From assembly GCF_900100305.1 (NCBI RefSeq), contig NZ_FNEY01000027.1:1-64000 (forward strand): DNA of 64,000 nucleotides, read 5' to 3'. Shown here piece after piece: positions 1 through 64,000 of this stretch. Positions within the stretch are counted from its first letter, which is position 1, and every line of letters begins with the position of its first letter. The notes beneath the pieces were generated by a model that was not told where the DNA came from, ran no database searches, and saw only the letters and a list, made by a program, of their open reading frames with translations. A program made the translations under genes and the position numbers. This DNA is from Paracidovorax citrulli (GTDB taxonomy: Bacteria; Pseudomonadota; Gammaproteobacteria; Burkholderiales; Burkholderiaceae_C).

Positions 1-176
1 CTTTTCTCTTCTACCGCCTTCGCCACCTACCTTCATCGCAGCCCTCTCAGGAACCGCAGCAATCTCAGTAGCGAAGCCCGCTAGTATAGCAACAATTTCA
101 CGTCGCGCAGGCATTTTTGCAAACCGCCCAACCAGAGGGCGCGACTTCCCCTGGCTACGCATTCCACTATCTATCT
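1..176. other. Leader region at window edge, no gene recognised
   Basis: No coding region, tRNA or terminator could be supported here. The stretch is more AT-rich than the rest of the window around 80-120. It contains a TATACT hexamer on the minus strand (near 91-96) that could be a -10 element for a gene to the left of the window, but no matching -35 was seen. The ABC-F gene begins at the ATG at 177. Confidence 0.4.
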
Positions 177-2066
177 ATGGCTCTCATCTCCCTCCTAGAC
201 GCCCAGCTGGCCTTCGGACATACCGCCCTGCTGGACCATGCCGACTTTTCCCTGGAGGCGGGCGAGCGCGTGGGGCTGATCGGCCGCAACGGTGCAGGCA
301 AGTCATCCCTGCTCAAGATTCTCGGAGGGCTGGCACATACTGATGATGGAGCCCTGCACGTTCAGCAGGGCCTGCGGATCGCCTATGTGGCGCAGGAACC
401 GCTGCTGGACGCGGGGCATACGGTGTTCGAATCCACGGCCGCTGGGCTGGCGCACGTGGTCGCGCTGCGGCGACGCTATGAGAGCGCCACCGGAGCCGAC
501 CTGGATACGCTGCAGACCGAGATCGAGGCCGTGGACGGCTGGAACTGGGAGCGCAGGGTGGAGGAAACGATGCAGCGGTTGCACCTGGATCCGCAAGCCC
601 GCGTGGGAGACCTTTCCGGCGGCTTGAAGAAGCGGGTCGCCCTCGCGCAGGCGCTGGTGGCCCGGCCCGACGTATTGCTCCTCGACGAGCCGACCAACCA
701 CCTCGACGTGGACTCCATCGAATGGCTGGAGGAGTTGCTGCTGGCGTTTCCAGGCAGCGTGGTCACGATCACGCACGACCGCGCGTTCCTGGACCGCATT
801 TCCACCCGCATCGTCGAACTCGACCGGGGGCGCCTGCTGTCTTTCCCAGGCAACTTCGGGCAATACGTGCAGCAGAAGGCCGAGCAACTGGCGCAGGAGG
901 CGGTGATCGCTGCCAAGGCCGACAAGCTGCTGGCCCAGGAAGAGATATGGATACGCAAGGGCGTGGAAGCGCGCCGTACACGGAGCCAGAGCCGCATCAG
1001 CCGGCTGGAAGCCCTGCGGACCAGCCGCGCGGCACGCCGGGACGCGCTGGGAAGCGTCCGGATGGACATCGCGTCCGGATCCGCGTCTGGCTACCAGGGA
1101 AAGATCGTGGCCGAGCTGGCACACGTGACCAAGGCGTTCGGGGACAAAACCATCGTGCAGGACTTTTCCGCCACGATCCTCCGCGGCGACAAGGTGGGAC
1201 TGGTGGGCCCCAACGGCGCCGGCAAGACGACGTTGCTGAAGCTGATCCTGGGCGAACTGGCGCCGGACAGCGGCAGGATCCGCCGGGGCGCCCACCTGGA
1301 GGTCGCCTATTTCGACCAGATGCGCCACGCGCTGGATCTCGATGCGACCCTGGAAGATTTCATCAGCCCGGGCAGCGAGTGGATCGAGATAGGGAAGCAG
1401 CGCAAACACGTCAAGAGCTACCTGTCGGACTTTCTCTTTTCGCCTGCACGGGCCCAGTCTCCCGTGAGGTCCCTCTCCGGCGGGGAGCGCAACCGCCTGC
1501 TGCTGGCACGCCTTTTCGCACGCCCGGCCAATGTCCTCGTGCTGGACGAACCCACGAACGACCTGGACATCGATACGCTGGATCTGCTGGAAGAACTGCT
1601 CCAGTCCTACGACGGTACGGTTTTCCTGGTCAGCCATGACCGGATGTTCCTGGACAACGTCGTCACCAGCACGATTGCCTACGAGGGCGATGCGCGATGG
1701 CGCGAATACGAGGGCGGCGTGCAGGATTGGCTGGTGCAGTCGCGGCGCAGCCGCGCCCTGGCCGGCACCCCGGCCCGCCCTGCGGCGCAGGAGCCGGTGG
1801 GCAAGGAAGCACCCGCGCCATCCGCCAAGCGCACCGCACCGGTGAAGAAGAAGCTCAGCTACAAGGAGCAGCGGGAACTGGAGCTGCTTCCGGAGCGCAT
1901 TGCGGCCCTCGAGGCGGAGCAGAACGCAATTCGTGCGGATCTGGCGGATGGCAGTCTCTATGTCCGCGACGGCGCGCAGGCCGCGGCGCTGCATACGCGG
2001 GAAGGAGAGATCGAGGACGAACTGATGGCAGCCCTCGAGCGCTGGACGGAGTTGTCCGAGCAGTGA
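177..2066 (+). CDS. uup: Uup-type ABC-F ATPase
   Basis: This is a soluble ABC-F protein of about 629 residues with two ATP-binding cassettes and no membrane segments. ABC-F proteins act at the ribosome, and Uup has also been linked to DNA transactions. Both cassettes show a Walker A (GRNGAGKSS and GPNGAGKTT), an LSGG signature and a LLLDEPTNHLD / LVLDEPTNDLD Walker B. The C-terminal 70 residues are Lys/Glu-rich and begin KKLSYKEQRELE, which matches the Uup C-terminal domain and separates it from EttA or YheS. An in-frame start at 117 exists, but the ATG at 177 gives the normal N-terminus (MALISLLDAQL). It is convergent with cheB and not functionally tied to the flagellar genes. Confidence 0.88.
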   Translation: MALISLLDAQLAFGHTALLDHADFSLEAGERVGLIGRNGAGKSSLLKILGGLAHTDDGALHVQQGLRIAYVAQEPLLDAGHTVFESTAAGLAHVVALRRRYESATGADLDTLQTEIEAVDGWNWERRVEETMQRLHLDPQARVGDLSGGLKKRVALAQALVARPDVLLLDEPTNHLDVDSIEWLEELLLAFPGSVVTITHDRAFLDRISTRIVELDRGRLLSFPGNFGQYVQQKAEQLAQEAVIAAKADKLLAQEEIWIRKGVEARRTRSQSRISRLEALRTSRAARRDALGSVRMDIASGSASGYQGKIVAELAHVTKAFGDKTIVQDFSATILRGDKVGLVGPNGAGKTTLLKLILGELAPDSGRIRRGAHLEVAYFDQMRHALDLDATLEDFISPGSEWIEIGKQRKHVKSYLSDFLFSPARAQSPVRSLSGGERNRLLLARLFARPANVLVLDEPTNDLDIDTLDLLEELLQSYDGTVFLVSHDRMFLDNVVTSTIAYEGDARWREYEGGVQDWLVQSRRSRALAGTPARPAAQEPVGKEAPAPSAKRTAPVKKKLSYKEQRELELLPERIAALEAEQNAIRADLADGSLYVRDGAQAAALHTREGEIEDELMAALERWTELSEQ

Positions 2067-2067
2067 A

Positions 2068-2093
2068 GCGCAGGCGGGGCAAAGCCCCTGCGC
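2068..2093. terminator. Hairpin between convergent uup and cheB
   Basis: GCGCA and GGGGC pair with GCCCC and TGCGC around an AAA loop, with a GGC bulge on one side. The hairpin starts directly after the uup stop and lies 20 bases beyond the cheB stop. There is no clear U-tract on either strand, so it is only a plausible transcription end. Confidence 0.35.
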
Positions 2094-2113
2094 GCCGCTC
2101 CCACTGCGATGCT

Positions 2114-3214
2114 TCAGATGCGGTGGTGGAGGCGGTCCGTCGCGCCGCGCAGGCGTGTGATCAGCGCTGGGGCGATCTGGGTGAGCGGCAGCACCTCGTC
2201 GGCGGCGCCGTGCGCGATGGCCTCCCGGGGCATGCCGAAGACGATGCAGCTGGCCTCGTCCTGCACGTAGTTGTAGCTGCCGGCATCCTTCATTTCGCGC
2301 ATGGCGGCAGCGCCGTCGTTGCCCATGCCGGTCAGCATGACGCCGAATGCGTTCTTGCCGACCACGGCGGCCGCGGACTTGAAGAGCACCTCCACCGACG
2401 GCTTGTGGCGGTTCACCGGCGGGCCATCGTCCACCACGGCCACGTAGTTGGCGCCGCTGCGGGCGACGTGGAACTGCTTGCCGCCCGGCGCGATGTAGGC
2501 ATGGCCGGGCAGGATGCGCTCGCCGTTCACCGCTTCCTTGACGGTGATCTGGCACAGGCCGTTGAGGCGGGCAGCGAAGCTCGTCGTGAACCCGGGTGGC
2601 ATGTGCTGCGTGATCACGATGGCGGGGGAATCCGCCGGCATCTGCACGAGCACTTCGCGGATGGCTTCCGTCCCGCCCGTGGATGCGCCGATGCAGATGA
2701 GCTTTTCGGTGGAAAGACGCCCGAGCAGCGTCGCGGCCGGTGCGATGGGCGCAGCGGCACCGGGCTGGGCGGCTTTCTCGGCAGGGCGCGGCGCCGGCGC
2801 GCGGCGCACCTGGGCGACCGCGGCAACGCGGATCTTGTCCACGATCTGCGTCGCGAGTTCGTTGAGTCCGCTGGACAGCCCCACGCGCGGCTTGGCCACG
2901 AAATCGACCGCCCCCAGCTCGAGGGCCTTCATGGTGACTTCCGCCCCGCGTTCCGTGAGAGTGGAGATCATCACGACGGGCATGGGGCGCAAGCGCATCA
3001 GCCGGCCCAGGAAGTCGATGCCGTCCATGCGCGGCATTTCCACGTCCAGGGTGATCACGTCGGGGTTCATCTCGCGGATCATTTCCCGAGCGATGAGCGG
3101 ATCGTTGGCCGTCCCGATGCACTCCATGTCGTGCTGCCGATTGATGATCTCCGACAGCAGACTGCGCACCAGCGCGGAATCATCCACAACGATCACCCGG
3201 ATCTTCCTGCTCAT
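2114..3214 (-). CDS. cheB: Chemotaxis protein-glutamate methylesterase CheB
   Basis: CheB removes methyl groups from (and deamidates) chemoreceptors during adaptation and is activated by phosphorylation from CheA. The 366-residue protein has an N-terminal receiver (DD at 11-12, phospho-acceptor D57 in [11 protein letters not shown]). An Ala/Pro-rich linker (about 135-170) follows, then the CheB esterase domain with the catalytic serine in GASTGGTEA, histidine in TQHMPPGF and aspartate in LTGMGNDG. It is the last gene of the che operon, 19 bases after cheD. All key residues are present. Confidence 0.96.
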
Positions 3215-3233
3215 TCCCTCTTGTCCTTCTCAA

Positions 3234-3995
3234 TCAAAACAGGTCCACCGACCCGCCGGCCGTGGCCTTGGCCACGGTAGCCGCGTTGCCCTTGACGTCC
3301 TGGGCGACCAGGGCCTCCGGATGGGCATGTGCCAGCCGCTTGACCATGGCCTTGCCCGTCACGGGGAAAAATACCACCTTCCGCGGGTAAATATCGAGCA
3401 CATCTTCGGAAACGATGGGAATTCGCTCGGTCTGCAGGTAATTCATCACGAAGGTGGTGTTGCGCTCACCCACGTTCATGGTGGTGAAGTTGTGCATGAC
3501 CTGCCCGCCGCCGAAGACCTTGGCCTGCATGGTTTCCCTGCGCGCGCCCAGCTTCAGCATCTCGTTGATGAGCAGTTCCATGGCGTAGGACCCGTAGCGG
3601 CCGGAGACGTCGTTGGAGTCACCGTCGGGCAGCATGAAGTGGTTCATGCCGCCGACGCGGCTGCGGCTGTCCCACAGGCAGGCGGCGATGCAGGACCCGA
3701 GCACCGTCATGATCACGAGGTTCTCGTCCGAGACGAAATACTCGCCGGGCAGCACCTTGACGGCGTTGTGCTGGAAATGATGATCGAAGAAGAAGAAGGA
3801 CGCTTCGCCGGGGCGGCGTGCGCGGGCCTTCAGTTCCTGCAGCGTCGATTGCTTGGCGGGCGCAGCCGCGGACGAATAGATGTCGGCGCTCAGGGGCGCG
3901 ATGCGGGGAGCGCGGCGGCGGTCGGCCCCGTCGATCGACGAGGGAGGGGACGAAGCACCAGACGCGGGGAGGGAGCCAGGGCGGTTTGGAGTCAT
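3234..3995 (-). CDS. cheD: Chemoreceptor glutamine deamidase CheD
   Basis: CheD deamidates specific receptor glutamines and tunes receptor signalling. The core from about residue 85 carries the family hallmarks: GEYFVSDENLVIMTVLGSCIAACLWD with the catalytic cysteine in GSC, then GGMNHFMLP with the conserved histidine. At 253 residues it is longer than a typical CheD because of a Ser/Pro/Arg-rich N-terminal extension of roughly 60 residues that looks disordered. The protein ends in GGSVDLF, a tail nearly matched by the CheZ-like protein at the head of the same operon (AGSIDLF). It lies between cheR and cheB. Confidence 0.93.
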   Translation of the reverse strand: MTPNRPGSLPASGASSPPSSIDGADRRRAPRIAPLSADIYSSAAAPAKQSTLQELKARARRPGEASFFFFDHHFQHNAVKVLPGEYFVSDENLVIMTVLGSCIAACLWDSRSRVGGMNHFMLPDGDSNDVSGRYGSYAMELLINEMLKLGARRETMQAKVFGGGQVMHNFTTMNVGERNTTFVMNYLQTERIPIVSEDVLDIYPRKVVFFPVTGKAMVKRLAHAHPEALVAQDVKGNAATVAKATAGGSVDLF

Positions 3996-4021
3996 GGAGG
4001 GCTTCTTGCGGAATGTGGCCT

Positions 4022-4909
4022 TTATCGGCGCTCATAGACGGTCTTGCCGCGCAAATTGAAAAGATCACGGGATTCGCTGAAGTTCTCCGCGTGCCCCACG
4101 AACAGCATGCCCCCCGGCTTCAGCACGCGATGGATCTTCTCCAGGACCCTGCGCTGCGTGGGAGCATCGAAATAGATCATCACATTGCGGCAGAAGACCA
4201 CGTCGAAAGGCTCGCGGAAGGGCCAATCGTCGCGGATCAGGTTGACGCTCATGAACTCGATGGCACGCCGCAGCTCGGGCTTGACCCGCGCCAGGCCGGC
4301 GTTCGGTCCCTTGCCGCGCAGAAAGAACTTTTGGAGGCGTTCGGGGCTCAGGCCCTTCACGCTGTCGAGCCGGTAAACGCCCTCGGATGCCGTGGCCAGG
4401 ACGCGCGAATCGATATCGCTCGCCGTGAGCTTGAAGGGCGCGTTGGCTCCCAGCGATTCGATCGCGGTCATCACGATGGAGTAGGGCTCTTCCCCCGTGG
4501 ACGCGGCGTTGCACCAGACGCTCCAGGGGCCCGAAGGGCGGCTGCGCAGCAGTCCCGACAGAATCTCGAAGTGGTGCTGCTCACGGAAGAATGCCGTGAG
4601 GTTCGTCGTCAATGCATTGACGAATTCCTGCCATTCCGGCCCGTCGTGGTTTTCCAGCCAGCTCAGGTAATCATGGAAACTGGTGTGCCCCGTCTCTCTG
4701 AGCCGCCGGGACAGGCGGCTGTAGACCATGGCGTGCTTGCCGTCGTGCAGGCTGATGCCTGCGCGCTGGTAGATGAGTGCCTGCACGCGGGAGAAATCCG
4801 CATTGGTCCAGACGAATTCCCGTCCCTGGGCGAGGGGACCCGAGGACGGGGCGGCGCTGGACTCCGCCATGTCGCGCGGAGGAACGGAAGAAGAAGAGGT
4901 CTGGCGCAT
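4022..4909 (-). CDS. cheR: Chemotaxis protein methyltransferase CheR
   Basis: CheR transfers methyl groups from S-adenosylmethionine to receptor glutamates. The 295-residue protein has the helical N-terminal domain (LIYQRAGISLHDGKHAMVYSRLSRRLR, about 44-70) and a Rossmann methyltransferase domain with WCNAASTGEEPYSI as SAM motif, ending in FVGHAENF. The first about 30 residues are Ser/Pro-rich and not part of the family core; an internal ATG at 4870 is an alternative start. It is 115 bases downstream of cheW in the che operon. No receptor gene lies between cheW and cheR, unlike many enterobacterial operons. Confidence 0.95.
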   Translation of the reverse strand: MRQTSSSSVPPRDMAESSAAPSSGPLAQGREFVWTNADFSRVQALIYQRAGISLHDGKHAMVYSRLSRRLRETGHTSFHDYLSWLENHDGPEWQEFVNALTTNLTAFFREQHHFEILSGLLRSRPSGPWSVWCNAASTGEEPYSIVMTAIESLGANAPFKLTASDIDSRVLATASEGVYRLDSVKGLSPERLQKFFLRGKGPNAGLARVKPELRRAIEFMSVNLIRDDWPFREPFDVVFCRNVMIYFDAPTQRRVLEKIHRVLKPGGMLFVGHAENFSESRDLFNLRGKTVYERR

Positions 4910-5024
4910 GGTTGGATTCGTTTCAGTTCCGCATCTCTGGCAACCGGCCGGTGCACCGGGAAACGCCGCTCTTGTTCCGCGTTGACTTGGAGGGGCCTGT
5001 CTGCCTCGCCCCCCTTTCGTCAGA

Positions 5025-5525
5025 TCATTCGTGCGTGGATATGAGGCCCATGTCCGGGTTGGACATGAGCTTCTCGATGTCGAGAAGGATGAGCATGCGC
5101 TCGCCCACGGAGCCGAGCCCCACGATGCAGTTGCTGTCGATGGAGCTTTCGATTTCCGGGGCCAGCCGGATCTGGTCGGACGTGAGTTCCATGACGTCGC
5201 TCACGGAATCGACCACGATCCCCACGACCCGGTTGCGCAGGTTCAGGATGATGACCACCGTGAAACTGTTGTATTCGGCCTTGGAGCAGTCGAACTTGAG
5301 CCGCATGTCCACGATGGGCACGATGGTGCCCCGCAGGTTCGTCACGCCCTTGATGAATTCGGGCGCATTCGCGATGCGGGTCGGCGGCTCGTAGCCCCGG
5401 ATTTCCTGGACCTTGAGGATGTCGATGCCGTATTCCTCCTGGTCGAGGCGGAACGTCAGGTATTCGCGGGCACCCCCCACGGAAGCGCCAGCCGCTTCGG
5501 TCGTTTTTTCCATCACAGTCGCCAT
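5025..5525 (-). CDS. cheW: Chemotaxis coupling protein CheW
   Basis: CheW is the adaptor that links CheA to chemoreceptors. The 166-residue protein is a single CheW domain: [25 protein letters not shown] near residues 21-46, [14 protein letters not shown], and [19 protein letters not shown] near the end. A short Thr/Ala/Gly-rich N-terminal leader precedes it. It lies 33 bases downstream of cheA, which supports co-transcription. Confidence 0.96.
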
Positions 5526-5558
5526 GAGTGGCTCTCCTTCAGTCTGCCCAGCGGCGTA

Positions 5559-7736
5559 TCAATGGCGGACACGGCGGACCAGGGCCCCGGTGTCGAGGAT
5601 CAGTGCCACGGTGCCGTCGCCCAGAATGGTGGCGCCCGACACGTTGGGCACCTTCCGGTAATTGGTCTCGAGGTTTTTCACCACGACCTGGTGCTGCCCC
5701 AGCAGTTCGTCCACCAGGAGCGCAACACGGCTGCCGTCCGCCTCGACGACCACCATGATGTTGCTGGACTTGCTCTTGTCCACGCGCGGCACCTGGAAGG
5801 TTCTCTCCAGGGCGATGACGGGCATGTACTCGTCGCGCACCTTGACCAGTTGCGAGCCCTGAGCAACGGTGTTGACGTCGTCGGGGTTGACCTGGAAGGA
5901 CTCCACGACGGACGACAGCGGCAGGATGTAGACCTCCTCGCCGACGCCGACGGACATGCCGTCCATGATGGCGAGGGTGAGCGGCAGCCGCACCGAGACA
6001 CGCATGCCGTAGCCTTCGGCGGAGTCGATCTCGACCGAACCGTTGAGCGCGGCGATGTTCTTCTTGACCACGTCCATGCCCACGCCGCGGCCGGACACGT
6101 CGGTGACCTCGTCGGCGGTGGAGAAGCCGGGCGCGAAGATGAGGCCCCAGACGTCCGCATCGCTCATCTGGTCGGAAACATCGAGGCCCCGTTCGCGCGC
6201 CTTGCGCAGGATCTTTTCGCGCGACAGGCCGCGTCCGTCGTCCCGCACCTCGATGACGATGGAGCCGCCCTGGTGCGATGCGGACAGCGTGATGGTGCCG
6301 TGCTCGGACTTGCCGGCCGCGAGGCGGTCCGCCGGCATTTCGATGCCGTGGTCGCAGCTGTTGCGCACCAGGTGGGTCAGCGGGTCGGTGATCTTCTCGA
6401 CGAGGCTCTTGTCGAGTTCGGTGGCTTCGCCCAGGGTGACGAGATCGACCTTCTTGCCCAGCTTGTTGGCCAGGTCGCGCAGCATGCGCGGGAAACGGCT
6501 GAACACGATGGACATCGGAATCATGCGGATGGACATCACCGATTCCTGCAGATCCCGGGTGTTGCGGTCGAGGTCCGCCAGCCCCGCGAGCAGTTGCTGG
6601 TACACCGCGCCATCGAGGCCGCGGCTGTTTTGCGCCAGCATGGCCTGGGTGATGACGAGTTCACCCACCAGGTTGATCAGCTGGTCCACCTTGTTGACGG
6701 CCACCCGGATGGTGGTGGATTCCATCTGCGCCTGGCTGACGGCCTTGGTTTCCGAGGCACGGCCACCGGAGGCCGCCTGCCTGGATGCGGGGCCCTCGGC
6801 GGCACCCGAGGGCGTGCTGGCGGCGGCATCGGGACGGTCGCCCGGCATGCCGGGGGCCCCCGGGAAGAAACCGTAGGAAACCTCCAGCGAACCGCCGGGA
6901 GCGGACGGGGCGGCCGCCACGCCGGCGGCCTCTTCGGCAGGCTCAGCCTCGGAAGCGCCGGCTGCGGTGATCCGCACCTGCTCCTTCGAGACATGGAATG
7001 CGAACAGATCGAGCAGGTCGTCGTCCGTGGAGGTGGTTTGGACGCCGAAAACGCGCACGCCCGGCTGGTCGGAGGGCAGGTCGCGGATCGTGCCCAGGCC
7101 GACGATGTCGCGGAACAGGTCCTTGATGGCATCCGCCTGCTCGTTGCGCTCGACGGGACCGATGCGGATTTCCAGCGAACGGGCCACACCGGGGCCGGAC
7201 GATGCGGGCATCGACGCAGGCGCGGCCACGGGGGCCGGGGCCGGCGCGGCCTGCACGGGAGCCGGGGCGGGCGCCGGAGCCGGGGGCGGCGGCGTGGCGG
7301 GACCGGCTGCAGGCACGACGCCCGCAGCCAGTTCGCTGATGCGGCGCACCAGGTCACCGGTGGACAGGGCTTCCCCCTGGCCGCCCGCCTGGTGGCGGGC
7401 CAGCAGGCTGCGGGACGCGTCCGCGGATTCGAGCAGGACATCCACCATCTGCGGGATGGGCTGCAGCTCGTGCCTGCGCAGGCGGTCCAGCAGGGACTCC
7501 ATCTGGTGAGTGAGTTCGGCGACATCGGAGAAGCCGAACGTCGCGGCGCCCCCCTTGATGGAGTGCGCGCAGCGGAAGATGCCGTTGAGCTCTTCGTCGT
7601 TGGCCGCGCTCAGGTCCAGATCCAGCAGCATGTGCTCCATCTGGTCCAGGTTCTCGCCAGCTTCCTCGAAAAAGATCTGATAGAACTGGCTGAGGTCGAA
7701 ATCGCCGCCCGCGCCTTCTTGGTAGTTTTCGGCCAT
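5559..7736 (-). CDS. cheA: Chemotaxis histidine kinase CheA
   Basis: CheA autophosphorylates on a histidine and passes phosphate to CheY and CheB. The 725-residue protein has an N-terminal Hpt domain with H58 in FRCAHSIKGGAATFG. A Pro/Ala-rich linker (about 145-185) precedes a P2-like segment (about 186-255). The dimerisation helices (TIRVAVNKVDQLINLVGELVI) are followed by a HATPase domain with the N-box (HLVRNSCDHGIE), G1 (VRDDGRGL) and G2 (STADEVTDVSGRGVGMDVV), and a C-terminal CheW-like regulatory domain. It is preceded by cheY and followed by cheW. Confidence 0.97.
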   Translation of the reverse strand: MAENYQEGAGGDFDLSQFYQIFFEEAGENLDQMEHMLLDLDLSAANDEELNGIFRCAHSIKGGAATFGFSDVAELTHQMESLLDRLRRHELQPIPQMVDVLLESADASRSLLARHQAGGQGEALSTGDLVRRISELAAGVVPAAGPATPPPPAPAPAPAPVQAAPAPAPVAAPASMPASSGPGVARSLEIRIGPVERNEQADAIKDLFRDIVGLGTIRDLPSDQPGVRVFGVQTTSTDDDLLDLFAFHVSKEQVRITAAGASEAEPAEEAAGVAAAPSAPGGSLEVSYGFFPGAPGMPGDRPDAAASTPSGAAEGPASRQAASGGRASETKAVSQAQMESTTIRVAVNKVDQLINLVGELVITQAMLAQNSRGLDGAVYQQLLAGLADLDRNTRDLQESVMSIRMIPMSIVFSRFPRMLRDLANKLGKKVDLVTLGEATELDKSLVEKITDPLTHLVRNSCDHGIEMPADRLAAGKSEHGTITLSASHQGGSIVIEVRDDGRGLSREKILRKARERGLDVSDQMSDADVWGLIFAPGFSTADEVTDVSGRGVGMDVVKKNIAALNGSVEIDSAEGYGMRVSVRLPLTLAIMDGMSVGVGEEVYILPLSSVVESFQVNPDDVNTVAQGSQLVKVRDEYMPVIALERTFQVPRVDKSKSSNIMVVVEADGSRVALLVDELLGQHQVVVKNLETNYRKVPNVSGATILGDGTVALILDTGALVRRVRH

Positions 7737-7772
7737 GAATGGCTCCCTTGTGCTTGTGTATGACGCCGAGGC

Positions 7773-8135
7773 TCAGCGGATCACTTTCTGGATGACCTCG
7801 ATCAGGCGGTTGGGGTCGAAGGGTTTCACCAGCCAGCCCGTGGCGCCGGCATTGCGGCCGGCCTGCTTCATCTGGTCGCTGGACTCGGTGGTGAGGATCA
7901 GGATGGGGATGGTCTTGAAGCGCGGGTGCTCGCGCAGCTTGCGCGTGAGGCCGATGCCATCCAGGCGCGGCATGTTCTGGTCGGCGAGGACCAGCTGGAT
8001 GTCATGGGTTTCCGCCTTTTCCAAGGCATCCTGGCCGTCGACGGCCTCCACCACGTGGTAGCCGGCACCCGTCAAAGTGAAGGACACCATCTTGCGCATG
8101 GAGGGCGAATCATCAACGGCGAGGATCGATTGCAT
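7773..8135 (-). CDS. cheY: Single-domain response regulator CheY of the che operon
   Basis: This 120-residue receiver has the acidic pocket (D8, D9), phospho-acceptor D52 in LADQNMPRLDG, TT at 82-83 and K104 in WLVKPFD. It lies directly upstream of cheA, so CheA is the likely phosphodonor. A second CheY (39411-39797) pairs with canonical cheZ. This one is less similar to enteric CheY (W at the switch-aromatic position, QNMPRLDG loop), so it may be a phosphate sink or a specialised output and not the main motor ligand. Confidence 0.92.
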   Translation of the reverse strand: MQSILAVDDSPSMRKMVSFTLTGAGYHVVEAVDGQDALEKAETHDIQLVLADQNMPRLDGIGLTRKLREHPRFKTIPILILTTESSDQMKQAGRNAGATGWLVKPFDPNRLIEVIQKVIR

Positions 8136-8184
8136 TTAGGGCTCCAACTCACTTGAATATATAAGGTAACCAGACGGGGCAAGG

Positions 8185-8631
8185 TCAGAAGAGATCAATG
8201 GAACCAGCGTCCATCTCGCTTTGGGTGACCGGATTGGGGCGGTCTGGCGCCATCTCGGCGAACGGTGCGGCCTCCTCGCCCTCTTCGGAGCCCATGGCTT
8301 CGGAGGCAAGCCGGAATGCGCAGCCCTGCAGGACCTTGGTGGTGTGCCAGATCAGCTGGGAAGCCATGTCCTGGAATTGCAGTTCCGTGACGGCACTCCT
8401 CAAGGCGGTGCGCAGGGCGAGCAGTTCTGGGGAACCCTTGATCAGCTCGTCCGACAGCGCCTGGTTGGCTTCGCCGAAACGGGCGAGCAGATTGTCGGTC
8501 GCATGGCTGAGCAGGCCTTCGAGGCGGTGCAGGTCGCGCATGACGACGAGCAGGGAATCCTGAAGTTCCGCAGCCACCATGACGGGGAGCTGGACTCCTG
8601 GCTCATCAGGGCCTGTTAGCGTAGATTGCAT
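8185..8631 (-). CDS. Small CheZ-like protein, putative CheY-P phosphatase
   Basis: This is a 148-residue, mainly helical protein at the head of the che operon, 49 bases before cheY. I do not recognise a named family, but residues 85-94 read QFQDMASQLI. This lines up with the active-site helix DFHDLTGQVI of the CheZ encoded at 39800-40444, keeping an Asp (D88) and Gln (Q92) at the D-x-x-x-Q spacing used for CheY dephosphorylation. The acidic, Pro-rich C-terminus (115-148) ends AGSIDLF, similar to the CheD tail. The inferred role is a phosphatase or CheY-binding accessory factor for the adjacent CheY. The motif and position are seen; the activity is inferred. Confidence 0.6.
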   Translation of the reverse strand: MQSTLTGPDEPGVQLPVMVAAELQDSLLVVMRDLHRLEGLLSHATDNLLARFGEANQALSDELIKGSPELLALRTALRSAVTELQFQDMASQLIWHTTKVLQGCAFRLASEAMGSEEGEEAAPFAEMAPDRPNPVTQSEMDAGSIDLF

Positions 8632-8749
8632 GGTTTCTCCATGGCAGCAGGCGGCTCAAGGCACGCTAAATCCATTCCGGCAAACACGCTGGTGGCCACA
8701 CCACCGGCAACGACGCGTCGCCTGGTAGGCGATGCGCTCCCGCAGGGCG

Positions 8750-8777
8750 CAAACAGCGCATCTTGGCACGCTGTTTG
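8750..8777. promoter_or_regulatory. 9-bp inverted repeat in the che / kinase divergent region
   Basis: CAAACAGCG (8750-8758) and CGCTGTTTG (8769-8777) form a perfect 9-bp inverted repeat with a 10-base spacer in the 191-base gap between the che operon and the divergent kinase gene. An AT-rich patch with TATGAT follows at about 8790-8803. The arrangement fits a dimeric regulator operator or an RNA hairpin near the kinase transcription start. No clear -35/-10 pair could be fixed. Confidence 0.4.
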
Positions 8778-8822
8778 TTCCAATATGTATCCTATGATAG
8801 CGTTCATATGGCCTCAGGAGTA

Positions 8823-9926
8823 ATGGTTAAACCCCTGCGCATCCTGCATCTCGAAGATTCCCTTGCGGACCATGCTTTGGCATGTATTACGTTGCGCCGC
8901 GCCAACGGGATGTATGAAATTCGCCACGCAGACACGATGGAATCCTTCGTGGCCTGGCTGGATGCGGAGCGATTCGATCTCGTCCTCGCCGACTACCGGC
9001 TGCCGGGCTTCACGGCGCTGGATGCATGGCGCTGGGTGAGCGAGCGCGGCGAGCCCCCGCCCTTCGTGCTGCTGTCCGGCGCCATCGGCGAGGCCGCCGC
9101 CGTGGATGCGATGCGCCTGGGCATGGCGGACTACCTCCTGAAGGACGACATGGCCCGGCTGCCGCACGTGATCGGTCGCGCCATCGAGGTGCATGAGGCA
9201 CGCAGGGCGCGGGAGCAGGCGGTGCGCGACCTCGCGGCATCGGAGAGACAGCTGGCGGAACTGACCGAGCACCTGCAGATTTCCATCGAGCGGGAGCGTG
9301 CGGCGATCGCCCGCGAGATCCACGACGACATCGGCGGTGCCCTGACGGCGGTGCGCTTCGACGTGGGGTGGATCGCACGGCACTCCACGGAACCGGCGGT
9401 GCTCGGCCATGCCGGCAGCGCGACGGAGATGCTGCAGCATGCCATCGAGGCGAGCCAGCGCATCATGATGAATCTGCGCCCGCCCATCCTCGACCAGGGG
9501 TTGGTGGCCGCGGTGCAGTGGCTGGCCGAGAGCTTCGAGCGCCGCACGGGCATTCCCACCCGGCTGCATTCCAGTCGCGATGCGATCGAGGTGCCGGGCG
9601 ACGTGCAGCTGGTGGCCTACCGCACGGCGCAGGAGGCCCTGACCAACGTATCGAAATACGCACAGGCCAGCCAGGTGTCGATCGACCTCTCGGACAGCGA
9701 GCGCGTGCTGACGCTGGAGGTGACGGACAATGGCTGCGGCATGGAACCTGCCATGCGGAACAAGCCGAAGTCCTTCGGGCTCAAGGGCCTGCAGGAACGG
9801 GCGAGAACGGTCGGAGGGTGGCTGGACATCAGCAGCCAGCCGGGACGCGGCACCTCGGTCATCGTGTCGATCCCGCTGGAGCCGCAGGACAGCCAGGGCG
9901 CCGAGGACCCAGGAGAATTGCCATGA
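8823..9926 (+). CDS. Receiver-histidine kinase fusion (HisKA_3 type)
   Basis: This protein is about 367 residues, cytoplasmic and without membrane segments. An N-terminal receiver (LEDS acidic pocket, D in VLADYRLPG, terminal K in LLKDD) is followed by a coiled-coil helix. A NarX/DegS-type kinase core comes next, with phospho-histidine in AREIHDDIGGALTAVR, an N-box-like AYRTAQEALTNVSKYA, DNGCGM and GLKGLQERA. The ATG at 8823 has AGGAG 3 bases upstream and is preferred over the in-frame codon at 8763. It overlaps the regulator gene by ATGA, so the two form a pair. Because the input domain is a receiver and not a sensor, it probably takes phosphate or a binding signal from another kinase, possibly CheA next door (inference). 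Confidence 0.85.
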   Translation: MVKPLRILHLEDSLADHALACITLRRANGMYEIRHADTMESFVAWLDAERFDLVLADYRLPGFTALDAWRWVSERGEPPPFVLLSGAIGEAAAVDAMRLGMADYLLKDDMARLPHVIGRAIEVHEARRAREQAVRDLAASERQLAELTEHLQISIERERAAIAREIHDDIGGALTAVRFDVGWIARHSTEPAVLGHAGSATEMLQHAIEASQRIMMNLRPPILDQGLVAAVQWLAESFERRTGIPTRLHSSRDAIEVPGDVQLVAYRTAQEALTNVSKYAQASQVSIDLSDSERVLTLEVTDNGCGMEPAMRNKPKSFGLKGLQERARTVGGWLDISSQPGRGTSVIVSIPLEPQDSQGAEDPGELP

Positions 9927-10552
9927 TCCACGTCGTGCTGTGCGACGACCATGCCGTGCTGCGGCGCGGCATCCGCGACACGCTCACCGAAGCGCCGGAC
10001 ATCCAGGTGACCGGGGAGGCCGGCGGCTATTCGGAGCTGCGCGAGATCCTGCGCAAGGCACCCTGCGATGTGCTGCTGCTGGACCTGAACATGCCGGGCC
10101 GCAGCGGGCTGGAGGTGTTGAGCAGCCTGAAGGAAACGGATTCGGCCATCAAGGTACTCGTGGTGTCGATGTATCCCGAGGACCAGTACGCCCTGCGCTG
10201 CCTCCGGGCGGGGGCGCAGGGCTATGCCAACAAGGCCGGCGATCCCATGGAGCTGATCGAGGCCGTCCGCACCGTGATGAAGGGCCGCAAGTACCTGACG
10301 CCCGAGGTGGCGCAGATGCTCGCGGACAGCCTGGCGCAACCCGCGCCCGAACTTCCCCACGAGGCCCTGTCCGAGCGCGAACTCCAGACGCTGGTGAAGA
10401 TCGCGTCCGGCAAGCGGCTTTCGGACATCGCGGAAGAGCTCATGCTGAGTCCGAAGACCGTGAGCGTGTACCGCTCGCGCGTGCTGGAGAAGCTCAAGCT
10501 CAGCAACAACGCCGAACTGACGGTGTACGCCATCCGCAACCAGCTGGTGTGA
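9923..10552 (+). CDS. NarL/FixJ-type response regulator
   Basis: This 209-residue protein has an N-terminal receiver (CDDH, phospho-acceptor in LLLDLNMPGRSG, K in YANKAGD) and a C-terminal LuxR-type helix-turn-helix (LSERELQTLVKIASGK, LSPKTVSVYRSRVLEKL). It is the cognate partner of the overlapping kinase gene, with AGGAGA just upstream of its ATG. It sits between the che and fli operons, so it may regulate motility or a coordinated lifestyle switch, but nothing in the sequence fixes its targets. It ends 15 bases before the convergent fliR stop. Confidence 0.88.
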   Translation: MIHVVLCDDHAVLRRGIRDTLTEAPDIQVTGEAGGYSELREILRKAPCDVLLLDLNMPGRSGLEVLSSLKETDSAIKVLVVSMYPEDQYALRCLRAGAQGYANKAGDPMELIEAVRTVMKGRKYLTPEVAQMLADSLAQPAPELPHEALSERELQTLVKIASGKRLSDIAEELMLSPKTVSVYRSRVLEKLKLSNNAELTVYAIRNQLV

Positions 10553-10567
10553 CGCCCCGCCGTCCGG

Positions 10568-11338
10568 TTACCGCTGCGAGGCGAAGAGGTCGATGGATTG
10601 CTGCATGAGGGTGAGCACCGGTTGCTCGAGCATGGGCAGCGTGGCGGCGATCCCCAACAGCCCGACCGTCAGGGTCACCGGAAACCCCACCGCATAGATG
10701 TTCATCTGCGGCGCCACCCGGGAGATCACGCCGAGGGCCAGGTTGACGAACATCAGCAGCGCGATCATGGGCAGGGCGATCCAGAGCGCACTGGAGAACA
10801 GCGACGCGCCGAGTTCGTGCAGGCGCATCTGGCCGATCGACTGCAGGAAATTGCCGTCCACCGGAAAGCTGTCGAAGCTCTTCACCACGGCCATGAGCAC
10901 CATGAGGTGGCCGTTGATGACCACGAAGAGCAGCATGGCCATGTGGCCGAAGAAGCGGCCCACCGCGCTGACCTGCCCGCTCGTGGAGGGATCGAAGAAG
11001 GACGCGAAGTTGAGCCCCATCTGCAGGCCGACGACCTCGCCCGCCAGCTCGACCGCGGTGAATACCAGCCGTACGGCGAAGCCGACCGACATGCCGACCG
11101 CCACCTGCTGGGCGACCGCGCCGAGCGCTTCGCGGCCGTTGACGCTGACGACGGGCTGGTCGGGCAGCACGGCCTGCGCGCACACGGCCACCAGGAAGGC
11201 CAGCCCGACCTTGGCCCGGACGGGGATGCTGCGCATGGAGAACACCGGCGCGACCATGAAGACGGCCAGGACCCGCAGGAACGGCCACAGCACCGGCGAG
11301 AGCCAGGCCATGATCTGCGCCTCGGAGAAGGTGATCAC
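10568..11338 (-). CDS. fliR: Flagellar export gate protein FliR
   Basis: FliR, with FliP and FliQ, forms the membrane export gate of the flagellar type III apparatus. The 256-residue protein has about six hydrophobic segments, opening with FSEAQIMAWLSPVLWPFLRVLAVFMVAPVFS and containing PVRAKVGLAFLVAV, typical of the family. It is the last gene of the fli operon, 7 bases after fliQ. The C-terminus MQQSIDLFASQR is hydrophilic as expected. Confidence 0.95.
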   Translation of the reverse strand: MITFSEAQIMAWLSPVLWPFLRVLAVFMVAPVFSMRSIPVRAKVGLAFLVAVCAQAVLPDQPVVSVNGREALGAVAQQVAVGMSVGFAVRLVFTAVELAGEVVGLQMGLNFASFFDPSTSGQVSAVGRFFGHMAMLLFVVINGHLMVLMAVVKSFDSFPVDGNFLQSIGQMRLHELGASLFSSALWIALPMIALLMFVNLALGVISRVAPQMNIYAVGFPVTLTVGLLGIAATLPMLEQPVLTLMQQSIDLFASQR

Positions 11339-11345
11339 GCGGCGC

Positions 11346-11615
11346 TCAGGTGACGACGGAGGGAATGGATTCGATGGTGCGCCGGATGTAGTCCACCAGC
11401 GAGGTGATCATCCAGGGGCCCACGACCGCGAACACGACCATGGCGGCGATGAGCTTGGGCACGAAGGCGAGCGTGGCCTCGTGGATCTGGGTGACGGCCT
11501 GGAAGATGCTGACGAGCAGTCCGACCACCATGACCACGCCCAGCACGGGCATGGACACCATGAGGAGCAGCGTGAGCGCGTCGCGCCCCACCGTCAGGAC
11601 CATTTGGGAGGTCAT
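11346..11615 (-). CDS. fliQ: Flagellar export gate protein FliQ
   Basis: This is an 89-residue protein with two transmembrane helices (residues about 13-40 and 52-76), the standard FliQ size and topology. Family features include the LLVSIFQAVTQIHEATLAFVPKL segment. It lies between fliP and fliR with 22 and 7 base gaps and works with them in the FliPQR gate. Confidence 0.96.
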   Translation of the reverse strand: MTSQMVLTVGRDALTLLLMVSMPVLGVVMVVGLLVSIFQAVTQIHEATLAFVPKLIAAMVVFAVVGPWMITSLVDYIRRTIESIPSVVT

Positions 11616-11637
11616 GGAAAACTCCTTCGCGTTCGCG

Positions 11638-12441
11638 TCAGGTCACGAAGCTGGCGGCCAGGGAGCCGAGCAGCAGGTTCCAGCCGTCCGCCAGCACGAA
11701 CAGCATCAGCTTGAAAGGCAGCGCCACCAGCACCGGGGACAGCATCATCATGCCCAGCGACATGAGGATGCTGGAGACCACCATGTCGATGACCAGGAAC
11801 GGGATGAAGATCATGAACCCGATCTGGAAGGCCGACTTGAGTTCGCTGGTGACGAACGCGGGCACGAGGACGCGCATGGGCGCGGTCTCCGCCGTGGCCC
11901 CGGACGGCAGCTTGGCGAGCCGGGCGAACAGGGCGAAGTCCGACTGGCGGGTCTGCTTGAGCATGAAGGAGCGCATGGGCGCCTCCGCGCGCTCTACGGC
12001 CTGCTCGAAGGTGATCGTGTTGTTGCTGTAGGGCAGGTAGGCGTCCGCGTAGACGCGGTCGAACGTGGGGCCCATGACGAAGAACGTCAGGAACAGCGAC
12101 AGGCCGATGATGACCTGGTTGGGCGGGGCGGACTGCGTGCCGATCGCCTGGCGGATCAGCGACAGCACGATGACGATGCGGGTGAAGCCCGTCATCATGA
12201 GCAGCACGGCTGGCAGGAAGGACAGCGCCGTGAAGAACAGCAGGGTCTGGATGGGCACCGAATAGCTGGTTCCGCCCGCGCCGGAGCCGATGAGGACCGG
12301 CAGGCTGCCGCCTCCGGCGGCCTGCGCCCAGGCGGAAGGGACCAGCGCCATCCAGGCGAGCGCGACCGCCACGGCCATGCCGGCGTGCCGCGGCCGGACG
12401 GCAACGGAGCGCGCAGCCTCAGCCATGCGAAGCGGGCGCAT
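11638..12441 (-). CDS. fliP: Flagellar export gate protein FliP
   Basis: The 267-residue FliP has a cleavable-looking N-terminal signal (hydrophobic MAVAVALAWMALVPSAWA, cleavage probably before QAAGGG near residue 40). Core motifs follow: LSFLPAVLLMMTGFTRIVIVLSLIRQAIGTQSAPPNQVI and LLASLAASFVT-type C-terminal helices. It forms the FliPQR export channel. The start overlaps the end of fliO by 23 bases; an ATG at 12426 is an alternative start. Confidence 0.95.
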   Translation of the reverse strand: MRPLRMAEAARSVAVRPRHAGMAVAVALAWMALVPSAWAQAAGGGSLPVLIGSGAGGTSYSVPIQTLLFFTALSFLPAVLLMMTGFTRIVIVLSLIRQAIGTQSAPPNQVIIGLSLFLTFFVMGPTFDRVYADAYLPYSNNTITFEQAVERAEAPMRSFMLKQTRQSDFALFARLAKLPSGATAETAPMRVLVPAFVTSELKSAFQIGFMIFIPFLVIDMVVSSILMSLGMMMLSPVLVALPFKLMLFVLADGWNLLLGSLAASFVT

Positions 12442-12811
12442 CCTGGCGCCGGGTAGCCGCAGCCATCTCGCCGGCGAAGGATGCGGGCGGTGGCACGTGG
12501 ACCTGGGACGACGCCCCCGCGGCCGACGGATGGATCACGTGCAGGCACTGGACCTGCTGGGCCGTGACGCCCAGCACCAGCCAGACGCGCTGATGGTCCG
12601 GCCCGACCTCCACCGTCACGACCCGCTGCTGGGGACCGACCGGCACGGCGGAGAGCACCTTGGCCGCCGCGCCCGGGCCCGCGCCCGGGGCGCCGGCCTG
12701 GCGTTGCTGCAGGCGGCGGATGAGCCAGGGCAGCAGCGCCACCGCAGCGATGAACAGGACGACGACGACCAGGGTCTGCGCCATGCCGGCGCCCGAGGCG
12801 GCGTTATCCAC
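12419..12811 (-). CDS. fliO: Flagellar biosynthesis protein FliO
   Basis: This 130-residue protein has one N-terminal membrane helix (TLVVVVLFIAAVALLPWLIRRLQQRQ, about 13-38), then a small conserved domain (VGPQQRVVTVEVGPDHQRVWLVLGVTAQQVQCLHVI) and a Pro/Ala-rich tail. FliO assists assembly of the FliP ring. FliO is poorly conserved, so the call rests on size, topology and position between fliN and fliP. It overlaps both neighbours. Confidence 0.88.
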   Translation of the reverse strand: MDNAASGAGMAQTLVVVVLFIAAVALLPWLIRRLQQRQAGAPGAGPGAAAKVLSAVPVGPQQRVVTVEVGPDHQRVWLVLGVTAQQVQCLHVIHPSAAGASSQVHVPPPASFAGEMAAATRRQDAPASHG

Positions 12812-13250
12812 GGCTCACGCGGCGCAGCCGCTCCGAAGGCGTGACCACGTCGGTCAGCCGGATGCCGAACTTGTCGTTGACCACCACGACCTCGCCCTGG
12901 GCGATCAGGTAGCCGTTGACCAGCACGTCCATGGGTTCGCCGGCCAGGGCGTCGAGCTCGACGACGGATCCCTGCGCCAGCTGCAGGATGTACTTGATGG
13001 GCACCTTGGTACGGCCCAGTTCCACGGACAACTGGACGGGGATGTCCAGCACCATGTTGATGTCGTTGACCGGCGCCTCGTTGCTCGAGGAGAACGGGCG
13101 CACGGGCTCGCCCGCGAGGGGGCCGCCCTGGTCCACGGGCTGCGACTCGTCGGAGCTCTTCTGCTCCTCCAGCGCTTCGGCCCAGCCGGCGAACGGATCG
13201 TCCGCCGCGCTCTTGCCGTCGTTGTCGTTGCTGTCGCCTTCAGTTGACAT
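12804..13250 (-). CDS. fliN: Flagellar switch protein FliN
   Basis: FliN is a C-ring component of the motor switch and also a docking site for the FliH-FliI export ATPase. The 148-residue protein has an acidic, disordered N-terminal half and a C-terminal SpoA domain (DIPVQLSVELGRTKVPIKYILQLAQGSVVELD ... VNDKFGIRLTDV). It overlaps fliM by 11 bases and fliO by 8. Confidence 0.96.
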   Translation of the reverse strand: MSTEGDSNDNDGKSAADDPFAGWAEALEEQKSSDESQPVDQGGPLAGEPVRPFSSSNEAPVNDINMVLDIPVQLSVELGRTKVPIKYILQLAQGSVVELDALAGEPMDVLVNGYLIAQGEVVVVNDKFGIRLTDVVTPSERLRRVSRG

Positions 13251-14244
13251 TCTTTTCTCCCAGCCAGTTCAGATCGGGGTTGCGCAGGCACTCCTCGATG
13301 CGGATGGCGTACTTGGAATTGTGCGTGCCGTACTGGCACTCGAAGATGGGCACGCCCCCGATCGACGCCTGGATGCGTGGCTCGCGGTCGAGCTCGATGA
13401 AATCGCCGGGCTTCATGGCGAGAAGTTGCTCGACGGTGGCGTCGGCCCGGGCCAGTTCGGCCACGAGGGTCACTTCCGCGGCCTGGATCTCGCGCGTCAG
13501 CACGCGCACCCAGCGGCGATCGACTTCGATCGAATCACCCTGCGTCGAAGAATAGAGCACGTCGCGGATCGGCTCCAGGGTCGCGTAGGGCATGCAGATG
13601 TGGATGGCCCCCGACAGATCGCCGATCTCGAGCTGGAAGGCGGTGGACACCACGATCTCGCTCGGGGTGGCGATATTCGCGAACTGCGGCTGCATCTCGG
13701 AGCGCTGGTATTCCAGCTCCAGCGGGTAGATGCCGTGCCAGGCCTTCTTGTATTCGGCGCAGATCACGTCCACCAGGCGGTTGATGACGCGCTGCTCGGT
13801 GGGGGAAAAATCCCGGCCCTCGATGCGGGTCTGGAACTTGCCCACGCCGCCGTAGAGCGTGTCGATGATGCCGAACACGAGGGACGGCTCGCAGACGATC
13901 AGTCCGCTGCCGCGCAGCGGCCGGATGGCCACGATGTTGAAGTTGGTGGGCACCGCCAGCTCGCGCAGGAAGGCGCTGTAGCGCTGCACGGACACTGTTC
14001 CCACCGAGATCTCGGGGCTGCGGCGGATGAAGTTGAACAGGCCGATGCGGAAATTGCGCGCGAACCGCTCGTTGACGATTTCCATCGTCGGCATGCGGCC
14101 ACGGACGATGCGCTCCTGGCTGGAGATGTCGTAGTTGCGGATGGCACCGGTGTCCGCCGCTTCCTCCACGGACTTCTGGCTCTCGCCGGTGACGCCTTCC
14201 AGCAGGGCATCGACTTCTTCCTGGGAAAGGAATGACTCGCTCAT
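13240..14244 (-). CDS. fliM: Flagellar switch protein FliM
   Basis: The 334-residue FliM binds CheY-P and sets motor direction. The N-terminal CheY-binding peptide is clear (SFLSQEEVDALLEGV, residues 4-18). The middle domain contains TMEIVNERFARNFRIGLFNFI and the C-terminal SpoA domain contains LLAMKPGDFIELD. The gene lies 19 bases after fliL in the fli operon. Confidence 0.97.
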   Translation of the reverse strand: MSESFLSQEEVDALLEGVTGESQKSVEEAADTGAIRNYDISSQERIVRGRMPTMEIVNERFARNFRIGLFNFIRRSPEISVGTVSVQRYSAFLRELAVPTNFNIVAIRPLRGSGLIVCEPSLVFGIIDTLYGGVGKFQTRIEGRDFSPTEQRVINRLVDVICAEYKKAWHGIYPLELEYQRSEMQPQFANIATPSEIVVSTAFQLEIGDLSGAIHICMPYATLEPIRDVLYSSTQGDSIEVDRRWVRVLTREIQAAEVTLVAELARADATVEQLLAMKPGDFIELDREPRIQASIGGVPIFECQYGTHNSKYAIRIEECLRNPDLNWLGEKNVN

Positions 14245-14263
14245 GGGGAAATCTCCTGCCGGG

Positions 14264-14851
14264 TCACTGGATGATGAAACTGGAGAAGAGCACTTGCCGC
14301 ACCGGATTGTTGTCGCCCCTGGGGCGCGGGGCCTCTTCGCCGTCCTCTTCCTCGTCGCTGGCGGGCCGCTTGCGGGGCTTGGGCACGGTGTAGCCCAGGG
14401 GTTTGGACACCTCGCGGCGGATGTCCACGGCCAGCTTTTCCTTGCCTTCGCGGCCGAGGAGTTCCTGGGCGGTGCGCTGAGACACCAGCATCAGGATCGC
14501 GCTGCGGATGCTGGGCAGATACTGCTTGACCAGTTCGGACGTCTTGGCATCCGCCAGTTCCAGCGTGATGCCGATCTGGGCGAAGCGCTCGCCACCGGGG
14601 TCGGCGAGGTTCACGACCATGTTCTCGATGGGCAGGAAAGTGGGGGCCACCTTGGGCGCGGCAGGCGCGGCGGCCTTGGCGTGGCCTCCGCCGCCGCCCT
14701 CCTCGTCCTCGTCGCCATGGCTGCGTTTGGAGAGGAAGAACCAGGCGGCGCCACCGCCGGCCAGCACCAGCACCGCGACGATGGCGATGATGAGGACCAG
14801 CTTCTTGCTTTTCGGCTTGGCGGCGGCCGCGGCAGGAGGGTTGGCAGACAC
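14264..14851 (-). CDS. fliL: Flagellar basal-body protein FliL
   Basis: FliL is a single-pass inner membrane protein around the stators. The start is taken as the GTG at 14851 (VSANPPAAAAA), which has AAGGA at a good distance; the frame stays open to 14932 but the added residues are not FliL-like. This gives 195 residues: a short cytoplasmic Lys-rich segment, a membrane helix (KLVLIIAIVAVLVLAGGGAAWFF), an Asp/Glu/Gly linker, then the periplasmic domain with VVNLADPGGERFAQIGITLEL. The 205-base gap upstream separates it from fliK, and AATAAT on the minus strand at 14959-14964 could be a -10. Confidence 0.93.
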   Translation of the reverse strand: MSANPPAAAAAKPKSKKLVLIIAIVAVLVLAGGGAAWFFLSKRSHGDEDEEGGGGGHAKAAAPAAPKVAPTFLPIENMVVNLADPGGERFAQIGITLELADAKTSELVKQYLPSIRSAILMLVSQRTAQELLGREGKEKLAVDIRREVSKPLGYTVPKPRKRPASDEEEDGEEAPRPRGDNNPVRQVLFSSFIIQ

Positions 14852-15056
14852 GTTGGGTTTCCTTGCGCAACGGATTCGGTGGAGAGGGGCCGGCCGGGGC
14901 CGGGCACCCTGGAAGGCTTTCCCGCACTCCATCGAGCGCAGACCTTCCGCTAGGGGCCATTATTGGATACCGGCGCGGCGGATAATAGCCAGAATAGCGG
15001 CGGAAAGGCCGTCTTTCCAGCGGTTGCGCAAGCCCTCCCCGGACTCCCGCACGTGC

Positions 15057-16490
15057 TCAGGCGAAGACGTCCAGGGCGCGGTCCGGACGGGATGCGGGCC
15101 GGGGGATGTCGCCAGCCCCTTGCGCGCCACCTCCGGCCGCCTGCACGCGGCCGATGCGCGCACCGCCCTCGCCACGCCCGGACGGCCGCCCCGAGGCGTC
15201 GCCCCCCGCGCCCGCCCCGGACTGCCCGATGGACACGCCCGCGAGCTCCAGGCCTTCTCCGCGCAGCAGTTCGCGCAGCTGGGCCACGCTGGTGTCCAGC
15301 ATGTCCCGGGTCTGGGACTGGTCGCTGCGGAATGCGACATGGGCCTCGTTGCCCGTCAGCGACACGGACACCTCGACCGGCTGGCCGTCCCGGTCGATCG
15401 TGAGTTCGGCATTCTGCGTCTTCTGGTGCACCCAGTAGGCCACCTGTTCGGCGATCTGGTCTTCCATGGGAATCTGCGAGGGGTCCGCCACGCCGGCCGC
15501 CCCGTCCCCGGCCGCATCCGCGGCGAAGGAGCCCGACGCCTGCGAGCCATCCGGAGATGCCGGCACCACGGCACGATCCATGCCCAGAGAGGCCGACACA
15601 GCCGCATCCGCCCGCCCGCCCGCCTGCGGGGTCAGGTCCTGCAGGGCACCGCCCACGGCGGAGGCCGCCATCATGGAGGATTCGCCGCCACGCGGGGCGG
15701 CCTGCAGCCCGGCGGTGAAGCCCGCATCGCGGCGGTCCGGCTGCGCGGTCGCCCCTGCCGACGCGGAGGATGCAGAGGCCACGGCCTGGGCCAGGACATG
15801 CGCGCCGGGAAGCTCCCCGTCCTTGCCGCCCAGGACTGGGACCATCAGTCCGCCGGCGCTGGCGCCGGCCGTCTCGGATGCGGAACCGGCCGTGCCGCCC
15901 ATGGCGGCGTGCCCGGACCGCGCCGTCCCGCCCCGGGAAGCGGCGAAGGCCTTGCCGGCCGCATTGGCCGCCGCCCCGGAAAGATCGGCGGCGCCATCGA
16001 TGAGTGCCGTCTGGCCCACCAGGCTGCTAGCGTCCATCAGCCCCGCAGGCCGGAGCGCCTGCGCCAGGGAGCCGCCTGCCCCGCCGCCCGGGGAGCCCGC
16101 CGCGGCAGGCCAGGCCCCGGCAGTGCCGCCCGGAACCAGGCCCTGCAGCGCCATGGCCAGCGGATCCATGCCGGGCAGCCCCGATGCGCCCGCGGCATTG
16201 CCCGCCGCCGCGCCGGATGCGAGTGCATCGCCAGCCATCGCATCACCGGCCAGGGCGGCGCCCAGGCCATTGTCCGCGCCCGGCAGCGCACCGGCACCGG
16301 TAGCGTCCAGCCCGGCCCCGAGCGATGCCAGCAGCAGCGAAAAACCGCCCTGCCCACCGGCGGCGTCGGTGCCGGCATCCGCGGCGGTTGCGTTGCCGGC
16401 CTTGCCGGCGCCCCGCGCGCCCCGCGATTCGTGGGTTGCGTGGGCCGAAGACGGCGCGCGGGCCGTGCGGTTCTGGATGTCGTTGGTCAT
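15057..16490 (-). CDS. fliK: Flagellar hook-length control protein FliK
   Basis: FliK measures hook length and switches export specificity. The 477-residue protein is very rich in Ala and Gly through the first 350 residues, as beta-type FliKs are. It has the conserved C-terminal domain with ELTIDRDGQPVEVSVSLTGNEAHVAFRSDQSQTRDMLDTSVAQLRELLRGEGLEL (about 375-430). A disordered Gly/Arg tail follows. The gene overlaps fliJ by 4 bases. Confidence 0.9.
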   Translation of the reverse strand: MTNDIQNRTARAPSSAHATHESRGARGAGKAGNATAADAGTDAAGGQGGFSLLLASLGAGLDATGAGALPGADNGLGAALAGDAMAGDALASGAAAGNAAGASGLPGMDPLAMALQGLVPGGTAGAWPAAAGSPGGGAGGSLAQALRPAGLMDASSLVGQTALIDGAADLSGAAANAAGKAFAASRGGTARSGHAAMGGTAGSASETAGASAGGLMVPVLGGKDGELPGAHVLAQAVASASSASAGATAQPDRRDAGFTAGLQAAPRGGESSMMAASAVGGALQDLTPQAGGRADAAVSASLGMDRAVVPASPDGSQASGSFAADAAGDGAAGVADPSQIPMEDQIAEQVAYWVHQKTQNAELTIDRDGQPVEVSVSLTGNEAHVAFRSDQSQTRDMLDTSVAQLRELLRGEGLELAGVSIGQSGAGAGGDASGRPSGRGEGGARIGRVQAAGGGAQGAGDIPRPASRPDRALDVFA

Positions 16491-16969
16491 GATGATGGCT
16501 CCTCTGGCCCGCCAGGGCCCTGCCCCGTGACCGGGGCCTTTCCGAAACGCAGCGCGGCGCGCTCGTCCGTCTGTTTCTGCTCCCGCCGCGCCTCGGCCTG
16601 GGCCAGGTCGTGGCGCCGCCGCTCCACCACCTTGCGCAGCGCCGCGACGCGCAGCTCGGCCTGCAGCAATGCCTGGCCCGCGGCACGTACGCGGCCTTCC
16701 TGCTCGCCGATCACGCTGCTCTGCACGCCCATGGCATGCCCGAGGCGGTCCATGAACTGGTAGTGGTGGTACATGACCTCCGGCTTGACCGTGGCGTCGG
16801 CGCGCATGCCCCAGCGCCCTTCCGTCTCGTGCGCGTACCCTTGAAGCTGCTGCAGTTGCGCTTCGGACGCGCTCCGGGCACGCTGAAGGTCCTGCAGGGC
16901 CTGGCGCGCGGCGTCCCGCTGGCGCTCCGCCATCTCGACGGCGACCAGGAAGGCATTGAGAGAGGCCAT
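16487..16969 (-). CDS. fliJ: Flagellar export stalk protein FliJ
   Basis: This 160-residue, almost entirely helical coiled-coil protein is rich in Glu, Arg, Gln and Ala, the expected profile of FliJ, the central stalk of the FliI ATPase ring. It starts MASLNAFLVAVEMAERQRDAARQAL. Its position between fliI and fliK is diagnostic; sequence conservation in this family is low. It overlaps fliK by 4 bases. Confidence 0.88.
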   Translation of the reverse strand: MASLNAFLVAVEMAERQRDAARQALQDLQRARSASEAQLQQLQGYAHETEGRWGMRADATVKPEVMYHHYQFMDRLGHAMGVQSSVIGEQEGRVRAAGQALLQAELRVAALRKVVERRRHDLAQAEARREQKQTDERAALRFGKAPVTGQGPGGPEEPSS

Positions 16970-16988
16970 GGCAGTACCGCTCCCCGGG

Positions 16989-18413
16989 TCAGGCCTGCGG
17001 GCCCAGTACGGCCGCCATGGCGTGCAGGCTGTCCTGCATGGGCGCGGCCTCGAACATGTTCTGCTGCAGGAAGGCGGCCATCGCCGGCTGCAGGCGGATG
17101 GCCTCGTCCAGCGCCGGGTCGGAGCCGCTCATGTAGGCGCCGACCTGGATCAGGTCGCGGCTCTTCTGGTAGCGCGAATACACCGCGCGGAACCGCCGCG
17201 CGAGGTCGAAATGCTCGCGCGAGGCCACGTTGTGCATGACCCGCGACGCGGACTGCTCGATGTCGATCGCCGGGAAATGCCCGGTTTCCGCCAGCGCGCG
17301 GGACAGCACGATGTGGCCGTCGAGGATGGCGCGGGCCGAGTCGGCGATGGGATCCTGCTGGTCGTCCCCTTCGGAGAGGACGGTATAGAAGGCGGTGATG
17401 GAGCCCACGCCGTGCAAGCCGTTGCCGCTGCGCTCGACCAGCGCCGGCAGCTTGGCGAAGCAGCTCGGCGGATAGCCCTTGGTGGCCGGCGGCTCGCCGA
17501 TGGCGAGCGCGATCTCGCGCTGGGCCATGGCATAGCGGGTGAGCGAATCCATGAGCAGCAGCACATGCTTGCCCTTGTCCCGGAAATGCTCGGCGATGGC
17601 CGTCGCATAGGCGGCGCCCTGCATGCGCAGCAGCGGCGGCGCATCGGCCGGAGCGGCGACCACCACGGCCCGCTCGCGGTCCTGCTCGCCCAGGATGTCC
17701 TCCACGAATTCCTTGACCTCGCGGCCGCGCTCGCCGATGAGGCCCACGACGATGACGTCGGCCTGGGTATAGCGGGCCATCATGCCGAGCAGCACGCTCT
17801 TGCCGACGCCGGATCCCGCGAAAAGCCCCAGGCGCTGCCCGCGGCCCACGGTCAGCAGCGCGTTGATCGCCCGCACGCCGGTGTCCAGCATCTGGCGCAC
17901 GGGATCGCGGTCCATGGCGTTGATCTGGCGCCGGTCCATGGGCTCGGATGAAACGTCCTGCACGGGCCCGCCATGGTCGAGCGGCAGGCCCTGCGAGTCC
18001 ACGACGCGGCCCAGCAGGCCGTCGCCCATGGGCAGGCGCAGGATGCCCGCGGCCGTTGACGGCCGGGTGGAATCGCACAGGCGCGGCACGGGTACATAGG
18101 GCGCGGCCGGTACCACGCTCGCGCCGCTGGACAGGCCGTGGATATCGCCCGCGGGCATCAGGAAGGCCCGGTCGCCCGAGAAGCCGACGACTTCCGCCAG
18201 CACGGCCTCGTGGCCCGGCATCTGCACCAGGCATTGCGATCCCACGGGGACGCGGATGCCCGCGGCCTCCAGGACGAGCCCGGTCAGCCGGGTGAGGGTG
18301 CCGCGGGTTTCCAGCGCCGTGCCCTCGGCCAGGCGCGCGCGCGCGCCGGACAGGAACGCATCCCAGGGCGAATCCTGCAGTGGCGGATCCGACACGGCGG
18401 CACTGTCAGCCAT
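16989..18413 (-). CDS. fliI: Flagellum-specific ATPase FliI
   Basis: FliI is the F1-beta-like hexameric ATPase that energises substrate release from chaperones at the export gate. The protein is 474 residues from the ATG at 18413 ([11 protein letters not shown]); the frame stays open upstream but that part is antisense to fliH. Motifs include Walker [31 protein letters not shown] and Walker [18 protein letters not shown]. The gene overlaps fliH by 8 bases and is followed by fliJ. Confidence 0.95.
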
Positions 18414-19149
18414 GGCCCGGCTCCTCGATCCGCCAGGCCGACGAAAGCCCCAGGGCCGCGATGGCGCGGCGCCACCGCCTGTCGAGCGAGCCGTCCACCA
18501 CGGTACCGGCCGATTCGACCAGGCAGTCGCCCTCGGCCACGGAGGCATCGGGCACCCACTGGATCTTCGCCCCGGCGTACTCCGTGGTGAGCGGCTGCTC
18601 CAGGAACGACCAGTCGGACGGATGGATGCGCACCGTGGCCGGGCGCCCCTCGGCCACCAGCATGCCCAGCGCTTCGCGCACCACGGGCAGCAGGGCCTGC
18701 GGCCCGCTGGACAGTTCCTGCCGGACGACCTGGCGGGCGATATCGCAGGCCAGTTCCAGGATCTCCTGCGCCATGCGCTGCTGCAGATCGGTAAGGCCGG
18801 CATCGGCCGCGAGCACCAGCCGCTCCAGCCGCGCGGCCGCCTCCCGGCCCTGTCCGCCGATGTAGTCGTCCATGCGCTGCTGCCACGCCAGGGCGGTTTC
18901 CTCCTCGCCCTGGGCCTTGCCCTGGGCGAAGGCTTCCTCGCGCGCGGCCTCGACCGCGGCCTGGTGGGTGGCCTCGTCGATGCCTGGAGGGGGCAGTTCG
19001 GCGGCCTCGGGCTGTTGCGCCTCCACCGGCGGAAGCTGGTCGGAGCCGTCCACCGCCCCGAAACGCCATTGCGTCACGTCCGCGATCTCTTCGCTCGGGA
19101 TGAAGCGCGTGTAGGCGCCGCGGGGGCTATACGAATGCGTCATCGCCAC
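18406..19149 (-). CDS. fliH: Flagellar export stator protein FliH
   Basis: FliH dimers tether FliI to the C-ring and resemble F-ATPase b and delta subunits. The protein is 247 residues if started at the GTG at 19149; an ATG at 19143 ([16 protein letters not shown]) is equally likely. The Ala/Glu/Gln-rich coiled coil (about 75-130, [18 protein letters not shown]) is followed by the conserved C-terminal region with [16 protein letters not shown] and [11 protein letters not shown]. It overlaps both fliG and fliI. Confidence 0.93.
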
Positions 19150-20122
19150 CGCCTCCGATCACGATCTGGCCTTCGTCGGAAAGCCTGCGCACGGTCTTGA
19201 GGATTTCCTTCTGCTGCGCCTCGACTTCCGACAGGCGCATGGGACCGCGCGACTCCAGGTCTTCGCGCATGGCATCCGCGGCGCGGGAGGACATGTTGGA
19301 GAGGAACTTCTCGCGCAGTTCCGGCTGGGCGCCCTTGAGCGCGACCACCAGGGTCTCCGAGGCCACTTCGCGCAGGACGGTCTGGATGGCCCGGTCGTCC
19401 AGCTTGCTGACGTCGTCGAAGACGAACATCTTGTCCATGATCTTCTGGGCCAGGTCGGGGTCGTAGCCACGGATCGACTCCAGCACCACCGCGTCCATGT
19501 TGGAGCCCAGCAGGTTGATGATTTCGGCGGCCGCCTTGACGCCCCCCAGGGAGCTCTTGCGGATCTTGTCGCCGCCGGCGAGCACCTTGAAAAGCACCTC
19601 GTTCAGGTCCTTGAGCGCCGTGGGCTGGATGCCCTCGAGCGTGGCCACGCGCAGCAGCACTTCGCCACGCTGGCGGTCCGACAGCTGCATGAGCACCGCG
19701 GCGGACTGCTCGGGATCCAGGTGGACGAGGATGGCCGCGACGATCTGCGGATGCTCGTTGCGCAGCAGTTCCGCCACGGAGAGCGGATCCATCCACTTGA
19801 GGCTTTCGATACCCGACACGTCGCCGCCCTGCAGGATCCGGTCGATCAGCAGCGCGGCCTTGTCGTCGCCCAGGGCACGCTTGAGCACGGAGCGTACGTA
19901 ATTGCTGGTGTCGGACACCAGCAGGCTCTGCGCGGCAGCGTCGTTGGAGAAGCGGTTGATGACGCCGTCCACCTTGTCCTTGGAGACGGAGCGCATGCGG
20001 GCAATGGTCTCGCCGAGCTTCTGCACTTCCTTGGGAGACAGGTGCTTGAACACCTCGGCGGCTTCCTCCTCGCCGAGGGACATCAGCAGGATCGCCGCAT
20101 CGTTCAGGCCTTGCTCATCCAT
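19127..20122 (-). CDS. fliG: Flagellar switch protein FliG
   Basis: FliG is the rotor protein that contacts MotA. The 331-residue protein shows all three domains: N-terminal (NDAAILLMSLGEEEAAEVFKHL), middle with EHPQIVAAILVHL, and C-terminal with the charged torque helix DDRAIQTVLREV and LREKFLSNMSSRAADAMREDLE. It lies 78 bases downstream of fliF and overlaps fliH by about 20 bases. Confidence 0.97.
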   Translation of the reverse strand: MDEQGLNDAAILLMSLGEEEAAEVFKHLSPKEVQKLGETIARMRSVSKDKVDGVINRFSNDAAAQSLLVSDTSNYVRSVLKRALGDDKAALLIDRILQGGDVSGIESLKWMDPLSVAELLRNEHPQIVAAILVHLDPEQSAAVLMQLSDRQRGEVLLRVATLEGIQPTALKDLNEVLFKVLAGGDKIRKSSLGGVKAAAEIINLLGSNMDAVVLESIRGYDPDLAQKIMDKMFVFDDVSKLDDRAIQTVLREVASETLVVALKGAQPELREKFLSNMSSRAADAMREDLESRGPMRLSEVEAQQKEILKTVRRLSDEGQIVIGGGGDDAFV

Positions 20123-20200
20123 GGAAAGTCACCGGTCGGTAGGGGAAGGGGTGGGTGGGAGTGCTCATCGGCGCCATCATCGACGGATGGCGGCCGCGTT

Positions 20201-21901
20201 TCAAGATTCGCCGTTTACCCACACCTTGAGAATGTTGGCGACGGCCACGGGATTTTCCTTGGCCAGGACACGCGCTTCCTCCAGGCGCATCTGTTCGGGG
20301 GTCTGGATCAGGTCTTCGGGCTTGGCGGGGGCGGCCAGGGCCGGGCGCTCGGGCTCGTCGGCCTCGATCGCATCCACCTGGCGGCCCGATGCCGGCGCCG
20401 CGGCGGGCGCGGGCGGCTGGTTCATGCCCTTGATCGCCGGACGCACCAGCCCGAGGAGGATGAGCGCGGCGAAGAGCGACATGCCCACCGGCCAGCCCAG
20501 GCTCTTGGCCAGCTCGATCATCTCGGGCTGCTTCCAGAGCGGCAGCTCGGCCGCCGGCGTGTTGTCCACCAGGAACTGGGTGTTCATGATGTTCACCGAG
20601 TCGCCGCGATCCTTGCTGTACCCGATGGTTTCGCGAACCAGGGCCGTCATCTGCTCGATCTGCTCGGGCGTGAAGGCCTTGGCCTGGGGCGCCTTCCCCG
20701 CCGCATCCGCGATGGCCTGGTAGTTCACCACCACGGCGGCGCTGACGCGCTTGATCGCGCCGCTGCCGGCCCGGGTAACGCGCACCGTCTTGTCCACCTC
20801 GTAGTTGGTGATGGATTCACGCTTGGACCCGGCCGTCTGGCCCTGCTGGCCGTTGCCTGCCGTGGGCGCGGGATTGGCGCCGTTGATGGGGGCGGTGGAC
20901 GGCTGGGGCGGCTGGTTGCTGGCGGCGCCCGGAACGCCGGCCGGAGGCTGGTTGCCCTGGGTGCCGCCGGAGCTTTCCACCACCTGCTGGCTGCGCACTG
21001 CACTGCTGTCGGGCGTCTGGTTGGGGCGGTGCTGCTCGGACGTCTGCTCCGATTGCGAGAAATCCACCTCGGCCGTCACCTGGGCCTTGACGTTGTTCTT
21101 GCCGACCACGGGCTCCAGGATGTCCAGGATGCGGCGAGTGTATTGCTGCTCGATCTGCTGCACGTAGGACAGCTGCTGGGCATCGATGGCGCTGCCGGCG
21201 GCCGTATCGGGCGACTGCGACAGCAGCTTGCCGGTGTCGTCGAGCACGCTGACGGCGGAAGGCGACATCTCGGGCACGCTGGAAGCCACCAGATGCACGA
21301 TGCCGGCCAGTTGGGTGCGATCGAGGAAGCGGCCGGGGTACAGGCTCAGCAGCACGGAAGCGGAAGGCTTCTGCTGTTCGCGGAAAAATCCGTTCTGGTT
21401 GGGCAGCGCCAGATGGACGCGTGCGCTCTGCACGGACGACAGCGCCTGGATGGAGCGCGTCAGTTCGCCCTCGAGCCCGCGCTGGAAGTTCAGGCGCTCC
21501 TGGAATTGCGTCACGCCGAAGCGGTTGGTCTCCATGAGCTCGAACCCGGTCACCGAGCCCTTGGGCAGGCCCTGGGTGGCCAGGCGCAGGCGGACGTCGT
21601 GCACGCGCTCGGCCGGCACCAGGATGGCGCCCCCGCCCTCCGAATACTTGTAGGGGACATTCATCGTGGACAACTGGGCCACGATGGCGCCGCCATCCTT
21701 GTCGCTCAGATTGGAGAACAGCACCTTGTAGTCCGGCTGGCGGTTGAGCACCACCGCGGCGACCACCGCGGCCACCAGCAGCGCGATGCCCGCGCCGAAG
21801 CGCAGCCGCTTGGAACGGTCCAGCGCGGAAAAACGCTGAAGCACGGACGGCGCGCTGGAGCTGGCAGGGGGAGCGACGGGGATTTCGGCGACTGCGGACA
21901 T
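20201..21901 (-). CDS. fliF: Flagellar MS-ring protein FliF
   Basis: FliF forms the MS ring on which the flagellum is built. The protein is 566 residues from the ATG at 21901 (MSAVAEIPVAPP), chosen because GGAAAG lies at good spacing upstream. It has two membrane segments ([20 protein letters not shown] near residue 35; GWPVGMSLFAALILLGLVRPAI near 470) and the secretin-like periplasmic domains between them. The C-terminal cytoplasmic tail binds FliG. It is the first gene of the fliF-R operon, divergent from fliE with 174 bases between the two starts. Confidence 0.96.
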   Translation of the reverse strand: MSAVAEIPVAPPASSSAPSVLQRFSALDRSKRLRFGAGIALLVAAVVAAVVLNRQPDYKVLFSNLSDKDGGAIVAQLSTMNVPYKYSEGGGAILVPAERVHDVRLRLATQGLPKGSVTGFELMETNRFGVTQFQERLNFQRGLEGELTRSIQALSSVQSARVHLALPNQNGFFREQQKPSASVLLSLYPGRFLDRTQLAGIVHLVASSVPEMSPSAVSVLDDTGKLLSQSPDTAAGSAIDAQQLSYVQQIEQQYTRRILDILEPVVGKNNVKAQVTAEVDFSQSEQTSEQHRPNQTPDSSAVRSQQVVESSGGTQGNQPPAGVPGAASNQPPQPSTAPINGANPAPTAGNGQQGQTAGSKRESITNYEVDKTVRVTRAGSGAIKRVSAAVVVNYQAIADAAGKAPQAKAFTPEQIEQMTALVRETIGYSKDRGDSVNIMNTQFLVDNTPAAELPLWKQPEMIELAKSLGWPVGMSLFAALILLGLVRPAIKGMNQPPAPAAAPASGRQVDAIEADEPERPALAAPAKPEDLIQTPEQMRLEEARVLAKENPVAVANILKVWVNGES

Positions 21902-22075
21902 GGTGCTTTCCAAGGGGACCGCCACGGCACACGGGATCTGGCGTGCCGCGATTATTGGCCGCCGCCCCCCTGCCCGGCGGCCGGATAAGGCGCCCGTTTT
22001 CCCAGCTATTCCCCAGGATGCGCCCGGCGCGCGGCCCTAGGATTGCACCATCCCGCAACCTCTACTGTGCCCGCC

Positions 22076-22393
22076 ATGGACCTCCGCATCTCCAGCTCCA
22101 CCGCTCCCCTGACGGGCGCCGGCCTGGCGCGCCGTGCCACGGCCGCGCAGGACGCCGCAGGCGGCCAGGAAGTCGGCTTCTCCACGGCGCTCAAGGGCGC
22201 GCTGCAGTCCGTCAGCGCCGCCCAGAACCGGGCGAGCGGGCTGCAGCAGGAAGTGCAGATGGAAAACCCGGCCGTGAGCCTGGAAGAAACCATGATCGCC
22301 ATCCAGAAGGCCCAGGTGGGTTTCCAGGCGACGCTGCACGTGCGCAACCGGATGGTACAGGCCTACACGGACATCATGAACATGCAGGTCTGA
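22076..22393 (+). CDS. fliE: Flagellar hook-basal body protein FliE
   Basis: FliE links the MS ring to the rod. The protein is 105 residues from the ATG at 22076 (MDLRISSS), with the family motif near the C-terminus (NPAVSLEETMIAIQKAQVGFQATLHVRNRMVQAYTDIMNMQV). The frame opens at a TTG at 22043, but the ATG start gives the usual length. It is transcribed alone, divergent from fliF, and is followed by a hairpin terminator. No strong ribosome binding site is visible. Confidence 0.95.
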   Translation: MDLRISSSTAPLTGAGLARRATAAQDAAGGQEVGFSTALKGALQSVSAAQNRASGLQQEVQMENPAVSLEETMIAIQKAQVGFQATLHVRNRMVQAYTDIMNMQV

Positions 22394-22440
22394 GCCCCCT
22401 GCCCCCTGCGCCACCGGGCGCGGCCTGCCTGTCGGTCAAC

Positions 22441-22459
22441 GGGTCCTCGCGAAGGACCC
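22441..22459 (+). terminator. Intrinsic terminator after fliE
   Basis: GGGTCCT-CGCGA-AGGACCC forms a perfect 7-bp stem followed by TTT, 48 bases after the fliE stop. It faces the fliT transcription unit, which has its own terminator next to it. Confidence 0.6.
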
Positions 22460-22495
22460 TTTCGTCGTTCTGGCCTTCATCCTCCCCCAAAAAGA

Positions 22496-22532
22496 AAATG
22501 CCTCGCTTCCCTGCGCAGGGAACGAGGCATTT
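22496..22532 (-). terminator. Intrinsic terminator after fliT
   Basis: A long stem, AAATGCCTCG(C)TTCCCTG pairing with CAGGGAACGAGGCATTT and broken only by one bulged C, is followed on the minus strand by a T-rich tract (TTTTCTTTTT, with the stem end). It lies 60 bases beyond the fliT stop, so it ends the fliDST message. With the stem at 22441 it forms a two-sided stop between the converging fliE and fliDST units. Confidence 0.8.
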
Positions 22533-22591
22533 GCGCATCCGGCGCGGCCGGAAGGCGCCGGGCGCGGCCCGCCGCACGGCGGGTGCACCGG

Positions 22592-22891
22592 TCAGTGCAC
22601 GATCATCGGCTGGCGCTCGAACAGATGCTCGAACTGCGCGAGCCAGGGCTCGGCCAGGCAGCGGATCTCGGCATCGTTGCGCAGGATGCGCTGCATGATG
22701 CGCGTCTTTTCGCGGCGGTGCTCCGGCAGCAGTTGCTGGTCCTGGGACTTGAAGCGCAGCTGCTCGATCAGGACGGCGCAGGCGCCTTCGCAACGCACGA
22801 CCTCGTCCCAGTCCTTGAGCTTGGCGGCTTCGAGCATCCGCGCACTGCTGTCTTCGATGGCCTTGTAGTAGTCAATCAGCATGTCGTTCAT
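22592..22891 (-). CDS. fliT: Flagellar chaperone FliT
   Basis: This is a 99-residue helical protein (MNDMLIDYYKAIEDSSARML). FliT chaperones the FliD cap and in enterics also modulates FlhDC. Identification rests on size, helical character and position right after fliS (3-base gap) in a fliD-fliS-fliT order. The AALRF/LLPEHRREKTRIMQRILRNDAEIR region is typical. Confidence 0.85.
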   Translation of the reverse strand: MNDMLIDYYKAIEDSSARMLEAAKLKDWDEVVRCEGACAVLIEQLRFKSQDQQLLPEHRREKTRIMQRILRNDAEIRCLAEPWLAQFEHLFERQPMIVH

Positions 22892-22894
22892 ATT

Positions 22895-23341
22895 TCAGGC
22901 CTCCGCCACCACGGGGTGGGCCACGTCGTTGGCAGCCGCCGTGGCTATGGCCACCTTCTTGATATCGTTCCACCCTTGGGCTATCGGCTCGATCAGGCGC
23001 GCGACTTCTTCCAGCATTGCGTCGTCGTTCTTGGCATTCGCCTGGATCAGGCGACGCAGGCTGTAGTCGTACACCGCCTCCAGGTTGCTCGCCAGCGCGC
23101 CGCCCTCATCGCGATCGAGGGCCGTGCTCAACCCTTCCTCCAGAATGCGCACCGCCTTGGAGATGGCTGCGCACTTGGTCGCCACGTCGCCCCGGGCCAA
23201 TGCACCACGCGCCGTGGCGATGGAGTTCAGCACACCTGCATACAAAAGGCTGACCAGCTGGTGCTGGTCGATGGTGTGCATGCTCGTCTCGACGTTGATG
23301 CGCTGATAGGCATTGGCACGGGATTGGTAAGCGGTGAACAT
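22895..23341 (-). CDS. fliS: Flagellin export chaperone FliS
   Basis: FliS caps the C-terminus of flagellin in the cytoplasm. The protein is 148 residues from the ATG at 23341 (MFTAYQSRANAYQRINVET), which has GAGGAG upstream. Conserved features: residues near DQHQLVSLLYAGVLNSIATARGAL and GLSTALDRDEGGALASNLEAVYDYSLRRLIQAN. It follows fliD with a 64-base gap. Confidence 0.95.
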   Translation of the reverse strand: MFTAYQSRANAYQRINVETSMHTIDQHQLVSLLYAGVLNSIATARGALARGDVATKCAAISKAVRILEEGLSTALDRDEGGALASNLEAVYDYSLRRLIQANAKNDDAMLEEVARLIEPIAQGWNDIKKVAIATAAANDVAHPVVAEA

Positions 23342-23405
23342 GGCGGTCGCTCCTCGGAATCTGTTGTTCAATTTATCGGCGTCCCGCCAAAAAACTGAAG
23401 CCCCT

Positions 23406-24842
23406 TCACAGGGTTTTATTCCAGGCCACCACCTGCTGCTGGATGTAGCTGTTGAGCGCGTTCATGTTGGACATCTTGGTGTCCAGCGCCGTGTAGCGTG
23501 CCGTGAGGTTCTTCTCCACTTCGCTGGCCCGTTCGTTGATGCGCTCGATATCGGCGGCATTGCGCTTGAGCATCTCCTTGTACGACTGGTCCTTGCCGGC
23601 GAAGAAGCCGTCGGACGCCAGCAGCCTCGAGGTGACGGCCTTGAACTTGCCGGCGAAGCCGTCCGTCACGCTGCCGCCGTCCGCGCCGCGGAAGAACGCC
23701 TTCACGTCATCGGGGTTCTGCATCGCCTTGTCGAACTTGGTGGCGTCAAGGGTCAGGCTGCCGTCGGGCGACAGGTTGCCGCTTCCGCCGGCCGACACCA
23801 CGCCCACTTCGGACAGCGAGCGGAGCGCGCCGGACTGGTTGACCGACTGCAGTGCCATCCGCAGCGTGTTCTGCAGCGTCACGGCGCCCGAGTCGCCCTG
23901 CAGCAGCCCGGCCGTCTTCGTGTCCTTGTCGTATTTGGTGGACTCGTTCAGCGCGCTGTTGACGGCGTTGTAGGCCGTGACGAAGGCCTGGATGTTGGCC
24001 TTGACGGCCGAGTTGTCCTTGGTGACCGTGATGGACACGTCCGTCGTGGTGGGCTTGACGGCCGTGAACGTCACGCCCGCCACGGTATTGGCGAAGACAT
24101 TGGTGCCCGACGTCACGGCCACCCCGTTGACCGTGGCGTTGGCGTTCTGCGCATATTCAGTCGAGCCGGACAGCAGGCGGGACAGGCCGGCGGCGTCGCT
24201 GTTGTTGCCGTCCGCGTCCGAGACGCTGAGCTGGTAGCCGGCGCTCTCGCCGGTGGTCTTGCTGCGCAGCATCAGGCGCTGGCCCGAGGCATCGGTCAGG
24301 ACCGTGGCCGTGACGCCGGCCTTGGAGCCGTTGATCTTGCTGGCGACGTCCTCCAGCGTATCGGTCGCGGTGACGTCGATCTTCACCCCCTCGTCCGCGC
24401 CCGCGGCAAAACTCTTGGGGCTGCCGCTCCAGGTACCCGTGGTGAGGGTGAGCGTGCCGGCGCCCACGGCGCTCTTGGCAGGCGTCAGCGAATCGGAAAT
24501 GGAGGACTGGGCCTTGGCCAGGTTCTGCACCTGCACGTTGAAAGACGTCGCCGCCGCACCACCCACCGCCGACACGGTCACGAAATCGGTGCTGGACGAC
24601 GTCGCCGCCACACCGTTCCATCCGGTGACGCTGGTCAGCTTGTTGGCGGCATCGGATAGCGTGGACACCAGCGACTTGAGCTGGCCGAAGGCGGACACCT
24701 TCGAATTGGTCACGGCCGCCTGCTGGCTCAGGCCGTTGGTCCGGGTGATGGGCAGCTTGACGGCATCCACGGACGCCTTGATGAGGTCATTGACATTGAC
24801 GCCTCCACCCAGGCCGATGCCCAAAGAAGAAAAGCTCGCCAT
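23406..24842 (-). CDS. fliD: Flagellar filament cap protein FliD
   Basis: FliD forms the pentameric cap that folds flagellin at the filament tip. The 478-residue protein has the N-terminal coiled coil (ASFSSLGIGLGGGVNVNDLIKASVDAVKLPITRTNGLSQQ), a variable middle, and the C-terminal coiled coil ending LNSYIQQQVVAWNKTL. The middle is rich in Thr, Ser, Ala and Val with no cysteine. No convincing sigma28 promoter could be placed in the 210-base region upstream. Confidence 0.95.
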   Translation of the reverse strand: MASFSSLGIGLGGGVNVNDLIKASVDAVKLPITRTNGLSQQAAVTNSKVSAFGQLKSLVSTLSDAANKLTSVTGWNGVAATSSSTDFVTVSAVGGAAATSFNVQVQNLAKAQSSISDSLTPAKSAVGAGTLTLTTGTWSGSPKSFAAGADEGVKIDVTATDTLEDVASKINGSKAGVTATVLTDASGQRLMLRSKTTGESAGYQLSVSDADGNNSDAAGLSRLLSGSTEYAQNANATVNGVAVTSGTNVFANTVAGVTFTAVKPTTTDVSITVTKDNSAVKANIQAFVTAYNAVNSALNESTKYDKDTKTAGLLQGDSGAVTLQNTLRMALQSVNQSGALRSLSEVGVVSAGGSGNLSPDGSLTLDATKFDKAMQNPDDVKAFFRGADGGSVTDGFAGKFKAVTSRLLASDGFFAGKDQSYKEMLKRNAADIERINERASEVEKNLTARYTALDTKMSNMNALNSYIQQQVVAWNKTL

Positions 24843-24970
24843 ATACCACCTCCATTCAGTCGATGCGATGCGTTGTATCGACGGAGATTATCCTGCCCCG
24901 GCAGCGTCGCATCTCGCTGATAAGCACAGGATAACCCACCCAATCCGCCGCTTGCGGCCGGCCTTCGCCA

Positions 24971-25037
24971 CCAGCGGCAAAGCGGCAGCGGCCGAAGCCG
25001 TTGCCGCTGGAGTCCGGCGGGGCCGCGGGGCCCCGCC
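24971..25037 (-). terminator. Two strong hairpins after flagellin 1
   Basis: CCAGCGGCAA (24971-24980) pairs perfectly with TTGCCGCTGG (25001-25010) over a 20-base loop. GGCGGGGCC (25016-25024) pairs with GGCCCCGCC (25029-25037). Both lie just beyond the flagellin 1 stop. There is no U-tract, so they may act as a 3' stabilising structure of the abundant flagellin mRNA as well as, or in place of, a terminator. Confidence 0.5.
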
Positions 25038-25052
25038 TTCAGCGCTGCGCGA

Positions 25053-26531
25053 TCAACGCAGCAGGGACAGCACGCCCTGGGGCAGCTGGTTGGCCTGGGC
25101 CACCATCGCCGTGCCGGCCTGCTGCAGGATCTGCGAGCGCGACAGGTTGGCGGTTTCGGCCGCGAAGTCCGCGTCCTGGATGCGGCTGCGCGAGGCGGAC
25201 ATGTTCTCGGACGTGCTCTGCAGGTTGTTCACCGTGGTTTCGAACCGGGACTGGAGTGCACCGAAGCTCGCACGCTGGCCGTTGACGGCCGCGAGCGCGG
25301 CATCGATGATCTTCAGGGCCTTGGTCGAGCCGTCCACGGTGGACACATCGATGTCGCTCACCTTGGTCAGCGTGGAGGCGGTGGCCGCGGTGGTCGTCAT
25401 CGTGTCGCCCGTGCCGTTGACGGTGTAGCCCTTGTCGGACTTGTATTCCACCGTGCCGCGCGAGGCGACGGTCACGCCGGTGGCTGCTGCCGTGGCGGTA
25501 GTGAACGTCAGCGTGCCCGAAGACTGCGTGGTCGTGGCGTCCTGCGAGGCCAGCGTGATGCCCGCGGCGCTGCTGGCGCCGTTGGCGAGGTTGATGTCCT
25601 TGCCCGACTCGTTGGTCAGGATCAGGCCGGACGAGTCGCTGTTGAGCTTGGCGGTGATGCCGGTCTGCGAGGACACGTCGTTGAAGGCCTTCACGGCTTC
25701 GGCCAGGCCGGCGGCCGTGCTGGTGGCCGAGACGTTGAACGTCACGTTGGCCGCGGTGCTGTTGTCGCCCTTGACCGCCAGGGTGAAGGAGCCGGTGCCG
25801 GAGAACTTCAGTTCCGAGACGTTGCGGGCAGCGGCCGTCACGCCGGTGGAGTCGGCCACCGCGTTGACGGCGGAGGCGATGTCGGCGGCCGTACCGGCAG
25901 CCGCGACGTTGACGGTCTTGGTCTGCAGGCCGGAGATCACGACCGTGCCGGCGGCCGCGCCCGCCGAGCCGGCGGTGGCGCCGGTGGTGGCCGCACCGGA
26001 GGCCGAAGCCGTCAGCTGGGCGCCATAATTGTTGGTGCGGAAGTTACCGGTGGTGGCCGTGATGGTCTGGTTGGCGTTGGCGCCGACCTGGAAGGTGGCC
26101 GAGCCGAAGGAGCCGTCCAGCAGCTTCTGGCCGTTGAATTCGGTATTGCCGGCGATGCGGTCCATTTCCGACAGCAGCTGGCCGACTTCGGCCTGGATGG
26201 CCTTGCGGTCACCTGCCGAATTGGTGGCGTTGGCCGACTGCACTGCCAGTTCACGCACGCGCTGCAGGATGTCGCCGGTGGACTTCAGGGCGCCTTCCGC
26301 CGTCTGCGCCAGCGAAATGCCGTCGTTGGCGTTGCGCACTGCCTGGTTCAGGCCGCGGATCTGCGAGGTGAAGCGCTCCGAGATGGCCAGGCCGGCGGCA
26401 TCGTCCTTGGCGCTGTTGATGCGCAGGCCCGAGGACAGGCGCTGGATGGAGGTGTTGAGCGAGGATTGGCTCAGGCTCAGGTTGCGCTGGGCGGTGAGCG
26501 AGCTGACGTTGGTGTTGATGGTGGAAGCCAT
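25053..26531 (-). CDS. fliC: Flagellin (copy 1)
   Basis: This 492-residue filament protein starts at the ATG at 26531 with AGGAGA upstream. The N-terminal D0/D1 domain ([18 protein letters not shown] onward) and the C-terminal D1/D0 domain ([19 protein letters not shown] near the end) are canonical. The flg22-type region at residues 30-51 ([12 protein letters not shown] core) is intact. The middle (about 170-420) is Ala/Thr/Ser/Gly-rich with many exposed hydroxyls that could be O-glycosylated. No cysteine. About 89% identical by hand count to the divergent copy at 26866 with no gaps. It has a clear sigma28 promoter at 26679-26705. Confidence 0.97.
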
Positions 26532-26865
26532 TGCAAATCTCCTGAAAAGAACTGACTGGATATGGCGTTGCCGCCAACTGGGCCCAGAACGCCTGGCCAC
26601 AGGGTTCACAGGGCCTTTCGGGCCATCTGTTGAACGGCGGGCCGCCTCGAGTGCTGCTCATACGTCCCGTTGGAGATGTTTTCGGGTGCCCGGCGGAAAA
26701 CTTTAGGCACGAACACATGGATTGAGCGGTTTTTGTGTGTCTTATCCCGCCAATGCCCCGGGGCAGGCTCCCCAACAATCCTTCCATCGTTCCCACAAAG
26801 TCCGCCGGAGGGGTAGCGCTTGAACCGGCAGTAATGTTCGTTCCCAGCCTCGCAGGAGTTCCGCC
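26532..26865. other. 334-base intergenic region between divergent flagellins
   Basis: It carries the sigma28 promoter of copy 1 (minus strand, 26679-26705) and the two ribosome binding sites. The side facing copy 2 shows no sigma28 or sigma54 consensus; the best candidate (CAAAGTCC near 26795) lacks a matching -10. GC is locally lower around 26700-26745. No open reading frame of note. Confidence 0.7.
26679..26705 (-). promoter_or_regulatory. Sigma28 (FliA) promoter of flagellin 1
   Basis: On the minus strand TAAAGTTT is followed by 11 bases and CCCGAAAA, matching the FliA consensus TAAAGTTT-N11-GCCGATAA perfectly at -35 and at five of eight bases at -10. It lies about 148 bases upstream of the copy 1 start codon, giving a long leader. 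Confidence 0.8.
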
Positions 26866-28344
26866 ATGGCGTCCACCATCAACACCAACATCAGCTCGCT
26901 CACCGCCCAGCGCAACCTGAGCCTGAGCCAGTCGTCGCTCAACACCTCCATCCAGCGCCTGTCCTCCGGCCTGCGCATCAACAGCGCCAAGGACGATGCC
27001 GCCGGCCTGGCCATCTCGGAGCGGTTCACCTCGCAGATCCGCGGGATGAACCAGGCGGCGCGCAATGCCAACGACGGCATTTCGCTGTCCCAGGTGGCGG
27101 AAAGTGCGCTGGCGGGCGCAGGGAACATCCTGCAGCGGGTGCGCGAACTGTCGGTGCAATCGGCCAACGCCACCAATTCGGCAGGTGACCGCAAGGCCAT
27201 CCAGGCCGAAGTCGGCCAGCTGCTGTCCGAACTCGACCGCATCGCCGGCACCACGGAATTCAACGGCCAGAAACTGCTGGACGGCTCCTTCGGCTCGGCC
27301 ACCTTCCAGGTCGGCGCCAACGCCAACCAGACCATCACGGCCACCACGGGCAACTTCCGCACCATGAACTATGGTGCCCAGCTGACGGCCTCCGCCACCG
27401 GCGCGGCCACCACCGGCGCCACCGCCGGCTCGGCAGGCGCCGCCGCCGGCACGGTGGTCATCGGCGGGCTGCAGACCAAGACCGTCAACGTCGCGGCTGC
27501 CAGCACGGCCGCCGACATCGCCGCCGCCGTCAACGCGGTGGCCGACTCCACCGGCGTGACGGCCGCGGCCCGCAACGTCTCGGAACTCAAGCTCACCGGC
27601 AATGGTTCTTATTCTCTGGCGGTCAAGGGCGAGAACAGCACCGCGGCCAACGTGACGTTCAACGTCTCGTCGAACAGTTCGGCCGCAGGGCTGGCCGAAG
27701 CCGTGAAGGCCTTCAACGACGTGTCCTCGCAGACCGGCATCACCGCCAAGCTCAACAGCGACAACACCGGCCTGATCCTGACCAACGAGTCGGGCAAGGA
27801 CATCAACATCGCCAACGGCGCCAGCAGCGCCGCGGGCATCACGCTGGCCTCGCAGGACGCCGTCCAGACGTTGTCCTCGGGCAACCTGACCTTCACGGCC
27901 GCCACGACGGCCGCCACCGGCGTCACCGTGGCTGCGCGCGGCACGGTGGAATACAACTCCGACAAGGGCTACACCGTGAGCGGCACGGGCGACACCATGA
28001 CGAACGCCGCGGCCACCAGTTCCAACATGAAGTCCGTGAGCACCATCGACGTGTCGACGGTGGACGGTTCCACGCGCGCCTTGAAGATCATCGATGCCGC
28101 GCTCGCGGCCGTCAACGGCCAGCGTGCGAACTTCGGCGCGTTGCAATCACGGTTCGAAACCGCCATCGCCAACCTGAATACCTCGTCCGAGAACATGTCC
28201 GCCTCGCGCAGCCGCATCCAGGACGCGGACTTCGCGGCCGAAACCGCCAACCTGTCGCGCTCGCAGATCCTGCAGCAGGCCGGCACGGCGATGGTGGCCC
28301 AGGCCAACCAGCTGCCCCAGGGCGTGCTGTCCCTGCTGAAGTAA
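26866..28344 (+). CDS. fliC: Flagellin (copy 2)
   Basis: This second 492-residue flagellin is oriented away from copy 1 and starts at the ATG at 26866 with GCAGGAG upstream. It is colinear with copy 1. By eye I count about 56 substitutions, clustered at residues 74-88, 330-350, 395-415 and 448-458, with D0 ends almost unchanged and the flg22-type region identical. No recognisable sigma28 promoter precedes it and no strong terminator follows. Transcription could therefore read into the glycan island starting at 28420. A different expression level or condition from copy 1 is an inference from the promoter difference. Confidence 0.96.
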
Positions 28345-28419
28345 GCGGGTGAAGCGCAGCGCCCCATAATGCCGTGAGCGCAAGGAAGACACGCGGCCCG
28401 CACCCTTGCCGACCATTGC

Positions 28420-29133
28420 ATGCACACCACCGCCGTCATCGTTCAGTCGAACTACCTGCCCTGGAAGGGGTACTTCGACCTGATGCGCCAGGCAGACGTC
28501 TTCGTTCTGTACGACGACGTGCAATATACGCGGCGAGACTGGCGCAATCGCAATGTCATCAAGACGCCTCAAGGGTTGCATTGGCTCACGGTGCCGGTTC
28601 AAAGCAAGGGGCAGTACCACCAGGACATCGACAAAATCACTGTTTCATCGTCCAGGTGGATCGAGAAGCACTGGAATACCATCGCGATGAGCTACGGAAA
28701 ATCCCCCGGATTTTCCGAATACGGACCGGCCGTGCGGTCCATGATGCATGCGTGCGCCGACCATACGCTGTTATCGGAAATCAATGGCCGGCTAATCCGG
28801 GGCGTGGCGGAACTCCTTGGCATCCGCACGCCCATCGTCCAGTCATCCGCCTATGGGAAGGTTTCCGGAAAAACGGAAAACCTCATCCATCTTTGCAAGG
28901 CCGTCGGCGCGACCCGATATCTGTCGGGGCCTGCGGCAAGGAGTTATCTCGACGCCGGACTCTTCTCCCACGCCGGCATCGAGCTGAGCTATATGGATTA
29001 CTCCGGATATCCGGAGTATGGACAGCCCCACGGTCCCTTCACCCATTTCGTGAGCATCGTCGACCTATTGATGAGCACGGGAGAGAAAGCGGCCAGCTAT
29101 CTCATCCAGCAGGAATCTTCGCGTGTCTCGTGA
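28420..29133 (+). CDS. WbqC-like family protein
   Basis: The 237-residue protein has the WbqC-family signature at the N-terminus (IVQSNYLPWKGYFDLMRQADVFVLYDDVQYTRRDWRNRN) and, near the C-terminus, SGYPEYGQPHGPFTHFVSIVDLLMSTG. WbqC-type proteins occur in O-antigen and other surface-glycan clusters; their reaction is not well defined, and an acyl- or amino-acid transfer role on sugars has been considered. It is the first gene of the island after flagellin 2 (75-base gap) and overlaps the next gene by 11 bases. Base composition is visibly less GC-rich than the flagellar genes. Confidence 0.85.
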   Translation: MHTTAVIVQSNYLPWKGYFDLMRQADVFVLYDDVQYTRRDWRNRNVIKTPQGLHWLTVPVQSKGQYHQDIDKITVSSSRWIEKHWNTIAMSYGKSPGFSEYGPAVRSMMHACADHTLLSEINGRLIRGVAELLGIRTPIVQSSAYGKVSGKTENLIHLCKAVGATRYLSGPAARSYLDAGLFSHAGIELSYMDYSGYPEYGQPHGPFTHFVSIVDLLMSTGEKAASYLIQQESSRVS

Positions 29134-29779
29134 CGAAAACGCTTTGCACGAAGGGATCGCGCTCTACTATGAGCGTCGACTGCATGAGCACGGGCCGACC
29201 CCCCGAGGTGTGGACTGGAACGGAGCGGAATCCCAGCAGCTTCGCTTCGCCCAGCTGACGCAGATACTGCAAGCCGGCCCCGGTCCGGACAGTGATCGTC
29301 CGACGACCCTGAACGATCTGGGCTGCGGTTATGGAGCCCTGCTCGACTTCCTTGTGGAGACAGGCTGGAACATCGACTACGAGGGTATCGACCTGTCCGC
29401 CTCGATGGTGCAGGCAGCCCAGGCACGCCACGCAGGCGTCGCGAACGCCCGCTTCCGGGTCGGTGCAGCCTGTACCCGCATGGCCGACTACAGCGTGGCC
29501 AGCGGACTGTTCAATGTCCGTCAGGAGGTGCCTGTTCCGTTGTGGGAGAAATTCATCCATGACACGCTGGACGATCTGGACCGCAGCAGCCGCCGTGGAT
29601 TTGCGTTCAATTGCCTCACCTCATACTCGGACGCAGAGAAGATGAAGCCCCATCTGCACTATTGCGTACCCGAAGAGATCTTTCGTCACTGCAAAACCCG
29701 ATTCTCACGCCATGTCGCACTGCTGCACGACTATGGGCTCTACGAATTCACCATCCTGGTACGCAAGCAGGTCGGGTGA
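29123..29779 (+). CDS. Class I SAM-dependent methyltransferase
   Basis: This 218-residue protein starts at a GTG overlapping the WbqC-like gene, with AGGA upstream. The SAM motif I is LNDLGCGYGALLDFL (about 72-86), followed by the acidic residue in YEGIDLSASMV. The C-terminal part is a typical seven-strand methyltransferase fold with HDYGLYEFTILVRK. The substrate is not evident; its place in the cluster suggests O- or N-methylation of the flagellar glycan. Translationally coupled to both neighbours. Confidence 0.85.
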   Translation: MSRDENALHEGIALYYERRLHEHGPTPRGVDWNGAESQQLRFAQLTQILQAGPGPDSDRPTTLNDLGCGYGALLDFLVETGWNIDYEGIDLSASMVQAAQARHAGVANARFRVGAACTRMADYSVASGLFNVRQEVPVPLWEKFIHDTLDDLDRSSRRGFAFNCLTSYSDAEKMKPHLHYCVPEEIFRHCKTRFSRHVALLHDYGLYEFTILVRKQVG

Positions 29780-30600
29780 TGCCGCCGCCAACCGATACAC
29801 ACAGCATGAACACCGCTCCATCCCCTGAAAAAAACCAGAAGCACGAGTCTTCGGTACTGACGCACTCCGCGATCGACGGCATTCAGGCCCGGGATGAACT
29901 CTTCGCCCTGATGAATGGCTACGCGAGCACACCCGAGGAAAAAGAACGGTCGCTAGGGCTGTTCCTTCGGGGCTCCCTTCTGGCCCGCATTCTTGCGGTG
30001 GCGCACATCTATCAGCAAATCGTGGATATTCCCGGCATCATTTTCGATATCGGCACCTGGCGCGGGCAGACCGCGGTGCTGTGCGAAAACTTTCGTGCCA
30101 TCTACGAGCCATTGCACTTCAATCGCCGGATCGTCTGTTTCGATACTTTCGAGGGGTACGCCGGTTTTGGCGACCAAGACCGCGCGACTGCGCTGCACAA
30201 GGAGGGCACTTACTCGGTGGGTGGAACCGCCTATGCCGACTACCTGGCTCACCTGCTACAGGTCCATGAGCGCGCCAATGCCATGGGGCACAACAACGGC
30301 AAGCACCAGGTCATCGCCGGAGACTGCCGGGAAACCATTCCCGCATTTTTCGGAGACCATCCCAACGAGATCCTGAGTCTGGCGTTTTTCGACGTCAATG
30401 CGCTCGCACCCACACGCGAGGCGCTGGACCAAGTCTGGAAGCGGCTGGCCCCCGGGGGCATCGTGGCGTTCTGGCAATTGACCCGGGCAGGCATGCGCGC
30501 CGAAGGGCAGGCCTATGCCGCGGACCTCCTCAACCAGCATCGACACACATTGCATCGTGCGCCCACGTATCCCAGCCTTTGCTATGCCCGCAAGATGTGA
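29779..30600 (+). CDS. TylF/MycF-like sugar O-methyltransferase
   Basis: This protein is 273 residues if started at the ATG at 29779, which overlaps the previous stop (TGATG); an ATG at 29806 is an alternative. It has a SAM motif (IIFDIGTWRGQTAVLCENF), then FDTFEGYAGFGDQD, and later LAFFDVNALAPTREALDQVWKRLAPGGIVAFWQL. This pattern (a DTFEGF-like motif plus metal-site acidic residues) resembles TylF/MycF-type methyltransferases acting on deoxysugar hydroxyls. It is a second methyltransferase beside the one at 29123, so the glycan may carry two methyl groups (inference). Confidence 0.75.
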   Translation: MPPPTDTHSMNTAPSPEKNQKHESSVLTHSAIDGIQARDELFALMNGYASTPEEKERSLGLFLRGSLLARILAVAHIYQQIVDIPGIIFDIGTWRGQTAVLCENFRAIYEPLHFNRRIVCFDTFEGYAGFGDQDRATALHKEGTYSVGGTAYADYLAHLLQVHERANAMGHNNGKHQVIAGDCRETIPAFFGDHPNEILSLAFFDVNALAPTREALDQVWKRLAPGGIVAFWQLTRAGMRAEGQAYAADLLNQHRHTLHRAPTYPSLCYARKM

Positions 30601-30631
30601 GCGTGCTTTTCCATTTTCGTAGAGCAGCCAT

Positions 30632-32086
30632 ATGCATACCGTCGTCATAGGAAACGGCATCGTCGCCCTCTCCACGGCTTTCAGGCTCATGCAACGGCTG
30701 GGGCCCCATGACCAGATCACCTTGATAGGTCCGCGGGCCCGGCCCGGCTCCGCTACCCAGGCGGCTGCGGCAATGCTCAATTCATTCGCGGAAATCGAAG
30801 CGGGAGGTCTGGAACACCCCGTCGATCTCTTCCGCTTCGAGCTCAGCCATCTGGCCACCCGCATGTGGCCCCGGTTCGAGCGCGAGATCATCGATCAGGC
30901 GGGAGGGTGCCTGCCCGCCGACTGCGGGCACTGTACCGGCTTTGGCGGAGGCGGCTGCATCGATACGGGCACATTCGTCATCAATAACAATGCAGCAGAC
31001 GATCTGGACGATGAAAATTTCGATGCCATCGCCAAGGCCCTGGACGATTTCAGCGAACCCTACGAATACGTCTCGCCTCGCAGCATTCCCAATTACCGGC
31101 CACACCAGGGGCAACGCGCCGTGCGAGCCCTATTCATACCGGGCGAAGGCTGGGTCAATCCGCGGCTGATGCTGGAAAAGCTCGACATGGTGGTCGGGCG
31201 CCATCCGCGGGTGAGATTCCTGGAGGCCAGTGCACAACGTCTCCAGCACGGCCATGGATCCATCACCGGCGTGGTCCTGAACAATGCGCAGGTGGTGGAG
31301 GCGGACAAGTTCGTGCTGGCGACAGGGGCATCTGCCTGGGACCTGCTGCAGCGCAGCGACCTGGACATCGGCATGCAGCGGGTGTTCTATGGCGTCGGCG
31401 TATCTCTGGAAATCGAGAGCCCCGACAATCCCCATACCCACTGCATTCGCACACCGAACCGAGGGCTGGCGTGCGGCGTCTACAGCGCCCCCTACTTCAC
31501 AGGCCCCCGTCGGCCGACCGACCACATTCTCATAGGGGCCAGCAGTTTCACATCGGCGACCCCCGTGGAGCACGCCCGCATCGGCAGCGTGGAGTCCCTG
31601 TTGAAATCCGCCATGGAGCAGATCAACCGCGATTTCTACCGGGCCTCCCTGGTCCGTGTGAACGTGGGCTGGCGGCCCAGCAGCCAGGACGGATATCCCA
31701 TGGTAGGGCCGACGGCGCTTCACAATCTCATCGTCGCCACGGGGACCAAGCGCGACGGCTTCCACATGGCACCGGTCCTCTCCCAGTATCTGGCGGGACT
31801 CGTTCATGGCGATCCCCTCCCCGACGAGCGCTGGAACTGGCTGGCCCCCGATCGCGCGCCGCTGCGGTTGCTGACACGCGAGCAGGCGATCGCCAAAGCG
31901 GTGCGGCACCAGATCAGCGCGGCCTATCAACATGGTTTCGTGCCTGCGAAGAGCCGCATGCCGGACCAACTGGCCGACACCTACCGCAGCCAGCTGGAAC
32001 AATTGCATGACCAGGTGGGCGCCATCGACTGGGGGATTCCGCCCGATATGCTCGACATGTACCGGTACGGCCACGCAAAGGCCTGA
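30632..32086 (+). CDS. FAD-dependent oxidoreductase of the DAO family
   Basis: The 484-residue protein has an N-terminal dinucleotide-binding motif (VVIGNGIVALSTAFRLM) and a C-terminal DAO motif (VGWRPSSQDGYPMVGP ... NLIVATGTKRDGFHMAPVLSQYLAGL), the hallmarks of D-amino-acid-oxidase/glycine-oxidase-like flavoproteins. A Cys/Gly-rich stretch (ADCGHCTGFGGGGC, about 97-110) is unusual. No membrane segment. In the cluster it may oxidise an amine or hydroxyl on a sugar or on an amino-acid substituent before the aminotransferase acts. This role is inference; the family assignment is firm. Confidence 0.8.
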   Translation: MHTVVIGNGIVALSTAFRLMQRLGPHDQITLIGPRARPGSATQAAAAMLNSFAEIEAGGLEHPVDLFRFELSHLATRMWPRFEREIIDQAGGCLPADCGHCTGFGGGGCIDTGTFVINNNAADDLDDENFDAIAKALDDFSEPYEYVSPRSIPNYRPHQGQRAVRALFIPGEGWVNPRLMLEKLDMVVGRHPRVRFLEASAQRLQHGHGSITGVVLNNAQVVEADKFVLATGASAWDLLQRSDLDIGMQRVFYGVGVSLEIESPDNPHTHCIRTPNRGLACGVYSAPYFTGPRRPTDHILIGASSFTSATPVEHARIGSVESLLKSAMEQINRDFYRASLVRVNVGWRPSSQDGYPMVGPTALHNLIVATGTKRDGFHMAPVLSQYLAGLVHGDPLPDERWNWLAPDRAPLRLLTREQAIAKAVRHQISAAYQHGFVPAKSRMPDQLADTYRSQLEQLHDQVGAIDWGIPPDMLDMYRYGHAKA

Positions 32087-32119
32087 ACCGGGTCCCGCCC
32101 CTCACGGAAGAGCCCAGCC

Positions 32120-33274
32120 ATGGACAACTCCAGCATCCCTTTCGGCCAGCCGTTCATCGTCGGCAAGGAGCTTTTCTACATCGCCCAGGCAGTCATGAAC
32201 GGCTCCATCGCCGGCGACGGGGATTTCACGCGCAAATGCCAGGAGTGGCTAGAGGTCCATCTGTCGTGCAAGAAGGCCCTTCTGACCACGTCCTGCACCA
32301 CGGCGCTCGAAATGGCGGCCATCCTGACAGATGTGCAACCGGGCGACGAAATCATCATGCCGTCGTTCACGTTCGTCTCGACGGCGAATGCCTTCGTGCT
32401 GCGCGGCGGCGTTCCGGTCTTCGTCGATATCCGCGCCGACACGCTGAATCTGGATGAGCGTCTGGTGGAGGCGCTCATCACGCCGCGCACCAAGGCGGTC
32501 GTGGCCGTGCATTACGCAGGGTTTCCCTGCGCCATGGACAAGCTCAAGGCCCTGTGCCGCCAGCACGGCCTGCGGCTCATCGAAGACGCCGCACAAGCCA
32601 TCCTGACGCACGACGAAGGCCAAGCGTTGGGCACGATCGGCGACATGGGTTGCCTCAGCTTCCATGAAACCAAGAACGTCATCTGCGGCGAGGGCGGGGC
32701 CCTGCTCATCAACGACCCGGCGCTGATCGAGCGCGCCGAAATCATCTGGCAGAAAGGAACCAACCGCAAAGCCTTCTTCAGAGGCGAAGTGGACAGGTAT
32801 TCCTGGGTCGACATAGGCTCGTCGTTCCTGCCGAATGAACTCACGGCCGCGTTCCTCTACGCACAACTGGAACACGCCAAGCGAATCAACACCCACAGGC
32901 GCGTGTTGTATGAGAAGTACCTCCAGTTGCTCGGACCGCTGGAGCAGGAAGGTTTTCTCCAACTGCCGAAGACCGCTGCGCAAGTGGCCAACGGCCATAT
33001 CTTCTACATCCTGTGCACCTCTCTGAAGGAGCGCACCGCCTTGACCGGATTTCTGCGCGCACAGGGTATCGGCGCAGTGTTCCATTATGTTCCGCTGCAT
33101 GATTCGCCGGCCGGCCTGCGTCATGGCCGTGGCGGGCACCTGCCGGTCACCACCGATATTTCACGGAGGTTGCTGCGCCTGCCCATATATTCCAGCATGA
33201 CCAGCGACGATGTCCGGCGCGTCGCTGGCGCCGTGAAAAGCTTCTATCAGCCACACTCCCGCACCGGGGCGTGA
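32120..33274 (+). CDS. DegT/DnrJ/EryC1/StrS-type sugar aminotransferase (WecE/RffA-like)
   Basis: The 384-residue PLP enzyme has TTSCTTALEMAAIL, PSFTFVSTANAFVLRGGVPVFVDIR, the cofactor aspartate in LIEDAAQA and the PLP lysine in SFHETKNVICGEGGALL. It ends with a C-terminal HYVPLHDS segment typical of this family. Closest in pattern to dTDP-4-amino-4,6-dideoxygalactose transaminase (WecE/RffA). It converts a 4-keto-6-deoxy nucleotide sugar to the amino sugar. No nucleotidyltransferase or 4,6-dehydratase is in the window, so the keto sugar must come from genes elsewhere. Confidence 0.88.
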   Translation: MDNSSIPFGQPFIVGKELFYIAQAVMNGSIAGDGDFTRKCQEWLEVHLSCKKALLTTSCTTALEMAAILTDVQPGDEIIMPSFTFVSTANAFVLRGGVPVFVDIRADTLNLDERLVEALITPRTKAVVAVHYAGFPCAMDKLKALCRQHGLRLIEDAAQAILTHDEGQALGTIGDMGCLSFHETKNVICGEGGALLINDPALIERAEIIWQKGTNRKAFFRGEVDRYSWVDIGSSFLPNELTAAFLYAQLEHAKRINTHRRVLYEKYLQLLGPLEQEGFLQLPKTAAQVANGHIFYILCTSLKERTALTGFLRAQGIGAVFHYVPLHDSPAGLRHGRGGHLPVTTDISRRLLRLPIYSSMTSDDVRRVAGAVKSFYQPHSRTGA

Positions 33275-33289
33275 AGCCCTCCCAGCCCC

Positions 33290-36200
33290 ATGAAACCAGT
33301 GCAGTTCATCCGGGATAACCACGCCCGCTTTCTCCACCTGCTGGAACACGTCCGTCAACTCGTCCAAGCACGGCGGTGGCAAGATGCCCTGGATGCCGCC
33401 GCAGAGTGCGCCTCCCACGCCTGGCTGCAGCACAGCGGGATCTTCGCCTCTGCGGAACTCGAATCGCTGGTCGCGCAGGCTGGAGCGCATCTTTCCGAAC
33501 GCGCGCCGGGCCGTCCACCCGCGTCCGGCGGCGGAGGCCGCCGCCGGCTGCTCACCATCATGACCAGCGCCCACTCGGTGGGTGGACACAGCCGCATCGC
33601 CTGGCGCTGGTGCCAACTGGACGCCGGGTCGGAGCACACGCTCGTATTGACCCGACAGGCAGGAGCGGCGATTCCCGAGCAGTTGCTCGAACTGCAGGCT
33701 GCCGGCCGGCTCACGATCGTCCTGCTGGAGCAATCTGGCTGGAACGAACGCATCCAGGCCCTGCAAGCGCTTCTGGCACAGGCCGACTACGCGATATTGC
33801 TGACCCATCCCCACGACGTGCTGCCCTGCGCGGCGGTACCGGCCATGGAAAACCCGCCGCCGGTCATCGCCGTCGATCACGCCTCGCACGTGTTCTGGCT
33901 GGGCGTTTCCATCACGCAGGTGGCCCTCAACACGGCGACCTACCTGCTGGAAGGGCGCCGCGGCATAGGCAGGCAGCACATCGGGGGCGCCTTGCTGCCG
34001 ATGAATTTCGAGCACCTGGACCGCGGGCACGCGGCAGCCTCGGCGGTGAAATCCGCCTACGGGATCCCGCAGGAAGCAACGCTGCTGCTGTCCGCAGCGT
34101 CGGGCTACAAATTCTGGCCCATCGAAGGCGTCAGCCTCGCGGCCATGATCGGGCCCGTACTCGCCCGCCATCCACACGTCCATCTCCTGGCAGTGGGCGT
34201 GGGCACCACACGCCCATGGGAAGAGTTGCAGGCGCGGTTCCCGGCGCAAGTCCACCTGCAGGGCTACCTGTCGGAATCGGAACTGGTGGCCTGCTACCAC
34301 GCGTGCGACATCTACGTGGATTCGCTGCCGCTGTCCTCGCCCACGACGCTGCTCGAAGCGGCCGCATGCGGCAAACCCATCGTGCGTTTCGCGCCACAGG
34401 ACTGGAGGGGTACCGGTTTCTCGCTGGAGTTCGACTGCATTCCACCAGCGCTCTACCTGTGGACCACACCACCGGCCTACGAAGCCGACCTGCACCGCTT
34501 GATCACCGACCCGGATTTCCGCCAATGGCGCGGAGAATTCGGCCGCACAGCCGTCCGCCTGCACTATTCAGATGCCACCTTCCTCTACAGCATGGAGGCG
34601 ATCTACGAACAGGCCGACCGACTGGAGCCCATCCAGCCCGCCCCCACGGCACTGGACTGGAGATGCGATCGCGTCGATCTGCTGCTGGCCCAGCTCGCCC
34701 ACAACATGGCGCTGGACCGTCAGCCACCTGCTGTGGCGCAAGCGACGTCGAGCTACACGCTGCAAGACTGGTTGGCCCAGCGAACACCCAACGCTGCGCA
34801 GCAGCGATTGATCGATAGCCACTTGGCTGCGGATGCACCGCCCAGCCCGCAAGTAGCGATTGCAGTGCTCTGCGACGGCTTGAACACTGCAGCGCGCGAG
34901 GCCACCCTTCAAAGCCTGGCCGACCAGCCCTACCGGCACATCACGGTATCCGTCATCGCAACGCCGCCGGGCGAGCGCGTGGCGGCGCTGAATGAATGGG
35001 CTGCGCATAGCGATGCGCAGTGGCTCTGCACGGTGGAGGCGGGCGCACATTTCATGCACACCGGCCTGCAGGCACTGGCCCTGGAATTGCAGCATGCTTC
35101 CGACTGCCGGTGTGTCTATGCCGACGAAATCGTGCACGCTGGAGAAGGCCAGTGGGGAACCCTGTTCCGGCCCGACATCAACCTGGATCTGCTGCTCTCG
35201 TGTCCCGAGGGCATGGCACGGCACTGGCTGTACAGGCGGGACGTGTTCCTGGAGGCAGGAGGTTTCGATCCGGATTTTGCAGAGGCGCCGGAATTCGATC
35301 TGGCACTGCGATTGATCGCAGCCGACGGCATCGGAGCCATCGGCCACGTGAGCGAACCACTGCTCACGTCCGCCCTGCCCCGGTTGGCCAATCGCCAGCA
35401 CGAGATCGCGGCCATCGAGAGACATCTGCGTTCCAGGGGCTATGGGCATGCGTCGGTGGATGCCAGCCTGCCTGGACGCTATCGCATCCATTACGGCCAC
35501 GAAGCCAAGCCTCTCGTGTCGATCATCATTCCCACCAAGGATCAGTTCGCCATGGTGGAGCGATGCGTCAGTTCCCTGCTGGAGAAGACCTCCTACCAGA
35601 ACTACGAAATCATCCTGGTGGACAACGGTAGCACGGATCCGTCGGCCTGCGCCTGGATCGGCGGGCTGGAAGCGATGGACGATCCGCGCATCCGTGTGCT
35701 GCGCTATCCGCATCCGTTCAACTATTCCGCGATCAACAACGCGGCGGCGCGCATGGCGCGAGGCGAGTACCTCATCCTGCTGAACAACGACACGGCCACG
35801 CTGCGCGGCGACTGGCTGGACGCCATGCTCAACCATGCGCAGCGGCCCGAGGTCGGCATCGTGGGAGCCAAGCTGCTGCACGCCGATGGCACCATCCAGC
35901 ACGGCGGCGTCGTGCTGGGCCTGCGCGGCCCGGCAGACCACCCCTTCATAGGCCTGCCGGCCGATGCGCCCGGCTATATGAATCGCCTGGAAGTGGACCA
36001 GAACTACAGCGCGGTCACCGCCGCCTGCCTGATGATCCGCCGCTCGGTCTACGAAGAGGTCGGCGGGCTGGACGAAGAAGCCTTCAAGGTGTCGTACAAC
36101 GATGTGGACCTGTGCCTCAAGGTACGGCAGGCCGGCTACCTCATCGTCTGGACGCCCCACGCCGTCGTGCTGCACGAAGGCAGCGTGAGCCAGAAGTCCG

Positions 36201-37369
36201 TGGACGCGGCCACGCAGGAGGCCAAGCGGGCACGCTTCATGGGCGAGCAGGACGCCATGTACCGGAAGTGGCTGCCCGTCGTGGCACGTGACCCGGCCTA
36301 CAACCCCAACCTCTCGCTGCACGGCACCGGCTTCGACGTGGAGACCGACGCTGCCATCAACCGCCGGCCCCTGCCATGGCGTCCCCAGCCCGTCGTGCTG
36401 GCGCTGGCCGCCGACCATTCCGGCTGCGGCCACTACCGGGTGATCGAGCCGGTGCGTGCCATGCACGGCAGCGGCATCGCCGATGCACGGTTCGCCGGGC
36501 GCTACTTCACGCCCGAGGAGCTGCATCGGCTGCAACCCGACACCCTGGTGCTGCAGCGCCAGGTGAATGAAGAGCAGCTCCAGCTCATCCAGCGCATCAA
36601 GCGCCTGTGCCCGGTGTTCATGGTGGCCGAACTGGACGACTATCTGCCCAATCTGCCTCTCAAGAATACGCACCGCCAGGAGATGCCCAGGGACGTGCTG
36701 CGGCAGCTGCGCCGCTCCGTCGGCATGATGGACCGCTTCGTCGTCTCGACCGACGCCCTGGCCGAAGCCCTCAAGGGTACCCACCCGGACATGCGGGTGG
36801 TGCAGAACCGCCTGCCGCCGCGCTGGTGGCGCGGACTGCAGAGCAGCCGCCAGACGGGCGGGCGGCCGCGCGTGGGCTGGGCGGGCGGCATCAGCCACCA
36901 GGGAGACCTGGAACTGATCACCGATGTCGTGAAGGAGCTGCACCGCGAGGTGGACTGGATCTTCTTCGGGATGTGCCCGGACCGCATCAAGCCCTACGTG
37001 CGGGAATACCACGGCCCGGTGCCGATCGAGCGCTACCCGGCCATGCTCGCCAGCCTGAACCTGGACCTGGCGCTCGCCCCGCTGGAACAGAACCTCTTCA
37101 ATGAATGCAAGAGCAACCTGCGGCTGCTGGAGTACGGAGCGTGCGGCTATCCCGTGATCGCCAGCGATGCGCGGCCCTACCAATGCGGGCTGCCGGTCAC
37201 CTTGGTCAAGAACCGGTTCAAGGACTGGGTGGATGCCATCCGCGCCCACGTGCAGGACCCGGATGCCGCCGCGCGCTCAGGCGATGCGCTGAAGGCAGCG
37301 GTCGAGCGCGACTGGATGCTCGAGGGAGCCCATCTGGAGAATTGGCTGCGGGCCTGGATGCCGGAGTGA
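33290..37369 (+). CDS. Giant multi-module glycosyltransferase
   Basis: The 1359-residue protein is built from several transferase modules. Residues about 90-445 are a GT-B/GT4-like module (SESELVACYHACDIYVDSLPLSSPTTLLEAAACGKPIV). Residues about 515-690 look like a degenerate GT2 module (VAIAVLCDGL ... FRPDINLDLLLSC). Residues about 740-990 are an intact GT2 module (VSIIIPTKDQFAMVERCV, LVDNGSTDP, LLNNDTATLRGDW, SYNDVDLCLKVRQAGY). Residues about 1030-1359 form a second GT-B-like module (SNLRLLEYGACGYPVIAS). The first about 85 residues are helical. Likely cytoplasmic, assembling or attaching a short glycan; flagellin as acceptor is inferred from location. The two GT-A modules resemble O-antigen-type fused transferases. 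Confidence 0.85.
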   Translation: MKPVQFIRDNHARFLHLLEHVRQLVQARRWQDALDAAAECASHAWLQHSGIFASAELESLVAQAGAHLSERAPGRPPASGGGGRRRLLTIMTSAHSVGGHSRIAWRWCQLDAGSEHTLVLTRQAGAAIPEQLLELQAAGRLTIVLLEQSGWNERIQALQALLAQADYAILLTHPHDVLPCAAVPAMENPPPVIAVDHASHVFWLGVSITQVALNTATYLLEGRRGIGRQHIGGALLPMNFEHLDRGHAAASAVKSAYGIPQEATLLLSAASGYKFWPIEGVSLAAMIGPVLARHPHVHLLAVGVGTTRPWEELQARFPAQVHLQGYLSESELVACYHACDIYVDSLPLSSPTTLLEAAACGKPIVRFAPQDWRGTGFSLEFDCIPPALYLWTTPPAYEADLHRLITDPDFRQWRGEFGRTAVRLHYSDATFLYSMEAIYEQADRLEPIQPAPTALDWRCDRVDLLLAQLAHNMALDRQPPAVAQATSSYTLQDWLAQRTPNAAQQRLIDSHLAADAPPSPQVAIAVLCDGLNTAAREATLQSLADQPYRHITVSVIATPPGERVAALNEWAAHSDAQWLCTVEAGAHFMHTGLQALALELQHASDCRCVYADEIVHAGEGQWGTLFRPDINLDLLLSCPEGMARHWLYRRDVFLEAGGFDPDFAEAPEFDLALRLIAADGIGAIGHVSEPLLTSALPRLANRQHEIAAIERHLRSRGYGHASVDASLPGRYRIHYGHEAKPLVSIIIPTKDQFAMVERCVSSLLEKTSYQNYEIILVDNGSTDPSACAWIGGLEAMDDPRIRVLRYPHPFNYSAINNAAARMARGEYLILLNNDTATLRGDWLDAMLNHAQRPEVGIVGAKLLHADGTIQHGGVVLGLRGPADHPFIGLPADAPGYMNRLEVDQNYSAVTAACLMIRRSVYEEVGGLDEEAFKVSYNDVDLCLKVRQAGYLIVWTPHAVVLHEGSVSQKSVDAATQEAKRARFMGEQDAMYRKWLPVVARDPAYNPNLSLHGTGFDVETDAAINRRPLPWRPQPVVLALAADHSGCGHYRVIEPVRAMHGSGIADARFAGRYFTPEELHRLQPDTLVLQRQVNEEQLQLIQRIKRLCPVFMVAELDDYLPNLPLKNTHRQEMPRDVLRQLRRSVGMMDRFVVSTDALAEALKGTHPDMRVVQNRLPPRWWRGLQSSRQTGGRPRVGWAGGISHQGDLELITDVVKELHREVDWIFFGMCPDRIKPYVREYHGPVPIERYPAMLASLNLDLALAPLEQNLFNECKSNLRLLEYGACGYPVIASDARPYQCGLPVTLVKNRFKDWVDAIRAHVQDPDAAARSGDALKAAVERDWMLEGAHLENWLRAWMPE

Positions 37370-37391
37370 CCGGCGACGGTGACGATTCCAT

Positions 37392-37418
37392 TCAAGTGTG
37401 GAGAATGCTGTCCGATAC
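37392..37418 (+). promoter_or_regulatory. Sigma28 (FliA) promoter of motAB
   Basis: TCAAGTGT, then 11 bases, then TCCGATAC matches the FliA consensus TAAAGTTT-N11-GCCGATAA with correct spacing, including six of eight bases at the -10. It lies 100 bases upstream of the motA ATG and just after the last gene of the glycan island, so motAB can be expressed separately from the island. Confidence 0.7.
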
Positions 37419-37430
37419 CATTGACACGAT

Positions 37431-37447
37431 GGATACGTTTCGTATCC
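37431..37447. repeat. Palindrome in the motA leader
   Basis: GGATACGTTTCGTATCC is a 7+7 bp inverted repeat with a TTT loop, 13 bases after the -10 of the motA sigma28 promoter, so near or just after the transcription start. It could be an operator or a leader hairpin; no T-run follows. Confidence 0.45.
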
Positions 37448-37517
37448 GCCCCGCTGCCCCCACCGCTTCCAGAGGCGGTGGCCCTCTCCCACGCCCGGCT
37501 CATCCGCACGCACCAGC

Positions 37518-38378
37518 ATGTTCGTCATCATCGGTTACCTCGTCTGCCTGGGGTGCATCTTCGGGGTCTTCATCGCGCACGGCGGCAATATCTCCGTGGT
37601 GCTGCACGCCCTGCCGTTCGAGATCGTCACGATTCTGGGCGGTGCCCTGGGCGCCTTCGTAGTGAACAACCAGCCCAAGGTGCTGAAGGCCACGCTCAAG
37701 GCGCTGCCCATGGCGTTCAAGGGCTCCAAGTACACCAAGGCGCGTTACATGGAGCTGATGGCGATGCTCTACGAGATCCTGCAGAAGGCCCGCAAGGAAG
37801 GCCTGATGGCGATCGAGAAGGACGTGGAAGCGCCCCACGAGTCGGAAATCTTCAAGAAATACCCCACGGTGGGCACGGACCACCACGTGATCGAGTTCAC
37901 CACCGACTACCTGCGCATGATGGTGTCGGGCAACCTGAACGCGCACGAGATCGAATCGCTCATGGACAGCGAGATCGAAACCCACCACCAGGAAGCCCAT
38001 GCCCCCGTGGCGGCCCTGGCCCGGCTGGCCGGCGCCCTGCCCGCCTTCGGCATCGTGGCCGCCGTGCTCGGGGTGGTGAACACCATGGGCTCGGTGGGCC
38101 AGCCGCCCTCGGTGCTGGGCGGGATGATCGGCTCGGCCCTGGTGGGCACGTTCCTCGGCATTCTGCTCGCCTACGGTGTGGTGGAGCCGCTGGGCGGCCT
38201 CGTGGAGCAGAAGCTCGAGGACGCCGCCAAGGAACTCCAGTGCATCAAGACCACTCTGCTGGCCAGCATGCAGGGCTACAACCCCGCCACGGCCATCGAA
38301 TTCGGCCGCAAGGTGCTCTTCTCGGGCGACCGGCCCAGCTTCTCCGAACTGGAAAGCCACGTGAAGGGCAAGAAGTAA
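37518..38378 (+). CDS. motA: Flagellar stator protein MotA
   Basis: The 286-residue proton-channel stator subunit has four membrane segments (starting MFVIIGYLVCLGCIFGVFIAHGG; pair at ALPAFGIVAAVLGVVNTMG and GGMIGSALVGTFLGILLAYGVV) and a large cytoplasmic loop containing VIEFTTDYLRMMVSGNLNAHEIESLMD. Length and motifs match the long MotA type of proteobacteria. It is followed by motB 27 bases downstream. Confidence 0.97.
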   Translation: MFVIIGYLVCLGCIFGVFIAHGGNISVVLHALPFEIVTILGGALGAFVVNNQPKVLKATLKALPMAFKGSKYTKARYMELMAMLYEILQKARKEGLMAIEKDVEAPHESEIFKKYPTVGTDHHVIEFTTDYLRMMVSGNLNAHEIESLMDSEIETHHQEAHAPVAALARLAGALPAFGIVAAVLGVVNTMGSVGQPPSVLGGMIGSALVGTFLGILLAYGVVEPLGGLVEQKLEDAAKELQCIKTTLLASMQGYNPATAIEFGRKVLFSGDRPSFSELESHVKGKK

Positions 38379-38405
38379 CCCGGGCATCCGCCGGAGGTAC
38401 ACGCC

Positions 38406-39344
38406 ATGGCCGACAAGAAGCTCCAGCCCATCATCATCAAGCGCGTCAAGAAGGGCGGCCACGCCGCCCATGGCGGCGCCTGGAAGATCGCCTATGCCGA
38501 CTTCGTGACGGCCATGATGGCGTTCTTCCTGCTCATGTGGCTGCTGGGCTCGACCGCCAAGGGCGAGCTGCAGGGCATCGCCGCGTATTTCGCGTCGCCG
38601 CTCAAGGTGGCCATGCAGGGCGGCGACGGCTCGGGCAACAGCTCCAGCATCATTCCCGGCGGGGGCAACGACCTCTCCAAGGTGCACGGCCAGGTCCGGC
38701 GCTCGGACTCCGACACCGCCACCAGCCGCCGGACCAACATCGAGAACGCGCGCGCCGAGCAGGCCCGGCAGGACCAGATGCGGATCAAGGCCCTGCAGGC
38801 CAAGATCGACGCGCTGATCTCGGAAAACCCGCGCCTGAAGGAGTTCAAGTCGCAGATCCGCATCGACGTGACACCCGACGGCCTGCAGATCCAGATCGTG
38901 GACGACCAGAACCGCCCGATGTTCGACAGCGGCAGTGCGTTGGTAAAACCCTACATGCGCGACATTCTTCGGGAAATCGGTTCCGCGCTCGGCGGGGTCG
39001 AAAACCGCATCAGCCTGGCCGGCCACACCGACGCCGCACCCTACGGCAACGGGGACCGGGGATACAGCAACTGGGAGCTGTCGGCCGACCGCGCCAACGC
39101 CTCCCGGCGGGAGCTGGTGGCCGCGGGCATGCCCGATGCCAAGCTGGGCCGCGTGGTCGGCCTGGCCGCGAGCGATCTGCTGGAACCTGACAACCCGCGC
39201 GCGCCCGTGAACCGGCGCATCACCATCACGATTCTGACCAAGGAAGCCGAGGAGCGGCTGCTGGGCAAAAAGGTCCCGCAGATCCCCATATCGGAACTGG
39301 CCGCGGAAAAGCGTGAAAATCCTGCATCGACGCAGCAGCCGTAA
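38406..39344 (+). CDS. motB: Flagellar stator protein MotB
   Basis: The 312-residue protein has a basic N-terminus, one membrane helix carrying the proton-accepting aspartate (KIAYADFVTAMMAFFLLMWLLGS; D in YADF) and a periplasmic plug region. The OmpA/MotB peptidoglycan-binding domain contains ISLAGHTDAAPYG, NWELSADRANASRREL and NRRITITIL. It pairs with MotA as the stator. Confidence 0.97.
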   Translation: MADKKLQPIIIKRVKKGGHAAHGGAWKIAYADFVTAMMAFFLLMWLLGSTAKGELQGIAAYFASPLKVAMQGGDGSGNSSSIIPGGGNDLSKVHGQVRRSDSDTATSRRTNIENARAEQARQDQMRIKALQAKIDALISENPRLKEFKSQIRIDVTPDGLQIQIVDDQNRPMFDSGSALVKPYMRDILREIGSALGGVENRISLAGHTDAAPYGNGDRGYSNWELSADRANASRRELVAAGMPDAKLGRVVGLAASDLLEPDNPRAPVNRRITITILTKEAEERLLGKKVPQIPISELAAEKRENPASTQQP

Positions 39345-39348
39345 CGTC

Positions 39349-39377
39349 TTGTCACCAAAGCGGCTGCCCCTGACAAT
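39349..39377 (+). promoter_or_regulatory. Possible sigma70-type promoter of cheYZ
   Basis: TTGTCA (39349-39354), 17 bases, then GACAAT (39372-39377) matches the vegetative consensus at five of six and four of six positions with ideal spacing. It lies 33 bases before the cheY start codon and directly after motB. The GACAAT -10 is the same as in the flhB promoter. Confidence 0.5.
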
Positions 39378-39410
39378 AGCTCCTGCAATTTCCGACCGAA
39401 AGGGTCCCAC

Positions 39411-39797
39411 GTGACCACTGCCCTTCGCTTTTTGATCGTTGACGACTTCTCCACCATGCGGCGCATCGTGCGCAATCTGCTCAAGGAAAGCGGGTTCACA
39501 GACGCCGACGAGGCCGAAGACGGCGTCGTGGCACTGAACAAGCTGCGCAACAGCAAGTTCGATTTCGTGGTCACCGACATCAACATGCCCAACATGAACG
39601 GGTTCCAATTGCTGGCCGAGATCAAGAAGGACGACAAGCTCAAGCACCTGCCCGTCCTCATGGTCACCGCCGAGGCCCGCAAGGAAGACATCGTCGCGGC
39701 CGCCCAGGGCGGCGCGGCCGGCTACATCGTCAAGCCTTTCACCAAGGCGACGCTGGAAGAGAAAGTCACGCTCATCCTCAAGAAGCTGGGACTCTGA
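39411..39797 (+). CDS. cheY: Chemotaxis response regulator CheY (motor type)
   Basis: This 128-residue single receiver domain is very like enteric CheY: DD at 11-12, D56 in [13 protein letters not shown]86, Y105 and K108 (YIVKPF), each one less than E. coli numbering. It starts at GTG. When phosphorylated by CheA it binds FliM and FliN and changes motor direction. It is followed by cheZ two bases later, so this is the CheY of the canonical CheY-CheZ pair, in contrast to the CheY at 7773. Confidence 0.97.
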
Positions 39798-39799
39798 CC

Positions 39800-40444
39800 A
39801 TGGACACGCCGGACCACAACGCCCCGGACTCCGCGGATGTCCACAACAAGATCGGCCAGCTCACCCGCCAGCTGCACGATGCGTTGCGGGAACTGGGCTA
39901 TGCCGAGCAGTTGAAGGGCTCCATGGGCGAACTGCCCGATGCCCAGAGCCGCCTCTCCTACATCGCCCGGCTCACGGGCGAGGCTGCGGAGAAGGTGCTC
40001 AACCGCGTCGAGCAGGCCAAGGCCCAGCACGATTTCATCGCCGAAGAGACGCGCCGCGTGGTGGCGTCGCTGGTGAAAGACCCGGTGGCCGCCGTGGCCA
40101 AGGGCGAGATCATGAACTTCCTGCACGACGTCGAGCGCGTGACCAAGGAAGCCGACGTGCATCTCACGGAGATCATGATGGCGCAGGATTTCCATGACCT
40201 CACAGGGCAGGTGATCGCGCGCGTGGTGAGCCTGGCCGGCACGATCGAGCAGCAGCTGGTGCAACTGCTCATCCAGACGGCGCCGCCCCAGGCCCAGCCG
40301 GTCATGCCCGCGCCAGCCCCGGCCGCCGCCCCCGAGCCCCGCCGCGAACACCTCGCCGGCCCGGTGGTGGACCCGGAAAACACCCCCAACGTCGTCTCCA
40401 GCCAGTCGGAAGTGGACGACCTGCTGGCCAGCCTGGGCTTCTGA
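39800..40444 (+). CDS. cheZ: CheY-P phosphatase CheZ
   Basis: The 214-residue protein forms a long helical hairpin. The catalytic helix reads MMAQDFHDLTGQVI with D133 and Q137, equivalent to D143 and Q147 of E. coli CheZ. A Pro/Ala-rich linker (about 160-195) leads to the C-terminal CheY-binding peptide (SEVDDLLASLGF). It follows cheY directly. The small protein at 8185-8631 shares the catalytic signature but lacks this C-terminal peptide. Confidence 0.97.
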   Translation: MDTPDHNAPDSADVHNKIGQLTRQLHDALRELGYAEQLKGSMGELPDAQSRLSYIARLTGEAAEKVLNRVEQAKAQHDFIAEETRRVVASLVKDPVAAVAKGEIMNFLHDVERVTKEADVHLTEIMMAQDFHDLTGQVIARVVSLAGTIEQQLVQLLIQTAPPQAQPVMPAPAPAAAPEPRREHLAGPVVDPENTPNVVSSQSEVDDLLASLGF

Positions 40445-40542
40445 ACCGCTCCCCGGCCGGCCGTGTGCGCGCCGGCCTGCCCCGGGCCCCGGCCCTGCAG
40501 GCCCGGACGGCACGGAGGAATAAGCGGCTTCCCGGCCGTCTA

Positions 40543-40580
40543 TTCGCACTTTAGATTCCGGCACCCCTCACGACAATCGG
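40543..40580 (+). promoter_or_regulatory. Middle-class flagellar promoter of flhB
   Basis: TTCGCACTTTAG (40543-40554), 17 bases, GACAAT (40572-40577) and CGG. The same arrangement, with identical spacing and only a few base changes, precedes flgB at 48883-48920. The CTTTAG occupies the -35 position but is a poor sigma70 -35, which suggests activator dependence. The -10 ends 27 bases before the flhB ATG. Confidence 0.6.
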
Positions 40581-40604
40581 CATGACCCCCTCCGTCATGC
40601 CACC

Positions 40605-41777
40605 ATGGACTCCTCCAGCCAAGACAAACAGCTACCCGCGACCGAGCGCAAGCTCCAGAAAGCGCGCGAGGAAGGCCAGGCTGCGCGGTCCCGCGATCTT
40701 TCCCACATCGCCATCCTCGGCATGGGCGCGGTCAGCATCTATGCGCTGGCCCCCTCCCTGATCGAGCACCTGCAGCAGGCCATCGCGCACCACCTCTCGT
40801 TCAACGCAGAGACGGTGCATGCCACCGGCTCCATGCTGCAGCGGCTGCAGGACATGACCTTCGTCGGCCTGGCCGCGAGCTTCGCCTTCGCCCTGCTGAC
40901 CACCGTGGCCACCGTGGCGAGCGCCATCGGCTCGGGCGGCTGGATCTTCACCTTCAAGCCGGTGATGCCCAATTTCACGCGGCTCAACCCGATTTCCGGC
41001 TTCGCGAACCTGTTCTCGAAGCAGCAGATGGTCACCGTGCTCAAGATGGTGCTGATGACCGGCATCCTGGCCGCCGTGGCCTGGAGCTTCATGAGCACCA
41101 GTATCGAGAAGATCGCGATGCTGGTGCTGCAACCCTCCCCGGTGGCCCTGCGCTACGTGGCCGAGTGGATCACCGGCGGCATGGCGCTGCTGCTGCTGGT
41201 CGTGTTCCTCGCCGCCATCATCGACGTTCCGCTGCAGGCCTTCTTCTTCAAGTCGCGGCAGAAGATGTCGCACGAGGAAGTGAAGCAGGAGCACAAGCAG
41301 TCCGAGGGCAGTCCCGAGGTGAAGGGCCGCCAGCGCCAGCGGGCGCGCGACATCGCCAGCCGCGCCAGCCTGGCCAACGTGCCCAAGGCCGACTTCGTGG
41401 TGATGAACCCGACCCACTATGCCGTGGCCCTGCGCTACGACGAGGCCACCATGGGCGCGCCGCAGGTGGTGTCCAAGGGCACGGACCTGCTGGCGTTCAA
41501 GATCCGCGAACTGGCCAACCAGCACTCCGTGCCCGTCCTGCAGTCGCCCATGCTGGCCCGCGCCCTCTACGCCAATGCCGAGCTGGAGCAGCCCATTCCC
41601 GCCCAGCTCTACGCGGCCGTGGCGCAGATCCTGGCCTATGTGTACCGGCTCAAGGCCGCGCTGCGCGGCGAAGGCCGCATGCCCGACGCCCAACCCGATC
41701 CCTACGTGCCGCCGGAGCTCGATCCGCTCACGAAGGCCGCCCCATCCGACGCTTCCGCTGCAGGTGACGCGCCATGA
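40605..41777 (+). CDS. flhB: Flagellar export switch protein FlhB
   Basis: The 390-residue protein has four N-terminal membrane segments and a cytoplasmic domain containing the autocleavage motif NPTH at about residue 268 (VVMNPTHYAVALRY). A basic KQEHKQSEGSPEVKGRQRQRAR segment precedes it. FlhB sets export specificity with FliK. The C-terminal 30 residues are Pro/Ala/Asp-rich and dispensable-looking. It overlaps flhA by ATGA. Confidence 0.97.
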   Translation: MDSSSQDKQLPATERKLQKAREEGQAARSRDLSHIAILGMGAVSIYALAPSLIEHLQQAIAHHLSFNAETVHATGSMLQRLQDMTFVGLAASFAFALLTTVATVASAIGSGGWIFTFKPVMPNFTRLNPISGFANLFSKQQMVTVLKMVLMTGILAAVAWSFMSTSIEKIAMLVLQPSPVALRYVAEWITGGMALLLLVVFLAAIIDVPLQAFFFKSRQKMSHEEVKQEHKQSEGSPEVKGRQRQRARDIASRASLANVPKADFVVMNPTHYAVALRYDEATMGAPQVVSKGTDLLAFKIRELANQHSVPVLQSPMLARALYANAELEQPIPAQLYAAVAQILAYVYRLKAALRGEGRMPDAQPDPYVPPELDPLTKAAPSDASAAGDAP

Positions 41778-43855
41778 AGACCCCCACGATCGCCTCCGCC
41801 CGCCAATGGGCCGGCACCAATGTCTCCGCGCTGCAGGGCCTGTCGGCCCCGCTGCTGGTGGTGGCCATCCTGGCGCTGATGGTGCTGCCCATCCCTGCCT
41901 GGCTGCTGGACACCTTCTTCACGCTCAACATCGCCGTGGCGCTGATGGTGATGATGGTGGCGGCCTACATGCTGCGGCCTCTGGACTTCGCGGCATTCCC
42001 CTCCGTGCTGCTGCTCACCACCCTGATGCGGCTGTCGCTGAACGTGGCCTCCACCCGCGTGGTGCTGCTGGAGGGCCACACCGGCCCCGGCGCCGCCGGC
42101 GCGGTGATCGAGGCCTTCGGCCACTTCCTGATCGGCGGGAACTTCGCGGTGGGCCTGATCGTGTTCGCCATCCTGGTGGTGATCAACTTCGTGGTGGTGA
42201 CCAAGGGCGCCGAGCGCATCGCCGAAGTTTCCGCACGCTTCACGCTGGACGCCATGCCCGGCAAGCAGATGGCGGTGGACGCCGACCTGAACGCCGGCCT
42301 GATCGACGAGAAGGAGGCCAAGCGCCGCCGCGCCGAGGTGCAGGAGGAAGCGAACTTCTTCGGCTCGATGGACGGCGCCTCGAAGTTCGTGCGCGGCGAT
42401 GCCATCGCCGGCATCCTGATCCTGCTCATCAACATCGTGGGCGGCTTCGCCATCGGCATGCTGCAGCACGACCTGTCCGCAGGGCAGGCCGCCAACAGCT
42501 ACATCCTGCTGGCCGTCGGCGACGCGCTGGTGGCGCAGATTCCCGGCCTGCTGATCTCGGTGGCCGCCGCCATGGTGGTCTCGCGCGTGGGCAAGGACCA
42601 GGACATGGGCCGCCAGATCGTGCAGCAGCTCTTCATGTCGCCGCGCGTGCTGGGCGTGGCCGCCGCGATCCTGATCATGCTCGGCCTGATTCCCGGCATG
42701 CCGCACGCCGTGTTCCTGGTGATGGGCAGCGGCCTCGGCTATGCCGCCTGGCTGCTGCACCAGCGCGCGAACGCGCCCAAGCCGGTGGAAGCGCCGCCCG
42801 CCCCCGCGGGCGACGGGGAGGCGAGCTGGGACGACCTGCAGCCGGTGGACCTGCTGGGCCTGGAGCTGGGCTACCGGCTGATCTCCCTGGTGGACAAGAG
42901 CCGCCAGGGCGACCTGCTGACCCGCATCAAGGGGGTGCGCCGCAAGTTCGCCCAGGAAGTGGGCTTCCTTCCCCCGGCGGTGCACGTGCGCGACAACCTC
43001 GAGCTCAAGCCCAGCGCCTACCGCATCACGCTGCGCGGCGTGGTGGTGGGCGAGGGCGAGGCGTTCCCGGGCATGTTCCTGGCGATCAACCCCGGCGGCA
43101 TCAGCACGCCGCTCATCGGCACGCCCACCACCGACCCGGCATTCGGCCTGCCCGCCCACTGGATCGACGATCACCAGAAGGAAGCCGCACAAATGGCGGG
43201 TTTTACGGTCGTTGATTCCGAAACCGTGATGGCCACCCATTTGTCACACTTGATGCAAGTCCAGGCCGCCAAGCTCCTGAGCCGCACCGAAACGCAGCAG
43301 CTCGTGGAACACGTCGGCAAATTGGCCCCCAAGCTCATCGAGGAAGTGGTTCCGAAAATGGTGTCGATCGCAACGTTCCAGAAGGTGCTCCAGCTGCTGC
43401 TGGAAGAGTCCGTGCACATCCGGGACATCCGCACCATCATCGAAACCCTCGCCGAGCATGCGGGCGCCATCGGCGATCCGGTGGAGCTGGCGCGCCGCGT
43501 GCGCATCGCCCTCTCGCCGGCCATCGTGCAGCAGATCTACGGCCCGACCCGCGAGCTCAACGTGATCGCGATCGAGCCGGGCCTGGAGCGCCTGCTGGTG
43601 CAGGCCCTGGGCAACGCCGCCGGCCCCTCGCTCGACCCGGGCGTGGCCGACATCCTCACGCAGAAGGCCGCGGAAGTGGCCATGCGGCAGGAAGAGATGG
43701 GCATGCCCGCCTGCCTGCTGGTGCCCGACGCCATCCGCAACGCCGTCTCGCGCCTCGTGCGCCGGGTCGCCCCGCGCCTGCAGGTGCTCGCCCACAGCGA
43801 GATCCCTGAAACCCACACCATCCGCATTGGCCCGATCCTCAAAGGTGCAGCATGA
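41774..43855 (+). CDS. flhA: Flagellar export apparatus protein FlhA
   Basis: The 693-residue protein has eight membrane helices in the first about 320 residues, including the signature LMRLSLNVASTRVVLLEGHTGPGAAGAVIEAFGHFLIGGNFAVGLIVFAILVVINFVVVTKGAERIAEVSARFTLDAMPGKQMAVDADLNAG. A large cytoplasmic nonameric domain binds chaperone-substrate complexes. It overlaps flhB and flhF by 4 bases each. Confidence 0.97.
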   Translation: MKTPTIASARQWAGTNVSALQGLSAPLLVVAILALMVLPIPAWLLDTFFTLNIAVALMVMMVAAYMLRPLDFAAFPSVLLLTTLMRLSLNVASTRVVLLEGHTGPGAAGAVIEAFGHFLIGGNFAVGLIVFAILVVINFVVVTKGAERIAEVSARFTLDAMPGKQMAVDADLNAGLIDEKEAKRRRAEVQEEANFFGSMDGASKFVRGDAIAGILILLINIVGGFAIGMLQHDLSAGQAANSYILLAVGDALVAQIPGLLISVAAAMVVSRVGKDQDMGRQIVQQLFMSPRVLGVAAAILIMLGLIPGMPHAVFLVMGSGLGYAAWLLHQRANAPKPVEAPPAPAGDGEASWDDLQPVDLLGLELGYRLISLVDKSRQGDLLTRIKGVRRKFAQEVGFLPPAVHVRDNLELKPSAYRITLRGVVVGEGEAFPGMFLAINPGGISTPLIGTPTTDPAFGLPAHWIDDHQKEAAQMAGFTVVDSETVMATHLSHLMQVQAAKLLSRTETQQLVEHVGKLAPKLIEEVVPKMVSIATFQKVLQLLLEESVHIRDIRTIIETLAEHAGAIGDPVELARRVRIALSPAIVQQIYGPTRELNVIAIEPGLERLLVQALGNAAGPSLDPGVADILTQKAAEVAMRQEEMGMPACLLVPDAIRNAVSRLVRRVAPRLQVLAHSEIPETHTIRIGPILKGAA

Positions 43856-45426
43856 ATATCAAACGCTTTACCGCTCCCACCTCCCGTGAGGCCCTGGCCA
43901 AGGCACGCATGGCCTTCGGAGACGGCACGCTGATCCTCTCGAACCGCCAGATCGCCGGCGGCGTCGAGGTGATGGCCACCGCGGAAGACACGCTGTCCTC
44001 GCTGGAGAGCGCCGCCGCCGAGCCCGCGCCCGTCGCCTCGAGGCTGCAGGAACGCGCCCCGGCCGCCTCCCGGCTGCAGGAGCGCGCCGCCGACATGGCC
44101 GCCAACCCGGCGCAGTCGAGCCGGCCTCTGCGCGCGGCGCAGCGGTCCGAGGCGCGCAACCCGGTGGCGCAGGACACGGAGCAACTGGCGATGAGCACGC
44201 TCTCCTTCCAGGACTATGTGCGCGAGCGCATGCTGCGCCGCCGCCACGAGGCCATGCACGGCACGGCACCGGCCTCCGATGCCGCGCCGCAGCCCGAGCG
44301 CGCGCCGCTGTCGCGCCCCGAAGCCCCCCGCATGGCCGAACGTGCCATGGCGCCCGCCAGCGCCCCGCTGCCGCGGCACAACCCGATGCACGCCATCCCC
44401 CTGGGCCTGCCGCCCGAGCAGCCCGTGCGCGAACGCCGCGTGCAGGCCCCCGTGCCCTCGCTCGCCCAGGAGTCGGGCCAGCAGAACCTGATGAGCGAAC
44501 TGCAGTCCATGAAGGACCTCATCGAGGACCGCTTCAACACGCTGGCCTGGCTGGGTCAGGCCCGGCAGAACCCGATCCAGTCCAACCTGATGCTCAAGCT
44601 CATCCGGGCAGGCTATTCACCCTCGCTGGCGCGCGCCGTGCTGGAGCGCCTGCCCGAGGAGCTGGGTGCCGCCCATGCCGTGCGCTGGCTCATGGAAGTG
44701 CTGGAACGCAACCTCAGGACCGATGCGCACCAGCGCCCGCTGTACGAAGAAGGCGGCGTGTACGCGATGGTGGGCGCCACCGGCGTGGGCAAGACGACCA
44801 CGACCGCCAAGCTCGCCGCCCTGTGCGCCCGCATCCACGGCCCGGCCAGCGTCGGCCTGATCACCCTGGACACCTACCGCGTGGGCGCCCACGAGCAGCT
44901 GCGCTCGTATGGCCGCATGCTCGGCGTGGTGGCGCACCTCGCCCACGACCGTGCCGCCCTGCAGGACCTGCTCGGCCTGCTGGCCGGCAAGAAGATGGTG
45001 CTGATCGACACCACCGGCATCGCCCCGCGCGATCCGCGCAAGCGCGACATGCTCGACGTGCTCGACCTGCCCGGCGTGAACCGCCTGCTGGTGCTCAACG
45101 CGGGCTGCCATGGCGATACGCTGGACGACGTGCTCACCGGGTTCCGGACCGCCGGCTCGCAGCAGGCCATCCTCTCCAAGGTGGACGAGGCCGTGAAGCT
45201 CGGCCCGGCCGTGGATGCGCTGATCCGCCACCAGATGGTGCTGCGCGGCGTGACCAACGGCCAGCGCGTGCCCGAGGACTGGGAAGCGGCCGATGCCCAG
45301 AAGCTCATCGCCACCTCCATGCGTTCGCCCGCGAAGTCGGCGTTCGACCCGAAAGCCTCGGATCTGAACTTCTTCTTCTCGCACTCCCCCGAACTCGCCA
45401 CGGAAAGGGCCCTGGTCGATGCTTGA
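43852..45426 (+). CDS. flhF: Flagellar SRP-like GTPase FlhF
   Basis: FlhF positions the flagellum, usually at a pole, and controls number with FlhG. The 524-residue protein has an N-terminal basic B domain (MNIKRFTAPTSREALAKARMAFG), a long Ala/Pro/Arg-rich linker with two copies of a RLQERA element (about 60-85), and the NG GTPase core. The core has P-loop GATGVGKTTTTAKLA, LDTYRVGAHEQLRSYG and DTTGIAPRD. The guanine-specificity segment reads LSKVDEA. It suggests polar flagellation (inference). Confidence 0.94.
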   Translation: MNIKRFTAPTSREALAKARMAFGDGTLILSNRQIAGGVEVMATAEDTLSSLESAAAEPAPVASRLQERAPAASRLQERAADMAANPAQSSRPLRAAQRSEARNPVAQDTEQLAMSTLSFQDYVRERMLRRRHEAMHGTAPASDAAPQPERAPLSRPEAPRMAERAMAPASAPLPRHNPMHAIPLGLPPEQPVRERRVQAPVPSLAQESGQQNLMSELQSMKDLIEDRFNTLAWLGQARQNPIQSNLMLKLIRAGYSPSLARAVLERLPEELGAAHAVRWLMEVLERNLRTDAHQRPLYEEGGVYAMVGATGVGKTTTTAKLAALCARIHGPASVGLITLDTYRVGAHEQLRSYGRMLGVVAHLAHDRAALQDLLGLLAGKKMVLIDTTGIAPRDPRKRDMLDVLDLPGVNRLLVLNAGCHGDTLDDVLTGFRTAGSQQAILSKVDEAVKLGPAVDALIRHQMVLRGVTNGQRVPEDWEAADAQKLIATSMRSPAKSAFDPKASDLNFFFSHSPELATERALVDA

Positions 45427-46216
45427 CACTGCCTTCCACCAGGGCGCGAGCCTGCTGCGCCTGATGCCCGAGTCGCCCCTGCGCCTGCTGGCCATCCTGG
45501 CGCAGCCGGATGCGGCCTACGGGCTCGAAACCTTCTTCCAGGTGTGCTCGGCGCTGCAGCGCATGGGCTATCCCGTGGCCGTTCTCGACGGCACCGCGCG
45601 CGAGACCGATGCCTCCCCCGGCCTGGCCCACCTGCTGGCCGAGCCGTCCTGGCAGGACGGCGCGCCGCTGGACACGGGAGGCGCCGCCGCGGCCTCTCTG
45701 GCCGTGCTGCCGGCCGCCTACGGACTGCGCCGGCTGGCCCGCCAGAGCACCGATGCGGTGGCGGCCCAGCAGACCCTGCAGCCCTTCTTCCGCTCCTACG
45801 CGGTGCTGGCGATCTATGCCCCCGCGGAGGCGCTGGCGCCCCTGGTGCGCGATACGGCCGCGGTGCCGCTGCTGATCGCCGAGGGCGGCGACCATGCGAT
45901 GCGCAGCTACCGCCAGCTCAAGCACATGGCGCTGCACGCCGGCGTGCCCTGCACGGTGGCCTCGGTGCTGCCCACCGACCGGCCCGCGGGCCTCCACCGG
46001 GTCCACGCCACGCTCGCCACCCTGCAGCGCTGCGCCGAGCGGCACCTGGGCAGCGAATTGCGCACCACGACCCTGCGGGCCAATCACCCGCAGGACTTGC
46101 AGCGCCTGGCCTTGCAACTGCTGGAAAACGCGGGCACCATTGGCGCCGCGCCGGCCGCAGCCGCCCCGCCCTTCGGTACGCAGCGGTCCGCCCAGCCCTT
46201 CGCACGGAGCCACTGA
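45419..46216 (+). CDS. FlhG-position protein lacking a P-loop
   Basis: The 265-residue protein lies exactly where flhG (fleN) is expected, between flhF (8-base overlap) and fliA (4-base gap). FlhG is a MinD-like ATPase with a GKGGVGKT motif near the N-terminus. Here the equivalent stretch (LRLLAILAQPDAAYGLETFFQVCSALQRMGYPVAVLDG) keeps the beta-strand and helix pattern and a VLDG strand but has no Walker A. It is Ala/Leu-rich and Pro-rich at the C-terminus. It may be a degenerate FlhG-like partner of FlhF, unable to bind ATP; the fold is inferred by position and pattern. Confidence 0.6.
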   Translation: MLDTAFHQGASLLRLMPESPLRLLAILAQPDAAYGLETFFQVCSALQRMGYPVAVLDGTARETDASPGLAHLLAEPSWQDGAPLDTGGAAAASLAVLPAAYGLRRLARQSTDAVAAQQTLQPFFRSYAVLAIYAPAEALAPLVRDTAAVPLLIAEGGDHAMRSYRQLKHMALHAGVPCTVASVLPTDRPAGLHRVHATLATLQRCAERHLGSELRTTTLRANHPQDLQRLALQLLENAGTIGAAPAAAAPPFGTQRSAQPFARSH

Positions 46217-46220
46217 TCCG

Positions 46221-46937
46221 ATGTACACCGCCAAAGGACAGCTCAACCGCGATGCATTGATCCGCCAGCACGCGCCGCTGGTCCGCCGGATCGCGCACCA
46301 CATGATCGCGAAGCTTCCGCCCAACGTGGAGCTGGACGATCTGATCCAGGTCGGCATGATCGGGCTCAACGAGGCGCTGTCGCGCTACGAGGTGACGCAG
46401 GGCGTGCAGTTCGAGACTTTCGCCTCCCAGCGCATCCGCGGCGCCATGCTCGACGAGCTGCGCGAGGGCGACTGGATGTCGCGCAGTTCGCGCAAGAGCC
46501 AGAAGGAGATCGAGCACGCCGTGACCCGGCTGGAGCAGAAGCTCGGCCGCAGCCCGCACGAATCCGAGATCGCCACGGAGCTCGAACTCAGCCTGGCGGA
46601 GTACCAGTCCCTGCTGAGCAAGGTGCGCGGTACCCAGCTGGTTTACCTCGAAGACATGACGCGCGGCGACGACGACGATGACGGTTTCCTCGACCGCCAC
46701 GTGGCCGACAGCGCGGCCGATCCCATGGCCATGCTGCGCGACCAGCGCCTGCGCGCCTCCCTGGTGGCGGCGATCAAGGCGCTGCCCGAACGGGAGCAGC
46801 AGATCATGGGCATGTACTACGAGCACGACATGAACCTGAAGGAGATCGCCGCGGTGCTGGGCGTGACCGAATCGCGCATCTGCCAGCTGCACAGCCAGTC
46901 GATCGCCCGGCTGCGCGCGAAGATGCGCAGCCATTGA
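46221..46937 (+). CDS. fliA: RNA polymerase sigma factor FliA (sigma28)
   Basis: The 238-residue sigma factor starts MYTAKGQLNRDALIRQHAPLVRRIAHHM. It has region 2 (DDLIQVGMIGLNEALSRYEVTQGVQFETFASQRIRGAMLDELRE), region 3 and region 4 (LPEREQQIMGMYYEHDMNLKEIAAVLGVTESRICQLHSQSIARLRAKM). It transcribes late flagellar genes and is held by FlgM (47532). FliA-type promoters are visible before flagellin 1, motA and flgM. It is last in the flhBAF operon. Confidence 0.97.
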   Translation: MYTAKGQLNRDALIRQHAPLVRRIAHHMIAKLPPNVELDDLIQVGMIGLNEALSRYEVTQGVQFETFASQRIRGAMLDELREGDWMSRSSRKSQKEIEHAVTRLEQKLGRSPHESEIATELELSLAEYQSLLSKVRGTQLVYLEDMTRGDDDDDGFLDRHVADSAADPMAMLRDQRLRASLVAAIKALPEREQQIMGMYYEHDMNLKEIAAVLGVTESRICQLHSQSIARLRAKMRSH

Positions 46938-46982
46938 CGCTGCCAGCGCCCGGCATGCCGGTCGTCCGGGAAAGCAATAAGA

Positions 46983-47010
46983 AAGGGCCCCTCGGGGCCC
47001 TTGGTTTTTT
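46983..47010. terminator. Bidirectional intrinsic terminator between fliA and flgN
   Basis: AAGGGCCCC-TC-GGGGCCCTT forms a strong stem followed by GGTTTTTT on the plus strand and, on the minus strand, by TTTCTTATT. It lies between the convergent fliA and flgN ends and can stop both. Confidence 0.9.
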
Positions 47011-47044
47011 GCGGCACAGCCCGGCAGGGCCGCACGGATAGCGC

Positions 47045-47455
47045 TCAGCTCTGCGAGCGGTAGATGCGCGCGGCGCTGCCGCGCATGCCGGAGCCGGCAG
47101 GACCGCGGCTGCCGTAGGTCGCCCCATTCTGGTCCGGCGGCAGGAAAGTCGCCACCTGGCGGTTCGTGAGCGCGGCGAGCCGGGCGAGTTGCTCTCGCTG
47201 CAGGGACAGCTGGCTGCGCACGGCCTGGACGCGGCGGGCCCAGTCGGCCGGCAGGGGCGGTGCGGAGGCGGGACGGTTTTCCAGGCAACGGGACAGCTCG
47301 AGCGCCGCCTGCTGCAGCAGCGGGGCGCTGCGCTCCAGCGCGGGAGCATCCGCCTTCAGCAGCAGGGCCCCGACATCGGCCAGGATCGACTCGACAGTAC
47401 CGAGCAGGGTTTCCGGGGAGCGGGAGGAAGATGGGGAAGCGGGGGAAGGGTGCAT
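47045..47455 (-). CDS. flgN: Hook-junction chaperone FlgN
   Basis: This protein is 136 residues from the ATG at 47455 (MHPSPASP), with AGGACC upstream; an in-frame GTG-type start at 47482 is possible. Ser/Pro-rich start, then a helical domain with Leu/Ala heptads (VESILADVGALLLKADAPALERSAPLLQQAALELSRCLE ... LARLAALTNRQVATFLP). FlgN chaperones FlgK and FlgL. The call is by size, helical pattern and position after flgM, since the family is divergent. Confidence 0.8.
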   Translation of the reverse strand: MHPSPASPSSSRSPETLLGTVESILADVGALLLKADAPALERSAPLLQQAALELSRCLENRPASAPPLPADWARRVQAVRSQLSLQREQLARLAALTNRQVATFLPPDQNGATYGSRGPAGSGMRGSAARIYRSQS

Positions 47456-47531
47456 GGGTCGGTCCTGTGCCGACCGGCCCATGCGCGACGCAGGCCGTGT
47501 GCGCTACGGCCGCGCCGGGGCAAGGGGCGGG

Positions 47532-47873
47532 TCAGTGGCTCTTGGGAGAATGGGCGATGGTTTCCTGGGCGTTGGAGAGCAGCTTGTCGGCGATGGCTTC
47601 GGCATCGACCGTGAAAGTGCCCTTCTCGATGGCCGCGCGCACGGCCTTGACCTTGTTGGCATCGAAATCCGCGCTGCTGCGCAGCGACGGGTCCAGGGCC
47701 TTGGCGGCGCTGGAGAACGTCACGGGCGTGCCGCCCGTGGTGGCGACCGTGGTCGCGGTCTTGGTGGCCTCTTCGGCGGCGGGCGCCGGGGCGGCCGCCT
47801 TGGCCTGTTGCTTGGCAGCCTGGACCTGCTGCGTCAGCGAAGTCGGCAATTCCGGGTTCTGTCCTATTTTCAT
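47532..47873 (-). CDS. flgM: Anti-sigma28 factor FlgM
   Basis: The 113-residue protein has a largely disordered Ala/Gln/Lys-rich N-terminal half and the C-terminal sigma28-binding helices (FDANKVKAVRAAIEKGTFTVDAEAIADKLL). It is exported when the hook is complete, which frees FliA. Its own gene has a sigma28 promoter at 47916-47942, giving the classic feedback loop. It is followed by flgN, 76 bases on. Confidence 0.94.
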   Translation of the reverse strand: MKIGQNPELPTSLTQQVQAAKQQAKAAAPAPAAEEATKTATTVATTGGTPVTFSSAAKALDPSLRSSADFDANKVKAVRAAIEKGTFTVDAEAIADKLLSNAQETIAHSPKSH

Positions 47874-47915
47874 CGCACACTCCCACCCCGTTCGATGTGG
47901 GGCACAGTAGCAATG

Positions 47916-47942
47916 TTTTCGACCATCGGAGCGCGGACTTTA
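47916..47942 (-). promoter_or_regulatory. Sigma28 (FliA) promoter of flgMN
   Basis: On the minus strand TAAAGTCC, 11 bases, then GTCGAAAA matches the FliA consensus with exact spacing. It lies 43 bases upstream of the flgM start and between flgA and flgM, so flgMN can be expressed late while flgA-driven readthrough gives an earlier supply. Confidence 0.75.
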
Positions 47943-47964
47943 GGCTTTTATCGGAAACAGAAGG

Positions 47965-48744
47965 TCACAGGCCGACTTCGACCGTTCCATCATTGGAAAC
48001 AATGCCCGCGATGATCCGGCCATTGTCCATGCGGACGCGCACAGTCTCTCCGATCGAGCCTGCCGTGACGGCCTGCCCCGCGGATGTTACCGAATAGCCG
48101 CGCCCCTGGGCGACGACCCGCACCGGGGAGCCGGCGCGGAAGGCCATCGGCGCCTTCACCATGTGCTGGCGCAGCGCCTGCCCGGCCATGAGCGGGCGGG
48201 ACGCCACCTGCCCCACCCAGTTTTCCGGGTTGGCCACGATGGCGGTCGTCTCGGCGGCCCAGTCCACTTCGGCCTGGGTGGCATCGGCCTCGGTCAGCAC
48301 TGCGCCGGAGGCGACATTGCCGGTGAGCACCCAGGCGGGCCCGTAGGCCTTGACGGTGACGGGCAGGAAGACATTCCACGCCGTGGCACCTTCGACGCAG
48401 CGCAGGCCCAGCCGCGTGCGGCCCCAGAGCCGGGATCCGGCGGGAAGGTAGGGCTCCACCCGGGCGCAGGGCGCGAGGCGCAGGCGCGAATCGAGCTGGC
48501 CCACGCTGACTTCCATGCGCAGCGGCATGGAGCCGCCCGACACCTGGCTGCGCTGCAGGGCGTCGTCGAGCCAGCGCTGGGTGATGGAGCCCAGGTCGGC
48601 CGCGGCGTCCGCGGCGGGAGCGCCCTGGGCGTGCACGGCCGCGGCGGCGCTCCAGGCCAGCAGCGCGGCGCCGGCCATGCGGGCCAGCGCACGGGCGCGG
48701 CGCGGAGCGGGGCGGGAAGACGGCAGAGGGGAACGGGGGGACAT
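47965..48744 (-). CDS. flgA: P-ring assembly chaperone FlgA
   Basis: This protein is 259 residues from the ATG at 48744, which has AGGAGG upstream. It has an Arg-rich N-terminus and hydrophobic signal (AGAALLAWSAAAAVHAQG, cleavage near residue 40) for export to the periplasm. The SAF-like domain has WNVFLPVTVKAYGPAWVLTGNVASGAVLTEADATQAEVDW, and the end reads VRVRMDNGRIIAGIVSNDGTVEVGL. It is divergent from flgB. Confidence 0.93.
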   Translation of the reverse strand: MSPRSPLPSSRPAPRRARALARMAGAALLAWSAAAAVHAQGAPAADAAADLGSITQRWLDDALQRSQVSGGSMPLRMEVSVGQLDSRLRLAPCARVEPYLPAGSRLWGRTRLGLRCVEGATAWNVFLPVTVKAYGPAWVLTGNVASGAVLTEADATQAEVDWAAETTAIVANPENWVGQVASRPLMAGQALRQHMVKAPMAFRAGSPVRVVAQGRGYSVTSAGQAVTAGSIGETVRVRMDNGRIIAGIVSNDGTVEVGL

Positions 48745-48882
48745 GGGGGCCTCCTGGGCAGCGGGACTGCGGCGATGGACGGGGCCGGCCGGACGGGGCG
48801 GTCCGGGGGCCATTGCACAACCTGGACTGTAGGGCGTGGGGCCGACGGCGATGGACCGAACTGCGCGCCAATCCCCGCGTTC

Positions 48883-48920
48883 TTCGCGCTTTAGGAAAAA
48901 GGGCCCGTTTCCATAATCGG
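48883..48920 (+). promoter_or_regulatory. Middle-class flagellar promoter of flgB
   Basis: TTCGCGCTTTAG (48883-48894), 17 bases, CATAAT (48912-48917) and CGG. Spacing from CTTTAG to the -10 is identical to that upstream of flhB at 40543, and the outer bases match except at one position in the left element. It lies 72 bases before the flgB ATG in the flgA-flgB divergent region. Confidence 0.6.
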
Positions 48921-48991
48921 ACCACGCCGAAAACCCGTGGCCCCGTGCCGCGCGACGGCCCCCGATTCCCCTGTTTTCCGCAAGGTGCCCC

Positions 48992-49435
48992 ATGCTCGAC
49001 AAGTTGACCGAAAGGCTGGATTTCCACGGCAACGCACTCATGCTGCGTGCCGAGCGCCAGCGCGCGATCGCGAGCAACATCGCCAATGCCGACACCCCTG
49101 GCTACGTGGCGCGCGACTTCAATTTCGCCGATGCGCTGCGCGATGCCACGGGTCAGGGCGCGGGCGCCTCGTTCAACGCGGTGGAGCGCGCCCTCCAGCG
49201 CCAGCAGAGCGCGACCGATCCGCGCCACATCCCCCTGCCCGGCGCCACCACCGGCAGCGGCGCGCCCGGTTCCCTGGGCTACACGGTGCAGACCCAGCCG
49301 AGCCTGGACAACAACACGGTGGACCTGGACCGCGAGCGGGCCGCGTTCGCCGACAACGCCGTGCGCTACGAAGCCACGCTGCGCTTCATCAACGGCAACG
49401 CGCGCACCATGCTGAGCGCGATCCAGGGCCAGTGA
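48992..49435 (+). CDS. flgB: Proximal rod protein FlgB
   Basis: This 147-residue rod protein has the N-terminal motif [30 protein letters not shown] and a C-terminal helix ([35 protein letters not shown]-like). It is the first gene of the flg operon, followed by flgC after 50 bases. Confidence 0.96.
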
Positions 49436-49485
49436 GGACGCACACGTCCCGCCGCCCGCAACGCACCAGGAAAGCGATCACCGCC

Positions 49486-49890
49486 ATGTCCATGTTCTCG
49501 ATCTTCGGCGTCTCCGGAAGCGCGATCAGCGCGCAGGCGCAGCGCCTCAACGTCGTGGCCAGCAACCTCGCCAACGTCGATGCCGTGGCCGGCCCCGACG
49601 GCCAGGCCTACAAGGCGCGGCAGGTGGTGTTCCAGACGGCGCCCATGGGCGGCGAAGGCGCGGCCGGCGTGCGCGTGAGCGCCATCAGCGAGAGCCAGGC
49701 GCCCGGCAAGCGCGTGCTCGATCCCACCCATCCGCAGGCCGACGCGGAGGGCTACGTCACGCACTCCAACGTGAATCCGGTGGAAGAGATGGTCAACATG
49801 ATCTCGGCCTCGCGCTCCTACCAGAACAACGTCGAGGTCCTCAACACCACCAAGTCGCTGCTGCTCAAGACGCTGCAGATGGGCCAGTAA
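49486..49890 (+). CDS. flgC: Proximal rod protein FlgC
   Basis: The 134-residue rod protein starts [34 protein letters not shown]. It carries the conserved rod-protein C-terminal motif ([36 protein letters not shown]). AGGAAAG lies upstream of the ATG at 49486. Confidence 0.96.
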
Positions 49891-49912
49891 TCCCTTCCTG
49901 AAGGACCGCACC

Positions 49913-50563
49913 ATGATCCTCAACCCCATCGGCTCCACGGCCACCGTGAACACGGGCTCCAGCTCGAACTCCGCCACCGATCCGGCCGCTGCGCAGGACC
50001 GCTTCCTGAAACTGCTGGTGGCGCAGCTCAACAACCAGGATCCGATGAATCCGCTGGACAACGCCCAGATGACCTCGCAGATGGCGCAGATCAACACGGT
50101 GACGGGCATCCAGCAGCTCAACCTGAGCATGCAGACCATGGCCGAACAGTTCTCGACCATGCAGACCCTGCAGGGCACGATGATGATCGGCCGCAGCGTG
50201 CTGACCGAGGGCTCCAAGATGACCTTCAAGGACAGCGCCGGCACCGGATCCTTCGACCTCAAGGGCGCCGCCACCGACGTCAAGGTGGAGGTCGTCACGG
50301 CGGGCGGCCAGGTGGTCGATACGGTGGACGTGGGCGCGAGCGCGGCAGGACGCCACGACTTCACCTGGGACGGCAGCAAGTACAGCGGCACCCACAGCGA
50401 CCTGAAGTTCCGCGTGGTGGCGTCCACCAAGGACGGCGCCGTCGAGGCGACGCCGCTCATGCAGGCCAAGGTGGTGGGCACCGGCTCCAACGCGGGCGCC
50501 CTCACGCTGAACCTGGACACGGGCGGCACCGTGAACTACAGCAACATCCGCGCGGTGCTCTGA
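49913..50563 (+). CDS. flgD: Hook scaffold protein FlgD
   Basis: The 216-residue hook cap needed for FlgE polymerisation. The N-terminal region has QDRFLKLLVAQLNNQDPMNPLDNAQMTSQMAQINTVTGIQQLN. A FlgD Ig-like/tudor domain follows (VEVVTAGGQVVDTVDVGASAAGRHDFTWDG). It lies 22 bases after flgC. Confidence 0.96.
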   Translation: MILNPIGSTATVNTGSSSNSATDPAAAQDRFLKLLVAQLNNQDPMNPLDNAQMTSQMAQINTVTGIQQLNLSMQTMAEQFSTMQTLQGTMMIGRSVLTEGSKMTFKDSAGTGSFDLKGAATDVKVEVVTAGGQVVDTVDVGASAAGRHDFTWDGSKYSGTHSDLKFRVVASTKDGAVEATPLMQAKVVGTGSNAGALTLNLDTGGTVNYSNIRAVL

Positions 50564-50618
50564 CGGCCTCGCGCATTCCGCAAGACAACACCCCTTTTCG
50601 TCCCCCGAGGAGAGCACC

Positions 50619-51896
50619 ATGAGCTTCCAGCAAGGCCTGTCAGGCCTCAACGCGGCCAGCAAGAACCTGGACGTGATCGGCCACAACGTGGCCAACTCCG
50701 GCACCGTCGGCTTCAAGGCTTCGCGCGCCGAGTTCGCCGAAATGGTGGCCAATGCCATCGGCTCCGCGGGCGGAACCAATGCCGGCATCGGGGTGGAACT
50801 GTCGGCGGTGGCGCAGCAGTTCAACCAGGGCAACATCTCCGTCACGGGCAACAGCCTGGACGTGGCGATCAACGGCGACGGCTTCTTCACGCTGCAGCAG
50901 CCCGACGGCTCGCGCGCCTACACCCGTGCCGGCAACTTCAAGCTCGACAGCAACGGCCAGCTGGTGACCAACACCAAGGCGCAGGTCATGGGCTATGCGC
51001 TGGACCCGATCACCGGCAAGCGTACGGCCAGCAACGCCGCGCCGCTCACCTTCCCGACCTCCAAGCCGATTCCCGCCAAGCAGACCACGACGATCACGGC
51101 GGAATTCAACCTCGACGCACGCGCCCCCGATGCCGCCGGCGACGCCACGGCCACGCCGCCCGTGCCCGCCACGCCGCGCTCCACCTACGGCACGTCCATC
51201 AACGTGTACGACAGCCAGGGCGTGGCCAAGCCGGTGAGCCTGTACTTCCAGAAGAACGGCGCCAACACCTGGGACGTGTACGACAGGCTCGACGACGCCA
51301 CCGCCAATCCGCCGGTGGTGGCCACGCCCATCGGCCAGATCAAGTTCGACAACAGCGGCAAGATCGTCTCGCCGGCCGCCACCGCACCGGAAACCGGCTT
51401 CCAGATGCCGCTCACCGTGAAGCCCACTCCGCCCAACCCGAACGGGCTGGCCGACTACACGGTGAACATCAAGCTCGACGGCGTGTCGCAATACGGCAAG
51501 GCGTTCGCAGTGTCCAACCTGTCGCAGGACGGCTACACGGCCGGCGAACTCACGGGCATCAGCATCGAGAACAACGGCACGGTGATGACGCGCTACTCCA
51601 ACGGCGTGACACGCGCCGAGGGGCAGGTGGCGCTGGCCAGCTTCCGCAATACGCAGGGCCTGGCCTCGGTGGGCAACAACAACTGGGTGGAAACCTTCCA
51701 GTCGGGCCAGCCGGTGCTGGGCACGCCCACCGAAGGCAAGTTCGGCGGCCTGCGCTCCGGCGCGCTGGAGGATTCCAACGTGGACCTCACGGCCGAGCTG
51801 GTGAACATGATGACCGCCCAGCGTGCCTACCAGGCCAACGCGCAGACCATCAAGACGCAGGACCAGGTGATGTCCACGCTGGTGAACCTGCGCTGA
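50619..51896 (+). CDS. flgE: Flagellar hook protein FlgE
   Basis: The 425-residue hook subunit has the N-terminal rod/hook motif (FQQGLSGLNAASKNLDVIGHNVANSGTVGFKASRAEFAE), a large middle domain and the C-terminal motif (EDSNVDLTAELVNMMTAQRAYQANAQTIKTQDQVM). A GAGGAGAG ribosome binding site is close to the ATG. Confidence 0.97.
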   Translation: MSFQQGLSGLNAASKNLDVIGHNVANSGTVGFKASRAEFAEMVANAIGSAGGTNAGIGVELSAVAQQFNQGNISVTGNSLDVAINGDGFFTLQQPDGSRAYTRAGNFKLDSNGQLVTNTKAQVMGYALDPITGKRTASNAAPLTFPTSKPIPAKQTTTITAEFNLDARAPDAAGDATATPPVPATPRSTYGTSINVYDSQGVAKPVSLYFQKNGANTWDVYDRLDDATANPPVVATPIGQIKFDNSGKIVSPAATAPETGFQMPLTVKPTPPNPNGLADYTVNIKLDGVSQYGKAFAVSNLSQDGYTAGELTGISIENNGTVMTRYSNGVTRAEGQVALASFRNTQGLASVGNNNWVETFQSGQPVLGTPTEGKFGGLRSGALEDSNVDLTAELVNMMTAQRAYQANAQTIKTQDQVMSTLVNLR

Positions 51897-51957
51897 CGGC
51901 CCGACCCCGCTGATCCGCCACTGAGCTCCGAACCCCTTCCTTCATCCAGGCCGAGCG

Positions 51958-52698
51958 ATGGACCACATCATCTACACCTCCATGACGGGCGCCAGCGCCG
52001 CCGCGCAACGGCAGGCGGTGCTGGCCAACAACCTCGCGAACGCCTCCACCAACGGCTTCCGCGCGGAAATGTCCACCTTCCGCTCGGTGCCCGTGCAGGG
52101 CGACGGCTCCAAGACCCGCGTGTTCGCGCTGGAGGCGACCTCCGGCCACGTGGAAACGCCCGGCCCCGTGCAGCGCACCGGCCGCAACCTGGATGCGATG
52201 GCGGTGGGCAACGCGTGGTTCGCGGTGCAGGGGCTGGACGGCACCGAGGCCTACACCCGCAACGGCAGCTTCGAGGTGAATGCGGAGGGCCAGCTGCGCA
52301 CTTCCAACGGGCTCACCGTGCTGTCGGACGGCGGCGGCCCGATCGACGTGCCGCCCGGCGCCGACGTGACGCTGGGCTCGGACGGCACCCTCACCGCGCG
52401 CGTGGCGGGCCAGCAGGCCACGCCGATCGGAAGGCTCAAGCTCGCCACCCCGACGCCGGAAGACCCGCTCAAGCGGGGCGACGACGCGCTCTTTCGCACC
52501 GCATCGGGCGACCCGATACCCAACGACCCGAACGCGCGGCTGCTGTCCGGCGCGCTGGAGGGCTCCAACGTGAACGCCGTGGAAAGCATGGTCGGCATGA
52601 TCGCCGCCTCCCGGCAGTTCGAGGCCCAGATGCGGCTGCTGCAGACGGCCGAGACCAACGACAAGACAGCCGCCCAGCTGCTCAGCCTGAACGGCTGA
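51958..52698 (+). CDS. flgF: Proximal rod protein FlgF
   Basis: The 246-residue rod protein has the N-terminal motif MTGASAAAQRQAVLANNLANASTNGFRAEMSTFR and the C-terminal motif EGSNVNAVESMVGMIAASRQFEAQMRLLQTAE. It lies 61 bases after flgE and 60 before flgG. Confidence 0.96.
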   Translation: MDHIIYTSMTGASAAAQRQAVLANNLANASTNGFRAEMSTFRSVPVQGDGSKTRVFALEATSGHVETPGPVQRTGRNLDAMAVGNAWFAVQGLDGTEAYTRNGSFEVNAEGQLRTSNGLTVLSDGGGPIDVPPGADVTLGSDGTLTARVAGQQATPIGRLKLATPTPEDPLKRGDDALFRTASGDPIPNDPNARLLSGALEGSNVNAVESMVGMIAASRQFEAQMRLLQTAETNDKTAAQLLSLNG

Positions 52699-52758
52699 CG
52701 ACCGCGCCGACGACACCCCGCACGCCAAGCCCAAGCACGCATTCCCCGAGGAACCGCC

Positions 52759-53541
52759 ATGATCAACTCGCTCTGGATCGCCAAGACCGGCATGTCCGCC
52801 CAGCAAACGCAGCTGGACGTGATCTCCCACAACCTCGCCAACGTCTCCACCACCGGCTACAAGCGCAACAACGCGGTGTTCGAGGACCTGATCTACCAGA
52901 ACCTGCGCCAGGTGGGCGCGCAGACCACCGAGCAGAACCAGTTGCCCACCGGCCTGCACCTGGGCCTGGGCGTGCGCACGGTGGCCACCAGCCGCAACTT
53001 CACGCAGGGCAGCCTGGCGCAGTCCAACAACAACCTGGACGTGGCCATCAACGGCAACGGCTTCTTCCAGGTGACGATGCCGGACGGCACCACGGGTTAC
53101 ACGCGCGACGGCTCGTTCCAGCTCGACTCGCAGGGGCGTCTGGTCACCTCCAGCGGCCTGCCGGTGGCCAATGGCATCACGGTGCCGGCCAACGCCACGG
53201 GCATCAGCATCAGCACGGACGGCATCGTCTCGGCCACCGTACCGGGCACGACCGCGCCGCAGCAGATCGGCACCCTGGGCATGGCGAGCTTCATCAACTC
53301 GGCCGGCCTGGAGCCGATCGGGCAGAACCTGTTCAAGGAATCCGCCGCCTCGGGCCAGCCCCAGCAGGGCACGCCCGGCACCAACGGCCTGGGCATCATC
53401 CGCCAGGGCTTCCTGGAGACCTCCAACGTGAACGTGGTGGAAGAGCTGGTGTCCATGATCCAGACACAGCGCGCCTACGAGATGAATTCCAAGGCCATCC
53501 AGACATCCGACCAGATGCTGGCCAAGCTCGCGCAGCTGTGA
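52759..53541 (+). CDS. flgG: Distal rod protein FlgG
   Basis: The 260-residue distal rod subunit starts [37 protein letters not shown], with [35 protein letters not shown] near the C-terminus. Length and motifs are typical. Confidence 0.97.
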
Positions 53542-53582
53542 TTCGCGCCCTCCCCTTGCTGACGACCGCCGGGACACCGACC

Positions 53583-54296
53583 ATGCCGCACACCGCCTCC
53601 TCCGCCTTCCTCCGCGCCGCCCCGCTGCGCCTCGCCGCCGTGGCCGCCCTGCTGGCCGCCACGGGCTGCGCCTCCGTCAATCCGCCGCCGCCCATCGACA
53701 TGCCGCCCACCCAGCCGCCGATCGCCGTGCAGACGGTACCCCGCGCGACCGGGCCGGCCACCGGCAGCCTGTTCCACGCGGCCAGCTACCGGCCCGCGTT
53801 CGAGGACCGCCGCGCGCGGCTCGTGGGCGACATCGTCACCATCCAGATCGTGGAGACGATCTCCGCATCGCAGAAGTCCAGTTCCAAGGTGGACCGCACG
53901 GCCGCCAACACGGCCGGCGTGAGCGCCTTCCCCTTCATCGGCGCGGGCGATCTCGGCAAGCTGAAGCTGGGCGGCAACAGCACCAACAACTTCGAGGGCA
54001 AGGGCGACCTGCAGAGCTCCAACACCTTCACCGGCACCATCACCACCACGGTGGTGGAGGTGCTGCCCAACGGCCACCTCGTGATCGCGGGAGAGAAGCA
54101 GATCGGCGTGGCCGAGAACGTGGACGTGCTGCGCTTCTCGGGCACCGTGGACCCGCGCTCGCTGCAGCCGGGCAGCGTGGTCAGCTCCACCCTGGTGGCG
54201 AATGCCCGCGTGCAGTCGCGCGGGCGGGGCTCACCGGCCGAAGCGCAGGCCATGGGGTGGCTGGCGCGGGCGTTCAATTCGGTGGCGCCGTTCTGA
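53583..54296 (+). CDS. flgH: L-ring lipoprotein FlgH
   Basis: This protein is 237 residues from the ATG at 53583 (MPHTASSAFLRAAPLRLAAVAALLAATGCAS), a lipoprotein signal with the modified Cys at residue 29. The body shows DRRARLVGDIVTIQIVETISASQKSSSKVDR and the C-terminal VSSTLVANARVQSRG. It forms the outer-membrane L ring. A start at the GTG at 53538 is possible but less likely. It is followed by an inserted minus-strand gene and not by flgI. Confidence 0.95.
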   Translation: MPHTASSAFLRAAPLRLAAVAALLAATGCASVNPPPPIDMPPTQPPIAVQTVPRATGPATGSLFHAASYRPAFEDRRARLVGDIVTIQIVETISASQKSSSKVDRTAANTAGVSAFPFIGAGDLGKLKLGGNSTNNFEGKGDLQSSNTFTGTITTTVVEVLPNGHLVIAGEKQIGVAENVDVLRFSGTVDPRSLQPGSVVSSTLVANARVQSRGRGSPAEAQAMGWLARAFNSVAPF

Positions 54297-54345
54297 GCCG
54301 GCACTTTCGATGGCCCGGCGACCGGCGTTCAGGGTGATGCTGACG

Positions 54346-55380
54346 TCACGCCGCGCCTGATATCCTGATTTTTCCTATCTGCTCGAAGGCCTGTCCCTGC
54401 TGCAGGAGGCTGTGCAGGTTCAGGGGGGTCGTCCGGCTCGCATTCACGTGGAATTCGACGTGCTGCCCCAGCGTGGCCTCGATGGAACTCCGTTCCTGGC
54501 CGCTTTCCTCATCTCTGGCATTCTGTATGTTCAGCAATGCCGCCTGGTATGCGGCAAGCACGAGGTGGGAGCAGAACGCGCCTTCCTTTTTCCAAAGCGG
54601 ATCACTTTCAAAGGCTTGTTGCATGTATGCGCTGGCGCGATCGTGCGCGGCTTCGTCGAACTGCGGACCTTTTGCGGTCATGCTTTTGGTACCGGCTTTC
54701 ACCACCTTGCCGAAACTGTAGGGAATCTTGCGTTCGCTGCTCCAGACCATCGCGATCTGCGAGGCCCAATCGCCCAGATTCACGTCTTTCGGCCGATATA
54801 CCAGGTAGTCGCCCTTGGTGAGCACGTTGCCGATCACCGCATGGTTTTTCTTTGAAAGACCCACATGCGCTTCGACCACTTCCGGTTCCTGATTTTCCTG
54901 CTCGTTTCCTTCTCCCGCATGCTTCGGGCTCATCGTCCACAGCGCCGCATGGATGATGTTGTGATTTCCGCGATTCTTTTCCGGCTGGAGCTTCTTTCCC
55001 ATGTAATGCCCCAGAGCAATTCCCGCATCGAGTGGAAGAGGAATTCTTGGATTGACGTAGAGCAGGATGTCTCCAGGACGCATATCCGATTTTTTCAGCA
55101 ATCTGTCAGACACCGGATTCAGGGCGACCTCCTGCACGCCGCCCGAGCCGACGCTCCCCGGCGTTTCCAGGGCAATATTTCCAGGGGGCTGCAAACACGA
55201 TAATGGCTGCCGGGGGGCCGAAGATGGGGTCTGTCCGAACGACGGTGTTCTACCCCTCGGGAATAAAGGATTCGCGTTGGCGGGAGAGGCCTGGAGCTGG
55301 CTTGACGAAGGCACAGGTTCATGCTCAGGCGCGCGATGACTGGCCAGAGGCCGGATGGCCGCGGAATCGATTCTCGTCAT
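54346..55380 (-). CDS. YiiX/YebB-like NlpC/P60 papain-fold protein, effector-like
   Basis: This protein is 344 residues from the ATG at 55380; the frame stays open to a GTG at 55467. Residues 1-75 are Ser/Pro/Arg/Gln-rich and look disordered, as in type III effectors. The rest has the permuted papain-like order: RPGDILLYVNPRIPL (about 101-115), His144 in NIIHAALW, Glu170 in VVEAHVGL, and Cys270 in AFCSHLVLAAYQAAL. These are candidate catalytic residues of an amidase or peptidase. It sits antisense between flgH and flgI, where most relatives have nothing. Base composition is markedly lower in GC than the flanking genes, suggesting horizontal acquisition. No signal peptide. A PIP-like box lies upstream at 55508. 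Confidence 0.7.
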   Translation of the reverse strand: MTRIDSAAIRPLASHRAPEHEPVPSSSQLQASPANANPLFPRGRTPSFGQTPSSAPRQPLSCLQPPGNIALETPGSVGSGGVQEVALNPVSDRLLKKSDMRPGDILLYVNPRIPLPLDAGIALGHYMGKKLQPEKNRGNHNIIHAALWTMSPKHAGEGNEQENQEPEVVEAHVGLSKKNHAVIGNVLTKGDYLVYRPKDVNLGDWASQIAMVWSSERKIPYSFGKVVKAGTKSMTAKGPQFDEAAHDRASAYMQQAFESDPLWKKEGAFCSHLVLAAYQAALLNIQNARDEESGQERSSIEATLGQHVEFHVNASRTTPLNLHSLLQQGQAFEQIGKIRISGAA

Positions 55381-55507
55381 GTGATTTTCAAATAGACTTT
55401 TGCGCAGGTGCAGGACATTTTCCGCCGGTGCGGTCGGTGCGAAACGCGGCAATTTATCGGCTATCACCAGACGTCACCGGGTCGCATTGCCAGCGGAAAC
55501 GCTGCGT

Positions 55508-55532
55508 CGGAAAGCATTTGCTGGGAAGCGAA
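55508..55532 (-). promoter_or_regulatory. PIP-box-like sequence upstream of the papain-fold gene
   Basis: On the minus strand TTCGC is followed by exactly 15 bases and TTCCG. The plant-inducible promoter consensus bound by HrpX/HrpB-type activators is TTCGB-N15-TTCGB, so this is a one-mismatch candidate (C for G in the second half). It lies 127 bases before the ATG at 55380. No convincing -10 was found at the expected 30-32 bases downstream. Confidence 0.4.
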
Positions 55533-55746
55533 TGGCAGCGAAGGACTCGGCAGTTCATCGGCAACAGGTGATGGACAACGGGGCGATGGACGGCGGCGGT
55601 TGTGCAGGCCACCGCGGTCGCGTGAGCCCTGACGTGTTCCAGGGGTGAAGCGACACGCAGGCCGGCCGGCGTGCGGACAAGAAAGCGGGTGATCCGGCGC
55701 CTTTTCCCTCCATTCCCCAACACGCTCCGATCCCACAATCGGTGCC

Positions 55747-56913
55747 ATGACGTTTCCTGCCCCCACCTCCTTCCTCGCACGCGCGCACCGGGCCGCCCTG
55801 CGGCTGGGAATCGCGCATGGCCTCGCCGCGCTCGCCCTGCTGGGGGCGGTGGCTCCCGCGCATGCGCTGCGCATCAAGGAAGTGGCGGCCGTGCAGGGGG
55901 TGCGCAGCAACCAGTTGACGGGCTACGGCCTCGTCGTGGGGCTGGACGGCACGGGCGACCAGACCACGCAGATGCCGATCACCACGCAGGCGCTCACCAA
56001 CTACCTGCAGCAGATGGGCATCAGCCTTCCGCCGGGCACGGCCGCGCCGCAGCTCAAGAACGTGGCCACCGTGATCGTGACGGCGCAATTGCCGGCGTTC
56101 GCGCAGCCGGGGCAGTTCATCGACGTGAGCGTGTCCTCGATGGGCAATGCCAAGTCGCTCAAGGGCGGCACGCTGATCGCCACGCCGCTGCGCGGCGCCG
56201 ACGGCGAAATCTACGCGCTGGCGCAGGGCAACCTCGTCGTGGGCGGCGCGGGCGCGTCGGCCGGCGGCAGCAAGGTGCAGATCAACCACCTGAGCGCGGG
56301 GCGCATTCCCGAAGGCGCGCAGGTGGAACGCGCGGTGCCCACGCCGCTGAACGACGGCGACACGATCAACCTGGGGCTCAACGCTTCGGACTTCCAGACC
56401 GCGCGCAAGGTGGCGCGGGCCATCAACGACAAGCTCGGCAAGGGTGCCTCCATCGCCACGGCGCTGGACGGCCGCACGGTGCAGGTGCGGGCACCGCAGG
56501 ACCCGGGCGGGCGCGTGAACTTCATCGCCGACCTGGAGGAAATTCCGCTGGCCGACGCCACGCCCGCGGCCAAGGTGGTGATCAACGCCCGCACGGGCTC
56601 CATCGTGTTCAACCAGGCCGTGACGCTGGGCCCCTGCGCGATCGCGCACGGCAACCTGTCGATCACCATCAGCTCCACGCCGGTCATCAGCCAGCCCAAT
56701 CCGCTGTCGCAGGGCCAGACGGTGGTCGCGCAAAAGAGCGACATCTCCGTGAAGCAGGAGCCCGGCAACATCATCCAGATGCCGCCGTCGCCGCAGCTCG
56801 CCGACGTGGTGCGCGCGCTCAACACGCTGGGCGCCACGCCGCAGGACCTGCTGGCCATCCTGCAGGCCATCAAGGCCGCGGGCGCCCTCAACGCCGAGCT
56901 GGAGGTCATCTGA
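55747..56913 (+). CDS. flgI: P-ring protein FlgI
   Basis: The 388-residue P-ring protein has a signal peptide (GIAHGLAALALLGAVAPAHALRIKE, cleavage near residue 40) and family motifs VRSNQLTGYGLVVGLDGTGDQ, VSSMGNAKSLKGGTLIATPLRGADGEIYALAQGNLVVGG and PSPQLADVVRALNTLGATPQDLLAILQAIKAAGAL. Because of the inserted gene upstream it needs readthrough or its own promoter; CACAATCGG just before the start resembles the -10 region of the flgB and flhB promoters, but the upstream half is absent. Confidence 0.96.
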   Translation: MTFPAPTSFLARAHRAALRLGIAHGLAALALLGAVAPAHALRIKEVAAVQGVRSNQLTGYGLVVGLDGTGDQTTQMPITTQALTNYLQQMGISLPPGTAAPQLKNVATVIVTAQLPAFAQPGQFIDVSVSSMGNAKSLKGGTLIATPLRGADGEIYALAQGNLVVGGAGASAGGSKVQINHLSAGRIPEGAQVERAVPTPLNDGDTINLGLNASDFQTARKVARAINDKLGKGASIATALDGRTVQVRAPQDPGGRVNFIADLEEIPLADATPAAKVVINARTGSIVFNQAVTLGPCAIAHGNLSITISSTPVISQPNPLSQGQTVVAQKSDISVKQEPGNIIQMPPSPQLADVVRALNTLGATPQDLLAILQAIKAAGALNAELEVI

Positions 56914-56955
56914 TGGCCGCCGCGTCCACCTCCGCATGACCGCCGGGAGACCGCC

Positions 56956-57858
56956 ATGTCGCTCAGCCTGACCTCCTCCGCCCCCGCCACGGCCTCCAAC
57001 GCGCTGGCGGTGGACGCGCGCTCGCTGGACGCGCTGAAGTTCCAGGCCGGAAGCAACGACCCGAAGGCCGCCAAGGAAGCGGCCAAGCAGTTCGAATCGC
57101 TGTTCATGCGCGAGATGATCAAGAGCATGCGCGAGGCGACGATGAAGTCGGGCCTGATGGAGGGCGAGCAGGGCAACCTGGGCCAGGACATGCTCGACCA
57201 GCAGTTCTCGGTACAGATGTCGGGCCTGCAGGGCGGCCTCTCCGAAGCCATCCAGCGCCAGCTCACGCGCCAGATCGGCAGCGGCCAGGAAGCCGCGCCG
57301 GCATTCTCGCCCCCCTCCACGCTGAGCATGCAGGCCCCTTCGCCGGCCCGCGCCGCCGCGGCGGCCAACGCCTACGCACCGGCGCCCAAGGGCCGCGACG
57401 GCTTCGTGCAGCACCACCGCGAGGCCGCCGAGCGCGTGGCGCAGGAAAGCGGCATTCCCGCGAGCTTCATGCTCGGCCAGGCCGGCCACGAAACCGGCTG
57501 GGGCAAGAGCGAGATCCGCAGCAAGGACGGCAGCAATTCGTTCAACCTGTTCGGCATCAAGGCCGGCAAGGGCTGGACGGGCAAGGTGGCGGAGATCACC
57601 ACCACCGAATACATCAACGGCACGCCGCGCAAGGTGACGGCGAAGTTCCGCGCCTACGATTCCTACGAGGACTCCTTCAAGGACTACGCGCGCCTCATCA
57701 ACGACAACCCACGCTACGAGAAGGCGCGCGGCAAGACGCATTCGGCCGTGGCCTACGCCGCCGAGCTGCAGAAGGCCGGCTACGCCACCGACCCGGAATA
57801 CGCGAGCAAGCTGAGCCGGGCCATCCACAGCACGCTGCGCGTGGGGCCCTCGGCATGA
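56956..57858 (+). CDS. flgJ: Rod assembly peptidoglycan hydrolase FlgJ
   Basis: The 300-residue, two-domain FlgJ has an N-terminal rod-capping domain (EAAKQFESLFMREMIKSMREATMKSGLMEGEQGNLGQDMLDQQF). A C-terminal glucosaminidase domain follows with HETGWGKSEIRSKDGSNSFNLFGIKAGKGW, carrying the catalytic Glu in HETGW. It cuts a hole in the peptidoglycan for the rod. An Ala/Pro-rich linker (about 110-140) joins the domains. Confidence 0.96.
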   Translation: MSLSLTSSAPATASNALAVDARSLDALKFQAGSNDPKAAKEAAKQFESLFMREMIKSMREATMKSGLMEGEQGNLGQDMLDQQFSVQMSGLQGGLSEAIQRQLTRQIGSGQEAAPAFSPPSTLSMQAPSPARAAAAANAYAPAPKGRDGFVQHHREAAERVAQESGIPASFMLGQAGHETGWGKSEIRSKDGSNSFNLFGIKAGKGWTGKVAEITTTEYINGTPRKVTAKFRAYDSYEDSFKDYARLINDNPRYEKARGKTHSAVAYAAELQKAGYATDPEYASKLSRAIHSTLRVGPSA

Positions 57859-57874
57859 AGGCGGGTGAACGCAC

Positions 57875-59803
57875 ATGAGTCTGCTCAACGTCGGCGCGCG
57901 CGCCCTTCTCGCCAACCAGGTGGCCCTGCAGACCACCGGCCACAACATCGCCAACGTCAACACCGCGGGCTACTCGCGGCAGACGCTGTCGCTGCAGACG
58001 GTGCAGGGACAGTTCACCGGCGGCGGCTACATCGGCCAGGGCGTGGACGTGCAGACCATCCTGCGCAACCACAACGAACTGCTCACGCGGCAGGCGGCGG
58101 CCGCGGATTCGGTGCAGGCGTCCGACAAGACGCGCGCGGAGCGGCTGTCGCAGATGCAGGACGTGTTCGGCGGCGGCACCAGCGGGCTGGGCGCGGCCAT
58201 CACCGACATGCTCAACTCGTTCAAGGACGTGGTGGCCTCGCCCATGGACATGACCGCGCGCACGGTGTCCATCACCCGCATGGACGAAACCGCCGCGCGC
58301 ATGCGCTCGTCGGCCGGGCGCCTGGACGAGATCCAGTACACCGTGAAGGAACAGCTCACGGGCGACGTGAACGCGCTCAACGCCCTGTCCAAGCAGATGG
58401 CGAGCGTGAACGAGCAGATCGCGCGCGTGAAGGGCAACGGGCAGACGCCCAACGATCTGCTGGACCAGCGCGACCAGATCATCCGCGAGATCAACCGGTA
58501 CGTGCAGACCACGCAGGTGGCGGCGGACGACGGCACCGTGGGCCTGTTCGTGGCGGGCAGCCAGCCGCTGGTGCTGGGCACCACGGCCACGCCGCTGCAG
58601 GTGCAGGAATCGAGCATGTTCCCGGGCAGCGGGCAGCTCAAGGTGTACTTCAGCCCGCCCGGCATCAAGCCCATCGAACTGGACGACGGCATGCTCGGAG
58701 GCGGTGAACTCTCCGGCCTGCTGCGCTTCCACAACAACGATCTGGCCGAGGGCCGCAACCTGCTGGGCCGCATGGCGCAGGCCATCGGCATGACGATGAA
58801 CGCGCAGCACAAGCTCGGCCTCACGCTGGACGGGGAAGCCGGCAAGGACCTGTTCACCGTGCCCGCCAGCATGCCGGGCTATACGAACGGCACGGCGGTC
58901 GGCACCGTGGCGTTCACGGATGCGACGAAATTCGCGGCTTCCGATTACGAGGTGCGTTTCACCACGCCGCCCGCGGGCCAGGTGGTGCGCCTGTCCGACG
59001 GCAAGGCCACCGCCTTCACCAGCCTGGCGAACCTCGCGGGCCAGCAGATCGACGGGCTCACGTTCAACCTCACCACCGCGGGCGCCACCGGCGAGCGCGT
59101 GATGTTCAGGCCGTTCAGCAGTGCGGCGCGGGACATCGAGGCCAAGGTGCTGTCGCCGCGCGACCTCGCCGCAGCGAGCCCCGTCAATGCCTCCATGGGC
59201 GCGGCGAACGCCGGCTCGCTGCAGCTCAGTTCCGTGAAGGCCGCCACCAGCCCCTACACCGCCCCCCCGACGCCGGGCGGCGTGACCCTCACCTTCACCG
59301 CGGGACCGCCCTCCACCTACGGCGTGACGGGATCGACGGTGCCGGCCTCCGGCACCACGGGTCTCGCTTATACGCCGGGCCAGCCCATCACCATCGACGG
59401 GTGGCAGATCACGCTCAAGGGCACGCCGGGCACGGGCGACACCGTGAAGGTGGGCAACGTGCTGGACGCGCAGTATGGCGATGCCTACAAGCGCAATGCC
59501 GGCAACGCCTCGGCGATCGATGCGCTCGGCGACGTGAAGATGTTCGACGACGCCACGATGAGCGACGGCTATGCGGGCCTCATGGCCCAGGTCGGCACGC
59601 GCATGCAGAACGCCAAGTACGCGTCGGACGTCTCGGCCACGATCTCCACCAACCTCGAACGCGACCGCACCGCCGTGTCGGGCGTGAACCTGGACGAGGA
59701 AGCCGCCAAGCTGATCCAGTACCAGCAGGCCTACCAGGCATCGGCCAAGGTGCTGCAGATCGCGCAGAGCATTTTCGACAACCTGATCCAGACGATGCGC
59801 TGA
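57875..59803 (+). CDS. flgK: Hook-filament junction protein FlgK
   Basis: The 642-residue protein has the N-terminal motif (NVGARALLANQVALQTTGHNIANVNTAGYSRQTLSLQT), a long coiled-coil region and a variable middle. The C-terminal motif is AVSGVNLDEEAAKLIQYQQAYQASAKVLQIAQSIFDNLI. It is the FlgN client together with FlgL. It lies 16 bases after flgJ. Confidence 0.97.
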   Translation: MSLLNVGARALLANQVALQTTGHNIANVNTAGYSRQTLSLQTVQGQFTGGGYIGQGVDVQTILRNHNELLTRQAAAADSVQASDKTRAERLSQMQDVFGGGTSGLGAAITDMLNSFKDVVASPMDMTARTVSITRMDETAARMRSSAGRLDEIQYTVKEQLTGDVNALNALSKQMASVNEQIARVKGNGQTPNDLLDQRDQIIREINRYVQTTQVAADDGTVGLFVAGSQPLVLGTTATPLQVQESSMFPGSGQLKVYFSPPGIKPIELDDGMLGGGELSGLLRFHNNDLAEGRNLLGRMAQAIGMTMNAQHKLGLTLDGEAGKDLFTVPASMPGYTNGTAVGTVAFTDATKFAASDYEVRFTTPPAGQVVRLSDGKATAFTSLANLAGQQIDGLTFNLTTAGATGERVMFRPFSSAARDIEAKVLSPRDLAAASPVNASMGAANAGSLQLSSVKAATSPYTAPPTPGGVTLTFTAGPPSTYGVTGSTVPASGTTGLAYTPGQPITIDGWQITLKGTPGTGDTVKVGNVLDAQYGDAYKRNAGNASAIDALGDVKMFDDATMSDGYAGLMAQVGTRMQNAKYASDVSATISTNLERDRTAVSGVNLDEEAAKLIQYQQAYQASAKVLQIAQSIFDNLIQTMR

Positions 59804-59845
59804 CGCCGCCCGCGCCGCACCGCCTCCGGTCCTACCGAGCACGCC

Positions 59846-61132
59846 ATGAGCACCTTCTACCGCACCGCCAGCGCCAACCAGTACGAAAACGCACTGCGCA
59901 ACCTGTCGCAGCGCCAGACCGCGCTCTCGAACCTGCAGGAGAACCTCACCTCCGGCAAGCGCGTGGTGCGCGCGAGCGACGACCCCGTGGCCGCGGCCCA
60001 GGCCGAGCGCGCCATCACGCGCATCTCGCGAGTGCAGAGCGAGCAGCGGGCCCTGGAGAACGCGCGCAACACCGTCACCCAGGCCGAATCCACGCTCGGC
60101 CAGGCGGTGGACATCGTGCAGGAACTGCGCCAGCTGATCGTGAGTGCCGGCGGCGGCTCGCTCAAGCCCCAGGACCGCAAGACCATCATGAACCAGGTGC
60201 AGGGCCTGCGCGAGCAGCTCTCCGACATGGTCAACCGCAAGGACACGAACGGCCTGCCGCTGCTGGGCGCGCTCGGCAGCGCACTGGCGCCTTTCCTGGG
60301 CCCGCAGTCCGGCAGCCCCGACTACAGCTTCGCCGGGCTGCCCGGCCAGGCCTCGGGGTCGGCCACCTCGCTGCCGCTGTCGCTGGACGGCGAATCCGCG
60401 TTCATGTTCCAGCCCAAGCGCGACGGCGTGTACACCGCCTCGGTGAGCGACATCCCCACGGGCCGCGCGCTGACCACCGATGGCGTGAAGGCGGTGAACA
60501 CCGCCCTCGTCACGGGCGACGACTACCAGATCGTCTTCAGCGGCGTGGGCCCCGGCGCGACACCCGGCACCACCACCGCCACGTACACGATCACCAACAC
60601 CACCACGGGCGTGGCGTCCGCGCCCGTCACGGTGCCGGACTTCCCGGCGGACAAGCCCGTGTCGATCGCGGTGACCGGCATTCCAGGCGTGACGTTCAAC
60701 ATCACCGGCACGCCTGTCAAGCAGAACGACGGCACCTACAGTTTCTCGCCCGCCAACGGCGACACCATCTCGCTCAAGCCCAGCGCGAGCATCTTCAGCA
60801 GCATCGACCAGGCCGTGCGCGACATCGGCGGCGCGAGCAACAGCAATGCCGCCGCGCAGGCCGTGGGCCAGGCTTTGAACAACATCGACATCGGCCTGGA
60901 GCGCATCCACAACATGCGCGGCTACGCGGGCGAACTGCTCAACCGGGCGGACCGCATCACGGGCGACCAGGGCAAGCGCGCGGACCAGCTGGAAGCGGAC
61001 CGCTCGCGCGCGGAGGATCTCGATATGATCAAGGGCATCTCCGATTTCCAGAACAACCAGACCGGCTACCAGGCGGCGCTGCAGTCCTATGCCCAGGTGC
61101 AAAAGCTGTCGCTCTTCAACTACATCGGCTAA
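59846..61132 (+). CDS. flgL: Hook-filament junction protein FlgL
   Basis: The 428-residue flagellin-like junction protein has the N-terminal coiled coil (ENALRNLSQRQTALSNLQENLTSGKRVVRASDDPVAAAQAERA), a Thr/Gly/Ala-rich variable middle and the C-terminal helix ending QAALQSYAQVQKLSLFNYIG. It is longer than the E. coli protein because of the middle domain (about 180-330). Confidence 0.95.
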   Translation: MSTFYRTASANQYENALRNLSQRQTALSNLQENLTSGKRVVRASDDPVAAAQAERAITRISRVQSEQRALENARNTVTQAESTLGQAVDIVQELRQLIVSAGGGSLKPQDRKTIMNQVQGLREQLSDMVNRKDTNGLPLLGALGSALAPFLGPQSGSPDYSFAGLPGQASGSATSLPLSLDGESAFMFQPKRDGVYTASVSDIPTGRALTTDGVKAVNTALVTGDDYQIVFSGVGPGATPGTTTATYTITNTTTGVASAPVTVPDFPADKPVSIAVTGIPGVTFNITGTPVKQNDGTYSFSPANGDTISLKPSASIFSSIDQAVRDIGGASNSNAAAQAVGQALNNIDIGLERIHNMRGYAGELLNRADRITGDQGKRADQLEADRSRAEDLDMIKGISDFQNNQTGYQAALQSYAQVQKLSLFNYIG

Positions 61133-61204
61133 GCCGAACGAGACAAGCGGGGAGCCTTGGCCCCGCGCACTCCGCCGGGCCCGGCCACACCGCAAAGCCC
61201 ACCC

Positions 61205-62434
61205 ATGGTCCAATCCGTCCTCGGCAGCCTGATCCTGGGCTACCGCCCCCTCTGGAACGCAGCACGCCGGCTCGCGGCCGTGCAGCTGCACGTGCATACC
61301 GCTGGCGAAGCCATGGTCGATGCGCCGCACCTTCTGCGCACGCTGCAGGAACTCTGGAGCGCGGGCTCGCCGCCGTTGCTGCTGTCGCCGCAGAGCCCCC
61401 AACTGCTCATCGACCTGCTCGCCCAGGCGCCGCGTGGGTCGCCCTGGATCAGCGTGCCCGACGCGTGGCTGTCCGACTCCGGCGTCTTCGAGCGCGTGCG
61501 CGCGGCGCACCAGCGGGGCCTGAAGCTGGTCTGGCGCGGCGCGCTGGACCGGCTGCCGCCGGCCGAGGTCGCGGCCTGCTTCGACAACAGCCTGCTGTCG
61601 CTGTCGGCCACGGACGCCATGGCGGCGCTGCGCGCGGCCGGCGGCCCGGTCCGCGGCGCCCCCGCCCAGCCCAGCCCGGTGATCGCAGGCCAGATCTACG
61701 AGAACATCGCGAGCCGCCCGCTGATGGAGCATTGCCTGGACCGGCACGGCGCGCTCGCCATCGCCGGGTGGCCTTCGGAAGACGTGCTCTACAGCCTGCG
61801 CCACCAGCAGCTGCAGCCCGCCCACGAGACCGTGCACAAGCTGATGCGGGCCATCGACGCGGAGCAGTCGCTGGAAGCCTTCGAGCAGATCCTCGGCGAG
61901 GACCCCCTGCTCGCCTACCGGTTCATGGTCTATACCAACTCCGCCGCGCTGGGGCTGCGCACGGGCGTGGATTCGCTGCGGCGCGGGCTGGTGATGATGG
62001 GCTACGGGTCGCTCCAGCGCTGGCTGGGCGACCAGCTTCCGCATGCGAGCACCGATCCCAACCTGCAGCCCATCCGCGAGTCCATGGTGATCCGCGCGCA
62101 CCTGACCGAGCGCCTGCTCGACGCCGGGGTGGAGAACGACCTGCGGCGCGAGGTCTATCTCTGCGGGCTGCTGTCGCAGCTGGGAGAGTTGCTGTCCGAG
62201 CCGCTGGGCGCCATCCTGCGGCGCCTTCCGCTGTCCGAGCGCATCTACGATGCGGCCGTGCTGCACCAGGGGCCCTATGCCGCCAGCCTGGAGATGGCCT
62301 GCGCGCTCGAATCCGAGGACGCCGCCCCGATCCGCCAGCTCTGCGAGACGCACGAGATGGACCTGGAGGAAATCAACCGGGGGCTGCTGCGGGTGATTTC
62401 GGACCTGGTGGTGGAGCGGCCGGCGGGGCGATGA
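61205..62434 (+). CDS. Degenerate EAL-HDOD domain protein
   Basis: This protein is about 409 residues from the ATG at 61205; the frame opens at a TTG at 61157 with GGGGAG near it. The N-terminal half (GYRPLWNAARRLAAVQLHVHTAGEAMVDA ... IAGWPSEDVLYSLRHQQ) resembles an EAL-like barrel that has lost the EAL and metal-binding residues. The C-terminal half (LEAFEQILGEDPLLAYRFMVYTNSAALGLRTGVDSLRRGLVMMGYGSLQRWL ... YLCGLLSQLGELL) is an HDOD domain without HD phosphohydrolase residues. Such YuxH-type proteins act as signalling scaffolds, some in c-di-GMP or motility control. A hairpin (GCGGGG/CCCCGC, 61147-61166) precedes it. Confidence 0.78.
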   Translation: MVQSVLGSLILGYRPLWNAARRLAAVQLHVHTAGEAMVDAPHLLRTLQELWSAGSPPLLLSPQSPQLLIDLLAQAPRGSPWISVPDAWLSDSGVFERVRAAHQRGLKLVWRGALDRLPPAEVAACFDNSLLSLSATDAMAALRAAGGPVRGAPAQPSPVIAGQIYENIASRPLMEHCLDRHGALAIAGWPSEDVLYSLRHQQLQPAHETVHKLMRAIDAEQSLEAFEQILGEDPLLAYRFMVYTNSAALGLRTGVDSLRRGLVMMGYGSLQRWLGDQLPHASTDPNLQPIRESMVIRAHLTERLLDAGVENDLRREVYLCGLLSQLGELLSEPLGAILRRLPLSERIYDAAVLHQGPYAASLEMACALESEDAAPIRQLCETHEMDLEEINRGLLRVISDLVVERPAGR

Positions 62435-62604
62435 CGCCGTGCCTGCCATTGCGGGGGGCCTCTGCTTCGGATGCCGCCAAGACATTACGCGTGATGCCTT
62501 ACCGCACAGGCGTCACCCGCCACCATCCCGTCTTGTACACCTGCCGATCATTCGGCTTGCGACCGGGACCGGCAGGCCTTTGTCTTTCCTGAACAGCAGT
62601 GATT

Positions 62605-63468
62605 ATGGATTTCTGTTACAACCTTGCTTCTTACAACGTCCTCCGCAGCGCGACGGGAGTCGACTCAAACGCCGAGAGCAGTTCCTCCCAGCGCACATCC
62701 CAGGCGTTTTCATTCGACGAGATGCGCAGCGCACTGCCCCCCCGGTGGGGGCAGCACGACGCTTCGCCGTCGCACATGTCAGCCTATGACACGCCACCGC
62801 AACAGTGGACCCCACCACAGCAACAGTGGGCCCTGCCACCGGAACAGTGGACCCCGCCACCGGAACAGTGGACCCCGCCACCGCAACAGTGGACCCTGCC
62901 ACCGGAACAGTGGACCCCGCCACCGGAACAGTAGACCCCGCCACCATCGCAGCATGAAAACCACGGCATGTTCCCCGGGCTCCCGGGAGACTGGTACGTA
63001 CCCGTCAGCACCGATCATGCGGATGCCCCCTGTCAGGTCGTGTTGCAGTGGCCCGAGTCCGTGCGGGGTGCCACGCTGCGGCATTTCAGCGACATCGGTG
63101 AAGGCGGATGCGTGGTCGCGGGCATTGCCACCATCGCTGGCGTGGACTATGCGGCGGCACGGGCCGCTGCCGTGCGGGTCGCAGGCTTCAACCCGGAAAA
63201 GGGAATGGGCTTTCTGGCGGCGAAGAAAGTGCTCGCGGAGTTCGGCATCACGAGCAAATGCTATCACCAGGCAGACGACTGGAGCGAATTGCCCGATCTT
63301 GCCCTGGTCGGGGTAGAGGGGAAGACTTCGGGAGGGCACTCGGTCGTCCTGGAGCGCGTCGGCGGCCAGGACATCATCTACGACTGCCTCCAACCGACAC
63401 CGATTTTGCGCGAGCATGGTTCCTACAAGCTCAAGGAAGGCGACGAGTACCTGGAAATCATCCGCTGA
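62605..63468 (+). pseudogene. Effector-like cysteine-peptidase gene with heptad repeats and an in-frame amber codon
   Basis: Read from the ATG at 62605 the frame is open to 63468 except for one TAG at 62932-62934 (codon 110). Before it lie a Ser/Gln/Asp-rich N-terminus and seven PPxQWTP-type heptads. The TAG stands exactly where the seventh repeat should have its TGG. After it comes a domain with Cys169 (GEGGCVVAGIA), His245 (SGGHSVVLE) and Asp260 (IIYDCLQP), an order fitting a C39/papain-like peptidase. Intact it would be 287 residues. An internal ATG at 62968 could give a 166-residue product but has no visible ribosome binding site. Function as a secreted effector is inferred. Confidence 0.7.
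62794..62940 (+). repeat. Seven tandem 21-bp repeats encoding PPxQWTP heptads
   Basis: Seven consecutive 21-base units of the form CCACCGGAACAGTGGACCCC(G) encode PPQQWTP, PQQQWAL, PPEQWTP, PPEQWTP, PPQQWTL, PPEQWTP and PPEQ-stop-TP. Units 3, 4, 6 and 7 are identical except for the TGG to TAG change in unit 7. A decayed unit (PPSQHEN) follows. Such arrays expand and contract by slippage. Confidence 0.9.
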
Positions 63469-63686
63469 CTCCGGCCCGGGGATGAAGCCACGACCCGGTG
63501 GCAGCCATTACCGCAATGGCACCGCCGGGCGCTCCCACGGGCGGTAAGGCCCGGCCCCTTCCTTCCACGCGCCTGCCGCAGGAGATGGTTTCCATGGCGA
63601 CCTGGCCCCGGGCTCAACGCGCCGCGAAGATGCCCCCCGGGTGGTCTGCGAGATCCTGGTCATGCCGATGCGGTCCTGAAACCCGG
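63469..63686. other. Intergenic region, nothing recognised
   Basis: No gene was supported. A small inverted repeat (GCCATT-ACCGC-AATGGC with CGGT/ACCG flanks, about 63498-63525) lies between the convergent peptidase gene and the MocR-type gene and may end one transcript, but has no T-tract. Confidence 0.4.
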
Positions 63687-64000
63687 TCAGAGGCCCCGTG
63701 CCGCGCGCTGGAACACCTTCCAGAACCCCGGGTCCTGCGTGGTCGTGAAGTTGATGCGCATGAGCGTGCAGGGCCGGCGGGTGGCATGGAACAGCGCGCC
63801 GGGCGCGATGAGGTAGCCCTCGTCGAGCATGCGCTGGGCGAGCATGTCGGTGTCCACGCCCGTCTCCACCCAGCCGAACATGCCCGCGGGCTCGGCCGCG
63901 AAGCGCTGCCCGGCCTCCAGCGCGATCTGCACGCTGCGGGCCCGCGCCTGGGCCAGGCGCAGGCGCATGCGCTCGGCGTGGCGGCGCAGCTGGCCCTGCT
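63687..64000 (-). CDS. MocR-type GntR/aminotransferase regulator, C-terminal part
   Basis: The coding frame runs off the right edge; the 104 residues visible are the end of the protein. They read LRRHAERMRLRLAQARA ... FGWVETGVDTDMLAQRMLDEGYLIAPGALFHATRRPCTLMRINFTTTQDPGFW. This is the typical C-terminus of the fold-type I aminotransferase domain of MocR/PdxR regulators (GLHLWLEL, GVLLAPG and LRLNF-like positions). The alternative is a stand-alone PLP aminotransferase. It is unrelated to the flagellar genes. Confidence 0.75.
   Translation of the reverse strand, partial: QGQLRRHAERMRLRLAQARARSVQIALEAGQRFAAEPAGMFGWVETGVDTDMLAQRMLDEGYLIAPGALFHATRRPCTLMRINFTTTQDPGFWKVFQRAARGL

Follow-up and report, generated by a model that had tools for sequence, protein, structure and literature searches.

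Which sugar is made by the six genes that lie between the second flagellin gene and motA in Paracidovorax citrulli, and is this sugar meant for the flagellum? Our analysis of the window, i. e. the whole stretch of 64,000 nucleotides, shows the six-gene set to be a rare mobile module in its flagellar version, and what it makes is probably a methylated amino sugar of an unusual kind that serves the flagellum.

A sugar cassette beside flagellin

The genes are co-directional, and profile matches bear out the families assigned by the first-pass annotation: a WbqC-like protein, two methyltransferases (MT2 and MT3), a DAO-type flavoenzyme, a WecE/RffA-like aminotransferase and a giant glycosyltransferase (Table 1). 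The reported overlap of the first three genes holds as well: WbqC and MT2 share 11 bases, and a TGATG stop-start motif at 29777-29781 makes 29779 the likely start of MT3. This start was used for the comparison with CalS11 (see below), and about 35 additional residues before it were included in the MT3 family scans and locus queries. The lower GC content that had been ascribed to the whole island applies to five of its six genes, since the giant glycosyltransferase gene is not low (0.66). From WbqC to the aminotransferase the GC content is 0.611 as compared to 0.670 for the whole window, and an equally low value was found in one of 296 sliding 4.8-kb windows. Promoter-like and terminator-like sites at the locus did not exceed their number in shuffled sequences.

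Table 1. Positions of the features at the locus, numbered as in the window.
Feature	Position	Strand	Remarks
Flagellin 2 (fliC2)	26866..28344	+	PF00669/PF00700; presumably the acceptor; forms the left homology arm
WbqC family	28420..29133	+	PF08889; modelled BshC fold; predicted amino-acid:amino-sugar ligase
MT2, class I SAM methyltransferase	29123..29779	+	PF13649 (8e-8); optional in the module
MT3, TylF-type O-methyltransferase	29779..30600	+	Nearest solved relative CalS11
Orf1-like FAD enzyme	30632..32086	+	DAO fold plus C-terminal helical bundle
Predicted dTDP-Fuc4N transaminase, WecE/RffA type	32120..33274	+	NF008687, TIGR02379
Giant GT, N-terminal domain (residues 1-480)	33290..34729	+	Inside the exchanged segment
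Giant GT, middle and C-terminal part	34730..37369	+	PF00535, PF13524; GT2 and further GT-like domain; core common to cassettes
Exchanged segment	28347..35154	.	Between homologous arms (fliC2; 3' part of the GT gene)
motA	37518..38378		

The aminotransferase, a DegT protein, scores 569.3 bits on the WecE/RffA equivalog NF008687 (cut-off 375) and 519.4 bits on TIGR02379 (cut-off 434.85), and the NF008687 cut-off is passed by all 12 aminotransferases of the module, i. e. those of the window and of the 11 related loci. By these curated cut-offs, the prediction that the sugar nucleotide of the cassette is dTDP-4-amino-4,6-dideoxygalactose (dTDP-Fuc4N) is well supported. The earlier proposal of a methylated amino-deoxy sugar at the flagellin locus is thereby supported. 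The pathway had also been set apart from standard pseudaminic acid synthesis, and the aminotransferase indeed stays below the cut-offs for PseC (205.9 bits; cut-off 423.5) and LegC-type enzymes (182.6 bits; cut-off 420); a Pse/Leg pathway was thus rejected. What did not stand is the absence of dehydratase and nucleotidyltransferase genes: it is true for the contig of the window (C43), where neither rmlA nor rmlB is matched at E 0.001, but not for the genome, in which another contig (C30) carries rmlB (502.6 bits; cut-off 365.1) and, close to it, rmlA (511.6 bits; cut-off 360.65). The nearest solved relative of MT3 is the TDP-rhamnose 3'-O-methyltransferase CalS11 (phmmer 6.8e-35, MT3 residues 28-269 aligned), which supports a role of MT3 as a nucleotide-sugar O-methyltransferase; its substrate, in contrast to that of CalS11, would be a Fuc4N derivative. 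For MT2, no solved relative was detected at 0.001.

The cassette in related genomes

The glycosyltransferase of 1359 amino acids consists of a GT4-like, a GT2 and a third GT-like stretch, and it is within this gene that the exchange of the cassette becomes visible. DNA homology to six sister-species loci stops at 28344-28346, the end of fliC2, and blastn homology restarts at 35101-35155 in five of them (L077, L078, L079, L080, L089) and at 35762 in L090. Protein similarity begins earlier, near residue 490: residues 481-735 are 51% identical in L078 (genome G002) and 40% in L090 (G016), residues 736-1359 97% and 67%, respectively. The N-terminal domain (residues 1-480) has no match in these two loci, and residues 1-436 gave no tblastn match in the other four sister loci that bear the core. 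This domain is 59% identical in Acidovorax sp. NO-1, a carrier of the module, and has a weak solved-structure match (5djs, 0.0057), which was set aside. Moreover, other aminotransferase cassettes occupy the same slot, with the same glycosyltransferase core, in six of 16 sister species. An exchange of the cassette, with the N-terminal domain included, between close relatives is well supported by these comparisons. The locus thus has the properties of a flagellin glycosylation island, i. e. sugar genes and a glycosyltransferase beside flagellin that are swapped among close relatives.

In all 11 related loci, the flavoenzyme gene is located near a WecE/RffA-type aminotransferase gene, and in ten of them MT3 lies directly upstream. 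MT2 relatives occur in three of these loci and also in three WbqC loci that lack the flavoenzyme (L111-L113; 53-56% identity). In a class sample of 143 genomes, 16 carry a member of the WbqC family; the locus comparison covered these except for the window's own genome and one whose match is interrupted by a stop. No plasmid matches to the module were obtained at 1e-40, and a plasmid-borne module was therefore rejected. Flagellin lies beside the module in five of the 11 loci (L003, L005, L006, L008, L011). In the other six, two of which (L009, L010) are on contigs beginning inside the module, the DNA that was fetched showed no flagellin, and the module is thus not specific for the flagellum. 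The first-pass annotation had stated that routine occurrence of the same six genes at O-antigen loci away from flagellin would refute its reading; this is found in part, as the core that recurs at these six loci comprises the flavoenzyme and the WecE-type aminotransferase, usually with a TylF-type methyltransferase and WbqC. Nor does the N-terminal glycosyltransferase domain always travel with the module, since it is unmatched in L003, L005 and L008, which carry the module beside flagellin (L007, L009 and L010, in each of which a gene is missing or cut, were left out of this co-variation test).

The flavoenzyme and WbqC

The flavoenzyme matches DAO (PF01266) at 2e-33, and in sequence it is nearest to an N-formimidoyl synthase rather than to a plain oxidase: its nearest solved sequence, with an identity of about 30%, is Orf1 of BD-12 biosynthesis (PDB name N-formimidoyl fortimicin A synthase), which uses glycine to place an N-formimidoyl group on an amine. 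Flavoenzymes of this kind are known from the biosynthesis of aminoglycoside-type antibiotics; here, the gene resides in a sugar cassette and not in an antibiotic cluster. The protein shares with Orf1 the DAO fold and, in the model, the C-terminal bundle that helps to build the acceptor site of Orf1 and that is missing from glycine oxidases; this part of the model is of low confidence (ten-residue means of 40-72 over residues 431-484). The fold comparisons of both the flavoenzyme and the WbqC models refer to the chains ranked highest by Foldseek. For the flavoenzyme, the nearest fold is again that of Orf1, with a Z of 42.3; CmiS2, which the PDB names a glycine oxidase, equals this Z, over 364 residues.

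The residues of the active site give a divided picture. Cys281, which forms an N-O-S adduct in Orf1, is present in all 12 module flavoenzymes and is replaced by Tyr, His or a gap in 14 ThiO-like controls. A280 and H419, which with C281 are part of the transfer half or tunnel of Orf1, are invariant in the module and have no counterpart in the controls (these end before H419); the window's enzyme keeps the tunnel residues L124, A280 and H419. At the glycine site, the module members retain R342, R368 and M57, as do most controls. The controls are 14 of 27 loci (L027-L053), the other 13 being left out for misframed or shortened translations; two of the 14 (L028, L031) exceed the ThiO cut-off, and L028 is gapped at position 281. 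L054-L056 entered none of the comparisons. For the flavoenzyme itself, a ThiO identity was rejected due to its score (110 bits; cut-off 250.8), its length and cysteine 281. On the other side, E426 is replaced by Gln in all 12 module members. Glu426 is essential for product formation by Orf1, and the E426Q mutant retains glycine oxidation and forms no product. The sequence compared was the printed part of this mutant chain (7XYL), so that the wild-type Glu at this position is taken from the paper; Glu is also found in relatives from S. finlayi, Agrobacterium, S. avidinii and L092, and not in four of the genus. Similarly, all 12 members carry H284Y, Y294L and A278G; H284 and Y294 are retained by Orf1 and by all eight other Orf1-like proteins examined. 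E312, E313 and F316 are changed too, and these three vary among Orf1 relatives. Position 316 is Arg in 11 of the 12 members, and this residue, R316, is a candidate for the substitute of E426.

WbqC matches PF08889 at 1e-76 (257.9 bits; gathering cut-off 21.3). No solved relative was found by sequence: the single protein gave E-values of 0.11-0.12 only, and the alignment, in which the L004 row has three residues ahead of the first Met, gave none. The modelled protein superposes on BshC across 219 of its 237 residues at 9% identity; it corresponds to a core, whereas the BshC chain has 540 residues. BshC, the bacillithiol synthase, joins cysteine to an amino sugar, and the fold of WbqC therefore suggests amino-acid ligation.

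A possible amidine sugar for the flagellum

Our preferred reading, which we put forward tentatively, is that the cassette serves to synthesise and attach a terminal sugar whose precursor is dTDP-Fuc4N and which is glycylated, amidine-modified, O-methylated and put on flagellin by the giant glycosyltransferase. Housekeeping RmlA and RmlB would provide dTDP-4-keto-6-deoxyglucose, from which the WecE-type enzyme would produce dTDP-4-amino-4,6-dideoxygalactose. The 4-amine would receive an amino acid from WbqC, probably glycine, and the Orf1-like flavoenzyme would oxidise a second glycine and hand its imino carbon, in the form of a formimidoyl or iminoacetyl group, on to this amine. O-methylation by MT3, and perhaps also by MT2, might follow, and the N-terminal domain of the glycosyltransferase would add the sugar to a glycan built on flagellin by the conserved rest of the protein. 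In this scheme we infer that the acyl group is glycine, that the product is an amidine and that flagellin is the acceptor, as well as the sequence of the steps and the role of the N-terminal domain. With somewhat greater caution still, we propose that bacteria may decorate their flagella with an amidine-bearing N-formimidoyl-glycyl (or iminoacetyl) O-methyl-Fuc4N, and that its synthesis may rely on a WbqC ligase and on a flavoenzyme of the cysteine-adduct type whose active site has been rewired.

This amidine pathway is weakened by Gln at position 426 in all 12 members, as in the Orf1 mutant that makes no product. It is rather unlikely, but in line with this exchange, the H284Y and Y294L changes and the glycine site kept as in most ThiO-like controls, that the flavoenzyme acts simply as an oxidase, be it of glycine, of the amino sugar or of its aminoacyl group, which would leave an O-methylated, N-aminoacylated Fuc4N devoid of an amidine. 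Against this stand the invariant C281, A280 and H419 and the predicted bundle, and there is little apparent reason for a plain glycine oxidase within a sugar operon. A transfer of the formimidoyl or iminoacetyl group by the flavoenzyme straight to the 4-amine of dTDP-Fuc4N, as proposed for KasN with a kasugamine precursor, and another role for WbqC seem unlikely: KasN is proposed to form carboxyformimidoyl-kasugamine (PMC8869731), and Orf1 F316A and E312A give iminoacetyl as the major product on glycylthricin, both residues being absent from the module members; but WbqC is present in nine of the 11 loci, the other two being on contigs that start inside MT3, so that it looks like a part of the pathway, and its modelled fold suggests ligation.

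The sugar might also serve mainly lipopolysaccharide or exopolysaccharide, its position beside flagellin being incidental. The six loci at which flagellin was unseen would fit, as would a related GT2 in L002, L004 and L007, of which that of L002 is nearest to PgfS and ArnC-like transferases, below their cut-offs. This is very unlikely, as the window and the five flagellin-linked loci carry the module with three different kinds of large glycosyltransferase, and other cassettes share the slot and the core in the sister species. Against our preferred reading, we have also counted the changes at H284, Y294, A278, E312, E313 and F316, the low identities to Orf1 and BshC, the missing sequence link of WbqC to a solved structure, the equal Z of CmiS2, the C-terminus modelled with low confidence, the N-terminal glycosyltransferase domain unmatched in three flagellin-linked loci and the six loci of 11 at which flagellin was unseen.

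Among the closest known systems is the viosamine island of Pseudomonas syringae (vioA, vioM, vioT, vioS, vioB, vioR and acp), which, according to PMC3927599, leads to a dTDP-4-amino-4,6-dideoxy sugar that is modified at the 4-amine and O-methylated, as we propose here; its very large transferase VioT (1173 amino acids) adds the terminal sugar of the flagellin glycans, the role predicted for the giant glycosyltransferase here. The two differ in the aminotransferase (VioA there, WecE-type, i. e. galacto, here), in the N-modification (the acyl route of VioS, VioB, VioR and ACP there, proposedly WbqC and the flavoenzyme here) and in the location of the cassette studied here, which sits between fliC2 and motA and undergoes exchange along with a part of the glycosyltransferase gene. 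In kasugamycin biosynthesis, KasN is described as a glycine oxidase that is 42% similar to fms14, and its proposed reaction likewise transfers an imino group from glycine to an amino sugar, the acceptor being kasugamine instead of Fuc4N (PMC8869731). An Acidovorax flagellin paper (PMC8268093) mentions glycosylation once, in the reference list. Among openly licensed PMC papers, judged by titles and the beginnings of abstracts, we found none on the function of WbqC and none on a flagellin glycan with a formimidoyl group, which is no proof of absence, and none matched flagellin glyc- together with glycine oxidase.

If the amidine pathway is true, glycine-to-amidine chemistry of the antibiotic type would occur in a surface glycan, and the WbqC family would gain a function. 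The cassette makes the role of WbqC directly testable, as well as the dependence of Orf1-type flavoenzymes on Glu426. Within the genus, the layout of the giant glycosyltransferase, with a fixed core and a changing tip, offers a way to infer the type of flagellin glycan from a genome sequence. Finally, a positively charged sugar on flagellin, if it is made, could alter the recognition by hosts and phages.

Probable cassette exchange between fliC2 and motA

The six genes that the first-pass annotation placed between fliC2 and motA were all borne out. They encode a WbqC-like protein, a class I methyltransferase (MT2), a TylF-type O-methyltransferase (MT3), an Orf1-like flavoenzyme, an aminotransferase and a giant glycosyltransferase (GT). 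The low GC content ascribed to them holds from WbqC to the aminotransferase (0.611 vs 0.670 for the window), which is close to the AT-rich extreme for 4.8 kb of this DNA (of 296 sliding windows, 1 is equally low), but not for the giant GT, which is not AT-rich.

Exchange of a cassette at this slot is very probable. For each of the other 16 species in the genus, DNA upstream of motA was fetched (contig ends shortened three stretches), and none of the 16 had a match to the flavoenzyme, WbqC, MT2 or MT3. In six of these sister loci (L077, L078, L079, L080, L089, L090), flagellin is accompanied by a different aminotransferase and by the same GT's C-terminal part; the remaining ten have another arrangement. 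DNA homology to the six ends at most 2 bases past the fliC2 stop codon and restarts within the GT gene, and similarity of the GT protein starts earlier, near residue 437-491. The cassette of the sister species G002 (L078) has the same giant GT with a different N-domain.

Coordinates of features in the window and in fetched loci
Location	Position	Feature
Window	29779	Likely start of MT3, from a TGATG stop-start
Window	35101-35155	Restart of DNA homology, five sister loci
Window	35762	Restart of DNA homology, L090
L078	8173-15859	Same slot in G002: DegT aminotransferase, ATP-grasp protein, methyltransferase
L006	2391-7202	1603-residue protein between flagellin and module; TPR, GT41, FkbM methyltransferase and GT56-like stretches
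L002	14233-16083	Large protein, 616 residues; no Pfam match at 1e-5
L009	3992-6001	Large protein, 669 residues; no Pfam match at 1e-5
L011	17382-17873	Giant GT of Acidovorax NO-1, its end matching in another frame (frameshift or sequencing error)
L092	9547-11058	Orf1-like enzyme (G825)
L129	7896-9353	Orf1-like gene, Streptomyces finlayi plasmid

A rare module and its flavoenzyme

The module is rare. The flavoenzyme was found in the own genome only among 399 family (1e-50), 399 order (1e-60) and 271 phylum (1e-60) genomes, and in 2 of 369 class genomes, own included, the second being a more distant relative (316 vs 881 bits) with no other window gene matched in the surrounding 19.9 kb; these samples overlap, and just a few first-look candidates were scored per genome. 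Close MT3 relatives were likewise confined to the own genome (of 340), three further matches being distant. One flavoenzyme scan of the genome_contigs collection, relying on six exact peptide patterns, yielded at least 11 further loci, including Neorhizobium, Dechloromonas (2), entries filed as Bordetella (2), Acidovorax NO-1, Herbaspirillum and Thiobacillus. In the DNA fetched around them, all 11 have the aminotransferase, 10 MT3 (not L007), 9 WbqC (the exceptions, L009 and L010, lie on contigs starting within MT3), 3 MT2 and 5 flagellin (L003, L005, L006, L008, L011).

WbqC itself occurs in 16 of 143 class-sample genomes. Since none of 14 fetched WbqC stretches (at most 8 kb per side, some shortened by contig ends) matched the flavoenzyme or MT3 and 12 have a DegT aminotransferase, MT3 and the flavoenzyme look like a pair added onto a broader WbqC-aminotransferase theme. 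Three loci (L111, L112, L113) combine WbqC, MT2, a WecE-like aminotransferase (55-56% identical) and a protein related to the L002 GT2. Pairwise identities of MT3 and flavoenzyme co-vary (Spearman 0.83; 36 non-independent pairs from 9 loci); those with the aminotransferase (0.24) and WbqC (0.12) do not.

No claim is made that the module flavoenzyme belongs to the Orf1 family in the strict sense, because it lacks two defining features, Glu426 and the His284-Tyr294 pair. At 0.001, 5 of 17 genus genomes match the flavoenzyme, own included; the other four (L013-L016; L093, L094) have 31-32% identical Orf1-like proteins located elsewhere, with Cys281, His284 and Tyr294 kept and position 426 changed. 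For two of them the flanking DNA was fetched, and it matched none of the other window genes. The L092 enzyme keeps C281, E426, H284, Y294 and F316, in a stretch of 0.397 GC where the module sugar genes do not surround it. The S. finlayi gene, 47% identical to Orf1, has a RidA-family gene and an NRPS nearby, and this may be a cluster that makes an amidine product.

Predicted sugar, transfer and acceptor

As all 12 module aminotransferases (window; L002-L012) score above both WecE/RffA cut-offs, their product by family would be dTDP-4-amino-4,6-dideoxygalactose, an identity we hold with high confidence. With rmlB and rmlA near each other on contig C30 of the own genome, both above cut-off, and within some module loci (rmlA in L002, L006, L010 and L012; rmlB too in L002 and L012), the sugar-nucleotide route is complete.

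GT residues 736-1359 are 97% identical between the window and L078; residues 1-480 have no match in L078 but share 59% identity with those of Acidovorax NO-1, where the module is present. The N-domain may well add the special sugar while the rest builds a shared core, a reading we moderately favor. A simple N-domain rule is countered by L003, L005 and L008, with the module beside flagellin, where only the middle and C-terminal parts match, and by L006, whose different kind of large GT matches over just 46 residues; the overall explanation is therefore put forward with slightly lower confidence, somewhat short of even.

In its layout the cassette operates like the viosamine island (PMC3927599). 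Flagellin is the likely acceptor, a glycine-derived amidine has about an even chance of being the product, and the predicted glycyl linker is a tentative proposal. Relative to systems already described, it is the chemistry that would be new.
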